DNA of 52,368 bases, from IMG/VR virus record IMGVR_UViG_3300025645_000102, positions 1 through 52,368 of that record. One strand, 5' to 3'. The position numbers and the translations under genes were made by a program. This document shows, piece by piece, positions 1-52,368 of the stretch. This stretch comes from a virus. The notes under the pieces were generated by a model. The model saw only the letters and a program-made list of their open reading frames with translations. It was not told where the DNA came from and made no database searches. Position 1 is the stretch's first letter. Each line of letters begins with the position of its first letter.

Positions 1-84
1 GGTCTAGATAAATAATACACAAATACTAAACAAATGTCAAGCGTAGTTTTTTACGCAGGGTTTGTAAACTGTTTTTAAAACTTC

Positions 85-113
85 TTGACCAGTTACTTAT
101 ATTTTGATATAAT
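85..113 (+). promoter_or_regulatory. sigma-70 promoter for the first early genes
   Basis: A -35 box TTGACC (85-90) and a -10 box TATAAT (108-113) are separated by exactly 17 bp. The following leader carries ATCGAGGAAG (131-140), which serves as ribosome binding site for the gene at 144. The same layout (17-bp spacer, then AT[C/T]GAGGAA) recurs at several other promoters in the window. Upstream, positions 1-84 hold no gene, only a small GCGTA/TACGC hairpin at 41-56. Confidence 0.85.
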
Positions 114-143
114 AGTTTTTCTATAAATTAATCGAGGAAGTTT

Positions 144-410
144 ATGAAGATAAGTAATTTTAAGTTGAAGAAAGTACAACCAGGTGTAGGAGATTTTATG
201 CCTCCCTCTTTTTGGGCTACCGTGGACGTTACGAAAACAAAGTTTTTGGTTAATAGAACTAAGACGGTAAGTGTTTTTAAAAACTCTCATGGGGCATGGA
301 GATGGCAAGATACGGGAGTACACACACCCCCAGCCGTAGTAGATTTAGCTCTAGCTTATACTGCTAGGCAATACCAAACGCAACTAGAGAGTTGTACTAC
401 AGATGAATAG
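144..410 (+). CDS. Hypothetical protein, 88 aa
   Basis: I do not recognise this protein. It is the first gene behind the promoter at 85-113 and has a good Shine-Dalgarno match (GAGGAAG) about 5 bases before the ATG. The product is a small soluble protein, basic in its first third (FKLKKV) with a Trp-rich stretch (GAWRWQDTG), and has no signal peptide or membrane segment. Its 3' end overlaps the next gene by 8 bases, so the two are translationally coupled and lie in one operon with the dNMP-kinase-like gene. Position at the front of the early arm suggests an early host-takeover or accessory role, but that is inference. Confidence 0.7.
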   Translation: MKISNFKLKKVQPGVGDFMPPSFWATVDVTKTKFLVNRTKTVSVFKNSHGAWRWQDTGVHTPPAVVDLALAYTARQYQTQLESCTTDE

Positions 411-678
411 CTTCTACGTAACAGGGTCTTTTCAGCAATCCGTACTGTACATCAAAGTGAATACCGACTGGACTAGAACAGGGTACAACGTTTTCACTAA
501 TGGAGAGGAAAAGATTACTATTCTCACCTCTCCAGATTCTTTACGGGGGCAACGTCCCGTAGGTAAGATCTACTACGACTACACTTTCAGTAAATTAGGG
601 TACCGAATATCGAAGGAGTGGGATGAGATGTTCTACTACATAGGCGTAGACCTAACTGAACTAGAGGAGAGAACATGA
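403..678 (+). CDS. Hypothetical protein, 91 aa
   Basis: This is an unrecognised small protein rich in Tyr and Thr, with no visible catalytic motif or membrane segment. It starts inside the 3' end of the gene at 144-410 (8-base overlap), and its own stop overlaps the ATG of the kinase-like gene at 675 (ATGA-type, 4 bases). This tight packing supports it as a real gene co-translated with both neighbours. The C-terminus is acidic (DLTELEERT). No function can be assigned. Confidence 0.65.
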   Translation: MNSFYVTGSFQQSVLYIKVNTDWTRTGYNVFTNGEEKITILTSPDSLRGQRPVGKIYYDYTFSKLGYRISKEWDEMFYYIGVDLTELEERT

Positions 679-1277
679 ACAAGATAATAATACTTAATGG
701 GCCCCCTGGGTCCGGGAAAGACTCTATAGCTGAAGAGCTGTGTAGTCGATATCGTTTTGTTAGGTGTGAGTTTAAGGAACAACTCCACAAGATTGCGATG
801 GTACTGTCGGGTTTAGGGGTTGCTGAGTACTTTGAGCTGTACAATAACAGAGACGTAAAAGAGGTTGAAACCCCTCTTCTTTTGGGATTTTCTCCTAGAA
901 GCTTTTTAATACATATCTCTGAGGTTTTGTGTAAGCCCTACTTTGGTAAAGAGTACTTCGGTACTTTAGCAGCTGGGGCAATAAAAAAGGTGTTGCAGCA
1001 AAGTAACGCGGTCTTTAGCGATGGGGGTTTCCCAGATGAGATTAACGCCGTATATAGGATGTATGGTAAGAGTATAGTAATTGTTAGGTTATCGCGAGAA
1101 GGCTATACTTTTGAGGGAGATTCTAGGGACTATGTACTGGAGCAAGATTTAGAGAAAGGGTGTGATATTAAATCGGTCGAGTTACGGGTCGAAGGCACTG
1201 TAGCAGATACCGTCACTAGACTCAGAGCATTACTAGATAGCAAGGCCGTACCCCTCAAAATTAAGTATAAAAAATAA
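675..1277 (+). CDS. P-loop (deoxy)nucleoside monophosphate kinase-like protein
   Basis: The 200-aa protein begins with a beta strand followed at once by a Walker A loop, GPPGSGKDS (residues 9-17). This is the arrangement of nucleotide kinases of the dNMP/adenylate kinase superfamily. Later segments (AVFSDGGFPDEINAV, then VIVRLSREG) resemble the Walker-B-like strand and the Arg-containing LID region of phage dNMP kinases such as those of T4 and T5. The likely role is phosphorylating deoxynucleoside monophosphates to feed phage replication, consistent with the dUTPase further down the same arm. It is the last gene of the first operon, with a promoter for a new transcription unit 14 bases after its stop. 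The fold is well supported; substrate is not, and another small-molecule P-loop kinase is possible. Confidence 0.75.
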   Translation: MNKIIILNGPPGSGKDSIAEELCSRYRFVRCEFKEQLHKIAMVLSGLGVAEYFELYNNRDVKEVETPLLLGFSPRSFLIHISEVLCKPYFGKEYFGTLAAGAIKKVLQQSNAVFSDGGFPDEINAVYRMYGKSIVIVRLSREGYTFEGDSRDYVLEQDLEKGCDIKSVELRVEGTVADTVTRLRALLDSKAVPLKIKYKK

Positions 1278-1290
1278 TTTAAAAAATATA

Positions 1291-1319
1291 TTGACAAATT
1301 AATATATTTGATATATTAT
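1291..1319 (+). promoter_or_regulatory. sigma-70 promoter driving the gene-free structured region
   Basis: A perfect -35 TTGACA (1291-1296) lies 17 bp before TATTAT (1314-1319). Transcription should begin near 1326 and would first produce about 400 nt without a good open reading frame. An ATTGAGATTA element follows at 1330-1339, resembling the AT[C/T]GAGGAAA leader of other promoters here, but no gene starts after it. Confidence 0.85.
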
Positions 1320-1325
1320 AGATAC

Positions 1326-1723
1326 TTAGATTGAGATTACAGAGTAATTTCTTGTTTAAGACTTCGGCGCAAATCCAAGAGCCTTTTATTAGGTGTAGCG
1401 TAGGCCGAGCCTACAGAACTTCAGAGGTTGATTAACCTCTCCTGACACAAAGAAACGTACAGCGGGAGCTTGCGCAGGGCATGTGTCGGAAACATAATAC
1501 CCACGATCAGGGTACTAACCGTGGATGCATTGTAATGATGTAAGCCTAGGGTGTTGGCATCGTAAGATGTTTTAGCTAGCTATTCTAGCGCGAAAATCGG
1601 CCACCCACTGTACCGAGGTACGACAAAAAGGTGGTTTAAGACAGCGCACACGGCCTGGAAGGGTATACTCCAAAGGTGTAGGTACCAAAAAATCAGTAAC
1701 AAAAAATCAAACAGGAATAAACA
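1326..1723 (+). ncRNA. Candidate structured noncoding RNA or long structured 5' leader (possible origin region)
   Basis: About 400 bases lie between a strong promoter and the next start codon, with no convincing ORF. By eye they contain many helices: 1400-1405/1409-1414, 1423-1429/1434-1440 (7 bp, GATT loop), 1444-1449/1482-1487 enclosing an AGC-GGGA-GCT hairpin (1461-1470), 1501-1505/1520-1524, 1557-1561/1566-1570 closed by the GNRA loop GTAA, 1575-1579/1585-1589, and 1601-1605/1630-1634 enclosing 1610-1613/1618-1621. GCGC at 1588-1591 can pair with GCGC at 1644-1647. The base composition is richer in G+C than the flanking genes. Signatures of tRNA, tmRNA, RNase P RNA and group I introns were not found. 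A UL9-like helicase gene follows 370 bases later, so an origin function is an alternative. Confidence 0.6.
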
Positions 1724-2092
1724 ATGTATAACTTAATCGTGGTGCGAAAGCCCAAACATCTAAGCTACTCAACAGAGGGACTGACCTCGCTAGATATGGA
1801 TATTTATCTTACTCTAGAAGGATTTGAGTTAGTTCAGGACGCTGTCCGTAATATAATGGTGCAGTCGTACGAACCTTACAACCCTGAGTTAGATGACCTG
1901 GACGTAGATAATTTCATACTACCAGAAGAAGAAGACTGCCGAGTAGTCAGACAGTACATAGAAAATGTGTTGTCCTTGATTATAGGATGTGTTAGAGAAT
2001 TTGGAGCAGTCCAAGTAAACTTAGACACATTAAGCGTCTCCAACAAAATAGATCCGTCTATAGAATCCTCAATAACCTTTATAGAGGTTTAG
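1724..2092 (+). CDS. Hypothetical acidic protein, 122 aa
   Basis: The protein is not recognised. The ATG has an AGGA ribosome binding site at 1713-1716 and is the first coding sequence of the transcript that starts near 1326. The product is notably acidic, with clusters such as PELDDLDVD and PEEED in the middle, and shows no catalytic motif or membrane segment. Only one base separates its stop from the ATG of the primase/helicase-like gene, so the two are almost certainly co-translated. A partner or regulator of that enzyme is a reasonable guess from position only. Confidence 0.7.
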   Translation: MYNLIVVRKPKHLSYSTEGLTSLDMDIYLTLEGFELVQDAVRNIMVQSYEPYNPELDDLDVDNFILPEEEDCRVVRQYIENVLSLIIGCVREFGAVQVNLDTLSVSNKIDPSIESSITFIEV

Positions 2093-2093
2093 A

Positions 2094-4841
2094 ATGACTA
2101 TTTCAGTACTACATGCTTGTGACTACAACGATAGAAATAAGCACGGTGAGTTTTTTAGAATAACTAGAGAAAACACCTTTTTAACTAAACGAATAGATAA
2201 GCAAGGCAATAAACTTAAAGCCAACTTCCCAAAGAAGTTTAAGCTAGGAGATTTTTATACCCCAGATTCGTTAACGGAATTAAAGCCTATACTAGAGCTG
2301 CTTGGCGAAGACCCCAAAGCTCTAATAATACGGCACCAATATATCAACGCTAAAATGGGAGATACAGTATTTAGACAGGCTAAATTCGTAAAGAATGAAG
2401 CTAGTAGAATAATCTGTATGGACATTGATGAGCTGGATTTACCAATGGATTTGGAACCTACGGACATAGTAGGACAGGGACTATACGTGTGTAATATTTT
2501 ACATAAATGTAATCCTAATATATTTCCAGACGACATGGGCTTTATTGCTCAGGGATCATCGAGCGCAGGACTTAGCAGGACTATAAAGCTACACTTATGG
2601 TTAGAGAACTATGATTGTGTAGACCAGTCTCAACTAAAGAACCTATTCTATAGTGTCAATAGCACTTTTAAATCTAGGTTCGAAACAAATATAAACTTAA
2701 TAGACGTATCACTATATAACGATATACAGGCGCACTATACCGCTTATCCTATGTTTGAGGAGACTTTGTCAGACCCATTAAAAGGTAAGCGTACGAGATA
2801 TAATTATGGGAATCGTTGCTATGTCCCCGAGGATTACGTTAGTTATGTAAAACCAGCAGTTACTACCGACCTTGAGCGTACAACATATTTGAATGCTATC
2901 ACGGGTAGTACCCTTCAAACTCTTGAACTATCTAATAGGATTAATGCCTTGAAAGATTGGGGCTCTTCTACTTCTGGTTTACGTAAAGCTGTTATTGCTA
3001 CATACCATACTGCTGTACAAACCCAGTATTGCTTAGATTTACTAAGAAAAGATATAACAAATGTATTGGATAGTAAACGACCAGGTGAGCTAGAAAACTA
3101 TATTTCACAGGGTATAGCTAGTGCTGTATCTAATGTTAAAGCTTGCTCTGTTCGCGAGGTACCTCTAAAATGTTTGGGTCTCCCACTGAAAACTATTAGT
3201 GGTGGTGGTGAAGAAAAGTTTCTAAATATGGGAGAATACCCACCACCAGATTCTGTAGTATTCTTAAAAGCTACGCTAGGGACGGGGAAAACTTATAACA
3301 TAGAGCAGTGGTTAAAGTCTGGACACATCGAGGGTAGATTCCTAGCTTTGACAGATACTTCGGCTTTAGTAGAATCAAACACGAAAAGATTCAACCCTGC
3401 ACGAGACTTTAGAAATCCCAAAGGAAGATTAGACTTTGCTACAGGTAAGGTTCAACGTCTTTCTGGCACGTTGCACTCTCTTTATAAAATCAAAGACTTA
3501 ACTAATAGCTTTGATTTTTTGTTTATAGATGAGGCAGATTCTCTGATGAATAATTTATTGTTCGCTACAATAATAAGCGAAGAAAAGCGAGTTATCATAA
3601 TAGAAGTTCTACGGGAGTTGTTGCAAAATACAGATAGAGTTATAATAAGTGATGGGGATATATCGGAAGAAACAGTAGCCCAATATGTAGAGTTAATGCA
3701 AGGTTCTAGGAATCTATACAGAGTATCGCACAAACGTCAAAATCTAAAGGGCGTTCCTGCGTACAAACATGTTAAAGAGAGTTCTTTATGGGGAGCTTTG
3801 CAGGGACACTTAGAGCTAGGAGATAAATGCTTGTTAGTTTCCGATTCTTCGCCAAAAGCTATCAATGAGTACTTGACTGCATTCAATAGATTGTTGCCTA
3901 GCAAAGTTATAAAGGTAGTTCATTCTTCATCTACTGACGATCATGATATTCGTGATATTATAGATAATACTACCGTAGCTTTGCGTAGACAAGAGGTAGA
4001 CGCATTAATATGTAGTCCTAGTATTACTAATGGGGTAGACTTTAATTATTTTGATACTGTGTTTATCTTGACCACATCTGAGAATCACACACCAAATATG
4101 AGGTTCCAGGCTATGATGCGAGAACGCTCACCTGAGACTATTCATTATTATTTTGGTCTTATGAAACAGTTTATTACAGGTTTTTCTAGTGTGACAGTTG
4201 ATAAAGACTTCTTGCCCACAGCTAGGAAAGCTTATGCAGCTAGGAGGGAGCGAGAGTATAAAACTTATGTAGCCACGTTTAATTACTATTTGGTAGAGTC
4301 TGGTGCTACAGTAGAAGTTATAGACGTTCCTTACGATAATCCCAAAGAAGCTGTAGATAAAGAAGAATACTTGATAGAAAGAATAATGGCTATATTAAAC
4401 GCCAAAGAAAGTGTATCGCAAGCACGACATAACGATGCCTATGAAATGAAAGAGAAGATAAAATTCTTTTATGATGTAGACGAGTTAGCTTGGGATGATG
4501 TGGCGTGTTTTCTTAAAGAAAAACCAGATAAATGCGCTGAATACTTTCATAAGTTATATAAATCTTTTGGAAAAGAAATTCTGTCGGCTAGCGTAGAAAA
4601 CCTACTGATTGCTTTGAGAAGTAGACCGAATGAGTTTTACTTGGCTGTAGGTGGTTCTTTGCAGGGAATAAACTCTCAAAGTGGGATCAATAAAACTAAA
4701 CAGATACTTAGTAGGTGTGGCGTTAAGAAAACATCTTCTAATTTACTAGAATGGTATACAAAGTACTGTGAGTACACCGATGGAATAATTTTACCACCAG
4801 AACTTAGAGAATCAACGGAGACAATTAATGAATTACTTTAA
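2094..4841 (+). CDS. Primase-like / SF2 helicase fusion, UL9-type origin-binding-protein-like
   Basis: This 915-aa protein has two recognisable parts. Residues ~390-680 form a superfamily 2 helicase: Walker A ATLGTGKT (393-400), a DEAD box in FIDEAD (479-482), ISDGDIS (motif III region, ~518-524), SPSITNGVDF (motif V, 641-650) and QAMMRERS (motif VI, 672-679). Layout and motif style match the herpesvirus UL9 / phage replication-origin-binding-protein family. Residues ~80-250 carry a pattern like the archaeo-eukaryotic primase active site: CMDID (D110, D112), a Ser-rich loop ending in LHLWL (H167) and LIDVS (D204). The C-terminal ~200 residues are unassigned. The likely role is opening or priming DNA at the phage origin. 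It lies directly downstream of a structured gene-free region that could be that origin. The helicase part is secure; the primase part is inference. Confidence 0.8.
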   Translation: MTISVLHACDYNDRNKHGEFFRITRENTFLTKRIDKQGNKLKANFPKKFKLGDFYTPDSLTELKPILELLGEDPKALIIRHQYINAKMGDTVFRQAKFVKNEASRIICMDIDELDLPMDLEPTDIVGQGLYVCNILHKCNPNIFPDDMGFIAQGSSSAGLSRTIKLHLWLENYDCVDQSQLKNLFYSVNSTFKSRFETNINLIDVSLYNDIQAHYTAYPMFEETLSDPLKGKRTRYNYGNRCYVPEDYVSYVKPAVTTDLERTTYLNAITGSTLQTLELSNRINALKDWGSSTSGLRKAVIATYHTAVQTQYCLDLLRKDITNVLDSKRPGELENYISQGIASAVSNVKACSVREVPLKCLGLPLKTISGGGEEKFLNMGEYPPPDSVVFLKATLGTGKTYNIEQWLKSGHIEGRFLALTDTSALVESNTKRFNPARDFRNPKGRLDFATGKVQRLSGTLHSLYKIKDLTNSFDFLFIDEADSLMNNLLFATIISEEKRVIIIEVLRELLQNTDRVIISDGDISEETVAQYVELMQGSRNLYRVSHKRQNLKGVPAYKHVKESSLWGALQGHLELGDKCLLVSDSSPKAINEYLTAFNRLLPSKVIKVVHSSSTDDHDIRDIIDNTTVALRRQEVDALICSPSITNGVDFNYFDTVFILTTSENHTPNMRFQAMMRERSPETIHYYFGLMKQFITGFSSVTVDKDFLPTARKAYAARREREYKTYVATFNYYLVESGATVEVIDVPYDNPKEAVDKEEYLIERIMAILNAKESVSQARHNDAYEMKEKIKFFYDVDELAWDDVACFLKEKPDKCAEYFHKLYKSFGKEILSASVENLLIALRSRPNEFYLAVGGSLQGINSQSGINKTKQILSRCGVKKTSSNLLEWYTKYCEYTDGIILPPELRESTETINELL

Positions 4842-5037
4842 AACCCCACCAAGACCGATACCAAAAACGGAGGGTGCTTTTCATAATCTATCTCGAATAT
4901 TGCCGCACTACATAGCGGAAAATTTTGAGTATTTTGAACTGCTTCCCGTCCCTCGCAAACTACACAGTAACTATGAGGCTTACATAGCTAATTTTAAGAA
5001 AAAAATAGCTTGCACAAAAGCTGAATTGTTGTTATAA
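4828..5037 (+). CDS. Hypothetical protein, 69 aa
   Basis: A small basic protein of unknown function, Pro-rich at its N-terminus (FKTPPRPIPK) with a Lys-rich C-terminal segment. Its ATG lies 14 bases inside the 3' end of the primase/helicase-like gene, preceded by GGAG (4817-4820) at a suitable distance, which supports translational coupling. The -10 box of the next promoter lies over its last codons and stop, so it closes this operon. Confidence 0.6.
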   Translation: MNYFKTPPRPIPKTEGAFHNLSRILPHYIAENFEYFELLPVPRKLHSNYEAYIANFKKKIACTKAELLL

Positions 5038-5038
5038 T
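5010..5038 (+). promoter_or_regulatory. Promoter for the HTH-protein gene
   Basis: TTGCAC (5010-5015) and TATAAT (5033-5038) are 17 bp apart, with the leader ATTGAGAAAAGAG immediately upstream of the ATG at 5070. The -35 box is weak, but the promoter at 7740 has almost the same TTGCA form with the same spacing and leader, so the pair probably form a subclass. Confidence 0.65.
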
Positions 5039-5069
5039 ATGTTTTTAGAAATTGAGAAAAGAGATAAAC

Positions 5070-5741
5070 ATGGCACGTAGAAAGAATATACCAGAAGATG
5101 TAATACTAAGAGCAAAGCTATGGCTTGACGGTGGTGGCACTAAGAAAGGTGCTTGCGATATATTAGGAGTATCCAACAATAAAACAATGGAAGCTTTGCT
5201 TGAGGAGTATGATAATAAACTTCGTGTAGATAAAGAAATTCGCGCTAAAAAGCGTAAACAAGCGGTTACTTCTCAAGAACTCGCTGAGATAATCTCAGAC
5301 CATTTGAGTGGCTATTCTATGCAAGAATTATCAGAGATCTACTATAGAAGTGCTGATACCATAAAGCATCATCTTGTCAAAAATGGTGCGCTAATTAGAA
5401 CTCATACTAAGATTGATCAACTAAGTCCCCCGCTTCTTCCAGAAGAGTGTATGTCTGATTCTTTTGATATAGGACAGTTTGTTTGGTCGGCTAAATACAA
5501 TTGCATAGCAAAAGTTATGTCGTTGTTTGGCAATGCTTATCGTATCAGAGTTTGGGGAGAGGGTATTATGCAGTACGCATATCAAGCATCTTGCGAACTA
5601 GGCAATCTAGCTCATTTAGAAGCTATCGGAGTACATCTAGGTAAACTAAGCCCAGAAATCCTAAGCACTGAAGAGATAAAACATCTAATCAATAAAACGC
5701 TGCTAGAGGCTAATAAGAAAACTAAGGCTAACAAAGATTAA
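5070..5741 (+). CDS. HTH DNA-binding protein, probable early regulator
   Basis: I place the start at the ATG at 5070 (MARRKNIPED), because the upstream in-frame TTG at 5052 lies within the promoter leader and would use up the GAGAAAAGAG ribosome binding site. The 223-aa protein contains at least two helix-turn-helix-like units. One spans residues ~8-45 (ILRAKLWLDGGGTKKGACDILGVS), followed by a basic stretch (IRAKKRKQA). The second, around residues 70-105, has the form AEIISDHLSGYSMQELSEIY, as in recruitment-type HTH proteins that sense a repeated site. The C-terminal half is unassigned and ends in a Lys-rich tail. It has its own promoter and stands alone, which fits a regulator or DNA-binding architectural factor; target unknown. 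Confidence 0.65.
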   Translation: MARRKNIPEDVILRAKLWLDGGGTKKGACDILGVSNNKTMEALLEEYDNKLRVDKEIRAKKRKQAVTSQELAEIISDHLSGYSMQELSEIYYRSADTIKHHLVKNGALIRTHTKIDQLSPPLLPEECMSDSFDIGQFVWSAKYNCIAKVMSLFGNAYRIRVWGEGIMQYAYQASCELGNLAHLEAIGVHLGKLSPEILSTEEIKHLINKTLLEANKKTKANKD

Positions 5742-5749
5742 AAAACAAA

Positions 5750-5778
5750 TTGACAATAAGTCAAAATCAACGTATAAT
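5750..5778 (+). promoter_or_regulatory. Strong sigma-70 promoter before the 132-aa gene
   Basis: TTGACA (5750-5755) and TATAAT (5773-5778) are both perfect matches, with a 17-bp spacer. The leader holds ACAGGAAAAT as ribosome binding site for the ATG at 5814 and lacks the ATCGAGGAA element of several other promoters. It probably drives the whole block from 5814 to the ligase gene ending at 7706. Confidence 0.9.
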
Positions 5779-5813
5779 AACCTTTCACTAATAACAAAAC
5801 AGGAAAATATAAA

Positions 5814-6212
5814 ATGGCTTGGACAGACGAAAAACGTAAACTAGTAGTAGATTCTTATGTAACCACTATGGAAACTGAGTATACTACTGACGAAGATAGA
5901 GCTAAATCTTCAGTAGAAGTAGTAAAAGACTTAGCAGATACTCACGGTGAGACTCCAAACGGTGTTCGCCAAATGTTATCTTCAGCAGGTGTTTATATTA
6001 AAGCCACACCAGCAAAATCAAAATCTACCACTCCTGCTACAGGAACTGGCGGTACTAGAGTAAATAAGGCAGAAGCTATCCAGACTTTACGAAACTTGAT
6101 TCTTCAAGCAACTGAAAGCCCAGAGTCTTTAGACGAAGATATTCTAGGCAAAATGACAGGTAAAGCAGCTCAATACTTTGCTGGTATTCTTTTACAAGCT
6201 ACAGGGAGTTAA
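5814..6212 (+). CDS. Small DNA-binding-like protein related to the Myb-repeat protein at 8549
   Basis: The 132-aa protein starts MAWTDEKRKLVVDSYV and continues to a segment ending ETPNGVRQMLSSAGVYIK. This pattern (W-T-x-E near the start, a helix, then GVRxMLSxxGV) matches the Myb/SANT-like repeat seen four times in the protein at 8549-9277, where the equivalent segment reads SRGVKSMLSRRGL. A Ser/Thr/Pro linker (~residues 65-78) leads to a second helical domain of unknown role. It follows a consensus promoter and has a clean AGGA site, so it is likely made in quantity. I infer a single-repeat DNA-binding or chromatin-like protein. Confidence 0.6.
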   Translation: MAWTDEKRKLVVDSYVTTMETEYTTDEDRAKSSVEVVKDLADTHGETPNGVRQMLSSAGVYIKATPAKSKSTTPATGTGGTRVNKAEAIQTLRNLILQATESPESLDEDILGKMTGKAAQYFAGILLQATGS

Positions 6213-6213
6213 T

Positions 6214-6474
6214 ATGTTAAAAGCGGTTTTCGAAAAGAAAGCCGCCTCTATGGGCGACTTTTACATGTACTATAAAAACCAAGACTCTGTAACATACGGT
6301 ATATGTACTGCCGAGGTTACAGAGGATTATATGTTACCTAGAATTAAATATATCAAACCTAAAGATGATGAGATTTTATTGTGGAACTGGCGATACCATC
6401 GTCCTTTAGTTATTAAATACTCAAGTATTAAACAAATGACACCACTATCTAGCGTATTAAAAAATTATGTCTGA
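6214..6474 (+). CDS. Hypothetical protein, 86 aa
   Basis: I chose the ATG at 6214 because it directly follows the stop of the previous gene and has a GGGAG ribosome binding site at 6204-6208; an upstream in-frame ATG at 6178 lies inside the preceding gene and has no site. The product is small, aromatic-rich (FYMYYKNQD, LLWNWRYHRP) and unrecognised. Its last codons overlap the next gene by 8 bases, so it belongs to the same translationally coupled run ending in the ligase subunit. Confidence 0.65.
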   Translation: MLKAVFEKKAASMGDFYMYYKNQDSVTYGICTAEVTEDYMLPRIKYIKPKDDEILLWNWRYHRPLVIKYSSIKQMTPLSSVLKNYV

Positions 6475-6790
6475 TAATGACTCCTACAAAGGGTTTACCG
6501 ATGTAGCAGAACATATTATCATAGAAAACGAAGCGAAAGGTATACAGTATAGATTTACTATTTCTACTTTTAGAGATAAAACTTATATGGGTATACGTGA
6601 GTGGTATATGAATTTTGAAGGAGAGTATGCCCCGTCAAAAAACGGAGTGACTCTACCTTATAGTTTACATACTACATCCAGGTTGTATAATGCACTAAAA
6701 AGTACACTTAGTACTGCTGAAGTGCTTGACGAAGTTATAGAAGAGGTTAGGAATGCTACAAATAGCCAAACAGTTGAAATATTGGAGTGA
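6467..6790 (+). CDS. PC4-like ssDNA-binding protein (T5 p4-like)
   Basis: Residues ~26-81 of this 107-aa protein show the signature of the PC4/YdbC transcriptional coactivator fold: YRFTISTFRDKTYMGIREWY, then FEGEYAPSKNGVTLP, then a C-terminal helix SRLYNALKSTL. In PC4 proteins the strands and the Lys-Gly-hydrophobic-Leu-Pro motif bind single-stranded DNA. Phage T5 encodes a PC4 homologue reported to bind ssDNA and take part in recombination-dependent replication; the neighbourhood of ligase and other T5-like replication genes supports the same role here. The start overlaps the preceding gene by 8 bases, and the 3' end overlaps the ligase gene by 38 bases. The fold call is fairly confident; function is inferred. 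Confidence 0.75.
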   Translation: MSDNDSYKGFTDVAEHIIIENEAKGIQYRFTISTFRDKTYMGIREWYMNFEGEYAPSKNGVTLPYSLHTTSRLYNALKSTLSTAEVLDEVIEEVRNATNSQTVEILE

Positions 6791-7706
6791 GCAGTACTAT
6801 AATGGTACTCCTGAGATTACTAATGAAGAGTATGACGCAGTAGAACAGATTCATGGACAAATGATCCTAGGTCTGGGCGATGTGCCACATGCTTATCGTA
6901 TGTTTTCTTTAAAAAAGCACTACGACAAAGATGGTACTCCACCTGTTTCAGGTAACTTAGTAGCATCCGTAAAACTGGACGGAGCAGCCGTAGCACTTAC
7001 TTACGTCAAAGGTATTCTAGTTCGTGCACTTACACGCGGTGACGGTATCAAGGGTGCTTGTATTACTAGAAACGCTAAGCTTTTACGTGGTGTTCCTCAT
7101 AAGTTAGAAACCGATGAGCCTTTATTACAAATAACTGGAGAAGTTGTAGCTTTATCTACTGTTGATAATAGCAGAAATTATGCTAGTGGTGCGCTAAAGC
7201 AACTGAATGAAATATCCTTTATTCAACGCAGAGACGCCGGTAGTATGAGATTTATAGCTTATAATGCTCAAGCTAGATGTAACATTTGGGGTTTAGAAGA
7301 TACTTATACTAAAGATCTAGAAACTCTGATCAATCTTGGTTTTGATGTTGTAACTTCTGACTTAGGTGAGTATCCAACCGACGGCACTGTGCTTAGGCTA
7401 GACAGCAACTCTGTTTTCAATCATATGGGTTTTACAGATAAGTTTCCACGAGGTGCATATGCCCACAAGGAAGAGCAAGAATATGTGACTACTACTCTTA
7501 TATCAGTTGAGTGGAATACTGGAAAATCTGGCAAAGTAACTCCAATCGCTATACTTGAGCCTGTTCTTATAGGAGAAGCCAATGTAAGTCGGGCTACCCT
7601 TAATAATATAGAATACATTGAAGCCCTAAATCTAGAGATAGGTTGTACGGTAAAAGTCATTAGAGCGGGTGAGATAATCCCCTCTATTATCGGAAGACTG
7701 GATTGA
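6753..7706 (+). CDS. NAD+-dependent DNA ligase, adenylation/OB subunit (split ligase, first half)
   Basis: The 317-aa protein covers the first half of a LigA-type ligase. Domain Ia is seen as YYNGTPEITNEEYD (~15-28), which binds NAD+. The nucleotidyl-transferase motif is VKLDGAAV with the adenylated Lys at residue 74. It is followed by TRGDGIKG, TGEVV, TDGTVLRLD, and an OB-fold entry (VEWNTGKSGKVTPIAILEPV ending in the NVSRATLNN motif typical of LigA). The protein ends after the OB fold. The zinc finger, HhH and BRCT parts are on the next gene. T5 is known to carry its NAD+ ligase as two genes, and this matches. It joins DNA ends in replication and repair. The ATG lies within the PC4-like gene. 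Confidence 0.93.
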   Translation: MLQIAKQLKYWSEQYYNGTPEITNEEYDAVEQIHGQMILGLGDVPHAYRMFSLKKHYDKDGTPPVSGNLVASVKLDGAAVALTYVKGILVRALTRGDGIKGACITRNAKLLRGVPHKLETDEPLLQITGEVVALSTVDNSRNYASGALKQLNEISFIQRRDAGSMRFIAYNAQARCNIWGLEDTYTKDLETLINLGFDVVTSDLGEYPTDGTVLRLDSNSVFNHMGFTDKFPRGAYAHKEEQEYVTTTLISVEWNTGKSGKVTPIAILEPVLIGEANVSRATLNNIEYIEALNLEIGCTVKVIRAGEIIPSIIGRLD

Positions 7707-7739
7707 GCGGTATTACCTTTAAAAAGTTTAAAAAAACAC

Positions 7740-7768
7740 TTGCAATTTTGCAAAGTTACGTCTATAAT
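7740..7768 (+). promoter_or_regulatory. Promoter for the second ligase subunit
   Basis: TTGCAA (7740-7745) and TATAAT (7763-7768), 17 bp apart, are followed by ATTGAGGAAAGAG right before the ATG at 7792. Similar in form to the promoter at 5010-5038. It separates expression of the two ligase halves. Confidence 0.75.
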
Positions 7769-7791
7769 AGATTCAGAAATTGAGGAAAGAG

Positions 7792-8559
7792 ATGAAAATA
7801 ATAGCTCCGACACAGTGTCCTTCTTGTGGATCTGACCTAACAAGAGTAAATGCACAGTTGTTTTGTTTAAACACTAAAGAGTGTGTTGCACAGTATTCAA
7901 AGAAGTTGCAAAACTTTTGTAAAAAATTAAAGATAAAAGGTTTTGGTGCGTCTACTTTAGACAAGCTAAAGCTATCAAATTTTAATGACTTAATAAAATT
8001 AACAGCTAGTGATTTAGAAGCTAATGGCCTCTCAGCACATATGGCTACAAAGTTAGTAGAAGTTGTTAAAAACAGACTAGATTTAGGAATTTCTCCTAAT
8101 GACTTTTTAGCTGCTTGTTCAATTCCTCTAATTGGGGATGGGGCAATGCGAAAACTAAACTTCGACTCTATAGCGAATATTACATATGATATGTGCAAAA
8201 AGCAGGGTCTCGGGAACATAGCAGCATCTAACTTAGTACTATGGATTGACACAGAGTGGGAAGATTACAAAGCTTTCTGGGAAGTACATTTTTCTAAAGT
8301 ACTTCCTAAGACAGCCCCCTCTGATAGCGTACTACCTACCGTATGTATTACAGGTAAACTTACAGATTTTAACAACAGAACCGCAGCAGCAGATTACTTA
8401 TCTTCTCTAGGTTTCCAAATTAAGTCTGGCGTCACAAAACAAGTAAAATATCTAATAAGCGAAGATGGGAATACTTCTTCATCTTCATATAAAAAAGCCG
8501 TAGGTTATGGATTGACTATAACCACAATAAAAATTCTAGAGGAAAAATATGACAAATAA
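7792..8559 (+). CDS. NAD+-dependent DNA ligase, zinc finger/HhH/BRCT subunit (split ligase, second half)
   Basis: This 255-aa protein holds the C-terminal domains missing from the gene at 6753. A four-Cys zinc finger sits at C9, C12, C25 and C31, followed by helix-hairpin-helix segments (IKGFGASTLDKL; LIGDGAMRKL) that grip the DNA minor groove, and a BRCT domain at ~180-255 (VCITGKLTDFNNRTAAADYLSSLGF). The start is the ATG at 7792, since the upstream TTG at 7780 is part of the GAGGAAAGAG ribosome binding site. It has no catalytic residues and must work with the adenylation subunit. It has its own promoter, so the two halves may be made at different levels. The last 11 bases overlap the Myb-repeat gene. 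Confidence 0.92.
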   Translation: MKIIAPTQCPSCGSDLTRVNAQLFCLNTKECVAQYSKKLQNFCKKLKIKGFGASTLDKLKLSNFNDLIKLTASDLEANGLSAHMATKLVEVVKNRLDLGISPNDFLAACSIPLIGDGAMRKLNFDSIANITYDMCKKQGLGNIAASNLVLWIDTEWEDYKAFWEVHFSKVLPKTAPSDSVLPTVCITGKLTDFNNRTAAADYLSSLGFQIKSGVTKQVKYLISEDGNTSSSSYKKAVGYGLTITTIKILEEKYDK

Positions 8560-9277
8560 AATTAGTTGGAACGAAGAAAACACCGCAAAATTAGTATCAC
8601 TAGCTGGAACAGGCGTAGTCTCTCAAGCAGACTTGGTAACTATTGCAGACGAAATGGGTACAAGCGCACGCTCAGTTGGAGCTAAACTACGTAAGCTAGA
8701 TTTCGAAGTAGATAAAGCAGCGGGTAAAGCACCAGCTTGGACACCAGAGCAAGAATCAGCTTTGGGTGACTTTGTTACTTCTAACGCCGGTCAGTATACT
8801 TATGTAGAAATCGCAGAATTGTTCCAAGAAGGCACATTCAACGCTAAGCAAGTACAGGGTAAGTTACTTAATATGGAATTGTTTGGTTCTGTACGTAAAG
8901 CAGAAAAGAAAGTAGCACCTCGTAAGTATTCTCCAGAAGAAGAAGCAGAATTAGTCTCTCTTATCTCTCAAGGTGCTACTATCGAAGCTATCGCTGAAGC
9001 TTTCAACAAACCTATCACTAGTATTCGTGGTAAAGCTCTTAGCCTTTTACGTGCTAAAGAGATTGACGCAATGCCTAAGCAAGCCAATAGCCAAGCTAAA
9101 GAGCCTGTAGATTTGTTGGTTGAAATTAATGTTGCAGAATCTACTGTAGATCAAATCGCAGAAGCTATTGGTAAAACTTCTCGTGGTGTTAAATCTATGT
9201 TAAGCCGCAGAGGTTTAAGTTGTGTAGACTATGACGGCGAAGGTCGTAGAGAAAAGCTAGATAACAAAGACGCGTAA
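8549..9277 (+). CDS. Multi-repeat Myb/SANT-like DNA-binding protein (T5 D5-like position)
   Basis: The 242-aa protein consists of about four related ~50-residue repeats: residues ~4-52 (ISWNEENTAKLVSLA), ~62-115 (PAWTPEQESALGDFV), ~125-172 (RKYSPEEEAELVSLI) and a degenerate fourth (~185-228). Each has an aromatic-x-x-E start and ends in a helix of the type SVGAKLRKLDF. This is the look of Myb/SANT helix-turn-helix repeats and implies binding along DNA. It sits between the ligase and the DnaB-like helicase, where T5 has D5, an abundant DNA-binding protein controlling late replication and transcription. A strong terminator follows directly, consistent with high, separately controlled output. 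Identity with D5 is inferred from position, size and type. Confidence 0.65.
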   Translation: MTNKISWNEENTAKLVSLAGTGVVSQADLVTIADEMGTSARSVGAKLRKLDFEVDKAAGKAPAWTPEQESALGDFVTSNAGQYTYVEIAELFQEGTFNAKQVQGKLLNMELFGSVRKAEKKVAPRKYSPEEEAELVSLISQGATIEAIAEAFNKPITSIRGKALSLLRAKEIDAMPKQANSQAKEPVDLLVEINVAESTVDQIAEAIGKTSRGVKSMLSRRGLSCVDYDGEGRREKLDNKDA

Positions 9278-9295
9278 GCTAAAGTAAACTTCTAA

Positions 9296-9320
9296 GGGTG
9301 GCACTTCGCCGCCCTTTTTT
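9296..9320 (+). terminator. Intrinsic terminator after the Myb-repeat gene
   Basis: The stem GGGTGGC (9296-9302) pairs with GCCGCCC (9308-9314, one G-T pair) around the loop ACTTC and is followed by six T. No promoter is visible between it and the helicase gene at 9377, so it probably acts as an attenuator rather than an absolute stop. Confidence 0.9.
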
Positions 9321-9343
9321 GTCTCTAAATTAAGGGGGTACTA

Positions 9344-9376
9344 ATGAATATATTTCACTCCCCGAGAGTGCTTTAG
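9344..9376 (+). CDS. Possible 10-codon leader peptide before the helicase gene
   Basis: ATG at 9344 has the best ribosome binding site in the area (AAGGGGG, 9332-9338) and reads 10 codons (MNIFHSPRVL) to a TAG at 9374-9376. The helicase ATG follows with no gap at 9377. The helicase start has only a weak site of its own, so coupled reinitiation is plausible. Such a short ORF could also be chance. Confidence 0.35.
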   Translation: MNIFHSPRVL

Positions 9377-10762
9377 ATGAATATAGAAGGAGTAACGTTA
9401 TCCCTTCTATTACAAGAACAAGACAAAGACGTCGCATTAACTTACTTTTCAGAACTAAACCAAGACTACTTCAGCAGTTCTTTTAAAACAGTAGCTAAAA
9501 CTATAAAAGACTTTTATTTAGATAAAGGATTTGTTCCTAGCATTGGTGAACTAGAAGTATATAGAAGTCGTGATAAGAAGTTACTTTCTGCACTAGCATC
9601 TATAGCTCTGATAGACTGCGACAACATTGATATACAAGTAGCCATAGAAGAGCTAGCTAATCAATACGCACAAAACACTGCGTTAGATTTATTTGAGGGT
9701 CTACTAGAAAGTATTTCTAACATGGATCGTCATGAGCTTATTGAACAAATATCAGCTTTACCAATAAAAATGGAAGACAAAATTAGTTCTTCCGAAGTAG
9801 TTTATACTATTTCTGATTTGAAACTATTCTGTTCAGCAGAAGACGCTCAGTTAGACAGAATATACTCAGGTATTTGCGATGAATGGGATCATGAAGCAGG
9901 CGGCTATTATAGGCAAGACTTAGTTTTGTTAGGTGGTAAGCGAGGTAGCGGAAAGTCTATTACGTGTGCTAATTTAATTGCACAACAACACAAACAAAAA
10001 AATGTATCAGTATATTTTACCATAGAAGATGGAGCACACGCGACTATGGAAAGGATACTCTGTATATTGTCTCAAGTACCTTATGGGAACATAAAAAAGA
10101 AAACAACAACAGACGCAGAAAATAAATTATTAGCGCAAACATTAGCTTCTCTTTTCGATAATGGTGAAGCCTGTCTAACGGACTATTTAACTGTAGCCCC
10201 TAAACTAGACTTAGTAGAATTTCAGGACGTATTGTATAGAGAATGTAAAGAGAAAGAAGAAGGTCGTATAATAATAGTAGACGACAGACAACTTAGCGTA
10301 GGGTCTATAGATTCTAAAATTTCTAGTATTAAATCAAAATACGGAGATAAACTGGCTTTGGTTGTAGTAGATTATGTTAACCAGGTAATACTAGACGGTA
10401 ACACTGACATGTATGATTGGAAGCCTCAAATAGTTATATCAAAGACTCTGAAGACTTGTGCTAGAAAAAATAACATATGTATCGTCAGTCCATATCAAAT
10501 TGATGATACCGGAGTGGCTAGATTCGCTAAAGGTATACTAGATGCCGCAGACGTTGCTCAAATACTAGAAGTGGCTGATAAAGAATCAGGGCTGCTAGGT
10601 TTGAATACATCCAAAGCTAGGTCGGCTAACGATACTGGAAAATACTTGATGCATATGGATTGGAAGACTCTTACAATAGACCCTAGACCTGTGGTGCTCG
10701 ATGTAGAAGATGACGAAGACAGTGTGGGTTCCGGTAAACCTATTGAAGGATTGGAAATATGA
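9377..10762 (+). CDS. DnaB-type replicative DNA helicase
   Basis: The 461-aa protein has a helical N-terminal domain (residues ~1-130, starting GVTLSLLLQEQD as in DnaB primase-interaction domains) and a RecA-like helicase core. Walker A is GGKRGSGKS (186-194) and Walker B is ALVVVDYVNQV with D332. The last 25 residues are acidic (DVEDDEDSVG), a tail often used for partner binding. It should form a hexamer that unwinds the fork and recruits the TOPRIM primase encoded next, whose ATG overlaps its stop (4 bases). It corresponds in position to the T5 replicative helicase (D6). No dedicated promoter is visible; expression would come by read-through of the terminator at 9296-9320. Confidence 0.88.
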   Translation: MNIEGVTLSLLLQEQDKDVALTYFSELNQDYFSSSFKTVAKTIKDFYLDKGFVPSIGELEVYRSRDKKLLSALASIALIDCDNIDIQVAIEELANQYAQNTALDLFEGLLESISNMDRHELIEQISALPIKMEDKISSSEVVYTISDLKLFCSAEDAQLDRIYSGICDEWDHEAGGYYRQDLVLLGGKRGSGKSITCANLIAQQHKQKNVSVYFTIEDGAHATMERILCILSQVPYGNIKKKTTTDAENKLLAQTLASLFDNGEACLTDYLTVAPKLDLVEFQDVLYRECKEKEEGRIIIVDDRQLSVGSIDSKISSIKSKYGDKLALVVVDYVNQVILDGNTDMYDWKPQIVISKTLKTCARKNNICIVSPYQIDDTGVARFAKGILDAADVAQILEVADKESGLLGLNTSKARSANDTGKYLMHMDWKTLTIDPRPVVLDVEDDEDSVGSGKPIEGLEI

Positions 10763-11631
10763 CAGAAGTAGAAAAATTATTAACTGAAAAAGAGGTAACG
10801 TTTTTCTCGAAAGGGAAAGACTTATTAGTTACATGCTTTAACACAGAGCATGACGACGAAAACCCCTCTATGAGAATAAGTAGAGAAACCGGAGCATATC
10901 ATTGCTTCGGTTGTGGTTATAAAGGAAATGTATTTACTAGGTTTAACCGATATAGAAATATATTTTCTGCTAGAATTACTGCAATAAAAGAATCTATTAC
11001 AGATCTACGGATGGCATCTTGGGCGGGGTTTACTCTACCTACAGATGCTTTTTTTATGTATGAACCTTACAGAGACATACCAGCAGATGTTATTAAAAAA
11101 TTCGAAGCATTTAAAACAGACAAAATAGGGATGGAAGGTAGGATAGTATTCCCTATAAAAGATAATAGAGAAGTTACCGTAGGTTTTCAAGGTAGATTTA
11201 TAAACTCTAAAATTAGCCCTAAATATTTAGCTTACCCTGCGGGAGTGTCTTTCCCCTGGTACCCTAGCCCACCTAGAATTACGCCACTCGGCAACTCCAT
11301 TGTGTTAGTAGAAGGATTAATGGACGCATTATTTTTACACGGAAAAGGTATAACAAATGCCGTCAGTATTTTTGGCACTAAAAGTGTTACATACGATACT
11401 ATACTAGAAAAAATAACCCCCTTCTTACTGATGGGAATAGATACAGTATACTTATTATTAGACGGGGACAACGCAGGTCGCAGTGCCTCCACTAACATTG
11501 CAAAAATGCTTAAACAACAAACAGATGTAATAGTTGAAGAGTTGCCTTTAGAAGATGGGGAAGACCCTGCGACACTAACCGATGAGCACTTAATTAGTAT
11601 AAGAAAGTATTTGACAAAAGATGGAATATAA
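10759..11631 (+). CDS. DnaG-type (TOPRIM) DNA primase
   Basis: The 290-aa protein has a CHC2-type zinc-binding domain at its N-terminus (C26, H31, C49, C52 in CFNTEHDDENPS and YHCFGCGYKGN) and a TOPRIM catalytic domain: IVLVEGLMDA with E185 and LLLDGDNAGRS with D235 and D237. These acidic residues hold the metal for RNA primer synthesis. At 290 aa it is shorter than bacterial DnaG and lacks the C-terminal helicase-binding domain, as in other small phage primases. It overlaps the helicase gene by 4 bases and is likely its partner (T5 D7-like position). The promoter for the polymerase lies within and just after its 3' end. Confidence 0.88.
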   Translation: MTEVEKLLTEKEVTFFSKGKDLLVTCFNTEHDDENPSMRISRETGAYHCFGCGYKGNVFTRFNRYRNIFSARITAIKESITDLRMASWAGFTLPTDAFFMYEPYRDIPADVIKKFEAFKTDKIGMEGRIVFPIKDNREVTVGFQGRFINSKISPKYLAYPAGVSFPWYPSPPRITPLGNSIVLVEGLMDALFLHGKGITNAVSIFGTKSVTYDTILEKITPFLLMGIDTVYLLLDGDNAGRSASTNIAKMLKQQTDVIVEELPLEDGEDPATLTDEHLISIRKYLTKDGI

Positions 11632-11639
11632 AGTATAAT
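11611..11639 (+). promoter_or_regulatory. sigma-70 promoter for the DNA polymerase operon
   Basis: Perfect TTGACA (11611-11616) and TATAAT (11634-11639) with a 17-bp spacer. The -35 box lies inside the primase coding sequence. The leader contains AATAAGGAAAAG, the ribosome binding site for the ATG at 11671. Confidence 0.9.
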
Positions 11640-11670
11640 ACTGTTAACTAAGAAATAAGGAAAAGATTAA

Positions 11671-14049
11671 ATGATAAAAATAGCAGTTGTACAGAAATGT
11701 CCGTCTAACGTTAATTACGAAAAGATGTATCAACTAGGTAGTGTCGATGTTATTAATCTATGTAGCACAAAGCAGTCTAAAGTACTTGTGCGCGACGTAG
11801 ATTTAAATATACAATCACTAGCAGAACACGAAGCTAACCCATCTGGATTTTGTCCAGAGGCTTACGATTGGGTAATTTTGGTAGGCTCGGAAGCATTGAA
11901 AATGTTTACCAAAGCCACAGCAGTTACTGATTATTCGGGCAAAATAGCCCCAGGCAAGAAAGGAGAAACTAATTTCATAGCTTCTATCAGCCCTGCTGCT
12001 TTAGCTTTTAAACCAGAAACAAAACCAGTGTTTGATGCTACAGTATTAAACATTCACGCTATTGTGTCCGGTACTAACCAGCGAGCGTTTGAAGGAACCT
12101 ATGAGTTCTACCAAGAAACTTCTGGATTTAAAACTTATTTACAAAAGCTAGTAGATGGAAACTATCCTGTTATAGCTTTAGATACAGAAACCTCTGCTCT
12201 TTCTTGCAGGGACGGATATTTGCTTGGGATTTCTTTGTCTCATAAAATAGACCAAGGCGTATACGCACACGCAGATTGTGTAGACGAAGAATGTATCGCA
12301 TTAATGCAAAACCTATTAGATACTAGAGCAGTAGTATTGCATAACGCCAAGTTTGATATGCACTTTCTAACCTATCACCTCAACCTCAACTTTATTGGTA
12401 GAAACATACAAGATACAATGATTATGCACTACTTGTTAGATGAAAGACAGGGTACTCACGGGTTGAAGTCTTTAACTATGAAATATGGTACTCTTGGAGA
12501 TTACGATAGAGAACTAGATGAGTATAGACGTGCATATTGTACTGAACATAGCATAGGTTTGGCAGATTTTTCTTATGATTTGTTTCCTTGGGATGTTATC
12601 AAAATATATGCTGCCAAAGATACTGATGCTACTATGGCTATATACAATAAGTTTCAGCCAGTACTTGAGAGCAATCCCCGTTTATTTAATTGCTACAATA
12701 CCTTAATGCTTCCAGCGCTACATTTTTTAACTAAAATGGAAAACAGAGGTATACCAATTTCTAAATCTAGGCTAGTGCTTGGAAAGAAGTTATTAACGGA
12801 TGAGTTAGATATACTTGAGAAAGAACTATACTCATATCCAGAAGTGCATGCCTTAGAAAGTATGCAGGGTGATGTGTTCCTTCCAGGTTCTGTTAAACAG
12901 TTGCGTATTTTATTGTTTGATTTATTAAGTTTAAAACCGACAGGTAAATTGACAAAGACTGGTGCTATTTCTACAGACTCAGAAGTTCTAAAAGAATTGT
13001 CAGAGCAACATAAGTTACCGGGACTAATACTAGAAGTACGACAGAAAACCAAACTGAAAAACACATACATTGATAAGTTGCTTCCAGTTATAGACAAAGA
13101 CTCTAGAGTCAGGACAGGCTTCAACCTTACTAGCACAACTTCTGGTCGATTGAGTTCTTCTGGTAAATTTAATATGCAGCAACTACCCAGAGACAATCCA
13201 ATTATTAAAGGTTGTGTCAAAGCACCAGAAGGCTACAAGATAGTAGCAGTGGATCTAAGTACTGCAGAAGTATATTACGCTGCTGTATTATCCAATGATA
13301 CTAATATGAAACAAATCTTTATTGACATGAAACGTGATCCTAAGAAATATCCTGACTTTCACTCTAGTGTTGCACACATGGTATTCAACCTTAAATGTAC
13401 TCCTGCAGAAGTTAAAAAGCTATACCCAGCTCTTAGACAGGCAGCAAAAGCTATCACATTCGGTATTTTATACGGTAGTGGCCCAGCCAAGGTAGCAGAA
13501 TCAGTCAACCTAGCATTTGCGGAGGAAGGGCAAGCACAAACCTGTACTTTGGATGATGCAAAAGAATATATTGCGGATTACTTTACTAAATTTGCGAAGC
13601 TTAAACGTTGGATTGATTCTACTCATAGAGAAATTAAATCTAAAGGTTACGTTTACAACTTCTTTGGCAGAAAGAGAAGATTACATAACGTCAATTCTAT
13701 TGACAAAGGAGTAGCAGCCGGTGAGGTGCGTTCTGGCTTTAATGCTGTGATACAATCTGTAAGTTCTGACCATTTATTACTAGGTGCTGTTGGTGCTGAT
13801 GAAGAGATTTTGCGTATAGGTATGGATGCTCAGATATTTGCCTTAGTACATGACTCCGTTGTAGCAGTAGTTAAAGAGGAAGAAGTTGAAAGTTATATAA
13901 AACTAATAACTAGATTTATTCAGATAGACAGAGGTTGTTCTATTAGTGATTGTCCAGTAGGAGTAGAGGAAGATTCCGAACCAGGCGGCTCTGAAGATTA
14001 TTCTTGTGGTAAGTTAGTTAAAATGTTCCCAGAACTAGCTGCCGCATGA
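11671..14049 (+). CDS. Family A DNA polymerase with 3'-5' exonuclease
   Basis: The 792-aa protein has three parts. Residues ~60-135 (YDWVILVGSEALKMF, SGKI, FIASISPAAL) are unlike Pol I and vaguely resemble the uracil-DNA-glycosylase fold. Residues ~165-325 are a DEDD exonuclease: D171 and E173 (ALDTET), D229 (HNAKFD) and D317/D319 (AAKDTDA). The polymerase domain has motif A VAVDLSTAEV (D528), the O-helix RQAAKAITFGILYG (R589, K593, F597, Y601) and motif C LVHDSV (H727, D728). Motif C normally reads HDE; here Ser replaces Glu. It is the replicative polymerase of the phage, in the T5 D9 position. It has its own promoter; the stop overlaps the next ATG by 4 bases. Confidence 0.95.
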   Translation: MIKIAVVQKCPSNVNYEKMYQLGSVDVINLCSTKQSKVLVRDVDLNIQSLAEHEANPSGFCPEAYDWVILVGSEALKMFTKATAVTDYSGKIAPGKKGETNFIASISPAALAFKPETKPVFDATVLNIHAIVSGTNQRAFEGTYEFYQETSGFKTYLQKLVDGNYPVIALDTETSALSCRDGYLLGISLSHKIDQGVYAHADCVDEECIALMQNLLDTRAVVLHNAKFDMHFLTYHLNLNFIGRNIQDTMIMHYLLDERQGTHGLKSLTMKYGTLGDYDRELDEYRRAYCTEHSIGLADFSYDLFPWDVIKIYAAKDTDATMAIYNKFQPVLESNPRLFNCYNTLMLPALHFLTKMENRGIPISKSRLVLGKKLLTDELDILEKELYSYPEVHALESMQGDVFLPGSVKQLRILLFDLLSLKPTGKLTKTGAISTDSEVLKELSEQHKLPGLILEVRQKTKLKNTYIDKLLPVIDKDSRVRTGFNLTSTTSGRLSSSGKFNMQQLPRDNPIIKGCVKAPEGYKIVAVDLSTAEVYYAAVLSNDTNMKQIFIDMKRDPKKYPDFHSSVAHMVFNLKCTPAEVKKLYPALRQAAKAITFGILYGSGPAKVAESVNLAFAEEGQAQTCTLDDAKEYIADYFTKFAKLKRWIDSTHREIKSKGYVYNFFGRKRRLHNVNSIDKGVAAGEVRSGFNAVIQSVSSDHLLLGAVGADEEILRIGMDAQIFALVHDSVVAVVKEEEVESYIKLITRFIQIDRGCSISDCPVGVEEDSEPGGSEDYSCGKLVKMFPELAAA

Positions 14050-14537
14050 TACACTTCCCAGTGTACGCTTTAAGACCTTACCATTTATTGTTTGAAGAAA
14101 ATGAGTACAAAGTAGTACAAACTGCCAAGAGTAGGTTTATATTAGATTTTGTAGACAAAGAGCTAGTGCAATCCTCCTACAGTAAAAGGAGGATTTTGCT
14201 TCTAGGACTAGATCTACCATACAAATTATATCCATTGAATAAAAAAATAGATACACTATCTGGTATTGTATCTAATAAGTACCGTAACTTTATTGATGCT
14301 AAAGGTAACCTGATACGCTGGAAACCAACAAAATTTCATAAAATAATATGTAAACTTATAACGTACAGAGAAATAACATCAGACGGCAACATGCTGTTAA
14401 AAGTACAGGGATACGAAACAGTATTTAAGTCTTACCCAACCGAAGCTTCATACGCTAGAGTGGTACGATTTAAAAATGTAGACATAATTTATGATTTTAC
14501 AGATACTAAAGTACCAAATACTAGGAGAAAACTATGA
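14046..14537 (+). CDS. Hypothetical protein, 163 aa
   Basis: Unrecognised, basic protein lying between the polymerase and the SF2 helicase genes. It overlaps both by 4 bases (ATGA type), so it is clearly a translated member of the replication operon. It contains a Lys/Arg-rich region (SKRRILLLG; WKPTKFHKIICK) and ends in PNTRRKL. A DNA-linked accessory role is suggested only by charge and position. Confidence 0.7.
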   Translation: MIHFPVYALRPYHLLFEENEYKVVQTAKSRFILDFVDKELVQSSYSKRRILLLGLDLPYKLYPLNKKIDTLSGIVSNKYRNFIDAKGNLIRWKPTKFHKIICKLITYREITSDGNMLLKVQGYETVFKSYPTEASYARVVRFKNVDIIYDFTDTKVPNTRRKL

Positions 14538-15841
14538 AAAACAAAGCCGTAGTATCAAATAGAATATATTTGAATTGCGAGCTAAAGTCGGAGCTACGTA
14601 CCGTACTAAATGATAATTTAGTATATAAACTAAGTCAGATGCCTGTATCTCCGTACCCTTTAGTTATAAATAATATTATTAAAGTAACTGATTCAATTGT
14701 ATCCATACCCTCGGGTAGGCTAGATCTAATACCGGAAGACTATGAAATAGTAGACAAACGAGCAAAGACTCCTGCCAGTATACCCAAGCCTTCATTCGAG
14801 CCTAGAGAAGATCAACAGGCTGCAATTGATTTTATAGAAACTTCTGGATTAGTTAATGCTAAACCTGGTTGGGGTAAAACTATAGCGGGTTTGGGCATAG
14901 CGCACAAGTTCCAGCAAAAAACACTTATAATAACCACAACCACTATCATAAGAGATATGTGGATAAAAGAAGTAGAGAAGTGGTTTGGGATTAAGTGTGG
15001 GGTTATTGGTGGTGGTAAACTGAATTTTGATGCGCCCATAACAGTTGGAAACATACAGACCGTCAGGAAAAAAGCGACCGAGCTAGCCAATGAGTTTGGT
15101 TTAGTTATTGTAGATGAAGTACATCGTTGTCCTGCTAAAACGTTCACAGATACTATAGACGCATTCAGAGCAGAGCACAAAGTTGGCTTATCTGGCACAT
15201 TATTAAGAAAGGATGGGTTGCACTGTGTTCTTCCAGATTACTTTAGTACTAACGTGTTTATAGGTAAAGATGAAAACAGAATGAGTCCTGCGATACACCT
15301 ATGGGAAAGTGCTTCTAGCATTAGCTCAAACGAATTTATTCCCTGGGCTAATCAAATAAATAAGCTGTATTCTACACATTCCTATAAAACTGAGATATTA
15401 AACTTAGCAAACCTATACATGGATGCTGGGCACAAAATACTAGTATTATTCGATAGAACTTTTATACTAGAAGAGCTACACAAGCTTACCGAAGATAGGA
15501 CACTGCTTATTACGGGAAGTATTGGAGATAGAGATAAAATACTAGACGAGATAGGTAAGAAAGACTCTATTGCTAAAGGGCTCTGGGGCACTCAATCTAT
15601 ATTTTCAGAAGGTTTTTCGGTTAGTGAATTATCTTGTGTAATACTAGCAACCCCTATAAGTAATGACCCTTTACTGGAGCAGATAATAGGTAGGATACAG
15701 AGACAGGCTGAGGGCAAGAAAACTCCGATAGTAGTTGATATAGGGTTGGACGGTAGCACTGGCAATAGACAAAAGAATACCAGAAAAAGATTCTACATTA
15801 ATAAGGGCTGGGAAATAAAGAGTATGGGAAGCATCAAATAA
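14534..15841 (+). CDS. SF2 DNA helicase (UvsW / T5 D10-like)
   Basis: The 435-aa protein carries a complete set of superfamily 2 motifs: Q-like motif PREDQQAAIDF (~90-100), Walker A AKPGWGKTI (109-117), TTTTIIRDMW (Ia), DEVH (194-197), GLSGT (motif III, ~220), a short insertion, EGFSVSELSCVI (motif V) and QIIGRIQRQ (motif VI). The ~75-residue N-terminal extension resembles the DNA-recognition domain that precedes the core in UvsW. Phage members of this group (T4 UvsW, T5 D10) remodel branched DNA and drive branch migration or replication restart. The gene ends the polymerase operon. Confidence 0.9.
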   Translation: MKNKAVVSNRIYLNCELKSELRTVLNDNLVYKLSQMPVSPYPLVINNIIKVTDSIVSIPSGRLDLIPEDYEIVDKRAKTPASIPKPSFEPREDQQAAIDFIETSGLVNAKPGWGKTIAGLGIAHKFQQKTLIITTTTIIRDMWIKEVEKWFGIKCGVIGGGKLNFDAPITVGNIQTVRKKATELANEFGLVIVDEVHRCPAKTFTDTIDAFRAEHKVGLSGTLLRKDGLHCVLPDYFSTNVFIGKDENRMSPAIHLWESASSISSNEFIPWANQINKLYSTHSYKTEILNLANLYMDAGHKILVLFDRTFILEELHKLTEDRTLLITGSIGDRDKILDEIGKKDSIAKGLWGTQSIFSEGFSVSELSCVILATPISNDPLLEQIIGRIQRQAEGKKTPIVVDIGLDGSTGNRQKNTRKRFYINKGWEIKSMGSIK

Positions 15842-15854
15842 ATTAAAAAATACT

Positions 15855-15883
15855 TTGACAAAAAGCTATAATTTTTATATACT
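15855..15883 (+). promoter_or_regulatory. First of two tandem promoters, followed by an empty leader
   Basis: TTGACA (15855-15860) and TATACT (15878-15883), 17-bp spacer. It is followed by AAATCGAGAAACAGG, the usual leader, but no ORF starts there; a second promoter with its own leader follows 75 bp later. Confidence 0.8.
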
Positions 15884-15935
15884 ACATAAATCGAGAAACA
15901 GGAAAACAAGTAAGATAAATAATTTAAAGTTTGTT

Positions 15936-15964
15936 TTGACAAAAACGTAAAATTCTTGTATAAT
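15936..15964 (+). promoter_or_regulatory. Second tandem promoter, for the 107-aa gene and SSB-like gene
   Basis: TTGACA (15936-15941) and TATAAT (15959-15964) with 17-bp spacing, followed by AAATCGAGGAAAAG (15969-15982) directly before the GTG start at 15990. Two strong promoters in tandem predict high transcription of the ssDNA-binding protein candidate. Confidence 0.9.
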
Positions 15965-15989
15965 AGTTAAATCGAGGAAAAGCAACTAA

Positions 15990-16313
15990 GTGAAACGTTT
16001 TGATTATGAAAAAATATTCATACTAGCACACGGCAGACCTGCTCAGATGCTAGACTATTATAAAGAATGGAGTACAGGACCGAATTTTATAGTTAACCCA
16101 AAAGCTATAGTGGCAAGCTTTTGGCTTACAGACAGGCAGAAAGCAGAATACTTAGGTATCTGTGCCTTACGTAGCTATGAAGATTATAAGTTTCAAGGAA
16201 TAACAGACCTAAGCCTAGGCAGTCTACCCAGTTGGGTTCCCTTAACTATAGTCAAAGAAAATCCACTAATTCAAATAACCGATACACAAATAATATTTCT
16301 AAAGGAAAAATAA
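15990..16313 (+). CDS. Hypothetical protein, 107 aa (GTG start)
   Basis: The start is GTG at 15990, well placed behind GAGGAAA (15974-15980); no ATG is available nearby. The protein is aromatic-rich (MLDYYKEW, GAP-free) and unrecognised, with a C-terminal ILFLKEK-like tail. It stands between the tandem promoters and the SSB-like gene, whose ATG follows its stop by two bases, so both are co-expressed at high level. A function in DNA replication is only suggested by context. Confidence 0.65.
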   Translation: MKRFDYEKIFILAHGRPAQMLDYYKEWSTGPNFIVNPKAIVASFWLTDRQKAEYLGICALRSYEDYKFQGITDLSLGSLPSWVPLTIVKENPLIQITDTQIIFLKEK

Positions 16314-16315
16314 AA

Positions 16316-16987
16316 ATGGCTATACAGTTCAATAAATTAAACGGCGGCGCTAAAAAATCAAACATCAAATATATGAAGCTAGTAGACGGTGCGAATACTT
16401 TCCGTATCTTACCTGACTCTATAATTTGTATGTATACATATTGGGTTAAAGGAGCTGAGGGTAAAGACTTGCCTTTTGAAGCTTTACAATTCGATAGAAA
16501 TACAGAAAAGTTTGTTAACACTAGACCCTGCCCTATCTCAGATATGAAATTATCAGACGCAAAGGGTGAGCCTCTTAGATGTCAGTGGTCTTACAAATGC
16601 CGTGTCATCAATGCCGCTACGGGAGCTGTAGAAATATTACAACTTAAAAAGGGTATTCTTACAGATATTATTTCAGTAGCACAACAGCTAGAAGTAGATC
16701 CTACAGATCTAGATACTGGTATGTGGCTTACTGTTACTAGAGCCAAGACTGGCCCTCTAGCATATAATGTAGAATACTCCCTGCAACAGTTAAAGTGTAA
16801 GTCATCTCCTCTAGAAGATGAGCACTTAGCTAAGTTAGCAGAGCTTAAGTCAATGGAAGAGTTGTTTCCAGTAGAAACTTACGCTGCACTATCTGCTAGA
16901 TTGACTAAACATGTCAATGGTGAAGTAGATGCTGAAGAAAGTGAAGGTTCTGCTTCTCAAGATGAAGCAATGAACGAATTAAGTTAA
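16316..16987 (+). CDS. Probable single-stranded DNA-binding protein (T5 D11-like position)
   Basis: I take the ATG at 16316 (MAIQFNKLNGG), behind AAAGGAAAA, rather than the in-frame ATG at 16232 inside the previous gene. The 224-aa product has a short Lys-containing N-terminus, a central region with closely spaced Cys (CPISDMKLSDAKGEPLRCQW then C) that could bind zinc as in T4 gp32, and an acidic C-terminal tail (DAEESEG to DEAMNELS). An acidic tail for partner recruitment is typical of phage SSBs. Strong tandem promoters upstream and a strong terminator directly downstream fit a protein needed in large amounts. I infer SSB; sequence recognition alone is moderate. Confidence 0.6.
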   Translation: MAIQFNKLNGGAKKSNIKYMKLVDGANTFRILPDSIICMYTYWVKGAEGKDLPFEALQFDRNTEKFVNTRPCPISDMKLSDAKGEPLRCQWSYKCRVINAATGAVEILQLKKGILTDIISVAQQLEVDPTDLDTGMWLTVTRAKTGPLAYNVEYSLQQLKCKSSPLEDEHLAKLAELKSMEELFPVETYAALSARLTKHVNGEVDAEESEGSASQDEAMNELS

Positions 16988-16990
16988 ATA

Positions 16991-17020
16991 AAAGGCGGCT
17001 ATTATGCCGCCTTTACTTTT
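16991..17020 (+). terminator. Intrinsic terminator/attenuator after the SSB-like gene
   Basis: AAAGGCGGC (16991-16999) pairs perfectly with GCCGCCTTT (17006-17014) around TATTAT and is followed by ACTTTT. No promoter is visible before the next ATG at 17030, only 10 bases away, so read-through must supply the SbcD/SbcC genes. Confidence 0.9.
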
Positions 17021-17029
17021 AGGTATTAA

Positions 17030-17965
17030 ATGAAAATTATATTTATAGCAGATATTCACATTAAACTAGGGCAAAAAAATGTACCTAGAGATTGGCAGTA
17101 TAATAGAACTGTACAACTAGCTGAAAGCATCAATAAGGTTGAGGGTGCTGATTACGTTGTAATAGGTGGAGACCTACTGGACGTAGCTAAACCTTCTATA
17201 GAAGAGGTTGGTTTAATGTATGACTTCTTAGAGGCAATAGATCTTGGGGGGTATATTATACCAGGCAACCACGAGATGGTTACTAAGACTAAAGATTGTT
17301 TTTCTTATGTAACAAATATGCTTAACTCTGTTGGGTTTTCTGTTGTAAGAGAGTTTGATACTATTGACGGTGTAGATTATATACCCTACAATATTCTAAA
17401 AGACACTTGGCCTAAAACTAACAGCAAGATAGCAGTTACCCACGTGAGGGGAGAAATTCCTCCACACGTAGAACCTGAGATAGATTTATCTAAGTACGAA
17501 AGTTATGAGTGTGTTTTTGCGGGTGATTTACATTCATACAAAAATTCACAACTAAACCTGCTATATCCGGGTAGTCCTTTTACGACTTCTTTCCATAGGA
17601 ATAAAACTACAGGTTCAAATGGCTACTTTGTTATTGATACTAATACAGGATGCTATGATTGGGTGGAACTAGATCTCCCTCAGCTTATTCGAACGACTGT
17701 AACTAGTGAAAAAGAGATAGTACCTACAGAAGTTGATCACACAATCTATGAGATTGAAGGTAACTTAGAAGAATTAGCGGGAATCAAAGGTACTGAGTTA
17801 TTAAGTAAGAAAATTACGAAGAATATTAGTAGTCCTAGCACATTAGCTATGTCCGGAAATATCGTACAAGAACTATCAGTTTACCTAGAGCAGATTAAGA
17901 AGATAGATACAGCTAGTATCCCAGAATATATAGATTTATTTAAAAAGGTAGTATTGCATGATTAG
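17030..17965 (+). CDS. SbcD/Mre11-like exonuclease subunit (T4 gp47, T5 D12 type)
   Basis: The 311-aa protein is a calcineurin-type metallophosphoesterase: ADIH (D8, H10), GGDLLD (D48), PGNHE (N80, H81), VTHVRG (H138) and GDLHSY (H168) supply the two-metal site. The C-terminal ~100 residues would be the capping/partner-binding region. With the SbcC-like ATPase encoded next (8-base overlap) it forms the recombination nuclease that resects DNA ends and degrades DNA during phage recombination-dependent replication. The order follows T5 D12-D13. Confidence 0.92.
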   Translation: MKIIFIADIHIKLGQKNVPRDWQYNRTVQLAESINKVEGADYVVIGGDLLDVAKPSIEEVGLMYDFLEAIDLGGYIIPGNHEMVTKTKDCFSYVTNMLNSVGFSVVREFDTIDGVDYIPYNILKDTWPKTNSKIAVTHVRGEIPPHVEPEIDLSKYESYECVFAGDLHSYKNSQLNLLYPGSPFTTSFHRNKTTGSNGYFVIDTNTGCYDWVELDLPQLIRTTVTSEKEIVPTEVDHTIYEIEGNLEELAGIKGTELLSKKITKNISSPSTLAMSGNIVQELSVYLEQIKKIDTASIPEYIDLFKKVVLHD

Positions 17966-19760
17966 TATAAATAGTATGGAGTTCAGTAACATATTAAGCT
18001 ATGGAGATAGCAATGAGGTACACTTCAATAAGTCTGCCGTTACTCAACTTATTGGGAGTAATGGCGCAGGTAAGTCGTCTATTCCTATCATACTAGAAGA
18101 AGGGTTGTTTAACAAAAACTCTAAAGGAATTAAGAAAGGCGACCTACTTAATAAGTTTAGTACAAAACCGACATATAATATCAAAATCCGTTTTACTGTA
18201 GACGTAGATCAATACGTTATAGACAAGACCGTAGGTAGCACAACAAAAGTTACATTACACAAAAATGATGAAGATATTTCTGGGCATACTACTACTCAAA
18301 CATACAAATCTATGGAAGAAATCTTTGGGGTGGACTTCATGACTTTTACTAAGATAGTATATCAATCTATGGTTAGTAGTTTAGATTTTATAAGTGCTAC
18401 AGATAGTACTAGAAAAAAGTTTCTAATATCACTATTAGGACTGGAAAAATATGTTGCTAAAGAATTGATTCTTAAAGATAATCTAAAAGCTAACAAAACT
18501 CTGTTGATTGGGGCGGAAAGCTCAGTCAATACTATAAACTCTATTATAAAATCTCAAGGCACTATACCTACTGTGGTAGAAGTTCCTGAACTAGAAGATA
18601 TTAATACAGAGGCGTTGTATACCCTACAGGCTACAAAGAAAGCAGAACTAGCTGACATAAAAACTAGGAATAAAGCCATAGAGTCTAACAATAAAGCGAA
18701 AGCAGAGTTAGACGCTTTGGATCTTGTAGTAGAACCTATAAGTACAAAACTTACGCATATTTCTAGAGAAGAGATACAATACCAAGGACATGGTAGAATC
18801 AGCGCAGCACTACATTCTGAACTATATAAGTTAGAATTAGCTAAAGATACTTGCCCTACATGCAAACAACCAGTGGACATATCCGATACTTTACAACGCA
18901 TAGCAGATATAGAAGCCGAATTAGTTTCTAACAGCATAGAAGAGAAAAAGTTAAAAGATTATATAAAAATAGCTACAACACACAACAGTTTAATAGATAA
19001 GTACGAAACTTATACCAAAGAACTAGCAGTGTTGCGTGGTAGGTACGATCCTACGGTTTCTGCGGAATATCTTATTGCTGATACTTTAGTTGCAGAAATT
19101 AAAGTAGTAACTGCTGAGATTGCAGACCTAAACTCTAAAATGCAAGATAGCATAGATTTAAGGGATGCTGCTATACGCACAAACAACTTAGTAGAGATTA
19201 AACAAGCTCAATTAAAAGATAACCAGGCCAAACTTAAAATAGAGAGTACAAAACTTATGGAGTCTAGCGTGTTATGTGCCAGACTCGAGACGTTAGTAGC
19301 TTCTATGGGCAGTAAAGGTCTTATAGCTTATAAAATCGAATCTTTAGTAAAAGTATTCGAAGAACTCATTAATGAATATTTACAAGTTCTTTCTGATGGG
19401 GAGTTTACTCTTAAGTTCGTAATGGACGAGACCAAGCTTCAAATTAATCTAAGATCTGATAGCGTTGATATGGATATTAAGTCTATATCGAGCGGAGAGT
19501 TTAACAAAGTAAATACCGCAACATTGTTGGCCGTAAGAAAGATGTTGACTTCTATATCTAAAATTGATATAAATTTATTATTCTTAGATGAAGTGGTCGC
19601 CGTACTAGACCCAGAAAGTAAAGATACATTGATTAATTTGCTTTTAAGCGAAGAAAATTTAAATACAATAGTAGTAAGTCATGGGTATACTCACCCGCTT
19701 GCTTCTAGACTGAACGTCATTAAGGAGAATAAAATATCAAGGTTAAAATTAGATGAGTAG
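17958..19760 (+). CDS. SbcC/Rad50-like ATPase subunit (T4 gp46, T5 D13 type)
   Basis: The 600-aa protein has split ABC ATPase halves separated by a coiled coil. The N-terminal lobe has Walker A LIGSNGAGKSS (31-41). The coiled-coil arms run from about residue 160 to 460, with a zinc hook CPTC at 299-302 at the tip. The C-terminal lobe has the signature region SISSGEFNKVN and Walker B LLFLDEVVAVLD (~540-550). It pairs with the SbcD-like protein to hold and process DNA ends. It overlaps the neighbours on both sides by 8 bases. At 600 aa it is short for SbcC but normal for phage gp46 proteins. Confidence 0.94.
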   Translation: MISINSMEFSNILSYGDSNEVHFNKSAVTQLIGSNGAGKSSIPIILEEGLFNKNSKGIKKGDLLNKFSTKPTYNIKIRFTVDVDQYVIDKTVGSTTKVTLHKNDEDISGHTTTQTYKSMEEIFGVDFMTFTKIVYQSMVSSLDFISATDSTRKKFLISLLGLEKYVAKELILKDNLKANKTLLIGAESSVNTINSIIKSQGTIPTVVEVPELEDINTEALYTLQATKKAELADIKTRNKAIESNNKAKAELDALDLVVEPISTKLTHISREEIQYQGHGRISAALHSELYKLELAKDTCPTCKQPVDISDTLQRIADIEAELVSNSIEEKKLKDYIKIATTHNSLIDKYETYTKELAVLRGRYDPTVSAEYLIADTLVAEIKVVTAEIADLNSKMQDSIDLRDAAIRTNNLVEIKQAQLKDNQAKLKIESTKLMESSVLCARLETLVASMGSKGLIAYKIESLVKVFEELINEYLQVLSDGEFTLKFVMDETKLQINLRSDSVDMDIKSISSGEFNKVNTATLLAVRKMLTSISKIDINLLFLDEVVAVLDPESKDTLINLLLSEENLNTIVVSHGYTHPLASRLNVIKENKISRLKLDE

Positions 19761-20211
19761 TGCTCAAAGCCAAAAAGGTTCGCGTTTTGAGTACGCTATA
19801 AGAGACCTCTTAACAGAGAAAACAGGAGTAAAATGGGACAGAGTTCCCCTATCCGGTGGTGGTAGTATGAAAGGAGACTTATATTGTTTAACTAACCACT
19901 ACTACCATTGTTTCGAGTTAAAGTCTTTTAAAGACACAGTTATCCAAGAAAACTTACTATCTGCTAAGTCCAACAATATATATGGTTGGTGGGATCAATG
20001 TGTTAGAGAAGCAAAACAAATGAACAGAATCCCTGCGTTAGTTTTTAAGAAAGATAGAGGTAAGCCTTTAATCTTAATAGAAGAGAGCCTGCCAGACCTT
20101 AATTTTATGCAACTTCAATCAAGTTTAGGGGATACTGAGATCTCAGGATCTATTTACCTATTTACTGAGTGGTTGGCTAAAAAAGATATAAGTGAGTTAA
20201 TAATAAAATGA
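19753..20211 (+). CDS. PD-(D/E)XK nuclease, Holliday-junction-resolvase-like (T5 D14 position)
   Basis: The 152-aa protein starts KGSRFEYAIRDLL (E13 in the first helix), then RVPLSGGGSMKGDLY (D42) and HCFELKSFKD (E55, K57). This E...GD...ExK arrangement is the active site of the archaeal Hjc-like/PD-(D/E)XK family, which cuts branched DNA such as Holliday junctions. It lies between the SbcC-like and flap endonuclease genes with 8- and 4-base overlaps, the place of T5 D14. It likely resolves recombination intermediates before packaging. Alternative: a structure-specific repair nuclease of the same fold. Confidence 0.8.
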   Translation: MSSAQSQKGSRFEYAIRDLLTEKTGVKWDRVPLSGGGSMKGDLYCLTNHYYHCFELKSFKDTVIQENLLSAKSNNIYGWWDQCVREAKQMNRIPALVFKKDRGKPLILIEESLPDLNFMQLQSSLGDTEISGSIYLFTEWLAKKDISELIIK

Positions 20212-21068
20212 AAAGTATACTAGAGTTAGATCAAGTAGTAAACTCTGTGCCTTTGGAGAATTTACTTATAATAGATTGTATGAACTTTGCGTTTAGATTT
20301 AAACAGCGAGGTTCTACAGATTTTGCAGTAGATTTTCTTAAAACTATAGATTCCTTTGCAAGCTCTTATGGGGCTAGAGAAGTTATTTTAACGGCAGATC
20401 TGAAGTACTCAAAGTATAGGAAAAATATTGATCCTGGGTATAAAGAAGGTAGGAAAGCAAAATACGTTACTCAAACAGAAGAAGAAAAAGAACAAGTAAA
20501 ATTATTCTTTGAGGGATATGAAAAAGCCCTAGAGTTGGCCGCTACTAAATATTCTCTGATTAGGTTAGAGTACGTAGAAGCAGATGATTTGGCCGCTTAT
20601 TTAGTTAGAGAATTAAGCAGCAGCTTTGAGCATACGTGGTTAATAAGTTCTGACGCGGATTGGGATTTATTATTAGCAGATAATGTTAGTCGTTTCTCTT
20701 TCATTACTAGAAAAGAATATATTAACGAGTGTTTCTACGACGATCATTCATGTGATTCCGCAGAACAATTCCTAAGTATAAAAGTGCTACAAGGAGATAC
20801 TGGAGACAGCATTCCTGGAGTAGAAGGTGTGGGCATAAAAAGAGCTTATAATCTAGTTAGAGAATATGGTTCTGCTTTCGATATACACGATCAGATTCCT
20901 TTAGAGGGATCTCAAAAGTTTATACAGAATATAAATGCAAGCGCAGACTTAATACTTAAAAACTATAAACTTATAGATCTTGTTTCTTTCTGTGAGGACG
21001 CTATAGCGTTTCCTTGCCTTAAAAATATAAAAACTATGGAGACATTTTGTGCTAAATATCGTAGTTAA
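20208..21068 (+). CDS. Flap endonuclease / 5'-3' exonuclease (T5 D15-like)
   Basis: The 286-aa protein has the conserved acidic clusters of the FEN family: LIIDCMNFAFR (D23), VEADDLAA (E124, D126, D127), SSDADWD (D149, D151) and QGDTGDSIPGVEGVGIKRA (D197, D200, then the H3TH DNA-binding loop). The basic helical-arch region YKEGRKAKY is present. The length is near that of T5 D15. It removes RNA primers and flaps, doing the job that the polymerase (which lacks a 5' nuclease domain) cannot. It starts 4 bases inside the previous gene and its 3' end overlaps the dUTPase start by 20 bases. Confidence 0.95.
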   Translation: MKSILELDQVVNSVPLENLLIIDCMNFAFRFKQRGSTDFAVDFLKTIDSFASSYGAREVILTADLKYSKYRKNIDPGYKEGRKAKYVTQTEEEKEQVKLFFEGYEKALELAATKYSLIRLEYVEADDLAAYLVRELSSSFEHTWLISSDADWDLLLADNVSRFSFITRKEYINECFYDDHSCDSAEQFLSIKVLQGDTGDSIPGVEGVGIKRAYNLVREYGSAFDIHDQIPLEGSQKFIQNINASADLILKNYKLIDLVSFCEDAIAFPCLKNIKTMETFCAKYRS

Positions 21069-21465
21069 TGAAGAAAAACTTACCCCTACAATAGGGACTC
21101 TGGGGTCGGCGGGATATGATTTATATTTATCTTATGACGCTTCAATAACACCAGGGACATCTCGTATGATAGGTACGGGAGTAAAGGTTGCCATACCTTT
21201 AGGATACGCTGGAATAATTTCTCCCAGATCTAGTACCGGAAAATTAGGGCTAGGTCTAGCTAACACGATGGGTTGGATAGATTCAGATTATCGCGGAGAA
21301 ATTATGCTCAACGTAAAAAATACAGGCACAAGTACGGCTATGTTGTATAAATACGACAGGTTATTTCAAATGATAGTAGTCCCAGTAGTAACGTTACCAA
21401 TAAACATTGTAACTACACTAGATGAGACAGAAAGAGGAGAGGGCGGTTTTGGAAGCACAAGTTAA
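21049..21465 (+). CDS. dut: dUTPase (trimeric dUTP diphosphatase)
   Basis: All five motifs of trimeric dUTPases are present in 138 aa: GSAGYDL (19-25), PRSS (59-62), GWIDSDYRGEI (75-85), YKYDRLFQMIV (100-110) and RGEGGFGSTS (129-138). The enzyme hydrolyses dUTP to dUMP and keeps uracil out of phage DNA. The start is GTG at 21049 with GGAG at 21038-21041; it lies inside the flap endonuclease gene. Its position at the end of the block matches the T5 order. Confidence 0.96.
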   Translation: MLNIVVNEEKLTPTIGTLGSAGYDLYLSYDASITPGTSRMIGTGVKVAIPLGYAGIISPRSSTGKLGLGLANTMGWIDSDYRGEIMLNVKNTGTSTAMLYKYDRLFQMIVVPVVTLPINIVTTLDETERGEGGFGSTS

Positions 21466-21625
21466 TGAAGAGTTACGATTAAAGGGTATATATTTTGATA
21501 TGATAGCCTCATATGAAACTAGGATTAAACATATGGAGTCAGCGTTGTTAAATCTATGTACTACTGCTAAAGTAGAAACGGTACAAGGGTTAAAAGAGTT
21601 TATTGAAGCCAGCATGGAATCATAA
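21422..21625 (+). CDS. Hypothetical small helical protein, up to 67 aa
   Basis: An all-helical, charged small protein (MRQKEERAV...RIKHMESALLNL) that ends the rightward arm. The ATG at 21422 lies inside the dUTPase gene and lacks a good ribosome binding site; an in-frame TTG at 21449 sits 5 bases after AGGAGAGGG and could be the true start (58 aa). The sequence looks like a short coiled coil. Function unknown. Confidence 0.5.
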   Translation: MRQKEERAVLEAQVNEELRLKGIYFDMIASYETRIKHMESALLNLCTTAKVETVQGLKEFIEASMES

Positions 21626-21627
21626 AT

Positions 21628-21657
21628 AAAAAAGCCGAGCATATAGCTCGGCTTTTT
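21628..21657. terminator. Bidirectional terminator between the two converging arms
   Basis: GCCGAGC (21634-21640) pairs with GCTCGGC (21646-21652) around ATATA. A-runs on the left and T-runs on the right give a U-tract in both directions. It closes the rightward early arm and the leftward late arm, which ends at 21676. Confidence 0.93.
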
Positions 21658-21675
21658 GCTGTTTGGAGTTATTGT

Positions 21676-22437
21676 TTACACAACGCCCCACACTGCAGCC
21701 ATATTCAATACGGCTAGTTGATGTGCTAGTTTTACATCGGCTAGTGTTACATCTGTCATAACACCTGTGCTTGTATCTGCTAAAGACCACGACATTGAAA
21801 AAGTATCTTCTTCTGCAATGGCTGCTAGTATTGCACTTGCCATACGTCCGATTGATATTTCATCAGCATCAAACTGAAACCCATTAGCATCAACGACAGC
21901 GTTGTCTATTAGAACTTGTCTACTAGACTTAAACGATGCAAGTGCTGCTGCGTTATCTCTTTTAGCTTTCATAGCTACTAGGTCTTGTATAACAGGTCTA
22001 GTAGGAGCTACTAACTCATCAGGTTCTTCCAAAGGAATTTCAACACCATCTTCATCCAACTCAGGAACATAATTAGCTATTAACTCTAATCGTTCTTGAA
22101 CAGCAACAAGATAATCTTTATATTCATTAAACCACTCTAGCTGTTCTCCTGCGGCTACCATAGCTACAAAAGCGTCAATTACACGTGATGGTTTAGATAA
22201 TGAGATTACACGCTCTAAATCAGCCTTAGATTTAGTCTCAGGAGTAGGTAACTCTTTAATATAAAGAACGTCTGCATACTCGCTTACTAGACGTGAACCA
22301 GATTGCTCTACCCCCTCTTCATCAGTATAAGTAAATGTTTCAGATACTTGCTCACCCGTTCGCTCACTAACAGTAACTTCTTCGTAAAACTCCCGTATTT
22401 CTACGGGGACTTCTAGTAGTGTATTATATTCAATCAT
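21676..22437 (-). CDS. DUF4376-like tail-associated protein (fibre chaperone or tip component)
   Basis: The 253-aa protein has an acidic N-terminal half and a C-terminal section (~residues 165-253: SRQVLIDNAVVDANGFQFDADEI..., then a Trp, then VTLADVKLAHQL) resembling DUF4376, found in phage proteins encoded next to tail fibres. The ATG overlaps the stop of the long fibre gene by one base (TAATG), so it is translated with it. It is the last gene of the late arm. A role in fibre folding or attachment is inferred from position and domain. Confidence 0.55.
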   Translation of the reverse strand: MIEYNTLLEVPVEIREFYEEVTVSERTGEQVSETFTYTDEEGVEQSGSRLVSEYADVLYIKELPTPETKSKADLERVISLSKPSRVIDAFVAMVAAGEQLEWFNEYKDYLVAVQERLELIANYVPELDEDGVEIPLEEPDELVAPTRPVIQDLVAMKAKRDNAAALASFKSSRQVLIDNAVVDANGFQFDADEISIGRMASAILAAIAEEDTFSMSWSLADTSTGVMTDVTLADVKLAHQLAVLNMAAVWGVV

Positions 22438-25400
22438 TATGATTTTCCTGTGAAGAATGGTAGTGCCACTCGTTTCTGACCTATTAGTACTGCGTTACCG
22501 TTGTCGTCCAATACTGTTGATTCACCGCTTACGATGTTGAACTTGTTGTCATCACCGAAGCCGTTACCGTCCCAACGTTTAAAGTAGACAAACCCATTTG
22601 AACCTATTAAGTTTCCATTTACTTCTGAAAATATTGCGTTAGTTAGTGCGGTGTTGGGGTCATAAACGCAATACCAGTGACCTCGGAATGGCCCGTCCGT
22701 AATGTGGTAGTAATCCCCTACAACCCACACTGTATTAGTCTCCGACTTAATATTAAACTCTGCGCTATTATCCAACGCAGTATCCCAAATCATCTCTTTA
22801 TAAACCCACTGCAAATAATACTGTGAGTTCTCAGATGTGATGTACGGGAAGGTTTTTACTGTTGGTGCAGTCGCTCCAGCATTCCCCATGCCAATAGGTA
22901 TACCTTCATGCTCTGTTGGGTAGAGACTGTAGCCATCTAAATACCCGTTCACTAGTACGTAATTACGTAACTTGTTGCCATACAGTAATGTGGGTGCAGT
23001 GGTTCCTATGGCGACTTTACCTAGGAGTGCGTTATTAAGGCTTGCACCATAAGGGTCTCCGAAGTAGTTACTAGCAAACACATCACCAAGCTCACCAATC
23101 ACTACAGCATTATTAGCCAGTACATATGGGTTAGCGGGTGTTGGGTAAGTCCATAAAGTAACTTGCCCTAGGGGATATGGGACATCTCTCCCATTGATAA
23201 TATTATCAAAAGCAGGAGCGTTTGTAAGCCAAGTGGCTCCGTCATCATTGGTGAAGAATTGCTTTACTGTTCCAGACAAGAGGTTCTTTTTATTCGCTTC
23301 AAATACCTTGCTAGTGCTATCAGGTATAACAGGAATCCACTGACCATAAACACCATCAGGGAACGTAGCAGCTATGTTAGTTGGGTCTCCGATTATGTCC
23401 TGCCAAGGGAGTGTCTCGTATTGTGGTGTTCTGTACTTAGAGGCTGAAATCATAAATGTATCATCACCGCCTGTACGGAAGATGACACCTCCATCTAACG
23501 CCTCCACAACAACTCTTGTTGCTGAGGAGTCCACACCTACAACTTTAATGGGATACCAAGTACCATTACCAAAACTTGCCCCTATATCTCCTAAGGCAAT
23601 CGTACCATTGTGGGCAACATCTAAATTCAAAGTCCCAGATGATACATTTCCTGCTCCGTGACTAGAGAAAGGGAAGAAAGTAAAAGGAACACTCTCCTTC
23701 CCACGAATAGTCCCTGCTATACCTTTCCTGCTGTACTCATTGAGTAATTCATTAGTAGTTTGTCTGTTACTTGATGTACGTAAATCCTGTACTTGTCCTG
23801 CGTAGATTGCATCGTAGTATAGGAATGGGTCGTTAGTGGGTCTGCCTGCGAAGGTAGCACCACCAGAAATGCTACCTTCTGTACCAACATTGTAAGACAT
23901 GCAATCGGCAAGTGAGGTCATAGGTGTAGGTAGATTATACCACTCGTATATACTTACTCCGCTAATATGATAATTGGCAGTTCCCTCAGGATTATAAACA
24001 GGATGATAAGCACCTTGGTTCAATCTCTGTACCAGTGCTATTGGAATGGCGAAGCATAGTCCGTTGTGTGCAAATAAACTTGCCTGAGAAGCATAACGAA
24101 CACCAAAGATTCCAGCATCACCTTTTATACCATCGTACAACTCAACAGCGTAACTTCCTGTTGTACTGGCATACATATGATTCCAATCATTACTGTTGGC
24201 ACGATTGGAGTCAACATTGTCCGTTTTAATTCCTCTAGGTAATACTGATGTATTGAGATTGAGGTTACTATCGAAATTTAGAAATTGGTCAAACAACCAA
24301 TCATCACCCAGTCCCTCAACAACACGCATACGATAACGAACTTGTATTAACTCACCATCATCGTTATAGATGTTATTCTCAGGGTCTTGTAAGAACTTGA
24401 CTTTATCTGCGGCACTCAATGTAGACCACGTAACACCATGACCTGTAGTCGTTGTATCCCACTCACCGAATGCTGAATAACCCTGTGCAACTAGTGAAGT
24501 ACTGAGAGAAATTCCTTCCCACGTAGTAGCACCGTACTGAACATTACCTAGGGGGTAGACTACGTCTTTGTCAGATATAGCTTCATGGAATGATTCAAGG
24601 AATACAAAGTCCTGACGAGTAGTTATGACTGATTCTGTTGCTGGCATTACTGATATAGAGTTGTATATCGCTGTAGCTTCTAAAGTTCCACTTGTGGTGT
24701 CTAGGGTAATGTACTGCACGGCGGTTGTGGATGTAAATTCAACAACAGTTAGTTGGTTATTGGGTAGAGCGGTGGGGGCTAAATCCCCCGAAGTTCCAAT
24801 ACTTGAGCCTATATATATCCTTGAAATTGTTGCAGAACCTCCAGCTTTCGCCACCTCTACCCTGTATGTCTTCCCTATTTCAGTAGTGATTTGTGCATAG
24901 ACGTAGCTTGCATTTGCTGCGCCATTTGTAACAGTTAATACGCCATTAGTTACACTCGCATCACCATTGCTTGCAACACTCCAACCAGTAGTACCATCCC
25001 TAAAGTCACCATTAATAACAACACCCTCAAATGCTTCATTACTCGTAGCATGAGTTACTACTGCACCTGTAGCACTGTCGTATGTTTTAGTACCGTCTGG
25101 GGCAAGTGGGAACTCTAGTACGGCTGCCACAGTGTTACTGGAATTAATATACGCTAACGAGTGATTAACCCCATTAACAGAAGCAATAGCTTCTCCAGTT
25201 CTGGACATACCACTCAAGTTAGACGAGCCTATGAACCTCCCAATCCGAAGTATATCGCTCCCACCTATTGATATACCCTCATTCACTTGGTCAATATTGC
25301 TTTGATTTTTACCCCACTCAGCAAAACCTGAGCCAGCATTATCTCTAATACGTTTCTCAGAAAGTGCGAAGAAGTCTGCTTTAGACATTATTGTTTTGGC

Positions 25401-27878
25401 GAGTTCTATACCTGCGGTGTTAGTTGCTATGTTGCTAGTGTTAGTGTTTACAGTAGTTGTATTAGCTTTTAAATCAAGAGCTGTTTGTTGTGCAGTACTT
25501 ACAGGCTTGTTTGCATCTGACGAGTTATCAACGTTGCTTAACCCAACGTCTGATTTAACAAGAGATACAACTCCCGTTTTACCTGCTACAGAGTCTACAA
25601 CATTAACTTCAGCTCCTGCTGCTATATTGTCAAGTTTAGTATTATCTGCACTAGTAAAACTTATTTCAGATAATCCTCCATCTCCTACCGAGTAAGTTGT
25701 ATCTGTAAATACTGCCCCAGTAGGTACGTTAGTCAAAACTTGCGTATCATCTACTTTATTATTTAAAGCAGCTTGAGTTAGAGTAGATATAGGCTTATTT
25801 GTATCTGATGTATTATTTACGTTACTTAAGCCCACATCTGCTTTAGATAAAGTAACTACACCTGTCTTACCAGCTACCGAAATAATAGCATCTGTATTGT
25901 CTATTTTATCCCAAGTAGTGCCGTTAGAAACAACCCAGTCTCCTACGTTCCAATCTAAAATACCAGAAAGATCGGTAGTTCCTGCTGTAGATACTTTGTA
26001 ATAAATACCCTGTGCAGCAATAGTAGTTAAATCCGGAGTATTAGTTTCCGCATCCCACACACCTGAGTATACTAATGCCCCTAAAAAAGAATCAGGAAGG
26101 TTTATTACAGGAATTTTACTGTCTGCCCCTAGAGGAGCCAGCCCATTAGCAGCATTAATCAGTGTATCGTCTATTTTACTATCTAAAGCGGTTTGAGTAG
26201 CCGTAGATATGGGCTTGTCAGCATCAGAGGTGTTATCTACATTTTCTAACCCTACGTCTGTAGCGTCTAAAGTTATATTAGTTGATAAGTCTTGGTTGTT
26301 GATTGTTCTTGTGGTGAGAACATAATTCTCTGTCCCAGCTACTAGCTCGGCTTGCTCTGACCAATATTTAGCAGAAAATCTACCTGCAATTACTTCAGTA
26401 CTTTTATCTGCCCAATCCTCTGCTAAATCTCTAGCAGTTTCTGCTCCAGTTTCAGCTGTTTCTGCTGAAATGTTAGCCGTCTCGGCTAAACCTTGCGCTG
26501 TCTGTGCCCCAGTCCTAGCAGTTTCTGCTAAACCCTGTGCAGTTTCTGCTGCTGTTTTAGCTGTTTCTGCTCCAGTCTCTGCTGTTTCTGCTAAACCTTG
26601 TGCAGTTTCTGCTGCTGTTTGTGCAGTTTCTGCTGCTGTTTTAGCTGCTTCAGCCAAACCTTGTGCGGTCTGAGCTCCAGTCTCTGCTGTTTCTGCGTCA
26701 GTTTTAGCTGTTTGTGCCGCAATCTCTGTAGCTTCTGCTCCAGCCTGTGCAGTTTCTGCTGCTGTTTTAGCTGTCTGTGCATCGGTTCTAGCAGTTTCTG
26801 CTAAGCCCTGTGCAGTTTCTGCTGCAGTTTTAGCTGTCTGTGCATCGGTTCTAGCAGTTTCTGCTAAACCCTGTGCAGTTTCTGCTGCTGTTTGTGCAGC
26901 TTCTGCTCCAGTCTCTGCAGTTTCTGCTGCTGTTTTAGCTGTCTGTGCTTCAGTTCTAGCGATTTCTGCTAAGCCCTGTGCTGTCTGTGCTGCAGTCTCT
27001 GCAGTTTCTGCTAAACCTTGTGCAGTTTGTGCTCCAGTCTCTGCAGTTTCTGATGCGGTTTTAGCTGTTTGTGCTTCATTTCTAGCAGCTTCTGCTAAGC
27101 CCTGTGCAGTTTCTGCTGCAGTTTTAGCTGTCTGTGCATCGGTTCTAGCAGTTTCTGCTAAACCCTGTGCAGTTTCTGCTGCTGTTTGTGCGTCCGATAC
27201 ACCCGTCTGTGCAGTTTGTGCTCCAGTCCTAGCAGTTTCTGCTAAACCCTGTGCAGTTTCTGCTAAGCCCTGCGCAGCTTCTGCTCCAGTCTCTGCAGTT
27301 TCTGCACCAGTCCTAGCTGCTTCTGCTCCAGTCTCTGCAGTTTCTGCTGCTGTTTTAGCGTTTGTAGCCTGTAAAACTAGGGATAATAATGTCGTTTCTA
27401 TTGTGCCTAGATCTGCCTCGGCCGTATTGACTCTAGTTTCTAGAGCATTTAGATCGGTTGCAGCAGTGCCTGCTGCAACTATTAAAGCCTCCAAGGCAAA
27501 GGGAGTAGATACGTCTCTAGGTGTTCCCGATGCATCTAGCATTTCAGAAGTCACTGCGTCTGTGCTGAGCCAAGTGATAAAACGACCAAAGTGGTTAGAC
27601 CAGGTTTGGTTATTCTCTTCGATTATGTTTAAAGCTTCGGCTAGTCTTACTTGTCCTGATACTATGGTAGCAGTACCCGGTGCCAAAGTAAACTCTGCTG
27701 CTTCTCTAAGCGTTATGTTCTGATTAGAAATACTAGCTATTATAAGCGGTAGATTACTCTCAGTAAATATAAGATCCCCCTCCCTAAATAGGGAGAGATC
27801 CTCGGAACCATTAACAGTGGCGGCGGTGCTGCCACTGTTAATGGTTATACTTGCTATGTTTACAAAATTAGTTGCCAT
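22437..27878 (-). CDS. Long tail fibre with alanine-rich heptad stalk
   Basis: This 1,813-aa protein begins with a short beta-rich head (~1-170) followed by about 44 consecutive 7-residue repeats of the form AETAxxx (AETAQGL, AETARTD, AQTAKTA...) at ~173-485, then AEDWADK and KYWSEQAE. The heptads predict a long alanine coiled-coil stalk. Next come three repeats of the type DVGLSNVNNTSDxNKPIST (~520-800), common in tail fibres as small knob modules. The remaining ~1,000 residues contain beta-rich domains and probably form the receptor-binding or glycan-degrading tip. It has no visible catalytic motif. It is likely trimeric and the side or terminal fibre. Ribosome binding site: AAGAGG. Confidence 0.85.
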   Translation of the reverse strand: MATNFVNIASITINSGSTAATVNGSEDLSLFREGDLIFTESNLPLIIASISNQNITLREAAEFTLAPGTATIVSGQVRLAEALNIIEENNQTWSNHFGRFITWLSTDAVTSEMLDASGTPRDVSTPFALEALIVAAGTAATDLNALETRVNTAEADLGTIETTLLSLVLQATNAKTAAETAETGAEAARTGAETAETGAEAAQGLAETAQGLAETARTGAQTAQTGVSDAQTAAETAQGLAETARTDAQTAKTAAETAQGLAEAARNEAQTAKTASETAETGAQTAQGLAETAETAAQTAQGLAEIARTEAQTAKTAAETAETGAEAAQTAAETAQGLAETARTDAQTAKTAAETAQGLAETARTDAQTAKTAAETAQAGAEATEIAAQTAKTDAETAETGAQTAQGLAEAAKTAAETAQTAAETAQGLAETAETGAETAKTAAETAQGLAETARTGAQTAQGLAETANISAETAETGAETARDLAEDWADKSTEVIAGRFSAKYWSEQAELVAGTENYVLTTRTINNQDLSTNITLDATDVGLENVDNTSDADKPISTATQTALDSKIDDTLINAANGLAPLGADSKIPVINLPDSFLGALVYSGVWDAETNTPDLTTIAAQGIYYKVSTAGTTDLSGILDWNVGDWVVSNGTTWDKIDNTDAIISVAGKTGVVTLSKADVGLSNVNNTSDTNKPISTLTQAALNNKVDDTQVLTNVPTGAVFTDTTYSVGDGGLSEISFTSADNTKLDNIAAGAEVNVVDSVAGKTGVVSLVKSDVGLSNVDNSSDANKPVSTAQQTALDLKANTTTVNTNTSNIATNTAGIELAKTIMSKADFFALSEKRIRDNAGSGFAEWGKNQSNIDQVNEGISIGGSDILRIGRFIGSSNLSGMSRTGEAIASVNGVNHSLAYINSSNTVAAVLEFPLAPDGTKTYDSATGAVVTHATSNEAFEGVVINGDFRDGTTGWSVASNGDASVTNGVLTVTNGAANASYVYAQITTEIGKTYRVEVAKAGGSATISRIYIGSSIGTSGDLAPTALPNNQLTVVEFTSTTAVQYITLDTTSGTLEATAIYNSISVMPATESVITTRQDFVFLESFHEAISDKDVVYPLGNVQYGATTWEGISLSTSLVAQGYSAFGEWDTTTTGHGVTWSTLSAADKVKFLQDPENNIYNDDGELIQVRYRMRVVEGLGDDWLFDQFLNFDSNLNLNTSVLPRGIKTDNVDSNRANSNDWNHMYASTTGSYAVELYDGIKGDAGIFGVRYASQASLFAHNGLCFAIPIALVQRLNQGAYHPVYNPEGTANYHISGVSIYEWYNLPTPMTSLADCMSYNVGTEGSISGGATFAGRPTNDPFLYYDAIYAGQVQDLRTSSNRQTTNELLNEYSRKGIAGTIRGKESVPFTFFPFSSHGAGNVSSGTLNLDVAHNGTIALGDIGASFGNGTWYPIKVVGVDSSATRVVVEALDGGVIFRTGGDDTFMISASKYRTPQYETLPWQDIIGDPTNIAATFPDGVYGQWIPVIPDSTSKVFEANKKNLLSGTVKQFFTNDDGATWLTNAPAFDNIINGRDVPYPLGQVTLWTYPTPANPYVLANNAVVIGELGDVFASNYFGDPYGASLNNALLGKVAIGTTAPTLLYGNKLRNYVLVNGYLDGYSLYPTEHEGIPIGMGNAGATAPTVKTFPYITSENSQYYLQWVYKEMIWDTALDNSAEFNIKSETNTVWVVGDYYHITDGPFRGHWYCVYDPNTALTNAIFSEVNGNLIGSNGFVYFKRWDGNGFGDDNKFNIVSGESTVLDDNGNAVLIGQKRVALPFFTGKS
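26410..27360 (-). repeat. About 44 tandem 21-bp units encoding AETAxxx heptads
   Basis: The coding strand repeats a 21-bp unit in perfect phase with the 7-residue protein period. Units differ mainly at the last three codons of each heptad (QGL, RTD, KTA, ETG, QTA). Arrays of this kind can change copy number by recombination, altering stalk length. The opposite strand gives spurious Cys/Ala/Val-rich ORFs. Confidence 0.9.
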
Positions 27879-27887
27879 TTTTACCTC

Positions 27888-30800
27888 TTATCCGCACATA
27901 TATATTACGGCGATTTGTTTTATTTCAGACGGACTATCAAAAGTCACGTCTTGTCTAGCTTTTGCAACCGTATAGTTTCGAACTAGGTTGTCGGCCTGCT
28001 TCATGCCTTTTCCTTGTAAATTTGAACTAGTAATTAAATCACCGGCTTCTATGTTCCCTCCTTGACCACACACATTTAGCATTCCTTCACCTACTGAGTT
28101 TATTACTGCACGTTGGTGAGTATCCTCATATCCAAGTGATTCAGTCATGGCCGCAGGTAAGTCACCAACATCGGTATTAGATGCGCTAACAAATATACCG
28201 ACTACACTTTTAGTATTGGCTGTTATCGTGGGAGCTATTTCAGTGATTGTATCAGAGACGCTTGATGATGCGATAAACGAGCTATCAAAGACGATATCGC
28301 CTGGCTCAATAGTTGTATCATTTAGTATTAATGCATCGTGAGTACCAGTGAAGGGGCCGTAACCACCTCCACGGGAGTAAAAAGCGTTTGTTGTTCCATA
28401 CGCACTAACCCCCTGCCCTGCCCCGTTTCCACCACCACCACCAATAGATATTGCCTGAGGAAGCCCATTTATCGGTACAATAGCAAGTCTCCCACTCGTA
28501 GGTAAGATATTTAAACGTGAAACTCCAGTACCGTCGCGAAAATCAAATCCAGTTTCACCAATAGTAAGTCGGCCTGAAGCACCAACTGCACTACTGCCTA
28601 GGTAATACGTTGTATCACCGTTTGTATTTACGTTGTATCTGTTACCTATCGACAACGTGCCAGAGAAAGCACCGCTAGCACCTGTTATGTCAGCTCCACT
28701 TAATGTTCCACTAAATGAACCACTAGCTCCACTTAATGCTCCACTAAAAGTACTGGTACCACTAATTTGTATATTCTTAGCGTAAACTGTACCAGCATTA
28801 TTAACACCGAAAAGAGTAGTAGCAATGGTTCTTTGAGCAGAATCAGCAGCTAATCCGTACCAAAGATTAAAACCTCTGTAGGAGGTTGTTCTTATGTCAA
28901 ACAAATAACTATTTGTTGAACTAACTGCTACTCTACTTGAAAACGTTCCTGTAGTGCCTGTTATGTCAGCTCCACTTAATGTTCCACTAAAACTGCTGGT
29001 ACCATCAATAGTTAGTCCTTTAGCAAAAATATTGCCAGCACTGTTACCGTAGAACCTACCATTTGTAGTACTTACATTACCTGTACCAAACCAAAATGGA
29101 AGAGCTGCCGTACCATTTAAAACTACTCTAGGTATCTGAGTACTGCCTGCGGTTTGTATTATCCCACCTGTTATGTTTGATCCAGTTATAGTAGAAGCAC
29201 TTAATGTTCCACTGAATGAACCAGTAGCCCCACTTAATGCTCCACTAAAAGTACTGGTACCACTAATTTGTATATTCTTAGCGTAAACTGTACCAGCATT
29301 AGTAACACCGAAAAGAGTATTGGCAACACTTCTTTGTGATGCAGAATGAGTAGCTAAACCGTACCAAAGACTAAAGCCCATATAAGAATCTGGTCTTATG
29401 TCAATCAAATAACCATTTGTTGAATTAACTGCTACTCTACTTGAGAACGTTCCTGTAGTTCCTGATATGTTAGCTCCACTTAATGTTCCACTAAAACTAC
29501 TGTCACCATCAATAGTTAGTCCTTTAGCAAAAATATTGCCAGCATTGTTACCATAGAACTTACCATTTGTAGTATTTACATTACCTGTACCAAACCAAAA
29601 TGGAAGAGCTGCCGTACCATTTAAAACTACTCTAGGTATTTCTGTACTGGCAGATGTTTGTACTATTCCGCCTGTTATTGTCCCACCTGTTATTGTTCCG
29701 CCTGTTATTGTCGCGCCAGACACATTATCTGAGAAAGTACCAGAAGAGCCTGTAATATCTCCTTTAACTACTAGACCTGTACTAGTGTATTCCATGTACG
29801 TATCGCCCGTACCTATTTTAAGGGTGCTTCCTGTCATTCTTGCAGTTTCTACGGAATCACTATTGTACATAAACAAACCTTTGGTACCACTAGACGTACC
29901 CATTCGGATAATGTCTTGCCCCGCAGCGGTCTGTACTAGGTAACTGGCATCGTTTTGAATTAACCAATCCCCGTTCTCATATTCAACGTCACCATCTATG
30001 ACTAGTTTGTCCCCAGCCGCAGCCCAAAACCCATAGTCTCCAGCAGTCCAATTTTGTACGTCTGCTGGTTCTTCATCATCCTTTGGATTTTTAGGTAAAC
30101 CTTGAAGATAACCCATAACGACTTTTTCAACATTGGTATCAAAAATACTTATGCGGTTTTTAGTAGAGTTAAGCTCAACTCTAGCACCAGTATCAGCAGA
30201 TTTTAGTAAGGTCGCGTCTAACTTCCAGCCGCCTATGGTTCCTGATGCTGCTGTAACCGTCCCAGTAAAACTACTGTTCCCATCAATAGTTAGCCCTTTA
30301 GCAAAGAGGCTACCCTCACTGTTACCGTAGAATTTAGCATTATCAGTTTCTACAGCGCCTGTACCAAACCAAAATGGAATAGTTGCAACACCATTTAAAA
30401 CTACTCTAGGTATTAAATTACTACCTGCGGTTTGTATTATCCCACCTGTTATGTTTGCACCAGTTATAGTAGAACCACTAGTGATAGAACCGCCAAAAGT
30501 ACTATCCCCACTAATTTCCATATTCTTAGCGTAAACTGTACCACCATGATCAACACCGAAAAGGGTAGTAGCAACGGTTCTATCAGCAGAATCAGCAGCT
30601 AATCCGTACCAAAGACTAAAACCTCTGTAGGAGGTTGTTCTCATGTCAAACAAATAGCCATTTGTTGAGCTAACTGCTACTCTACTTGAGAACGTTCCTG
30701 TAGTGCCTGTTATGTTAGCTCCACTTAATGTTCCACTAAAACTGCTGGTACCATCAATAGTTAGCCCTTTAGCAAAAATATTGCCAGCATTGTTACCGTA

Positions 30801-33602
30801 GAACTTACCATTTGTAGTACTTACAGCACCTGTACCAAACCAAAATGGAAGAGCTGCCGCACCATTTAAAACTACTCTAGGTACTTCTGTACTGGCAGAT
30901 GTTTGTATTGTTCCACCTGTTATGTTTGATCCAGTTATAGTAGAAGCACTTAATGTCCCACTAAATGAACCACTAGCCCCATCTAATGCTCCGCCGAAAC
31001 TGCTGGTACCATCAATAGTTAGCCCTTTAGCAAAAATATTGCCAGCATTGTTACCATAGAACTTACCATTTGTAGTATTTACATTACCTGTACCAAACCA
31101 AAATGGAAGAGCTGCCGTACCATTTAAAACTACTCTAGGTATTTCTGTACTGGCAGATGTTTGTATTGTTCCACCTGTTATGTTTGATCCAGTTATAGTC
31201 GCGGCAGACACAGTATCTGAGAAAGTACCAGAAGAACCTGTAATATCGCCTTTAACTACTAGACCGGCGCTAGTGTATTCCATGTACTGGGCTGCTCCTG
31301 CAGCTCCTAACCTAACAGCTCCTTGAGTTAGCGAGGTTACAACAACATTATTGCTGTTATACATGAATAAGCCTTTAGATGTGCCAGAAGTACCAAGCCT
31401 TATAATATCGTCTCCATCAGCAGTTTGTACCAGATAGCTCGCATCATTCTGAATTAACCAGTCGCCATTTTCATACTCAACGTCACCGTCTATAACTAAT
31501 TTGTCACCATTTTTAGCCCAAAAACCATAGTCTCCCGGCCCCCAAACCTCATCAGCTACTCCTGAATTTTTAGGTAAATTGTGGAGATAACCCATAACGA
31601 CTTTCTCAACATTGGTATCAAAAACACTTATGCGGTTTTTAGTAGAGTTAAGCTCTATTCTAGCACCAGTATCAGCAGATTTTAGTAAAGTTTCGCCTAT
31701 TGACCAGCCTCCGATAGTTCCTGATTCTGCTGATAATGCACCACCAAAAACAAAATCTTCGGTCTCTGTACTGTACTCAAAAGCTACAGAGAAATCTCCA
31801 GGACGCACAAAACGTATTTTATCCCCTATAAAGTCTAAGGTAGATAATGTCCCATCAGAAGAGCCTTTTACTCCTGCAATCCTGCCGTTAACATCTGCTA
31901 CTAAATAAAACTGAGCCTCTAAGTCTCCTACTGCGTCTTCCACAGCTGTTAATGTTAGACTAGATGCTGCATCCCAGCCAGCGTCTCCTGTAATTTCAGC
32001 CCGTAGATCTGTGATGGCTTCCTGCCTAGCACCATTCTCAGCATTAACTCCATTTCTTGCTGCCCATAAAGTAAGACTACTGCCTATTGCATCTGTACTC
32101 TCTCCTGTTATTTCTGCTTGTAGTGTTGTACTTGCGGTTGTTATATCCGCCTCTAGATCGCTAACTGCTTCGTTTAGTGCCGTTACTGTAGCCTTATTAG
32201 TTTCCAGCCCACTTACAGCAGCCGTAAGGGTAATGTCAGAAGTAGCTCTAGCTAAGGTTTCGGTTGCTAGAGTTGAGTCAAGCGCTACTACAAGGGCATT
32301 AACATCTTCAAACTGAGACTGTACCGCTACCTGCGTTGCAGCACTAGCGCTTGCGTTTGTAGATACTGTACTGGAGAGGGTGTCGATACTGCCTTCGGCA
32401 GTGTCTATCCTAGTATTCAATGCTGTGGCTAGATTTGCTCTAGCTTCGGTTTCAGTAGATAGAGCAGTATCTATCCTAGATATACTAGATTCTGTATCAC
32501 CTACTCTAGTACTTAACAACCCTGCTTGTGTTGCTCTAGCAGTACTTTCAGTTACTACAGCTTCATTAACTAAAATAATATCTGCTTCACTAACAGCAAT
32601 ATCGCTTTCATTCTCTGTAAGTCTAGCATTTATTTGTTCGACTTGAGTAGACCTAGCTAGTGTTTCTGTGGCTAGGGCGTCTCGCACATTAATTATATTA
32701 GCCTCTGAGTCGCCTATCCGAGCCCCTACTTCAATAGTTTCAATAGCCCTAGCTTGGGTTTCAGTTAATAATGTTTCTTGGGTAATCCTAATATCTGCAA
32801 AATTTTGTACGTCTTTTGTAATAAAATTTTGCGACCTAGTATTTAAACTTATTAAATCTTCTAGTATTTCGTCTGTAGTATTTAATAATGTAGCTTGCGT
32901 ACGTGTTATGTCAGTAAAATCTACGTTTATATCAATAACGTATTCTAATATTTCGTAATTAGTAAGAAAAGTAGGCTCTTGGGCTTCTACAACACCAGTA
33001 CTAAAAGTTTTAAAACTAAATAACCTAAAGTTATATATACCCGTTTTGATAGGCATACTTAATACTTTGCCTGTAGCTCCAGTAAAAAGCGTAGTCCAAG
33101 GGCCGTCTTCCAGCTCTGCGTCCTGTACTTCTAGTAGTATAGAGCTAACATTAGGTTCTTCTTTTGTGAAGGTAATATCTACTCCTACCACTGATCCGGG
33201 AGAGGTAACAGAACTTGTTCTAACAATAGATTCTATTACCATAGGACTAGCCGTAGTCACTGTGGGTAAATTAGATATATTTAGTAAGCTATTGACGCCT
33301 TGATATTGTGCGTTTAAAAGAAGTTCGTTTGAGCTAACAAACGTATCTACAAAAGCTGAAGATATATCATACTCAGTACCCACAAGTAAATCAACTACTG
33401 TGGTATGGTTGAGGCCGGTGTAGGGGTTTAAAGTTTTAACGGCGTCTTCTGCAAGACCTTCCGTTAACTTAACCCATGTAACCACCCCCGACAGGTCTAA
33501 GTCTTCGGGAGCGTTGTGGACAAGAAGTACGCTATTAAAACCTACTTCTACATCCACTACCATAGCTTTCGGTATGGCATTAGTAAAAACGTTAACTGTC
33601 AT
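27888..33602 (-). CDS. Modular tail fibre / central fibre with J-like and GxF-repeat domains
   Basis: The 1,904-aa protein starts with an Ig/fibronectin-like region, then a long helical section (~220-560) of repeats such as LATETLARATSxxxL, similar to the C-terminal DUF1983-type part of lambda gpJ. From ~620 to 1,650 it is built of recurring modules: GTIGGW-SADTGAR-NRISVFDTN, GGTIQTSAS-PRVVLNG-PFWFGTG, and YAKN-ISGxSTFSG. The last ~160 residues (ILNDTTIEPGDIVF, VVGIFVSA, GEGMLNVCG, IEAGDLITSS, TVAKARQ) resemble an intramolecular chaperone / Peptidase G2-type end domain that can be cleaved from fibres. It follows the tail-tip hub (4-base overlap) and probably extends from it. Confidence 0.75.
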   Translation of the reverse strand: MTVNVFTNAIPKAMVVDVEVGFNSVLLVHNAPEDLDLSGVVTWVKLTEGLAEDAVKTLNPYTGLNHTTVVDLLVGTEYDISSAFVDTFVSSNELLLNAQYQGVNSLLNISNLPTVTTASPMVIESIVRTSSVTSPGSVVGVDITFTKEEPNVSSILLEVQDAELEDGPWTTLFTGATGKVLSMPIKTGIYNFRLFSFKTFSTGVVEAQEPTFLTNYEILEYVIDINVDFTDITRTQATLLNTTDEILEDLISLNTRSQNFITKDVQNFADIRITQETLLTETQARAIETIEVGARIGDSEANIINVRDALATETLARSTQVEQINARLTENESDIAVSEADIILVNEAVVTESTARATQAGLLSTRVGDTESSISRIDTALSTETEARANLATALNTRIDTAEGSIDTLSSTVSTNASASAATQVAVQSQFEDVNALVVALDSTLATETLARATSDITLTAAVSGLETNKATVTALNEAVSDLEADITTASTTLQAEITGESTDAIGSSLTLWAARNGVNAENGARQEAITDLRAEITGDAGWDAASSLTLTAVEDAVGDLEAQFYLVADVNGRIAGVKGSSDGTLSTLDFIGDKIRFVRPGDFSVAFEYSTETEDFVFGGALSAESGTIGGWSIGETLLKSADTGARIELNSTKNRISVFDTNVEKVVMGYLHNLPKNSGVADEVWGPGDYGFWAKNGDKLVIDGDVEYENGDWLIQNDASYLVQTADGDDIIRLGTSGTSKGLFMYNSNNVVVTSLTQGAVRLGAAGAAQYMEYTSAGLVVKGDITGSSGTFSDTVSAATITGSNITGGTIQTSASTEIPRVVLNGTAALPFWFGTGNVNTTNGKFYGNNAGNIFAKGLTIDGTSSFGGALDGASGSFSGTLSASTITGSNITGGTIQTSASTEVPRVVLNGAAALPFWFGTGAVSTTNGKFYGNNAGNIFAKGLTIDGTSSFSGTLSGANITGTTGTFSSRVAVSSTNGYLFDMRTTSYRGFSLWYGLAADSADRTVATTLFGVDHGGTVYAKNMEISGDSTFGGSITSGSTITGANITGGIIQTAGSNLIPRVVLNGVATIPFWFGTGAVETDNAKFYGNSEGSLFAKGLTIDGNSSFTGTVTAASGTIGGWKLDATLLKSADTGARVELNSTKNRISIFDTNVEKVVMGYLQGLPKNPKDDEEPADVQNWTAGDYGFWAAAGDKLVIDGDVEYENGDWLIQNDASYLVQTAAGQDIIRMGTSSGTKGLFMYNSDSVETARMTGSTLKIGTGDTYMEYTSTGLVVKGDITGSSGTFSDNVSGATITGGTITGGTITGGIVQTSASTEIPRVVLNGTAALPFWFGTGNVNTTNGKFYGNNAGNIFAKGLTIDGDSSFSGTLSGANISGTTGTFSSRVAVNSTNGYLIDIRPDSYMGFSLWYGLATHSASQRSVANTLFGVTNAGTVYAKNIQISGTSTFSGALSGATGSFSGTLSASTITGSNITGGIIQTAGSTQIPRVVLNGTAALPFWFGTGNVSTTNGRFYGNSAGNIFAKGLTIDGTSSFSGTLSGADITGTTGTFSSRVAVSSTNSYLFDIRTTSYRGFNLWYGLAADSAQRTIATTLFGVNNAGTVYAKNIQISGTSTFSGALSGASGSFSGTLSGADITGASGAFSGTLSIGNRYNVNTNGDTTYYLGSSAVGASGRLTIGETGFDFRDGTGVSRLNILPTSGRLAIVPINGLPQAISIGGGGGNGAGQGVSAYGTTNAFYSRGGGYGPFTGTHDALILNDTTIEPGDIVFDSSFIASSSVSDTITEIAPTITANTKSVVGIFVSASNTDVGDLPAAMTESLGYEDTHQRAVINSVGEGMLNVCGQGGNIEAGDLITSSNLQGKGMKQADNLVRNYTVAKARQDVTFDSPSEIKQIAVIYMCG
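28660..31250 (-). repeat. Repeated module DNA inside the fibre gene
   Basis: A segment of about 135 bp encoding TEIPRVVLNG...GNIFAKGLTIDG occurs five times, near 29001-29136, 29505-29639, 30279-30412, 30750-30883 and 31008-31140, with a few differences each. Between them, a second module (SSRVAVSSTNGYLFD to YAKNIQISG) recurs three times. The high nucleotide identity implies recent duplication. Confidence 0.85.
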
Positions 33603-36600
33603 ATTAAATTTGTCCCTTCAATTAAATTTGTCCATTCGGAGGTAATAAAAACCCCGCTAGTAGTTGTGCCTTCAAAAGCATTAGTAGCTCTTATTTTTGC
33701 TGATACTGAGCGATAAGCGCCTACATTGCCAGTTATAGTGGCATAGTCTTCTATATTATCTTCCAAGCTATATTCATATTCAGTAAACCCCGTACTAATA
33801 TATTCTTTGCGAAGAAAAACACTACCATTTCCTGTGTATATGCCTATCTCGTACTCTGTAACTGCTGGGTTAATATGAGTGTCCCAAGACATCTGTAACT
33901 CTGTCCCTAGGAAGTATGCGCCGTCATAAGAGTTTGTAGTTTTAAAGTTTTGTACATTACTAAAACTTACCTGGCTAATAGAAGTAAAGCTACCCGAAGC
34001 AGTCGTCCATTTACTAGTTTTTGCAGCACCGGAAATGGTTCTAACCTTGAAAATATAAGGAGTATTAGCAACTAAATTTCCAACCCTAATAAAATGTTTA
34101 TTAACTCCTTGTACCTCTATTACAGTACTGATAGTTACTTCGTAGTCTGGGCTTTCTTGTAGCCAGTCACGAACATCATATCTGAGCACGTTAGCGGTAG
34201 GATCTACGTCCCAGATTAATAACCCGTTAACATCTTCAAAGCTTTCCCCAGTAAGTGAGGGTAACCTAGTAGATGGTAGGGATATAAACTCTAAACCTCT
34301 AGGAGGAAGAACGTTAGGCACTATCGGAGTATTTTCTCCAGAATTATCGTTGCTATCACTTACATCGTATATGGATTCGTCGTAGTCTTCAAGAGTAAGC
34401 TGTACTAAACCGTCTGGCTGCAGCACACAAGTTTTAACTCTAAAGACTTTTTCATCATAATTAAACCTATCGTATGTAAAAGTTATATTAGCATTAGGAT
34501 ACAGATAAGAATACTTATAATACGTTGTAAAAGTAATTTCTCTAGAATACCTAGATTTAGATAACTGTACTTGAGCCCACTCTCTTGCAGTATAATAGTT
34601 AGTAAGGTTGTTAAATACTATGTTACCTTTTTTAGCTATATTGTTATCTGCGGCTAGATACGCCGAGTTAAAAAAGTTTATTTGTGTAGTTCCCCAACCT
34701 TGTGCGGGGTTTACAATAGTAGCTTGAATAGAGTTCCATTTATTTTTACTAGATAGATCTTTTGTCTTTATAGCCCCTATTACCTCGTTTGATAAGATAT
34801 TAGCTATGGGAGCATTATTACTTTCTACAGATAAATGATACTTACCACCTAGTATATTCAGAGTGCCATCAAATTGTTTGAGCATTCCAGATATATTTTT
34901 AGTTACAGTATTATCGGTCTGAACAACCGTGTTAGTTTGCATTTTAGTTTTTTGAGGATCTGGAATCGCATTTGTCATGTCAGGTAGATTTTTCCAACCT
35001 AAGTATCTCCAATACGTGACAAAACTATTTTCATATGTAGTTGTTACCTGGTCTAAAGAATCTGCTACATCTTTAAAAGAACTTGTGTCGATTAAATTGC
35101 TGTCTAAACCCCCACCACTAATTGGATCTGTAATATAATCCAACAACTGCCACACTGGATTCAATGTGTATTGGTTGGGTACTGCAGTTCCTTGGTCGTT
35201 ATATGTGTCTACTAGTTTGCCAGATACTACTGCATCTAAAACAGGAATCTTTGTATCTTCTGTAATATCTACTTTTAACACTGCGTAGCAGGTGTCCGTT
35301 AGGGTAGAAAACTCATCCCAGTAACTACCTACTTGTGCGGGTGAGAGCGGGCCAACAACCGTTGCGTACTTTTCTGCGAGCCACTGGTCTTGTTGTTGAA
35401 AATTCCTAGCAGCGGCTTGAGCTTTTATCTCTGTACAAGCTTCTTGGTCAGATTTTCCGTGAAATATCTTAACCCAGCGCCTACCAGTATCGTTAGTTAT
35501 AGTAAAAGCTTCACCATGTTCAGTACCTGTAGTTCTAAGCCTATCAGGATCTGTCGGTGGTATGAGGTTTATTCGTGGAGGGTAAGTGGCTAACCCTTCC
35601 TCATCAATCCAACCATCAAACTCTCCGTCTAATAATAAGATTTCGTCCTCTGCCATTTGAGACGAATAAGCAGATAAAGTGTCACCGTTTGCTTGATTAC
35701 CTAAACAAACTCTGTTTAGCCCGTCCTGAGAAGAAGAGCATATTATAGGGCCATCGTCTAAATAAAGATTTAATATAGAGTCTATCTCTCCCTCACAAAA
35801 TGCGTATACAACATACAGTGCACTGTTATCTTTTAATACGTCTACAAAGATAGGTATACCTGGAACTTTGCGTACACCGTAAACTTTAGGTAATGCTTTT
35901 GCTGCTAAAGATACCCCCAGTTCCAAAGTATTAAATACCTCTACTTCAGAGGCTATTACTTTAGTTTTAAAACCAAACCAGCTAGTTTTAGTTCTATACC
36001 TAGTCTCCGAGGTAGTGTACTGTGTGATTAAATCGATAGTTTGATTGGCGTGTTGAAATCCTGTGTCAGTTTTATAGCTTTCTTTTTTAGCTCCAGTACT
36101 AGGGATTGAACTTCCGTCTTCAGCCACACTCAAACCTCTGTGTGCGATATCGTCGGTAATTCTGCCGTTTATTAACTCACCGTCTTGAAACTTACCGGCA
36201 CATTCCCAAGTGACTGTAGAAGACCCTGAGATAACGCTTTCCGAAATATTTATATTAGAAATATCTCCTATAAAGTATTGCATAGGCCCTTCTGTTGTTA
36301 CGTCAAAAGGTATAATAGCACCGCTAGCGTCTAAGTAAGCTCTGAGTACTTCAACCTCCCTACCAACATAAGACTCACTATTATTATCTACTAAACCCCT
36401 ATCAAGCTCTACTTGGAACTCTCCTGCTATATCTACAGATAACTTATAGTTAGTTATACCTTGTGTTTGCCTGAGCTGCCCAACTTTAGTTACTTTACCT
36501 GCCTCATATGTATGACCGTCCCAAACTATATCATTAGCATAGTCAGTAACATACATATAAACGGGAGTACCTGCAGTTGCAAGTTCTATTTTTATTAAAT

Positions 36601-36667
36601 TAGCTATTTTAACTTGAGTAGTGTTGGCTAAATAAGTAATAGCGTTTGGGCGTAAGTTTCTGCTCAT
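33599..36667 (-). CDS. Tail-tip hub: lambda L-like N-terminus joined to a J-like hub with FN3 domains
   Basis: The 1,022-aa protein opens with a segment (LIKIELATAGTPVYMYVTDY, then WDGHTYEAG) typical of lambda gpL / DUF2163-like tail-tip proteins. The middle region (~200-760), with SGGGLDSN, VTKNISGMLKQFDGTLNILGG and ending in VQLTLEDYDESIYD, looks like the hub of lambda gpJ. Residues ~780-1010 hold two or three fibronectin type III domains. It should form the trimeric tip closing the tail tube and carry the fibre encoded next. The last ten residues repeat themselves (TNLIEGTNLI) through a 13-bp direct repeat. Start and stop overlap neighbours by 4 bases. Confidence 0.8.
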   Translation of the reverse strand: MSRNLRPNAITYLANTTQVKIANLIKIELATAGTPVYMYVTDYANDIVWDGHTYEAGKVTKVGQLRQTQGITNYKLSVDIAGEFQVELDRGLVDNNSESYVGREVEVLRAYLDASGAIIPFDVTTEGPMQYFIGDISNINISESVISGSSTVTWECAGKFQDGELINGRITDDIAHRGLSVAEDGSSIPSTGAKKESYKTDTGFQHANQTIDLITQYTTSETRYRTKTSWFGFKTKVIASEVEVFNTLELGVSLAAKALPKVYGVRKVPGIPIFVDVLKDNSALYVVYAFCEGEIDSILNLYLDDGPIICSSSQDGLNRVCLGNQANGDTLSAYSSQMAEDEILLLDGEFDGWIDEEGLATYPPRINLIPPTDPDRLRTTGTEHGEAFTITNDTGRRWVKIFHGKSDQEACTEIKAQAAARNFQQQDQWLAEKYATVVGPLSPAQVGSYWDEFSTLTDTCYAVLKVDITEDTKIPVLDAVVSGKLVDTYNDQGTAVPNQYTLNPVWQLLDYITDPISGGGLDSNLIDTSSFKDVADSLDQVTTTYENSFVTYWRYLGWKNLPDMTNAIPDPQKTKMQTNTVVQTDNTVTKNISGMLKQFDGTLNILGGKYHLSVESNNAPIANILSNEVIGAIKTKDLSSKNKWNSIQATIVNPAQGWGTTQINFFNSAYLAADNNIAKKGNIVFNNLTNYYTAREWAQVQLSKSRYSREITFTTYYKYSYLYPNANITFTYDRFNYDEKVFRVKTCVLQPDGLVQLTLEDYDESIYDVSDSNDNSGENTPIVPNVLPPRGLEFISLPSTRLPSLTGESFEDVNGLLIWDVDPTANVLRYDVRDWLQESPDYEVTISTVIEVQGVNKHFIRVGNLVANTPYIFKVRTISGAAKTSKWTTASGSFTSISQVSFSNVQNFKTTNSYDGAYFLGTELQMSWDTHINPAVTEYEIGIYTGNGSVFLRKEYISTGFTEYEYSLEDNIEDYATITGNVGAYRSVSAKIRATNAFEGTTTSGVFITSEWTNLIEGTNLI

Positions 36668-37314
36668 AGTATATTTTCTCTTAAAGATAGGCTAAAAGAT
36701 GAGTACAACCCAGAACTATTAAGTTTAAGGGCTGGAATTGCCGCAGTAGATCGTACTTTAAATAATATATCATTCATTTGTAAGAAGCTTAAACCTATTA
36801 GCTCAGGGTTTATTACATCACAGTTTAATGATACAATTAATTTGGTTCCCACCTGCTGAACTTTAGTTACAAAATATATTTTTTTACTGATACTGAGTTT
36901 TAACATGTCACCAGCAGTTATATCATTGGTACCGCTCATGCTGCTCCAATCTGTAATCTCTATAATATTAGAGGCATCCCCCATATCTATTCTGTATTGT
37001 GCGTTATACCCAACCCAAGCACCTGTCTGTGGTTGAGTATGTTGTGGTATTGAAACATAAAAATCAGAATAAACACCTTGTAAAGAATATAAAAAAGGTT
37101 GTAATGATCTGGCTTGCTCTATGTCTAGGTCTGGGTATGTAATTGATATATTCCAATAACTACCTCCAGGGTAGCGCACGGATACAGTAGCGCCACTATT
37201 TAAAGAATGTACCATGCCAGGGTCTACTGGTGCTAAATCTACGGATATAAAACCCGGCCCTGCTGGTGTTGTTGTTGGGTCAGGTAGCCTGCCCAGAGTT
37301 GAATCGTATGCCAT
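36664..37314 (-). CDS. Distal tail protein / tail-tip attachment protein
   Basis: The 216-aa protein has a beta-rich sequence with SLNSGATVSVRYPGGSYWNISITYPDL and LQPFLYSLQGVYSDFYVSIP, resembling the tube-like domain of distal tail (Dit or lambda gpM-like) proteins that join the tail tube to the hub. Position between tape measure and hub is exactly that expected. It has its own promoter (37337-37365) just after the tape measure terminator, so it opens a separate tail-tip/fibre transcript. Ribosome binding site: TGGAGG. Confidence 0.7.
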   Translation of the reverse strand: MAYDSTLGRLPDPTTTPAGPGFISVDLAPVDPGMVHSLNSGATVSVRYPGGSYWNISITYPDLDIEQARSLQPFLYSLQGVYSDFYVSIPQHTQPQTGAWVGYNAQYRIDMGDASNIIEITDWSSMSGTNDITAGDMLKLSISKKIYFVTKVQQVGTKLIVSLNCDVINPELIGLSFLQMNDILFKVRSTAAIPALKLNSSGLYSSFSLSLRENIL

Positions 37315-37336
37315 TAAGTGTCCTCCATTTAGATAT

Positions 37337-37365
37337 ATTATATCCTACTATCGTAGAACTTACAA
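37337..37365 (-). promoter_or_regulatory. Promoter for the tail-tip and fibre operon
   Basis: On the minus strand, TTGTAA (37365-37360) and TATAAT (37342-37337) are separated by 17 bp, 23 bases upstream of the ATG at 37314. It would drive the distal tail, hub, fibre and DUF4376-like genes. Confidence 0.75.
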
Positions 37366-37386
37366 TATAAATTTTTTATTTCCCAC

Positions 37387-37414
37387 AAAAAAAGAGCCCG
37401 AAAGCTCTTTTTTT
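37387..37414 (-). terminator. Terminator after the tape measure gene
   Basis: AAAGAGC (37391-37397) and GCTCTTT (37404-37410) form a stem around CCGAAA with A/T runs on both sides; on the minus strand it ends in seven T and lies directly after the tape measure stop at 37416. Confidence 0.9.
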
Positions 37415-37415
37415 A

Positions 37416-40400
37416 TTATGCTAGGCTATCTAATGTCAGATTCCTAGCTCTTAGTTCTGTTTCTAGAGAGTTATATAGTTCTACACTGAATCTAGACGTT
37501 ACCGCCTCAAATCCTGCAGAGTCCATAGCTTCTACGTTGAACACAGGGCTAAACACAATACCCTTTCCCCCAGATTTAGCAGATCCAGCAGGAGAAACAT
37601 TAACTGGAACTAAAGGAGTAATTTCTTCCGCCCCTCTTTCTCCTACAATGATACTAGCACCAGCACCAGAGGTACCGCCACCAGCCCTACCTGGGATTCT
37701 GAAGTTGTTAGCAGTGCCCTGACCTTGTCCGCCGTTGATGAATGATAGCTCGCCCGCGTTAGCGTTCCTACTTACATCTACATCGTTTCTGCGGCTTCCG
37801 CCCTCGATCTTCATGTTACTGCCACCGCTAGCACCAGAATCTAAGTTAGATATCTGACCATTAGCAGCTTTATTTATGGCAGCTATTTGTAAAATGCCCA
37901 TACCTGCCATCATAGCAGCGGCTGGTATGCCTGCGATAAACCCTAGTTCCGCAAAAGATTTTGCTATAGCTGTAGCAGTAGATATAACTACTGATGCTTT
38001 TTGCGCTTTAGCTTGCTCTTTAATCTTTTTCTTTTCTAAAGATTTAATCTTAGCTAGGCTTTCTGCACTCTTACCATCGCGTTTCTTTTCTGCGGCTATC
38101 TCTTGGTCTATTCCAGCTACCCTAGCATCTGAAGATGCTTGGTATACTGAACCTATCCCGTCAGCAACTCCTTGCGCAAAACCTTGGAAGGCTTCCATGT
38201 TACCACTCAAAAATTCAGTAAATCCAGAGAAACTTTCTATTCCGTTTTCAGCGGCTAGTGCGAAAACGTCAGAAAACGTTCCTGCTAAGCCCAGTGATGC
38301 GCTTTGTAGATCCGTAATTCCGTCTAATGCTGCCATAGATGAAAATGTTGAAGAAGCATCTTTAAATGGTGCTGCTGCTTCTGCCCTGTCTTGGGTTCCT
38401 TCTTGTACCTGTAACAGCGCTAGAGCTTTACTTTTCTCTATCCCTTCCGCCATCGCCATTATTTCTGCTCTTCTAAGTTCTAAGAGTTTTTGTGCGATTT
38501 CTACTCGTTTTTGTTCTGATCCCGCCAATTGAAGATCAAGCTCAAGTCTGGCTTTATCAGGCAAGCTTGCAGTTACTTTATCTAATGCAGGAGCTCTAGC
38601 TTTGTCTGCGTTTAGTTTTTTCTGTTCTACATTAAGTAAACTAATTGCTAACTGTTTTTCTAAGCCGTCCTTTCCTGCCAAAACTTGTAGTCTTTTAAGG
38701 TTTAGAATCCTCTGTTCAATCTGTGCCCTTTCTACCTCACTTTGTACTGTGCCCAAACTTGCAGTTAAATTTGCAGTTTCTACAGCTCTTTTGTTTGATT
38801 TTCTTTGCGACTCTTCAGTTGCTAGTTGAATATCATACTTTAAATTAAGTAATCCTATCTGATGCTGTAGTGCTGTAATTTCTTTTTTAGCTAAATCAGT
38901 AGCAGCTAGTTGAATATTCAGGCTATCTAATTGAATTTTAATAGAACCAGACTCATATGTGTTCTTTTCGGCCTGCAAAGCTAATAGTGAAGAAGTATTA
39001 TAGTTATTATTTTCTATGTTTTTTAGGAGAGTTTCGTCTACTTTAAGCTGAGCTAGTTTAGCTTCTAATACTTCTAACTCTATTGCCCGTTTATCACTAG
39101 TTTCTTTGGATATTATCTTACCAAGTTTTATTTCTTTATTTTGCAGATCTGTTCTGAGTTTTATAGTTCTTTCTAAATCTGCGACCGCTTCCCCTTTTTC
39201 ACCAGTGCTTATGCTTATTAGTTTATCTTCTGTTGGTAGTCTAGCATACGATGCGGCTAGTTCGAGTGTTGCATCCCTTACTTTACCAATACCATCAAGG
39301 TTTACGTCAGTCCCAAAAGACTTTTGAAACTCTGCAAATCTTTCGGCTTGCTGTATGGTAGCCTCGTCAATTAAAGCACCTTCTACAACAATTGTGGGCA
39401 TGTTAGTAAGCTCACTTATGGTGTCTAGCATTTCTGCTAAAGGCCCAGTTGCTTTTTGTCCTGCAAGGCCTAGTCCCTCGACTTTTGCCATACCCTCGTC
39501 TAGTGCTTTAATGTAAGCTATAAAGTTAGTGCCCGTATTTTCATCAATAGGCTGCGTAATCTCTCTACCAGCTAGGAGTGATAACTGCGCGACCCTCTCT
39601 TTTTGAAGAGCTACAATCTCTTTATTTATTACAACCTGAGTTTGTAATTCGTTGTTATACCTAGCGGTATCGGAGTAACCTGCTCTCAACCGTACATTAG
39701 CTTCTTGGAGACCCTCATTGAAAAAACCAAAACCTGCCATCCCAGCAAACTCAGTAGCTACATTAGCCACAGATATTGCTAAATTTTCTGCTGTCCCCCC
39801 CATGCTTGTAGATAAACTAAGTGCTTCTGTTTTTGAGGCTTTTAGCTGTTCTTTTAAATCTTCTATCTTACCTGAAAGAGCCCCAGTAGCGGTCACAGCA
39901 GCCCCAATATTATCAGCAGATAATGCTTTTGAGAAAATTTCAGCACTAGTACTAGCTTCTTTAGATATGGCTTCCTGGTCTCCTAAAACTCCCATATAAT
40001 CTATTATTTCACTTAACAAAGCCGCCGTAGGTTCTAGTCCTTTAGAGATAAAAACCAAAAGCTCGGTTGTTGCATCCTGCGCATTCACCCCTAAAGTTTC
40101 CCAAGCTGTGGCCCCCGCTGTAATACCAGAAAATTTCTCGTCTAGCTGACCCTGTACTTCATTGGTTAACGCTAGTTGTCTTTCGTAATTAGTTAATTCG
40201 TCTACTGTTTTTCCAACTTCTGCCGCATATTTTTGGAATGCAGGAGTAAGTCTTGTAACAATACCTAATTCATCAAATAGTTCTATTTCTTGTTTTGATA
40301 TACCCCGAAGCACTCTGTCCATGGAGTCTGTAAAATCCCTACCCAAAGCGATAGAGGCTTTTCTAGTAGAAGCTGTTAATTTATCTAGCTGATCTGTGGT

Positions 40401-41291
40401 AAAACTAAAAGCTACACCTTTAGTTGCAAAACTTAAACTTTCCTTCAAAGATAATGCACCCGCAGAGGCCTGTCTTAGTTTAACCGCTAAATTATTAACA
40501 TCTACACCAGTTACTGCAGCAGAAAAACTAGTCAGCTGCTCCTGTAGTCTGCTGAAAGACGCCGCGTCATTTAGTAGTTTAAATGCAGCCCCAATAGCGT
40601 ACAAATTCACCGCAATAGCGGCGTAAGTGCTAACTAAAGGGTTAGCCCCAAAAGCTAAGGCGGAAAAGTTTCTAGTTTGATTGTTTGTAGCTCTAGTGCT
40701 TTGTCTCATTGCTGCAGTGGCTTGTTCTGAGGTATTACTAAAATTAGTATTCGCCCTACTAGCCCTATTGGCCGCATTGGAGTAATCAATAAACTCTTCT
40801 GAAGTCCTTTCTACTGCTCGCTCTACTTCGGATATGTGATAATCAAGTCTTTGTGTGTTTTGTTCTATTTTTTCCAAAACACCAAGTAACCTTGACATAC
40901 CCGTGTTTGCGTCTATACCCTCTAAAGCACCCTCCACCTGATTAGCTGATTCTCTTACATCGTCTAATACACTAATTAAAACTTCCATATTAGTTATATA
41001 TCTATCTATGCCTGCGGTTTGTATATCAGACCCAGAGAGAGATCTATTTATAGATTTAAGTGCCGAAGCAAAAGTCTTTAAACTAGCGGCTGACGTACCC
41101 AGTCTTTCTCCTGTAGCGGCTAAAGTGGATAAAGAAGCGTTTAAGCTACCAGAAACCCCTACAAAATTAGCGCTAGAAGCGCTAACGTCTGTAATAGCGT
41201 TATTTAGTTCCCTTAATTTAGTAGTAGCTTCGGTAGATCCTACTGTTTCTACTCGAACCCGTATATTTCTTATCTGTTGGTTTCTTGCCAT
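37416..41291 (-). CDS. Tail tape measure protein, 1,291 aa
   Basis: The start is the ATG at 41291 (MARNQQIRNIRVRVETVG), behind AAGGAG; the frame extends further upstream to 41327, but that part overlaps a terminator hairpin. The protein is long and mostly helical with coiled-coil sections, as in tape measures. Hydrophobic patches occur near residues ~220-245 (LVSTYAAIAVNLYAIGAAF) and ~1095-1140 (VVISTATAIAKSF to AAAMMAGMGILQIAAI), the latter typical of the membrane-interacting end. At roughly 1.5 angstrom per residue the length predicts a tail of about 190 nm (known scaling, my estimate). It scaffolds the tail tube and passes with DNA into the host. A Gly-rich C-terminal region precedes the end. 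Confidence 0.9.
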   Translation of the reverse strand: MARNQQIRNIRVRVETVGSTEATTKLRELNNAITDVSASSANFVGVSGSLNASLSTLAATGERLGTSAASLKTFASALKSINRSLSGSDIQTAGIDRYITNMEVLISVLDDVRESANQVEGALEGIDANTGMSRLLGVLEKIEQNTQRLDYHISEVERAVERTSEEFIDYSNAANRASRANTNFSNTSEQATAAMRQSTRATNNQTRNFSALAFGANPLVSTYAAIAVNLYAIGAAFKLLNDAASFSRLQEQLTSFSAAVTGVDVNNLAVKLRQASAGALSLKESLSFATKGVAFSFTTDQLDKLTASTRKASIALGRDFTDSMDRVLRGISKQEIELFDELGIVTRLTPAFQKYAAEVGKTVDELTNYERQLALTNEVQGQLDEKFSGITAGATAWETLGVNAQDATTELLVFISKGLEPTAALLSEIIDYMGVLGDQEAISKEASTSAEIFSKALSADNIGAAVTATGALSGKIEDLKEQLKASKTEALSLSTSMGGTAENLAISVANVATEFAGMAGFGFFNEGLQEANVRLRAGYSDTARYNNELQTQVVINKEIVALQKERVAQLSLLAGREITQPIDENTGTNFIAYIKALDEGMAKVEGLGLAGQKATGPLAEMLDTISELTNMPTIVVEGALIDEATIQQAERFAEFQKSFGTDVNLDGIGKVRDATLELAASYARLPTEDKLISISTGEKGEAVADLERTIKLRTDLQNKEIKLGKIISKETSDKRAIELEVLEAKLAQLKVDETLLKNIENNNYNTSSLLALQAEKNTYESGSIKIQLDSLNIQLAATDLAKKEITALQHQIGLLNLKYDIQLATEESQRKSNKRAVETANLTASLGTVQSEVERAQIEQRILNLKRLQVLAGKDGLEKQLAISLLNVEQKKLNADKARAPALDKVTASLPDKARLELDLQLAGSEQKRVEIAQKLLELRRAEIMAMAEGIEKSKALALLQVQEGTQDRAEAAAPFKDASSTFSSMAALDGITDLQSASLGLAGTFSDVFALAAENGIESFSGFTEFLSGNMEAFQGFAQGVADGIGSVYQASSDARVAGIDQEIAAEKKRDGKSAESLAKIKSLEKKKIKEQAKAQKASVVISTATAIAKSFAELGFIAGIPAAAMMAGMGILQIAAINKAANGQISNLDSGASGGSNMKIEGGSRRNDVDVSRNANAGELSFINGGQGQGTANNFRIPGRAGGGTSGAGASIIVGERGAEEITPLVPVNVSPAGSAKSGGKGIVFSPVFNVEAMDSAGFEAVTSRFSVELYNSLETELRARNLTLDSLA

Positions 41292-41310
41292 TATTTGCTC
41301 CTTGCTAAAA

Positions 41311-41368
41311 TAAAAAAAGTCCCACAACCAATAAGCGGTAAGGGACTGAATAGGGACATTGCCCTATT
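41311..41368 (-). terminator. Two tandem hairpins between chaperone and tape measure genes
   Basis: AATAGGG (41349-41355) pairs with CCCTATT (41362-41368), and AGTCCC (41318-41323) pairs with GGGACT (41342-41347). On the minus strand the second stem is followed by seven T, as in an intrinsic terminator. It may reduce tape measure transcription relative to the tube and capsid genes. Confidence 0.7.
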
Positions 41369-41379
41369 CTAGAGGATTA

Positions 41380-41820
41380 TTATCCCTTCTTGGCTTTGTC
41401 TGCGGATTTTTTGGCCTCTTTATATGAGGCTTCTCTGGCTCTTCCGTCCAGGAATCTGATTATTTCAAAAACTGTAAACCTATCTTCTCCTTCGATCAGA
41501 TAGAGTGAGAATAAAACTTCTAGGGAGGAGTAATTTTTACCAACGTACATACTAGACATACCGCCGCTGTACGTATCGGGCAGTGCGTTAAATATCTCTA
41601 TGCCTTGGTGTACATAACTAGGGAAGTCTTCAAAACTTGGGGGTATTTTATCGGGGTCGATTTCACCTCCAAGCTGCTCTTCCATTCTTAAGTACGTTTC
41701 AGCAGTAATACCTACTCTAGCATTATCTAAATATTTTTTAAGGTAGTCTAAGGTAGCTTCTGCTCTATCAGTCTCGAAATCGGTGCAAACTGAACACCTG
41801 TTCATTAATCCAAGTATCAA
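41380..41820 (-). CDS. Tail assembly chaperone, frameshift extension (T part)
   Basis: This open frame overlaps the preceding ORF (41768-42172) by 53 bases in the +1 frame and has no convincing start of its own (TTG at 41820 without a ribosome binding site). This is the arrangement of lambda G-T. I expect it to be translated as an extension of the 134-aa protein after a +1 shift at TTT-C (see finding). The part after the shift (ETDRAEATLDYLKKYLDN onward, ~130 aa) is helical and ends in a Lys-rich tail (KKSADKAKKG). It would help the tape measure and tube protein assemble and then leave the tail. Confidence 0.7.
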   Translation of the reverse strand: MILGLMNRCSVCTDFETDRAEATLDYLKKYLDNARVGITAETYLRMEEQLGGEIDPDKIPPSFEDFPSYVHQGIEIFNALPDTYSGGMSSMYVGKNYSSLEVLFSLYLIEGEDRFTVFEIIRFLDGRAREASYKEAKKSADKAKKG

Positions 41821-42172
41821 AAATTTGTGAGTGAGAAACTAACTGCACTACGTTATCTATAGAGAACTCTACCTCAGCTTCTAGGTCTTCTATTTGAGAA
41901 CTATCTATTAGTAGTAACTCGCTAAGATGTTTATACTTTAATCCAGACCAGCCTTTGATTGCTGCTTCTGAGAACTTTTCGACAAATTTGTCTTGATCTA
42001 GCTCTGTTACTGGCATTCTAAGTTTAGGGTCTATTTTAGTGGTCTCTGATTCGGTTCTAATCTTTCTAGATAACTCCCTTGATAGGGCTGCTATCTTTAC
42101 TTCAAAACCATCAATACCTTCAAAGGGTACTGTGACTACTTTTGTTTCTACTATAAGTTGTTTTAAGTTCAT
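41768..42172 (-). CDS. Tail assembly chaperone, short product (lambda G-like)
   Basis: The 134-aa protein lies between the tail tube and tape measure genes, where nearly all long-tailed phages have the G/GT chaperone pair. It begins MNLKQLIVETKVVTVPFEGIDGFEVKIAALSRE, the beta-rich, substrate-like start common in these chaperones. It ends HRFRD at a TGA inside the next frame. It should be the major product, with the G-T fusion a minor one. AAAAGAATTATG context provides the ribosome binding site. Confidence 0.75.
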   Translation of the reverse strand: MNLKQLIVETKVVTVPFEGIDGFEVKIAALSRELSRKIRTESETTKIDPKLRMPVTELDQDKFVEKFSEAAIKGWSGLKYKHLSELLLIDSSQIEDLEAEVEFSIDNVVQLVSHSQIFDTWINEQVFSLHRFRD

Positions 42173-42184
42173 AATTCTTTTCCT

Positions 42185-43072
42185 CTAGAATTTTAATGTT
42201 GAGTTAACAGAGCTAGGCAGTAACACGTAGTCTGTCGCTATTCGATGATAATCTCCAAGATCAAATCTTTCTGTAGTACTGCAGTTGCCGAGCTTAATAT
42301 TAAAGCTAGGACCATATGCAATCTCGATTGATGCGTCTTGTGAAAACGTCGTATTATTATTATTTAGTTTTAATTGTGTTATTGTGCCAGAGATAGTCAT
42401 TGTGTCTATTAAAGGTCTACTTACCTTAAATATACTGCCTATATCGAAAACAGATTTTTGTGTTCCCCACTTAATACCTCTAGTAAGCTCCACTGTAACG
42501 CCCAGTACATTGTTAAAACCTTCTACTACAACACTACTATTTATAAACCCAGAAGAAGTTTGTGAGACTTGTGTTAGGTTATTAAATATTGTCATTTCCT
42601 CAGCTATATCTGTTACATCTTGTAAGTCAGAACCAACAGCAGTTATATTAGCCGCTAGTATCTCTTTTTGAGTAATAGTGAGAGATAGATTTTCTCCTAC
42701 CGCATCAGACACTTTGTATATAGTGCCAGTCGCCGATACTATATAAACAGTAGCTGCGTTGGGGGTAGCATCTAAGGCTATAAATGTAGGGATTTTATGT
42801 GTAGTATCAAAATCATGGGGCAGCCCAAACCAATTAGCTAAAGCCTTTTCGGGTTCAGCAGCCGCTAAGTAAATTGAAAAGTTAAGAGATACAGGAGATT
42901 TCTCTGTTGTAAAAGTCTTGTCCATCAAAGTTCTTTTTTGTAGCGTTTGAGTGGTTTGCCTAGATTCAGAAAACGTCTGGGAAGCAGATACCTCACCCAC
43001 AAGAAACTTGTACTTGTGGGTGTTGGTAGCTAAGTATACAGTGGTACCTATTTTAAAATCGATACCACTCAT
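42185..43072 (-). CDS. Second tail-tube-like protein, 295 aa
   Basis: The protein begins MSGIDFKIGTTVYLATNT and has FSESRQTTQTLQKRTLMDKTF, then SLNFSIYLAA and a region ANWFGLPHDF. The same order of features (SFSQSVSTTDVSVEEAGP, RFNASLDPVEWSFTTYM, LLWHALAS) occurs in the major tail protein candidate encoded immediately upstream, so the two look like paralogues. Paired tube proteins may build separate sections of the tube, or this one may cap it. Which protein is major cannot be told from sequence alone. It lies 5 bases after the first tube gene. Confidence 0.7.
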   Translation of the reverse strand: MSGIDFKIGTTVYLATNTHKYKFLVGEVSASQTFSESRQTTQTLQKRTLMDKTFTTEKSPVSLNFSIYLAAAEPEKALANWFGLPHDFDTTHKIPTFIALDATPNAATVYIVSATGTIYKVSDAVGENLSLTITQKEILAANITAVGSDLQDVTDIAEEMTIFNNLTQVSQTSSGFINSSVVVEGFNNVLGVTVELTRGIKWGTQKSVFDIGSIFKVSRPLIDTMTISGTITQLKLNNNNTTFSQDASIEIAYGPSFNIKLGNCSTTERFDLGDYHRIATDYVLLPSSVNSTLKF

Positions 43073-43077
43073 GTGTT

Positions 43078-44235
43078 TTACTCCGCGAAGAACGCAAAAG
43101 AGATTTCGTCGCCACTGATCAAATCAGTAGAAGAAGGAATCCCCTTGAACTCTATAGAGGTAGATACAACGTCATCTATGGATAATGACGGAACAGATAA
43201 CTGAGCTAATGGTATAGTTATCTCAGCTCGTGAGCCAGTACCACCACCTACCTGAAAGACTATATTGGCAGCATTAGTAACGGCGTCACCAACTTCTGCG
43301 AGCATGTGAGCTAATAAATTAGCCGAACCATATTCTGTGCCAGTAGTACCATCAGATCCAACGTTATCTCTAAGGTATGCTTCAATTGTTCCTGTGACTT
43401 CAAAAGAGCCAGTAAAAGAACCAATCGCATTATCTACTTCAGCTAGTGTATTAGGTGTAAGATACGTAACGTTGTTGTTAACAGTAACAGTACCACTAGT
43501 GATAGGTATAATATAGTTATCATTAACGCCCGCGTTTAATCCTGGTGCTAGATCTGAGTTTAAGCTCATAAGAGTTAGTTTATTGACTAAATAACTTTTG
43601 TTAGTAGGTACTCTTACGTATCCAGAAGCTACAGAAGTTTCGTCAAAACTTGTGCCACCAGCGGCTACAAAAGCAGGTACGGTAATAGGTAAGTAAGTCA
43701 GACCCTGGCCAGACCAAGAAGTTTGCCCAATATCAGAAATATCTATAGAAACTTCTGCTTGACCTACCTGAACTTTATCTATGTAATACATCGTATTATC
43801 TACTAAGAAATACAAATAGAGTTCCGTTAGTACATGAGCTGAGTTATTTTCAAAGTCAACTTTAAAACTAGAAGTATCGCCAAACACTTTAGATGTGCCT
43901 GTACCATTGTCTAGGTCTACTACTGTGGCATTAGATGAAGCTAAGGCGTGCCATAACAACATATCTACAGTAAAGTGGGTAGAACCCTCTAAGTAAGGTG
44001 TCATATAAGTAGTGAAAGACCATTCTACTGGATCCAAAGAAGCGTTAAATCTCTTACTTCCTCTAATGGGTGCGGGGCCTGCTTCTTCTACTGATACATC
44101 TGTGGTAGAAACTGACTGTGAAAAGCTATAGCCTTCCTGGACTGGGATTTCGAAAGTGTTAGCATTGGTATGGGTTCCACCGCTAGCTTCCGTACTGATC
44201 CATAATCTGGTATTACGGGATAAGTTAATTGCCAT
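43078..44235 (-). CDS. Major tail tube protein candidate, 385 aa
   Basis: The protein begins MAINLSRNTRLWISTEASGG and is rich in Thr, Ser and beta-strand patterns; RFNASLDPVEWSFTTYMTPY resembles the conserved core of phage tail tube proteins. At 385 aa it is longer than lambda gpV, and the C-terminal part may be an added domain. A strong AGGAG-like ribosome binding site (TAGGAGAATT) precedes the ATG. It follows the tail terminator gene and precedes its paralogue, as expected of the tube gene. Confidence 0.78.
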   Translation of the reverse strand: MAINLSRNTRLWISTEASGGTHTNANTFEIPVQEGYSFSQSVSTTDVSVEEAGPAPIRGSKRFNASLDPVEWSFTTYMTPYLEGSTHFTVDMLLWHALASSNATVVDLDNGTGTSKVFGDTSSFKVDFENNSAHVLTELYLYFLVDNTMYYIDKVQVGQAEVSIDISDIGQTSWSGQGLTYLPITVPAFVAAGGTSFDETSVASGYVRVPTNKSYLVNKLTLMSLNSDLAPGLNAGVNDNYIIPITSGTVTVNNNVTYLTPNTLAEVDNAIGSFTGSFEVTGTIEAYLRDNVGSDGTTGTEYGSANLLAHMLAEVGDAVTNAANIVFQVGGGTGSRAEITIPLAQLSVPSLSIDDVVSTSIEFKGIPSSTDLISGDEISFAFFAE

Positions 44236-44252
44236 GTTATAATTCTCCTAAA

Positions 44253-44726
44253 TTATTGTGCGGTCTTACGTATTTTTTCATAACGTACGGTTGCAGTAAC
44301 CTGACCTAATGCTAATGGTGATAAAATACCTTCATCGGTATTTATCTGTGTTATTGTGTTGTCTACTGTAGTTTTGATTAATTCTCCATCCGAAGTAACT
44401 ACAGTATAATCTAATTGGAGGTTGGTGTCAAGAAAAGTTTCTACGTCAGATATGATAGACTCTAGGGATGCTTGGGTCGCTTCCTCGGATTTAACATATA
44501 TCGTAATATTCATATTTAATGTTGCCCACGTAAAATTAGAGGGCATATCTTCTCTAGTTTCTGCACCAGGGGTAATACTAATGTATGGAAATTCTTCAAC
44601 GTCGTCAAAATGAACTACCCTAGAATCCACATTACCATATAGGTTATTAACGTAATCTCCAGTGCCGTCCATTAATTCACTAAGTTTAGAAACCATAGCT
44701 TGGGTTATTCCAGATCTAGCACTCAT
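44253..44726 (-). CDS. Tail terminator-like protein, 157 aa
   Basis: The protein has MSARSGITQAMVSKLSELMDG, HFDDVEEFPYISITPGAE and ends in LSPLALGQVTATVRYEK. This alternation of an initial helix and a beta sheet with final strand is typical of tail terminators (lambda gpU / minor tail protein). It should cap the tail tube and stop its growth. Its ATG overlaps the neck protein stop by 4 bases. Position just before the tube genes supports the call. Confidence 0.7.
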   Translation of the reverse strand: MSARSGITQAMVSKLSELMDGTGDYVNNLYGNVDSRVVHFDDVEEFPYISITPGAETREDMPSNFTWATLNMNITIYVKSEEATQASLESIISDVETFLDTNLQLDYTVVTSDGELIKTTVDNTITQINTDEGILSPLALGQVTATVRYEKIRKTAQ

Positions 44727-45382
44727 TTTGAGTTCTCCTGAATATTAAAGTTTGCTTTCTTGAAGGAGCTAGGGCTTAGTGCCTTTGCTAAAGCTATTGA
44801 TATAGCCTTTTTTATAAGAGAAGCAGGGTCTCTTGTTTTATGTCCTGCAAATACCGCGTAGGGCATTAACATGTAAGAAAAAAATATAGAGCCTCTTGTT
44901 TGGTTCTTACCACCCGTAATGCCATTTATATGTGCACTGTGTGCAAATCTGCCAGTGTCATTGACTAGTGCCGGTGCTACCATTAGGTTTTTTACGTGCT
45001 CAAATAAAGTTACGTTTAATATTTTAGCCAAATTTACTGCCGATATAAACCTACCGTCTGCTCCTTGTAGTCCTGCTATCTTTGCAGCTATATCAACTTT
45101 ACCTGATTTTTTAGTTTTTGTAGTTTTGTTTAAAAAACCGTTAGATAGCATATCTTTAGATAAAACTCCAGATATAATATCTTCTATACGTGTAACAGCG
45201 GCAGTTAGTGCTTTATCTGCTATTTCTTTTTCAGTAGCTTCCGGCATTTCGTCTTTAAACCTAAGCTCTAGAGTACCTTTAAGATCTAATCCCTTGGATA
45301 CTACATCTACTAAAGTTTTGGCAGGTAAAGTATCCCCACCCCTTCCTATAGCTTTTTGAAGTATAGCCTCAAACGTACTCAT
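44723..45382 (-). CDS. Neck / head-tail joining protein, 219 aa
   Basis: The mostly helical, basic protein (KTKKSGKVDIAAK; final KKAISIALAKALSPSSFKKANF) is not recognised with certainty. It lies between the connector-like and tail terminator genes, where HK97 gp10-type neck proteins are encoded, and its size is similar. It starts 4 bases inside the connector gene. Residues around GITGGKNQTRGSIFFSYMLMPYAVFAGHKTRDP look like the core. Confidence 0.6.
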   Translation of the reverse strand: MSTFEAILQKAIGRGGDTLPAKTLVDVVSKGLDLKGTLELRFKDEMPEATEKEIADKALTAAVTRIEDIISGVLSKDMLSNGFLNKTTKTKKSGKVDIAAKIAGLQGADGRFISAVNLAKILNVTLFEHVKNLMVAPALVNDTGRFAHSAHINGITGGKNQTRGSIFFSYMLMPYAVFAGHKTRDPASLIKKAISIALAKALSPSSFKKANFNIQENSK

Positions 45383-45900
45383 AGAACTTTATACAAATCT
45401 AACATAAGTTTTATTTGTGGAGGTACTAATGTAGGAGTAGGGCTTGAACTGCTTTCTCCGGTACTAGAGGTTATCTTTGTAGAAAAACTACCCTTATTAA
45501 AATAGCTAACCAATTCATACGCTGAAATAACTAAATCTGCAGGAGGCGTAGTATAGCCGTAAGTATAATCTATTTCTATAGCGTTTCTAGTGGTTGGGAA
45601 CGAATCTACCGCTTCTATCGTGCCGACCGCTAGGTCAACGTAATACTTTGTAGGGTCTAGGTCAACACCGCTTACAGATACTCTGGTTACCGCGTTTAGT
45701 GCGGGGTGAGGTACTAATACCTCTAACTCATTGTCTGAAGTGGCTTTTGCTCCAACAACTGTAACTTCTTCAAAACTTAAAGAACAATAATTTTCTACAA
45801 AAGTATTAACGAAGGCTACCAAAGGCTCTAGTTTCTGATCATTGTTAGGGGTTTTTAGATCTTTATAATCTTTGTAACCCTCTAATGTAATTAATGCCAT
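45379..45900 (-). CDS. Head-tail connector (HK97 gp6-like adaptor)
   Basis: The 173-aa protein starts MALITLEGYKDYKDLKTPNNDQKLEPLVAFVNTFVENYCSL, the pattern of gp6-like connectors (initial helices with a tail binding the portal). A central beta section (VLVPHPALNAVTRVSVSGVDL) follows, then a helix with DYTYGYTTPPADLVISAYEL. It attaches below the portal. It follows the capsid terminator and has an AGGAG ribosome binding site. Confidence 0.72.
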   Translation of the reverse strand: MALITLEGYKDYKDLKTPNNDQKLEPLVAFVNTFVENYCSLSFEEVTVVGAKATSDNELEVLVPHPALNAVTRVSVSGVDLDPTKYYVDLAVGTIEAVDSFPTTRNAIEIDYTYGYTTPPADLVISAYELVSYFNKGSFSTKITSSTGESSSSPTPTLVPPQIKLMLDLYKVL

Positions 45901-45917
45901 TTGTTTTCTCCTAATAA

Positions 45918-45951
45918 AAAAGCCCCGCCCGAGACGGGAGGGGCCTTTTTT
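45918..45951 (-). terminator. Terminator after the capsid gene
   Basis: GCCCC/GGGGC (45922-45926 with 45940-45944) continues to CCCG/CGGG (45928-45931 with 45935-45938) around AGA, with A and T runs on each side. It follows the capsid stop by about 20 bases in the minus direction, limiting transcription into connector and tail genes. Confidence 0.88.
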
Positions 45952-45970
45952 TGTTCGATATCAGTTATTA

Positions 45971-47914
45971 TTAAGCTGCTGCGAACTTAAGAGATACTAC
46001 ACCTTTACCATTACCAGTAGAAGCTACGATCAATGGCTCTAAGTTAAGTCTTTGAGTAGCAACAAATACTGTTCTATCTGTCTCAACATCAAAATCACTA
46101 CGTACTGTAACACCACGTTGACGTGGAACTACGAAGTTACTTGCATTACAGATAACTGCGTAAACAGAAGCATTTGCTCGTGCTGCAAACTCGTTAGATA
46201 CTAGAACTCGCATACCGTAGATATTGCCAACTTCACCAACTAATTTAGTTGCGTTATTCTGGCCAACTTGCTGTACATCAGCCCACTCTGAATCTTGAAT
46301 AAGATCCCAGTATGCGTCTTGAGATATAATAACATATAATTGATCAAGGTTGATACCATAAAGACCTAAGCCTCTACGTGCTGCTAAGATTTCTTTAGCA
46401 GTTACTAAAACAGTCTTATCTGCTTTGGCAAGAGTAGTAAAAGTTTGAGCTGCTACAGCATTTGCTTGAGTAGCTAGACCTTTAGGCTTACCATTACCGT
46501 CTCCGATTAAGAAAGCAGAGTCAATTGACTTGGCGTGTGCTTCAACAAGATGTGAACGTAAGATAGGAACTAGAGCGATAATTGTATCTTCTTCAGTTTC
46601 TTCAGTTAAGTAAACTTTAGCAGCTAACTTAAAAGTCTTAAGTGTGCGTTCAGTAAGAGCGATAGCTAGTTCAGCGCCGGTACGATCTGTATCAGCACCG
46701 TCAGCAAGTGCTGATGCTGCAACCCATGTTGCTGTCTGAATATCAGGATTTACTGGGATAGTCATTGAGGCAGAAGACATAGACATTTCTGCAAACAAAG
46801 GAGCAACTACTAGAGCAGCTTGGATGTCGCGTGCTAAGTTAGTTGAGAAAGTAGTTTCGTAACCGTCAGAACTAACTTCAAGGCTAGATTGATCGTTTAC
46901 GGCTTTGATACGGCTACCAAAATCTGTCTCAAACATACCAACTTTTTTGATTGCGCTAAGGAAAACTAGTTTATCAGCATCTTCGCCGTGTTGTTTCTCA
47001 GAGGTAGCTCCACGCATGCCTTTAGTAATAGTACTAAGACCAGGGTTGTTACGAGCTGCAACTACCTGAGCGATCTCTTCTTTAAGAGCAACGATCTGGT
47101 CGTGGTTGGTTTTAACCATTTCTGCAAAAGCAGCGTCTTTCTGTCCCATAGTGTTTTCTAGGTCAGCGATTAGAGACTTAGCAGCTTCTGTTGCACTAGA
47201 TTTGATTGCTAATTCTTTTTGAGCATTAGCGTCGGCTTCTTTTTGTGCTTTCTCTACTGCGGCTGTTTTAGCAGCTTCAGCTTCATTGAATGCTGCTTTT
47301 ACGCTAGCATTGATATCAGCTTGGCTGTCCAGCTTCATTTGAGCAGCCATTGCCTGCATTTCTTCAAGAGTCATTATTATTTCTTCCTTTTTATCGCCTT
47401 CTGGCGTTAAGTTAATTTTAAACTTCTCAAAGTCTTGAGAGTCCATACCTTTTGAAACCGAAAATACCGAGTCCTGGTTGCAGGGAACTGATACTACCGA
47501 AATTTCGTGTAATTCTACTGATTTAATAAAGTAAGTATCTGTAACATTATCATACTCTGCATCCAATATATTGAATCCAACGCTAAATGTTGTAAGTACT
47601 CCCTCTTTTATTAGATCGTAGATTGCTCCAGCACCTTTACTGATACTGGCTTTAATTTTTAATCCCATCTCTGTGACGCTCCAATCAACCATTTTGCCTA
47701 TTGGCTGTTTATGGTCGTGGTACGCTAAGATAATTGGATTTTTTAAATAGTTATTTAATGCTGATGGTGCTTCCCAAGCTGTGCTAGGGATAACGTCTCC
47801 AGCTCTGTCTTTAGTTACTGTGTTAGCAAAGCCTTCAATAACTAAAGTGTCTGAGGTTTCATCAATAGCTTTTACGCTATTGATCATTCCTAGTAATTTA
47901 GTGTTGTAGTTCAT
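45971..47914 (-). CDS. Fused prohead protease / scaffold / HK97-type major capsid protein
   Basis: The 647-aa protein holds, in order: an S78-type prohead protease (~residues 20-155; VIEGFANTVTKDRAGD, H66 in AYHDH, S111 in TTFSVGF, E137 in LHEISVVSVP), a helical Ala/Glu/Lys-rich scaffold (delta) segment (~181-290), and the HK97-fold capsid protein (~300-647; MTIPVNPDIQTATWVAA, FLIGDGNGKPKGL, FVVPRQRGVTVRSDFDV). In HK97 these are two genes. An internal ATG at 47374 (M181, MTLEEMQAMAAQ) has a strong site AAAAAGGAAG, so scaffold-capsid is probably also made alone in excess. The protease would cut out the scaffold during maturation. Confidence 0.92.
   Translation of the reverse strand: MNYNTKLLGMINSVKAIDETSDTLVIEGFANTVTKDRAGDVIPSTAWEAPSALNNYLKNPIILAYHDHKQPIGKMVDWSVTEMGLKIKASISKGAGAIYDLIKEGVLTTFSVGFNILDAEYDNVTDTYFIKSVELHEISVVSVPCNQDSVFSVSKGMDSQDFEKFKINLTPEGDKKEEIIMTLEEMQAMAAQMKLDSQADINASVKAAFNEAEAAKTAAVEKAQKEADANAQKELAIKSSATEAAKSLIADLENTMGQKDAAFAEMVKTNHDQIVALKEEIAQVVAARNNPGLSTITKGMRGATSEKQHGEDADKLVFLSAIKKVGMFETDFGSRIKAVNDQSSLEVSSDGYETTFSTNLARDIQAALVVAPLFAEMSMSSASMTIPVNPDIQTATWVAASALADGADTDRTGAELAIALTERTLKTFKLAAKVYLTEETEEDTIIALVPILRSHLVEAHAKSIDSAFLIGDGNGKPKGLATQANAVAAQTFTTLAKADKTVLVTAKEILAARRGLGLYGINLDQLYVIISQDAYWDLIQDSEWADVQQVGQNNATKLVGEVGNIYGMRVLVSNEFAARANASVYAVICNASNFVVPRQRGVTVRSDFDVETDRTVFVATQRLNLEPLIVASTGNGKGVVSLKFAAA
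47374..47392 (-). promoter_or_regulatory. Internal ribosome binding site and start for scaffold-capsid
   Basis: On the minus strand AAAAAGGAAG lies about 7 bases before an in-frame ATG (A at 47374) that encodes M181 of the fusion. Translation from here would yield a 467-aa scaffold-capsid protein without the protease. Confidence 0.65.
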
Positions 47915-48156
47915 TTTTTCTCTGTCCTAACCGCAGTTTTAGTAACAGCTGATACCATAGGTTTTGTAACTGTAGGTGCTGCTTTACGTTTAGTACCACA
48001 AAACATAGTGTAGGCTTTTTCAAATTCTGCCCAATTTTTGTATTGTTTTATAATAACAGCCGTATTTGTAGGGCTAGCTACTGTAGCATTATATAAAAGT
48101 CTGCTAGGCGTGTCTTGTCCAAACACTTTATAAATCTTTTCGAATAAATCCATCAT
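47911..48156 (-). CDS. Hypothetical protein, 81 aa
   Basis: A small unknown protein between portal and protease/capsid genes, overlapping each by 4 bases. It begins MMDLFEKIYKVFGQDTPSR and its C-terminal third is basic with Thr/Val repeats (APTVTKPMVSAVTKTAVRTEKK). A head-assembly accessory role is possible from position only. Confidence 0.6.
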   Translation of the reverse strand: MMDLFEKIYKVFGQDTPSRLLYNATVASPTNTAVIIKQYKNWAEFEKAYTMFCGTKRKAAPTVTKPMVSAVTKTAVRTEKK

Positions 48157-49346
48157 GTATCTTCTCCTGTGGGTTTTCCGCCCTCTTGTCCCGAAACTCC
48201 CGTAGCAGAACCCGCCACGTTTGCTGGGATTCTGATTTTAATCATATCCTCTTCGTCAATTGCAGGAAGTCTAAGCATAGCACGACCTTCATTTCCTGTT
48301 ATGATACCATTATTAACTAGAGCTGAAACTCTTTCGGCTTCCGCTTTTAAATCTGGTATCAAAGAGGGTACTCTATGCGTAGTAAGCTGAATATCGAAAG
48401 CAAAAAATAGCTCTAAAGCTGATTCAAACTTTCGTAACATAGGAAGTATATTAGTATAAAACAATAACTCCAAGTTAGGTTTAATATTAGCATTATTACC
48501 TGAGTTTAGTAAGATAGGTGGTACGCCTAAGGCATAACAAACTTTATCTTCTAGGCTAGTAACACTTTCGGAAAACGCCATTTCTCTGAAGTTAGAGCTG
48601 CCTGTAGTTTTAGCAGTTAAACCTCCGTCTAGAATTAGTGGCTTTCCGTGCCCTCGCTTAGGATTGTATTTAGTAATCCATTCACGTTCCTGTCGTTCTT
48701 TGAACTTTTTACTTAATATCTGGTCAGTCTCAATAATAAGCCCTATTGCAGCACCATTATCAAAGAATTTTTTCTGGAAATCAATCATAGCTTCTCTAGT
48801 CAATAAAGAACCCATAGCGCTGTTTAACCTAGAATCGCCTCTATAAACAGACCTAGTACTATTATCCTTAACAAATATTACCTGCTCTGGTTTATAGTCT
48901 ATTTGCCCATTATATATAAATTTATTTATATAACCTTTGCTGTCTGGAATTATCTCCATAGCACAAGCAGGTAGATGGTAGAATGACGTACCATCAAAAT
49001 GGATGAATGCGTTGCCGTCTATTAGAAAATCCATCAAGACTAATCTTCGAAAAGTGCTAACGTCCATATAGGGGTTTGGTCTAAAGTTTAATAACTTTGA
49101 TAATGTAACACCTCTAGTACTAGGGTATTTACCTGTGAAGGCTAAGATACTACCTACGTCGTAATCGACTAAGGCCGAATTGTCTACTAGCAAGTTTATA
49201 CATCTATTGACTACCTCAACTAATTCATAACTATTTTGAATTGTGTTTAGTTTGGTTTGAGTACTTGCTATATTTGAGCCTTCTTCCCTGGCAATGACTG
49301 CCTGGGCGGGATTTAGCTTCTCTTTTATTCCTTCCCATAGGGACAT
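48153..49346 (-). CDS. HK97-family portal protein
   Basis: The 397-aa protein matches HK97-type portals: an N-terminal YELVEVVNRCINLLVDNSA (~38-58), DFLIDGNAFIHFDG, YHLPACAMEIIPDSKGYI, VIFVKDNSTRSVYRGDSRL, the clip/stem MIDFQKKFFDNGAAIGLIIE, and the SVTSLEDKVCYALGVPPILLNSG wing typical of this family. It forms the dodecameric DNA channel and the packaging motor dock. Preceded by AAGGAGC. It follows the terminase and HNH genes as in HK97. Confidence 0.93.
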   Translation of the reverse strand: MSLWEGIKEKLNPAQAVIAREEGSNIASTQTKLNTIQNSYELVEVVNRCINLLVDNSALVDYDVGSILAFTGKYPSTRGVTLSKLLNFRPNPYMDVSTFRRLVLMDFLIDGNAFIHFDGTSFYHLPACAMEIIPDSKGYINKFIYNGQIDYKPEQVIFVKDNSTRSVYRGDSRLNSAMGSLLTREAMIDFQKKFFDNGAAIGLIIETDQILSKKFKERQEREWITKYNPKRGHGKPLILDGGLTAKTTGSSNFREMAFSESVTSLEDKVCYALGVPPILLNSGNNANIKPNLELLFYTNILPMLRKFESALELFFAFDIQLTTHRVPSLIPDLKAEAERVSALVNNGIITGNEGRAMLRLPAIDEEDMIKIRIPANVAGSATGVSGQEGGKPTGEDT

Positions 49347-49356
49347 GTTTGGCTCC

Positions 49357-49827
49357 TTATATTAACCTAGAAAACCTGTCAGAATTATCAGGGTTAACTA
49401 TAAACTTAGAAAATCGACTAGTAGATTGAGAGTCAGCATCCTTGCCGTGTATTCTTCCATGAATCTTTTTCACCCAAACTTCTTGTTTACCTGCACTAGC
49501 TAGTGTAGGCTCTCTGCCGTAGATTCTATGTAGTTCTTTGTGATGTTTGTTGCAAAGGGTTACAGTATACTCTACCAAATCTACCCAGTTATCTGTATAA
49601 AACTGGTCTCTCATTGCTAATACCTCTTCGTCGGTACTGATAGATATATTGCGGTCTTTGCAGTAATTTTTTAATAAGATAGAAACTGTTGTGTAGTGGT
49701 GTAGTTCTAGGTCTTCCGTAGTACCACAACAAGCACATTTCGTATCTTTTTGATAGTTGGACTTAATCCCATCTCGAATATGCCGTGTGGCTGTTCGTTT
49801 ATTATCAGCTCCAGTGTTAGCTGCCAT
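49357..49827 (-). CDS. HNH endonuclease next to the terminase
   Basis: The 156-aa protein has zinc-binding C31/C34 (CACC), the core LELHHYTT (H43, H44) and a second metal pair with CNKHHKELH (C92, H95, H96, H100), the HNH fold. HNH proteins beside terminase genes, such as HK97 gp74, stimulate or are needed for cos cleavage and packaging. It could instead be a free-standing homing nuclease. It has its own promoter (49855-49883) and starts with MAANTGADNKR behind GGAGAAAG. Confidence 0.82.
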   Translation of the reverse strand: MAANTGADNKRTATRHIRDGIKSNYQKDTKCACCGTTEDLELHHYTTVSILLKNYCKDRNISISTDEEVLAMRDQFYTDNWVDLVEYTVTLCNKHHKELHRIYGREPTLASAGKQEVWVKKIHGRIHGKDADSQSTSRFSKFIVNPDNSDRFSRLI

Positions 49828-49854
49828 TTACTTTCTCCATCTCGAATATACATT

Positions 49855-49883
49855 ATTATACTGTGTCACACTTCAAATGTAAA
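49855..49883 (-). promoter_or_regulatory. Promoter for the HNH gene
   Basis: On the minus strand TTTACA (49883-49878) and TATAAT (49860-49855) are 17 bp apart. The leader carries TTCGAGATGGAGAAA, similar to the early promoters' ATCGAGGAAA. It lies in the 77-bp gap after the large terminase gene. Confidence 0.75.
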
Positions 49884-49904
49884 GCTGTGATTTTTATTTC
49901 AGCA

Positions 49905-51203
49905 CTATATAACATAACTATACAAAGCATAACGCAAAGCATCTCCTAGGTGAGAGAATTGATCGTGCTTAGGTTTCGGGTTGATTAATGAAGGGTTAGG
50001 GTCCCACCTGTAGTTAGCTAGCATAAGTATTACATTTATACAGCTTTCGTCTACGGTTACTTTGTCGTTCTCAAACAATCCTTGCACATAGCTAATTCCA
50101 TCTAGTACTGACTTGTTAGCTTTGTTCGACGGTAAGTCATACATTGCAGCTAAATCTTGTCTGAACTGAGCACTAGCAGGGTCACAAAATACTATATCTA
50201 CGTCCCAGTCGTCAAACGCCTCACTGAACGCAAACGCGTGTTGTTTAGTAGTTCTCTCGTTTTCTTGGTAATCCCACACGATATAAAAATGATCTGCTTC
50301 TGTATCGTAAACTATAACTAAAGCACCAGTATGATCCTTATAGCCAGGATCTATCCCCATTATGTTCTCGTACTTATATGAGTTCTCTTCCCAAGCCATG
50401 TCGCTTAGATCACGGGTGTGCTTCTCTTCATCAAAGCCTTCGTATATTTGTCCTTCGAACGTAGCAAAATCTGCTTCATACTCTTGCTTAAATTCCGCCT
50501 TACTCATTGAGTTCCGGGCGTCTATAATATCGTTACCTACGGTACGAGGGTTATCTCTATACGTTGAGTGAATCGATACCCAGTTTGGGTAGTTAGCGGA
50601 AAATCCTCGTTGGTAGAAGTCATAAAAGTAATTAAGACCACGAGGCGTTGAAATGAAGATACATTTACTGTTTGCTTTGTCCAGTGTTGGACGTAGCTGT
50701 ACGTTAAATACAGAAGCACCGTTGTTTTCTAATGCTGCTTCATCCACTAATATTAAGTCGTACGAGTGTCCAACTAAACTATCAGGGTTGTTGTAAGATC
50801 CAAACTTAATCATCGATCCGTTCTCTAGGTGAATCTCACGTATTGCTTTGTTTTTAGATTCGATTTCTATCTCGAAATCTTTTAGCATCAATACCTGCTC
50901 ATTCCAAGATATATTTGTCAATGAAAAGTTGGGTGATACGATTAGTATCTTTGCTTTAGGTTCTAAAGCTTTCAAGAATGCTAGCGTGTTCGAGATGTAG
51001 GTCTTGCCTGTTCGCCGCGATAAGCAAGCTACTACGAACCTATGCTGGGGATTATTTATTGCGTTAATCAAAGCGATCTGTGGCGCGATTGGCACAACTT
51101 CTCTCAAGGCTAGGAAGTTACCTACGGGTAGCTTTAAGAATCTCTCTTCAACTGGATATTCATCCAAAGTCTCGAAGTTAATATAATCTCTACTTACTTG
51201 CAT
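49905..51203 (-). CDS. terL: Terminase large subunit
   Basis: The 432-aa protein has an ATPase domain with Walker A SRRTGKT (62-68) and Walker B LILVDEAA (D154, E155), motif III FISTPRG (~184-190), and an RNase H-like nuclease with MGIDPG (D285), VFCDPAS (D341) and SHLGDALRYA (D421). It translocates DNA into the prohead and cuts it. The start overlaps the small-subunit gene by 14 bases. The alternation of conserved residues is complete, with no sign of decay. Confidence 0.96.
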   Translation of the reverse strand: MQVSRDYINFETLDEYPVEERFLKLPVGNFLALREVVPIAPQIALINAINNPQHRFVVACLSRRTGKTYISNTLAFLKALEPKAKILIVSPNFSLTNISWNEQVLMLKDFEIEIESKNKAIREIHLENGSMIKFGSYNNPDSLVGHSYDLILVDEAALENNGASVFNVQLRPTLDKANSKCIFISTPRGLNYFYDFYQRGFSANYPNWVSIHSTYRDNPRTVGNDIIDARNSMSKAEFKQEYEADFATFEGQIYEGFDEEKHTRDLSDMAWEENSYKYENIMGIDPGYKDHTGALVIVYDTEADHFYIVWDYQENERTTKQHAFAFSEAFDDWDVDIVFCDPASAQFRQDLAAMYDLPSNKANKSVLDGISYVQGLFENDKVTVDESCINVILMLANYRWDPNPSLINPKPKHDQFSHLGDALRYALYSYVI

Positions 51204-51660
51204 CTGTGCTAGCCCCTAGTATCCTATCTAGCAATGAGTTGTATTTATCTCCGCCATAGCTATTGTTCTGTTGGATCGCTATCAGAGGTGAGTCTTTCTT
51301 CTCTCCAGCTTCTAGCAATTTAAGTTGCATTGCCATTTGATCCATGTTGAACTTGTGCATCTTCTCCATAATCTCTATAATATCTTTACTAGAGCCTAGC
51401 CCAGTCTCATCCATTTCTTCTAGCTTTGATTGCAGTACGGCATCCCACACTGCTCCCATCTTGTCTCTGTTGCGGAAGCCGCTCTCATTGAAAAGTCTAT
51501 CAATGTAGTTGCAAACCTCTCGTTTGCTTAAATGTCTTGTTACTTCATCTAATGGTAGTCCTAGTACTTGGGCCGCTTTTGCAGAATCACTGCCATTTTC
51601 AAGGTAAGCATGTGCGATCTCAAGGCCTTCGGGGCTTATTAGTGTAATCTCTGTTGTCAT
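51190..51660 (-). CDS. terS: Terminase small subunit
   Basis: I take the ATG at 51660 (MTTEITLISPEGLEIAHAYL) behind TAGGAGAAAC; an in-frame ATG at 51711 coincides with the -35 box. The 156-aa protein begins with an HTH-like segment (NGSDSAKAAQVLGLPLDEVTRHLSKREV), then a helical section (MEKMHKFNMDQMAMQLKLLEAG) for oligomerisation and a tail that could contact the large subunit. Small terminases bind the packaging site, often repeats, located beside their own gene; the repeats at 51761-51890 are candidates. It is the first late gene. Confidence 0.82.
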   Translation of the reverse strand: MTTEITLISPEGLEIAHAYLENGSDSAKAAQVLGLPLDEVTRHLSKREVCNYIDRLFNESGFRNRDKMGAVWDAVLQSKLEEMDETGLGSSKDIIEIMEKMHKFNMDQMAMQLKLLEAGEKKDSPLIAIQQNNSYGGDKYNSLLDRILGASTDASK

Positions 51661-51682
51661 AATGTTTCTCCTATATACTGAT

Positions 51683-51711
51683 ACTATACAGAAAAGTGCT
51701 AAGTTTGTCAA
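51683..51711 (-). promoter_or_regulatory. sigma-70 promoter of the late/packaging operon
   Basis: On the minus strand TTGACA (51711-51706) and TATAGT (51688-51683) are 17 bp apart, with TAGGAGAAAC (ribosome binding site) just before the ATG at 51660. It should drive terS and terL. Confidence 0.85.
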
Positions 51712-51760
51712 GGATTTTTGCTATCTTATGGGGTTGCTCGTGGTCTTGGTTAAATTGGGT

Positions 51761-51800
51761 AGACTTTCGTAGACCTTCGTAGACTTTCGTAAATCTTCGC
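51761..51800 (+). repeat. Four 10-bp tandem repeats, AGACTTTCGT
   Basis: Units at 51761, 51771, 51781 and 51791; the first and third are identical, the second differs once and the fourth is degenerate. The 10-bp period places one unit per helical turn, suited to cooperative protein binding on one face. Confidence 0.9.
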
Positions 51801-51802
51801 AT

Positions 51803-51890
51803 AACATCAGAACATCAGAACATCAGAACATCATAACATCAGAACATCAGAACATCAGAACATCAGAACATCAGAACATCAGAACATCAT
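51803..51890 (+). repeat. Eleven 8-bp tandem repeats, AACATCAG
   Basis: Eleven direct units with no spacers run from 51803 to 51890. Units 4 and 11 end in T instead of G. No protein is encoded. The array may be a binding site for a terminase or replication protein. Confidence 0.95.
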
Positions 51891-52066
51891 AACAATTCTG
51901 CTATGTCCAGTGTTGCGGCCACCGCACAAAGCGAAAGCTGCGCCCAAGAAAAGTTGGACGAAAATTCCCCATATCGGGTTTGGAAAGGGGTCTGGGCGTG
52001 TCATCAATATGGGGAGGTCTCGTAACCGCCCCCCCCCTATTGGTGCAACCGCTATAAACTTAGACC

Positions 52067-52368
52067 TTATATGCTTAAGGCCTTGGCAACCCTTCGGGCG
52101 GTTGTTAGTGCATCTAGGCTAAACAACTCTCGACCTAATGAATAGTTGCTTAGGGCTGCTCTCAAGCTGCTCTCTGCTGCTGCTGCATTGTCTACCTTAT
52201 AAAGCTCGATTGTAAGGTTGGTATTCATAGTGATATAAGCCCTCAAACGCTCATACCCGTTAGTAGTCATACCCACCTTTAAACACGTCTCAGCAGCACC
52301 TACAACGCCTGACCTGTTATCTAGGGCGTCAGTGATGTATATGTAGTTCTCACCTTTATAGAAGCATT
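52067..52368 (-). CDS. Partial T5orf172/Mug113-like (GIY-YIG-type) protein, 5' end outside the window
   Basis: The frame ending with TAA at 52067 stays open to the right edge (about 100 codons), beyond the GTG at 52276 that could look like a start. The product reads YKGENYIYITD, then CLKVGMTTNGYERLRAYITMNTN, then DNAAAAESSLRAAL. The pattern (YIYI, KVGxT, RLxxY, then a conserved acidic residue with AAESSL) matches the T5orf172/Mug113 family, a GIY-YIG-like nuclease fold. Catalytic ability cannot be judged from a partial sequence. It is transcribed leftward into the repeat region. Confidence 0.65.
   Translation of the reverse strand, partial: CFYKGENYIYITDALDNRSGVVGAAETCLKVGMTTNGYERLRAYITMNTNLTIELYKVDNAAAAESSLRAALSNYSLGRELFSLDALTTARRVAKALSI

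Follow-up and report, generated by a model that had tools for sequence, protein, structure and literature searches.

Large, multi-helix RNAs without an open reading frame, such as GOLLD and ROOL, are found in phages and prophages, and their function is unknown. Phage ICP1 makes an abundant orphan RNA of 800 nt that has been compared with both (PMC7567579). The RNA described here shares these general traits. It comes from a 52-kb virus record, analysed over its whole length and referred to below as the window, which belongs to a T5-like phage as judged by a 915-aa protein, OBP (positions 2094–4841), which matches the replication origin binding protein of the T5 family (phrog_3712, E 2e-218). 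The gene order runs from a dNMP kinase (675–1277) through a noncoding gap to a 122-aa protein and OBP. A structured RNA of roughly 340–370 nt is predicted to be encoded by 1320–1686 and presumably transcribed, with its core at 1419–1661. The locus comprises the following features.

1291–1319, + strand: sigma-70 type promoter, TTGACA-17-TATTAT, 11/12 consensus match
1325–1360, + strand: 5′ stem-loop P1, CTTAGA (1325–1330) with TTTAAG (1355–1360); relatives have a stem in the same place with other letters
1367–1376, + strand: conserved unpaired stretch GCGCAAATCC, seen by eye
1419–1661, + strand: core closing helix, 1419–1422 with 1658–1661 (CTTC/GAAG, CTTC/GAAG, CCCC/GGGG, CCTC/GAGG)
1423–1440, + strand: P3 hairpin, 7 bp, covarying in L003 and L006
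1442–1489, + strand: P4 helix, 1442–1447 with 1484–1489, 4 of 6 pairs changed on both sides
1491–1555, + strand: junction helix, 1491–1495 with 1551–1555, enclosing P5 and P6, with covariation
1498–1514, + strand: P5 hairpin, followed by conserved CUAACCG; stem letters differ across homologues, 100% paired
1519–1550, + strand: P6 arm with conserved GUAAU loop, from the covariation analyses
1556–1571, + strand: P7 hairpin with a GNRA tetraloop (1562–1565), GNRA in 6/6 homologues, stem changing
1589–1646, + strand: P8, 1589–1591 with 1644–1646 (CGC/GCG versus CCC/GGG)
1601–1634, + strand: P8 inner stem, 1601–1605 with 1630–1634, and hairpin 1610–1621, seen by eye in each homologue, unscored
1662–1686, + strand: 3′ hairpin P10, in the window and L002 only (sequence inspection)
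1687–1723, + strand: A-rich unstructured linker with a Shine-Dalgarno sequence, AGGA, at 1713–1716
1724–2092, + strand: 122-aa small protein, first downstream gene, no Pfam match, with a relative in L006
2094–4841, + strand: OBP, T5 D1 homologue, with an AEP-primase-like N-terminal domain (DxD, SxH, hD motifs) and a UL9-like helicase

The earlier note on this DNA had described a consensus promoter followed by about 400 nt without a credible open reading frame. The promoter is indeed near-consensus, and promoters of 10–12/12 occupy the same place in L002, L003, L006, L007, L019 and many T5-like relatives; no ORF of at least 60 aa overlaps 1278–1723 on either strand. Elsewhere in the window, a perfect 12/12 consensus promoter (TTGACA-17-TATAAT, 5750–5778) lies between genes 5052–5741 and 5814–6212, and at 21465–21676 both GC skew and gene direction change sign, with replication genes on the + strand and structural genes on the − strand.

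No family of Rfam 15 (including GOLLD, ROOL, OLE, RNase P, group I and II introns and tmRNA) reached the gathering threshold in the window RNA, and the same was true of the RNAs of its relatives. A permissive search returned a single snoRNA match (E 4.9), attributable to chance, as was the only match of a direct blastn search in phage records. ARAGORN detected neither tRNA nor tmRNA, in line with the earlier note, which saw no such motifs. A candidate RNase P in Vibrio phage D124, proposed from the string GAGGAAAGTC, was dropped for lack of Rfam support. Folded as a single sequence, the region reached −110.5 kcal/mol (z −1.75; 4 of 100 shuffles equally good) and its reverse strand z −1.98. Being only marginally better than shuffled sequence, and weak by itself, folding energy was set aside as evidence for an RNA. 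Positions 1640–1780 fold no better than shuffles (z +1.09, worse than the shuffle average).

The fold is established by covariation. A GTDB genome scan with an OBP profile gave no relatives; OBP searches of viral contigs yielded relatives with the same noncoding gap. For the window, L002, L003 and L006, RNAalifold proposed 37 pairs, 17 of them with compensatory changes. Across these four homologues 97.3% of cells of the 37-pair consensus are paired and 18 of the 37 pairs are changed on both sides, a count that none of 500 shuffles equalled (mean 9.6); slid partners gave at most 5. A covariance model built from the same four sequences, model R1, found two held-out relatives directly upstream of OBP, L019 (38.5 bits, E 3.4e-8) and L007 (19.2 bits, E 0.0047). 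The resulting six-sequence alignment, which was fitted to model R1 and leans towards it, is 96.2% paired, with 27/37 pairs double-changed (slid maximum 8); RNAalifold’s own structure on this alignment has 21 of 29 pairs double-changed. Full-length analysis of the four sequences added the closing helix (28/52 pairs double-changed) and gave an alifold energy of −45.6, against a best of −6.5 among 60 column-shuffled alignments. In the window-clade RNA, G-U occurs 30 times against a single A-C, which identifies the + strand RNA as the one that folds.

Several elements noticed earlier can now be judged one by one. The 7-bp stem at 1423–1440 is real and covaries (AGAGGTT/AACCTCT versus GTGAATT/AATTCAC and GGGAG/CTCCC), and the GNRA-capped hairpin is equally real, with the loops GTAA, GTAA, GCAA, GAAA, GCAA and GAAA in the six homologues. 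For the nested domain suggested at 1588–1647, the outer pairs covary, whereas the inner stem was misaligned by MAFFT and is visible by eye only. The junction helix reads AACAT/GTGTT, AATAT/GTATT, AACCT/AGGTT and AACCT/GGGTT across homologues. Near the 5′ end, P1 has equivalents in L003 and L006 (TAGTT/AACTA) and L019 (CTTAGA/TCTAAG), with a weaker one in L002, and the stretch at 1367–1376 has counterparts, again by eye, in L003 and L006 (AGCGYAAATCC) and in L019 and L007 (AGCGCGAWATGG). Covarying P4, junction, P5, P6, P7 and P8, the features that define the R1 family, are present in the window, L002, L003, L006, L019 and L007, and all six RNAs lie upstream of the OBP gene. The remaining matches to the core pattern are coding sequence and were rejected: T4-like coding sequence in L027, L028 and L032, and the inside of a coding gene in L091. 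These comparisons show the predicted fold of the window-clade RNA to be under selection. As the earlier note had proposed, the locus is, on this comparative evidence, a new and previously unclassified folded RNA, placed just upstream of a replication-initiator gene.

In nearly all of the Demerecviridae examined, T5 included, OBP is preceded by a promoter and an ORF-poor stretch of 310–840 nt; in the 121,750-bp record taken as T5 (L050), the gap lies at 58.93–59.54 kb. The exceptions are the divergent relative L046, where no such RNA was seen by eye, and L008, whose gap before OBP yielded no 10/12 promoter. The first gene 3′ of the RNA varies while OBP is constant: the small protein in the window, a serine hydroxymethyltransferase in L003 and OBP itself in T5. 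The L003 gene (3856–5004; PF00464, E 1e-145) is full length and occupies the place of the 122-aa protein between RNA and OBP. DT57C, DU_PP_V and My1 have in common a 240-nt 3′ domain in which 31 of 61 pairs are double-changed (maximum 20 in shuffles, 6 with slid partners), and a hairpin with the invariant loop CUUAGCGG recurs, its stems changing. Compared with T5, DT57C (L041, gap 1034–1749) carries about 108 extra nt in the 5′ portion of the RNA region, and the gap of L083 is also longer. Long ORF-poor gaps upstream of OBP are likewise present in the divergent, Pogseptimavirus-like L079 and L039; in L079 the noncoding sequence at this position looks different and contains long repeated blocks such as CGTCGTCTAATGTTAAATCATAATAGAAGATCC.

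When model R1 was run against T5-type and Vibrio-type RNAs, no match was obtained at the OBP-upstream place in L008, L012–L014 and L033–L043. A single RNA family spanning the T5-type and window-type RNAs is therefore unsupported by the model. The likenesses between the two types, seen by eye only, are a 5′ hairpin, ACUAACC and GCGAUAYGG; from its place and these small motifs, we infer that the window RNA corresponds to the T5-type one. A search of open-access literature found nothing on a T5 noncoding RNA or a T5 origin.

The best fold match of OBP is HSV-1 UL9 (E 2e-13; model pLDDT 85), and Pfam Herpes_ori_bp was found in 10 of 15 OBP relatives. Archaeo-eukaryotic primases (AEP) carry their motifs in the order DxD, SxH, hD. 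D110xD112, S155..H167 and D204 of the N-terminal domain are kept in 15/15, residues D110, D112, H167 and D204 being invariant, and this motif order marks the domain as putatively AEP-primase-like.

The 3′ domain of the RNA exists in T5-like phages as two unrelated alleles, A (T5, KookSpook) and B (DT57C). We compared 24 T5-like phages, 15 with allele A and 9 with allele B. Identity of the RNA 3′ domain is 44.8% between types, which is background, and 91.6% within types. OBP codons 1–550 follow the same division (82.6% between, 91.3% within), whereas codons 551–900 (92.4% and 91.9%) and the upstream gene (74.4% and 76.2%) show no difference. Permutations, which take phages as exchangeable and use the flanking regions as a control for relatedness, gave 0/2000 for both the RNA and the OBP N-terminus, and the upstream gene and OBP C-terminus were not significant; thinning to 18 phages left the result the same. 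All 36 type-fixed amino-acid differences fall within OBP 36–519, half of them at 362–419 around the P-loop, and the co-inherited block consists of the N-terminal primase-like domain and the start of the helicase. Within either allele taken separately, covariation is weak, the sequences being too similar. In sequence terms, the allele is a predictor of the OBP N-terminus, and of neither the OBP C-terminus nor the upstream gene.

Vibrio phages present the same pattern. Achelous and Pontus are 97.6% identical upstream, 30% in the RNA 3′ domain, 78% in OBP codons 1–520 and 97% in the rest, and all Pontus-specific OBP residues lie within 1–400. Achelous together with River4 differs from Pontus in the RNA (~30%) and in OBP 1–400, with 92–99% identity beyond that. 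Ceto, a phage of another genus with the Achelous RNA type, is nearer to Achelous in the N-terminal part of OBP than in the C-terminal part. Given RNA sequences unrelated to those of the T5-like phages, this is an independent repeat of the co-inheritance, which was scored in T5-type and Vibrio phages, the window’s clade lying outside the sample. The joint exchange of the RNA and the primase half of OBP in T5-like phages suggests that RNA and protein work as a pair, and OBP and the RNA are probably partners.

Our preferred reading, to which we give a probability of roughly 0.4, is that the RNA is the dedicated partner of the initiator and acts at the adjacent origin to help load or prime OBP. 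Host RNA polymerase would transcribe the RNA from its own strong promoter, the AEP-primase-like domain of OBP would recognise it, and the RNA would then act at the replication origin beside the OBP gene. Under this proposal, RNA and protein would have to match. The T5 origin lies centrally in the genome; no origin-like repeats or iterons were found in the region. More tentatively, an AEP-primase/UL9-like initiator might, throughout the Demerecviridae, start phage DNA replication by means of a dedicated, allele-matched structured RNA, the RNA and the primase domain being exchanged together as a single specificity cassette.

The main alternative, itself somewhat doubtful, takes the RNA as the 5′ UTR of the OBP operon, to which OBP or a ligand would bind and so control OBP synthesis. 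The RNA is always upstream of OBP in the same direction, the small gene and OBP of the window are adjacent enough for coupled translation, and autogenous control would make the RNA and an RNA-binding domain co-evolve, as the co-inheritance with the OBP N-terminus allows. The earlier note had entertained such a long leader; the link to the primase-helicase stands through synteny and co-inheritance, whereas the Shine-Dalgarno region is unstructured rather than masked, and no terminator was found at the RNA 3′ end in the window. Moreover, in L003 a further gene and 240 nt lie between RNA and OBP, and second promoters follow the RNA in the Proteus phage (L036; 12/12, 36 nt before the OBP gene) and in DU_PP_V and My1 (L034 and L035; both 10/12), 36–67 nt before the gene overall, so that synthesis of OBP could proceed independently of the RNA.

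It is unlikely that the RNA is a free-standing molecule acting in trans, in host takeover, counter-defence or as a scaffold, and unrelated to OBP. Its own promoter, a GNRA and multi-helix architecture resembling other ornate RNAs, and the alternative 3′ domains of closely related phages would fit this idea, and as neighbours the RNA and OBP could be co-inherited by hitchhiking within a single recombination block, diversifying selection acting on the variable 3′ domain. Against it stand the strict synteny with OBP, a linkage that extends ~1.2–1.5 kb into OBP and hardly upstream (not beyond the promoter), and co-inheritance in two independent lineages. That the conserved element functions as DNA, as a replication origin (double- or single-stranded) with hairpins recognised at the DNA level, is very improbable: it adjoins the gene of an origin-binding protein and, in L050, lies near the middle of a T5-size genome (58.9–59.5 of 121.75 kb), but the excess of G-U over A-C, which shows that one strand folds, the strong promoter in front, the GNRA loops and the absence of iterated sites all speak against it.

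T5 has been a model phage for decades, and a covarying RNA immediately upstream of D1 appears to be unannotated in the records examined. If, as we favour, the RNA and the primase domain are matched to each other, initiation or its control in T5-like phages would depend on RNA in a mode undescribed for DNA phages, and since close relatives naturally carry two alleles, the matched-pair idea is directly testable.

Among known systems, GOLLD and ROOL differ from the window RNA, which has no Rfam match, is shorter and has a replication initiator, not tRNAs, as its neighbour. T4 gp43 binds its own mRNA and thereby controls its own synthesis; the likeness is that a replication protein and an upstream RNA element would co-evolve, although the window RNA is far larger, lies away from the ribosome-binding site and has a gene in between. 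The ColE1 RNAII primer offers a working likeness, as a promoter-driven structured transcript that could act at an origin. Unlike RNAII, the window RNA has no sequence match to it and no antisense, RNAI-like promoter (no minus-strand site of at least 9/12 within 1291–1723), and its partner would be a phage primase-helicase. Herpesvirus UL9 shares the fold and Pfam family of the OBP helicase part, OBP having in addition the N-terminal primase-like domain; this last likeness concerns the protein partner and not the RNA.

Follow-up and report, generated by a model that had tools for sequence, protein, structure and literature searches.

The obp gene of a T5-like phage, found in the window analysed here (the whole stretch of viral DNA, 52,368 nucleotides), very probably encodes a fusion of an N-terminal primase domain of the archaeo-eukaryotic type (AEP) with a UL9-like SF2 helicase. 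The best reading overall, to which we assign a probability of roughly 0.6, is that of a single-polypeptide primase-helicase that acts as the replication initiator, with the DnaG-type primase and the DnaB-type helicase of the same phage serving the forks. The points that the analysis supports are sequence identity, conservation of the catalytic residues, the predicted AEP fold, kinship of the helicase and co-occurrence with a TOPRIM primase. The features of the window involved are the following.

1278..1723, plus strand: non-coding gap upstream of obp, 446 nt, candidate control or origin region
1291-1319: sigma-70-like promoter in the upstream gap, 11/12 consensus match
2094..4841, plus strand: obp gene, 915 aa, ATG start (PHROG 3712, E 2.3e-218; T5.108 orthologue)
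2094..2855, plus strand: predicted AEP-like primase domain, residues 1-254 (AF2 model; Foldseek and VIA AEP matches; PHROG 16950)
2412..2429, plus strand: AEP motif I, ICMDID, residues 107-112, with D110 and D112 (46/46 rows; model strand 104-115)
2586..2594, plus strand: AEP motif II position, [K/R]xH, residues 165-167, with H167 (H in 46/46 rows; model strand 163-176)
2700..2705, plus strand: AEP motif III, hD, I203-D204 (D204 in 46/46 rows)
2859..3155, plus strand: helix-bundle domain resembling the pRN1 primase bundle, residues 256-354 (3m1m, Z 6.2; 6gt7, Z 6.1)
3243..4163, plus strand: SF2 helicase core of the UL9/CyRepA1/N15-RepA type, residues 384-690 (CyRepA1, E 3.9e-36; other profile matches)
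3279..3293, plus strand: Walker A, GTGKT, residues 396-400 (G396, G398, K399 and T400 invariant)
3528..3539, plus strand: Walker B, DEAD (DECD in T5), residues 479-482 (alignment of homologues)
4014..4043, plus strand: helicase motif V region, SPSITNGVDF, residues 641-650 (alignment of homologues)
4107..4127, plus strand: helicase motif VI, Q672...R676...R678 (alignment of homologues)
4164..4838, plus strand: C-terminal region, residues 691-915, helical, without the UL9 RVKNL motif, only 9 invariant residues
9377..10762, plus strand: DnaB-type replicative helicase, T5 D6 orthologue (DnaB_C, 1e-16)
10759..11631, plus strand: DnaG-type TOPRIM primase, T5 pri orthologue, the second primase of the phage (Zn_ribbon_DnaG, DNAG_N, Toprim_2)

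The open reading frame, its motifs and its domain split are as the initial annotation gave them, and the layout of the product is an AEP domain followed by a helix bundle, the SF2 helicase and a C-terminal helical region. The PHROG 3712 ('replication origin binding protein') profile matches the protein over its full length (residues 10-910, profile positions 9-912 of 927). The orthologues of the Demerecviridae, including T5.108, are likewise full-length, with at least 80% query cover in 893 of the 903 matched phage records, and share the neighbourhood D2-D3-lig-D5-D6-pri-pol-D10 with the window gene; the best named relatives show about 34-36% identity to the window protein. The annotation of the records in this family derives mostly from the helicase, and a few of them carry the names 'DNA primase' or 'DNA primase C'. 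Two contigs carry an obp gene 100% identical to that of the window. Among plasmids, 59 records gave partial matches, with the helicase being the matching part among the matches listed, and none of the 59 covered 80% or more of the protein; in one scan of genome contigs, none of 173 candidate stretches in bacterial chromosomes was confirmed as an obp relative. In one deposited phage, falkor, the family protein lacks the entire helicase part, suggesting that, if this absence is real, the helicase is dispensable there.

The N-terminal part (residues 1-254) is predicted to be an AEP-superfamily primase domain with the full D-D/H/D catalytic set. The AEP are defined by motif I (hhhDhD/E), motif II (small residue-x-His) and motif III (hD/E) (PMC4538821). 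In an alignment of homologues with 46 rows (42 distinct, identity down to about 28%), IICMDID fits motif I, with D110 and D112 present in all rows, and I203-D204 fits motif III, with an equally universal aspartate; at the motif II position, His167 is found in every row whereas residue 165 is K or R instead of the textbook small residue. These four residues, proposed as a catalytic pattern from the sequence of the window protein, are the only invariant ones among the 30 Asp, Glu and His in residues 60-250, and their conservation in homologues, chosen beforehand as one of two points on which the proposal would stand or fall, holds throughout. A chance pick of exactly these four among 30 has odds of 1 in 27,405, a figure to be read with the caveat that general knowledge of the motifs may have guided the choice. 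Between the window and the related locus L002, dN/dS of the AEP domain is 0.08, with dS near saturation. The domain appears quite likely to be a catalytically competent primase.

The predicted fold points in the same direction, the AEP fold being made up of an N-terminal alpha-beta unit and an RRM-like unit. An AlphaFold2 model of the N-terminal part built with 24 homologues (pLDDT 87.5, pTM 0.68) was compared to PDB structures using Foldseek, and AEPs account for 49 of the 50 matches listed; the best E-value is 2e-3, with all E-values above 1e-3, and TM-scores of about 0.2-0.25 are low, which may reflect the comparison of a two-domain model as a whole. The structural neighbours include the LigD polymerase domain, human PrimPol, HSV UL52 and poxvirus D5/E5, with VIA Z-scores of 5.3-7.1; for residues 2-254, the values are 7.1 for human PrimPol (166 aligned residues, 4.1 A), 7.0 for HSV UL52 and 6.2 for the VACV D5 AEP, all below 8, a range in which, according to the warning of the tool, scores can mean a common arrangement. 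The AEP fold suspected in the initial annotation, the other point on which the proposal would stand or fall, is matched by the model, through scores that are individually modest. In a viral structure library, the N-terminus matches phage primases and VirE-like, DUF927 and NrS-1-like proteins, and the PHROG 16950 ('DNA primase') profile matches residues 62-230 of the window protein and 6 of 14 family members, the best at 1.3e-5. A HMMER search of PDB sequences with the N-terminal profile found no AEP. The top matches in that search were UPF0335 proteins, which align to residues 267-339 and are not significant (E 0.26-0.75). For the helix bundle that follows the AEP domain, the Z-scores of 6.1-6.2 to the pRN1 bundle are weak for a helical bundle according to VIA, and the same stretch gives a higher Z-score, 7.8, with a designed helical repeat protein.

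The helicase motifs I, II, V and VI are all found, at the positions predicted from the sequence (ATLGTGKT at 393-400, DEAD at 479-482, SPSITNGVDF at 641-650 and QAMMRERS at 672-679), and K399/T400, D479/E480/D482, D649, Q672 and R676 show no variation among the homologues that extend over these positions. The assignment to the UL9 type is borne out by matches of HSV OBP to both the family profile (PDB 9hgj, 2e-6) and the whole-protein AF2 model (7 homologues, pLDDT 53.8, used for the helicase match only); however, the top helicase profile outside PHROG 3712 is CyRepA1 (NF042913) and not UL9. The CyRepA1 match covers model positions 3-299 of 595 and scores 125.1 bits, below the equivalog-domain cut-off of 200, and the profile matches all 14 family members. 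Comparison of the helicase part using hhalign gave 5.5e-18 for CyRepA1, 2.5e-10 for a Campylobacter phage helicase and 1.7e-9 for N15-type RepA. In the proposed search with PF02399 (Herpes_ori_bp), 9 of 14 family members match at E<=1, but the window protein gave no match at that threshold; the proteins of T5, at 30.5 bits, and of Slocum, at 39.0 bits, exceed the cut-off of 20, with matches limited to profile positions 46-198 of 820 and to the first helicase lobe.

The C-terminal region bears on the name of the family. The RVKNL recognition motif of UL9 was found in none of the 46 rows using an exact or a loose pattern, 44 of them testable, since most of the C-terminus is missing from falkor and from L068, which is cut off. 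The name 'origin binding protein' of the T5 protein comes from helicase similarity only and, with the DNA-recognition motif of UL9 absent, 'origin binding' is only a name, so that homology by itself does not imply a role in binding the origin.

The second primase and the replicative helicase of the phage, both noted initially, are genuine: Zn_ribbon_DnaG, DNAG_N and Toprim_2 all exceed the Pfam cut-offs, and DnaB_C is detected in the helicase. The TOPRIM primase is kept in all 27 related records searched. This combination suggests that an AEP enzyme starts replication and a bacterial-type primase continues it; we infer the primer-making, the action at the origin and the division of labour, and consider the initiator role moderately probable. 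Under this scenario, the helicase would open DNA at the origin in an ATP-driven manner, and the AEP domain would lay the first primer or primers on the exposed strand for the A-family polymerase of the phage. The loaded forks would then be served by two other proteins, the DnaB-type helicase and the TOPRIM primase, with priming of the lagging strand. Counting against this reading, all priming could be the work of the DnaG encoded in the same genome.

Proteins that combine an AEP with a UL9-like SF2 helicase have been published for mimivirus (R8), ASFV (F1055L), Ostreid herpesvirus 1 and mriyaviruses (PMC11253617) and, as described there, have the same domain order, an N-terminal AEP and a C-terminal helicase; these are eukaryotic viruses, and some have lost the motif II His, in contrast to none of the 46 rows here. 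The UL9 proteins themselves share the helicase core (PDB 9hgi and 9hgj) but in mammalian herpesviruses lack an AEP (PMC11253617) and have the C-terminal RVKNL motif for origin recognition (PMC12543377) that the window protein lacks. In prokaryotic mobile elements, a link of AEPs to remote SF2 or UL9-like helicases has been published, with fusions of SF2-like helicases to AEPs of the All3500 family, and with UL9-like phage helicases in pVOG9714 (PMC5862659); the terms searched in the main text of that paper did not bring up phage T5. In the cyanobacterial plasmid initiator CyRepA1 (NF042913; PMC9978351, PMC10899382), a similar helicase is preceded by a primase-type domain, and slr7037, a CyRepA1 protein whose domains include a primase and a helicase, is essential for replication of pSYSA (PMC9978351). 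The primase-type domain of CyRepA1 is DUF3854 and not an AEP as in the window protein. We take DUF3854 to be TOPRIM-like; its E and D motifs are visible. The RepA proteins (gp37, PHROG 4913) of the plasmid prophages N15, phiKO2 and PY54 have the same type of helicase (PF02399, 7.1e-7) and a fused primase, which is of the TOPRIM type (PHROG 2249 'DNA primase', 2e-31; Toprim_3, 0.013, below the cut-off) whereas that of the window protein is an AEP. For circular replication of PY54-type elements, repA alone is required (PMC10612081). The Campylobacter phage protein gave a negative hhalign result against the N-terminal profile (0.7% probability) and is therefore not counted among the AEP fusions. 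None of the matches listed in a literature search (titles and abstract starts) calls T5.108 an AEP; a global survey of dsDNA-virus replication proteins may list T5, so we claim no priority. Given that fusions of an AEP with a UL9-like helicase are already in print for eukaryotic viruses, this is a known architecture with a new occurrence in a classic model phage family.

The same observations can be read in other ways. It is conceivable, if rather unlikely, that the protein is a PrimPol-like repair or repriming factor that restarts stalled forks or bypasses damage, with initiation proceeding via recombination, transcripts or nicks and DnaG and DnaB performing all normal replication. The nearest helicase families, which are replication initiators of plasmids and phages, argue against such a role, as does the presence of a nearly full-length gene in almost all matched phage records, which is steadier than expected for an accessory repair gene, even if human PrimPol is among the best AEP structural neighbours by Z, the DnaG/DnaB pair is complete with DnaG kept in relatives, and falkor was isolated without the helicase.

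Another alternative keeps the helicase as the initiator and has the AEP fold only bind DNA or nucleotide, with polymerisation lost and primers coming from DnaG or RNA polymerase transcripts. The other primase in phage T5 is compatible with such a loss, as are the related Campylobacter phage helicase, the N-terminus of which, judged by eye, has LDLD and no evident motif II His, and pSYSA, which is run by a related helicase and for which priming from a transcript has been proposed (PMC9978351). Invariance of all four catalytic residues would be unexpected for a dead enzyme and, together with the low dN/dS (at near-saturated dS), makes this alternative improbable. That the protein is a UL9-like origin-binding helicase without a real AEP, the Asp/His pattern being coincidental, would agree with its database name and with the HMMER result, but is strongly disfavoured by the fold matches and the exact invariance of the triad, and we regard it as very improbable.

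The location of the origin was sought in and around obp. No iteron-like arrays were found upstream of the gene or within it. RepA of N15 and PY54 provides an analogy for an origin inside the gene. An origin inside obp was not borne out by synonymous variation in 27 sequences (T5 and 26 of the 41 loci L036-L076, the rest having failed the start or identity filter, and L038 probably being T5 itself): among stretches of 25 codons, the lowest synonymous difference is 0.113, compared to the shuffled 5% threshold of 0.096, and is not significant. For a structured RNA in the upstream gap, Rfam gave no match, the one hit at E<=10 being a snoRNA family far below its cut-off; the fold z-score is -0.51, and 9 of 74 predicted pairs are changed on both sides in an alignment of two sequences only, a number too small for a judgement. 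Conserved 18-19-mers of this region were found, in two collection scans, only in L002 and in the two contigs with the identical obp.

We tentatively consider a specific form of the scenario, which is possible rather than probable, in which replication in T5-like phages starts by an AEP-helicase whose gene directly follows the origin at which it acts, a transcribed conserved non-coding block before obp, with a conserved block in T5 at about 59,050-59,170 of AY543070, in a pSYSA-like arrangement (an RNA locus, then a primase-helicase Rep), and is then handed over to the unrelated TOPRIM primase and DnaB at the forks. If so, the UL9/CyRepA1-type helicase would be a general initiator motor of mobile elements combined with either of two primase folds that are unrelated to each other: N15-type RepA and CyRepA1 have the TOPRIM fold, and T5-like phages, like several eukaryotic viruses, have the AEP fold.

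T5 is a classic model phage and, if its protein is an AEP primase-helicase, two unrelated primases would be encoded in one T5-like genome, and the start of T5 replication would become testable by two point mutations, the equivalents of D110A and D112A, in an established laboratory system. The initiators of phages, plasmids, giant viruses and herpesviruses would then share one helicase lineage with interchangeable primases, and T5 would offer a tractable bacterial model for an architecture known until now chiefly from viruses of eukaryotes.

The obp gene, named for a replication origin binding protein, lies in the plus-strand half of the 52,368-base virus record, where the early-gene order of phage T5 is seen (obp, ligase, D5-like, DnaB-like, DnaG-like, PolA, D10-like helicase, SbcD/SbcC-like and D15-like nuclease).

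Window 2094-4841, plus strand: obp open reading frame, 915 aa.

In the profile search, PHROG 3712 ('replication origin binding') spans the entire protein (E = 2.3e-218); the phage T5 orthologue, T5.108, is 34% identical. The protein matches 903 of 50,697 phage records (tblastn, E 1e-5), mainly those of phages named for Vibrio, Salmonella, Escherichia and Klebsiella; a single place covers at least 80% of the query in 893 of the 903, always with less than 60% identity. Some deposited records annotate obp as 'DNA primase' or as 'DNA primase C', so their annotators have met a hint of primase identity. In Salmonella phage GSW6 (NC_111398.1 5339-8027), obp is annotated as two CDS, probably because of a frameshift or a sequencing error.

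The N-terminal region is predicted to be an archaeo-eukaryotic primase (AEP) domain. The putative catalytic residues D110/D112, H167 and D204, named in the initial annotation from one sequence, are exactly the four that are invariant among the 30 Asp, Glu and His that the window protein has in residues 60-250. The alignment behind this comprises 46 rows (42 distinct, 22 after thinning to below 90% identity) and reaches about 28% identity to the window protein (27% for the truncated row of Salmonella phage falkor). The spacing and context of the motifs (IICMDID; IK/RxH on a strand; I-D-x-x-x-Y208) agree with the PMC4538821 definitions of the three AEP motifs (I, II and III), except that K or R, rather than the small residue of that definition, stands two positions before H167. 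PHROG 16950 ('DNA primase') covers residues 62-230 of the window protein at 0.0015 and matches 6 of 14 family members, with a best value of 1.3e-5; the N-terminal family profile found no AEPs in the PDB by HMMER alone.

In the AlphaFold2 model of residues 1-370, built with 24 homologues (pLDDT 87.5, pTM 0.68), D110 and D112 are located on strand 104-115 and H167 on strand 163-176, and D204 closes a loop ahead of a short helix. AEPs account for 49 of the best 50 Foldseek matches listed against the PDB, among them the LigD polymerase domain, UL52 of herpes simplex virus (HSV) in helicase-primase complexes, ASFV PrimPol, poxvirus D5/E5, Prim-PolC and cyanophage S-2L PrimPol; the sole exception is HMG-CoA reductase at rank 41. 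The best E value is 2.2e-3 (probability 0.96), none reaches 0.001, and TM-scores normalised by query are at most 0.25. With VIA-align, for which Z below 8 may reflect a common arrangement, residues 2-254 match human PrimPol (Z 7.1; 166 residues, 4.1 A), HSV UL52 (Z 7.0) and the VACV D5 AEP (Z 6.2), and the top score overall, Z 7.8, belongs to a designed helical repeat that aligns with residues 271-353. Among viral predicted structures, the T5 family itself is followed by phage primases and VirE/DUF927/NrS-1-like proteins, among nameless rows. The predicted AEP-like fold is supported by a near-exclusive match list with modest individual scores, and we assign the domain to the AEPs because this list, the correctly placed invariant triad and the PHROG 16950 match agree. 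The helical residues 256-354 resemble the helix bundle that in the pRN1 primase likewise comes after the AEP domain (3m1m, Z 6.2; 6gt7, Z 6.1); where helical bundles are compared, such values are weak evidence.

The helicase part has motifs I, II, V and VI, each of them invariant in the family. The HSV origin-binding protein UL9 is matched in the PDB by the family profile (2e-6) and by the whole-protein model (9hgi, rank 5). PF02399 matches 9 of 14 family members (in two examined closely, the match is confined to profile positions 46-198 of 820) but not the window protein at E <= 1. The strongest profile besides PHROG 3712 is that of the cyanobacterial plasmid initiator CyRepA1 (NCBIfam), which matches all 14 members, at 3.9e-36, below the model's cut-off, in the window protein. 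The origin-recognition motif of UL9, RVKNL (PMC12543377), was not found in any row of the family alignment, so the 'origin binding' label is based on helicase kinship alone.

Two outside families with this type of helicase were reached by tblastn and HMM searches. The N15-type RepA family includes N15 gp37, phiKO2, PY54 and VP882; in the one member examined, from Klebsiella phage 020009 (L112 1805-5812), a TOPRIM-type primase region (PHROG 2249 'DNA primase', 2e-31; Toprim_3, 0.013, below cut-off) precedes the UL9-like helicase. In CyRepA1, DUF3854, which we take to be TOPRIM-like, with motifs of that kind visible in the sequence, precedes the helicase in all three members examined (best 9e-41).

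L119 (Nostoc plasmid locus) 2481-5813: CyRepA1, DUF3854 ahead of the UL9-like helicase.

Thus, the primase next to the obp-type helicase is of the TOPRIM type in N15-type RepA and CyRepA1 and an AEP in T5-like phages; the primase fold differs, while the helicase lineage and an adjoining primase recur across the three families. The CyRepA1 protein slr7037, which is described as a protein of primase and helicase domains, is essential to pSYSA replication (PMC9978351; PMC10899382), and circular replication of PY54-type plasmids requires only repA (PMC10612081). Chiefly by analogy with these plasmid and phage initiators, in which this helicase recurs beside a primase, we infer that the T5.108-type protein is probably a replication initiator. 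A UL9-like helicase is also encoded in Campylobacter phage CPX (L111 2101-4464), with an N-terminus that has LDLD and no motif II His evident by eye; it is possibly a decayed AEP, and its profile comparison with the obp N-terminus was negative.

Upstream of obp, the following features were noted:

Window 1278-1723: non-coding gap, 446 nt.
Window 1291-1319: near-consensus promoter-like sequence TTGACA-17-TATTAT, within the gap.
L031 (T5 locus) ~9,054-9,170 (AY543070 ~59053-59169): best-conserved upstream block, overlapping and following the annotated promoter that lies before T5.108.

The window gap, separated from obp by a 122-aa ORF, appears by eye more G+C-rich than its surroundings and aligns with the related locus L002 at 83% mean column identity. 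T5 also has a non-coding gap upstream of obp, and across 27 T5-like sequences the upstream alignment blocks differ at 0.01-0.09 per nucleotide, compared with 0.266 at obp four-fold sites. A search of the upstream region found no iterons, and the window gap has no Rfam match and no folding excess (z -0.51). The conserved block is reminiscent of the RNA locus directly upstream of cyRepA1 in pSYSA, which is proposed to prime replication (PMC9978351); this parallel is a suggestive lead to a possible origin region.

Building on the observed domain make-up, residue conservation and co-occurrence with DnaG, we propose that the obp helicase would open or remodel DNA at an initiation site, the AEP domain would make the first primer there, the A-family polymerase would extend it, and DnaB and DnaG would take over at the forks. 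A serious rival is that the protein is a repriming or repair factor, against which the kinship of the helicase to initiators counts, not decisively. Another serious rival is that the AEP domain is catalytically silent; the invariant triad speaks against this, again not decisively. In phage falkor (NC_102106; L032 2908-4074), obp encodes 388 aa: homology to T5 is lost around codon 311 and picks up again some 2.45 kb further on, so that the helicase region and the following genes are gone and all four AEP catalytic residues are kept. This gap, seen in a single record, could be an assembly artefact or an isolate-specific deletion; if real, the helicase is not always needed, which counts against the reading proposed here.

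AEPs fused to UL9-like SF2 helicases are published for mimivirus R8, ASFV F1055L, Ostreid herpesvirus 1 and mriyaviruses (PMC11253617), and AEPs are linked with remote SF2/UL9-like helicases in bacterial mobile elements (PMC5862659); among the titles and abstract openings found, none describes T5.108 in these terms. The TOPRIM primase proposed alongside obp is indeed encoded in the window, by a DnaG homologue in which the zinc-finger, DNAG_N and TOPRIM domains all exceed their Pfam cut-offs and VEG and LDGD motifs are visible. The window DnaG was searched against the records of 27 of the 59 obp-related loci, and every one contains a single homologue (35-66% identical); in one T5-like record (G027 C1 17756-18589), the match has one in-frame TGA. 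The AEP fusion does not substitute for the TOPRIM primase within the T5-like family, and what is unusual here, in an architecture already known, is the conserved second, unrelated primase alongside it.
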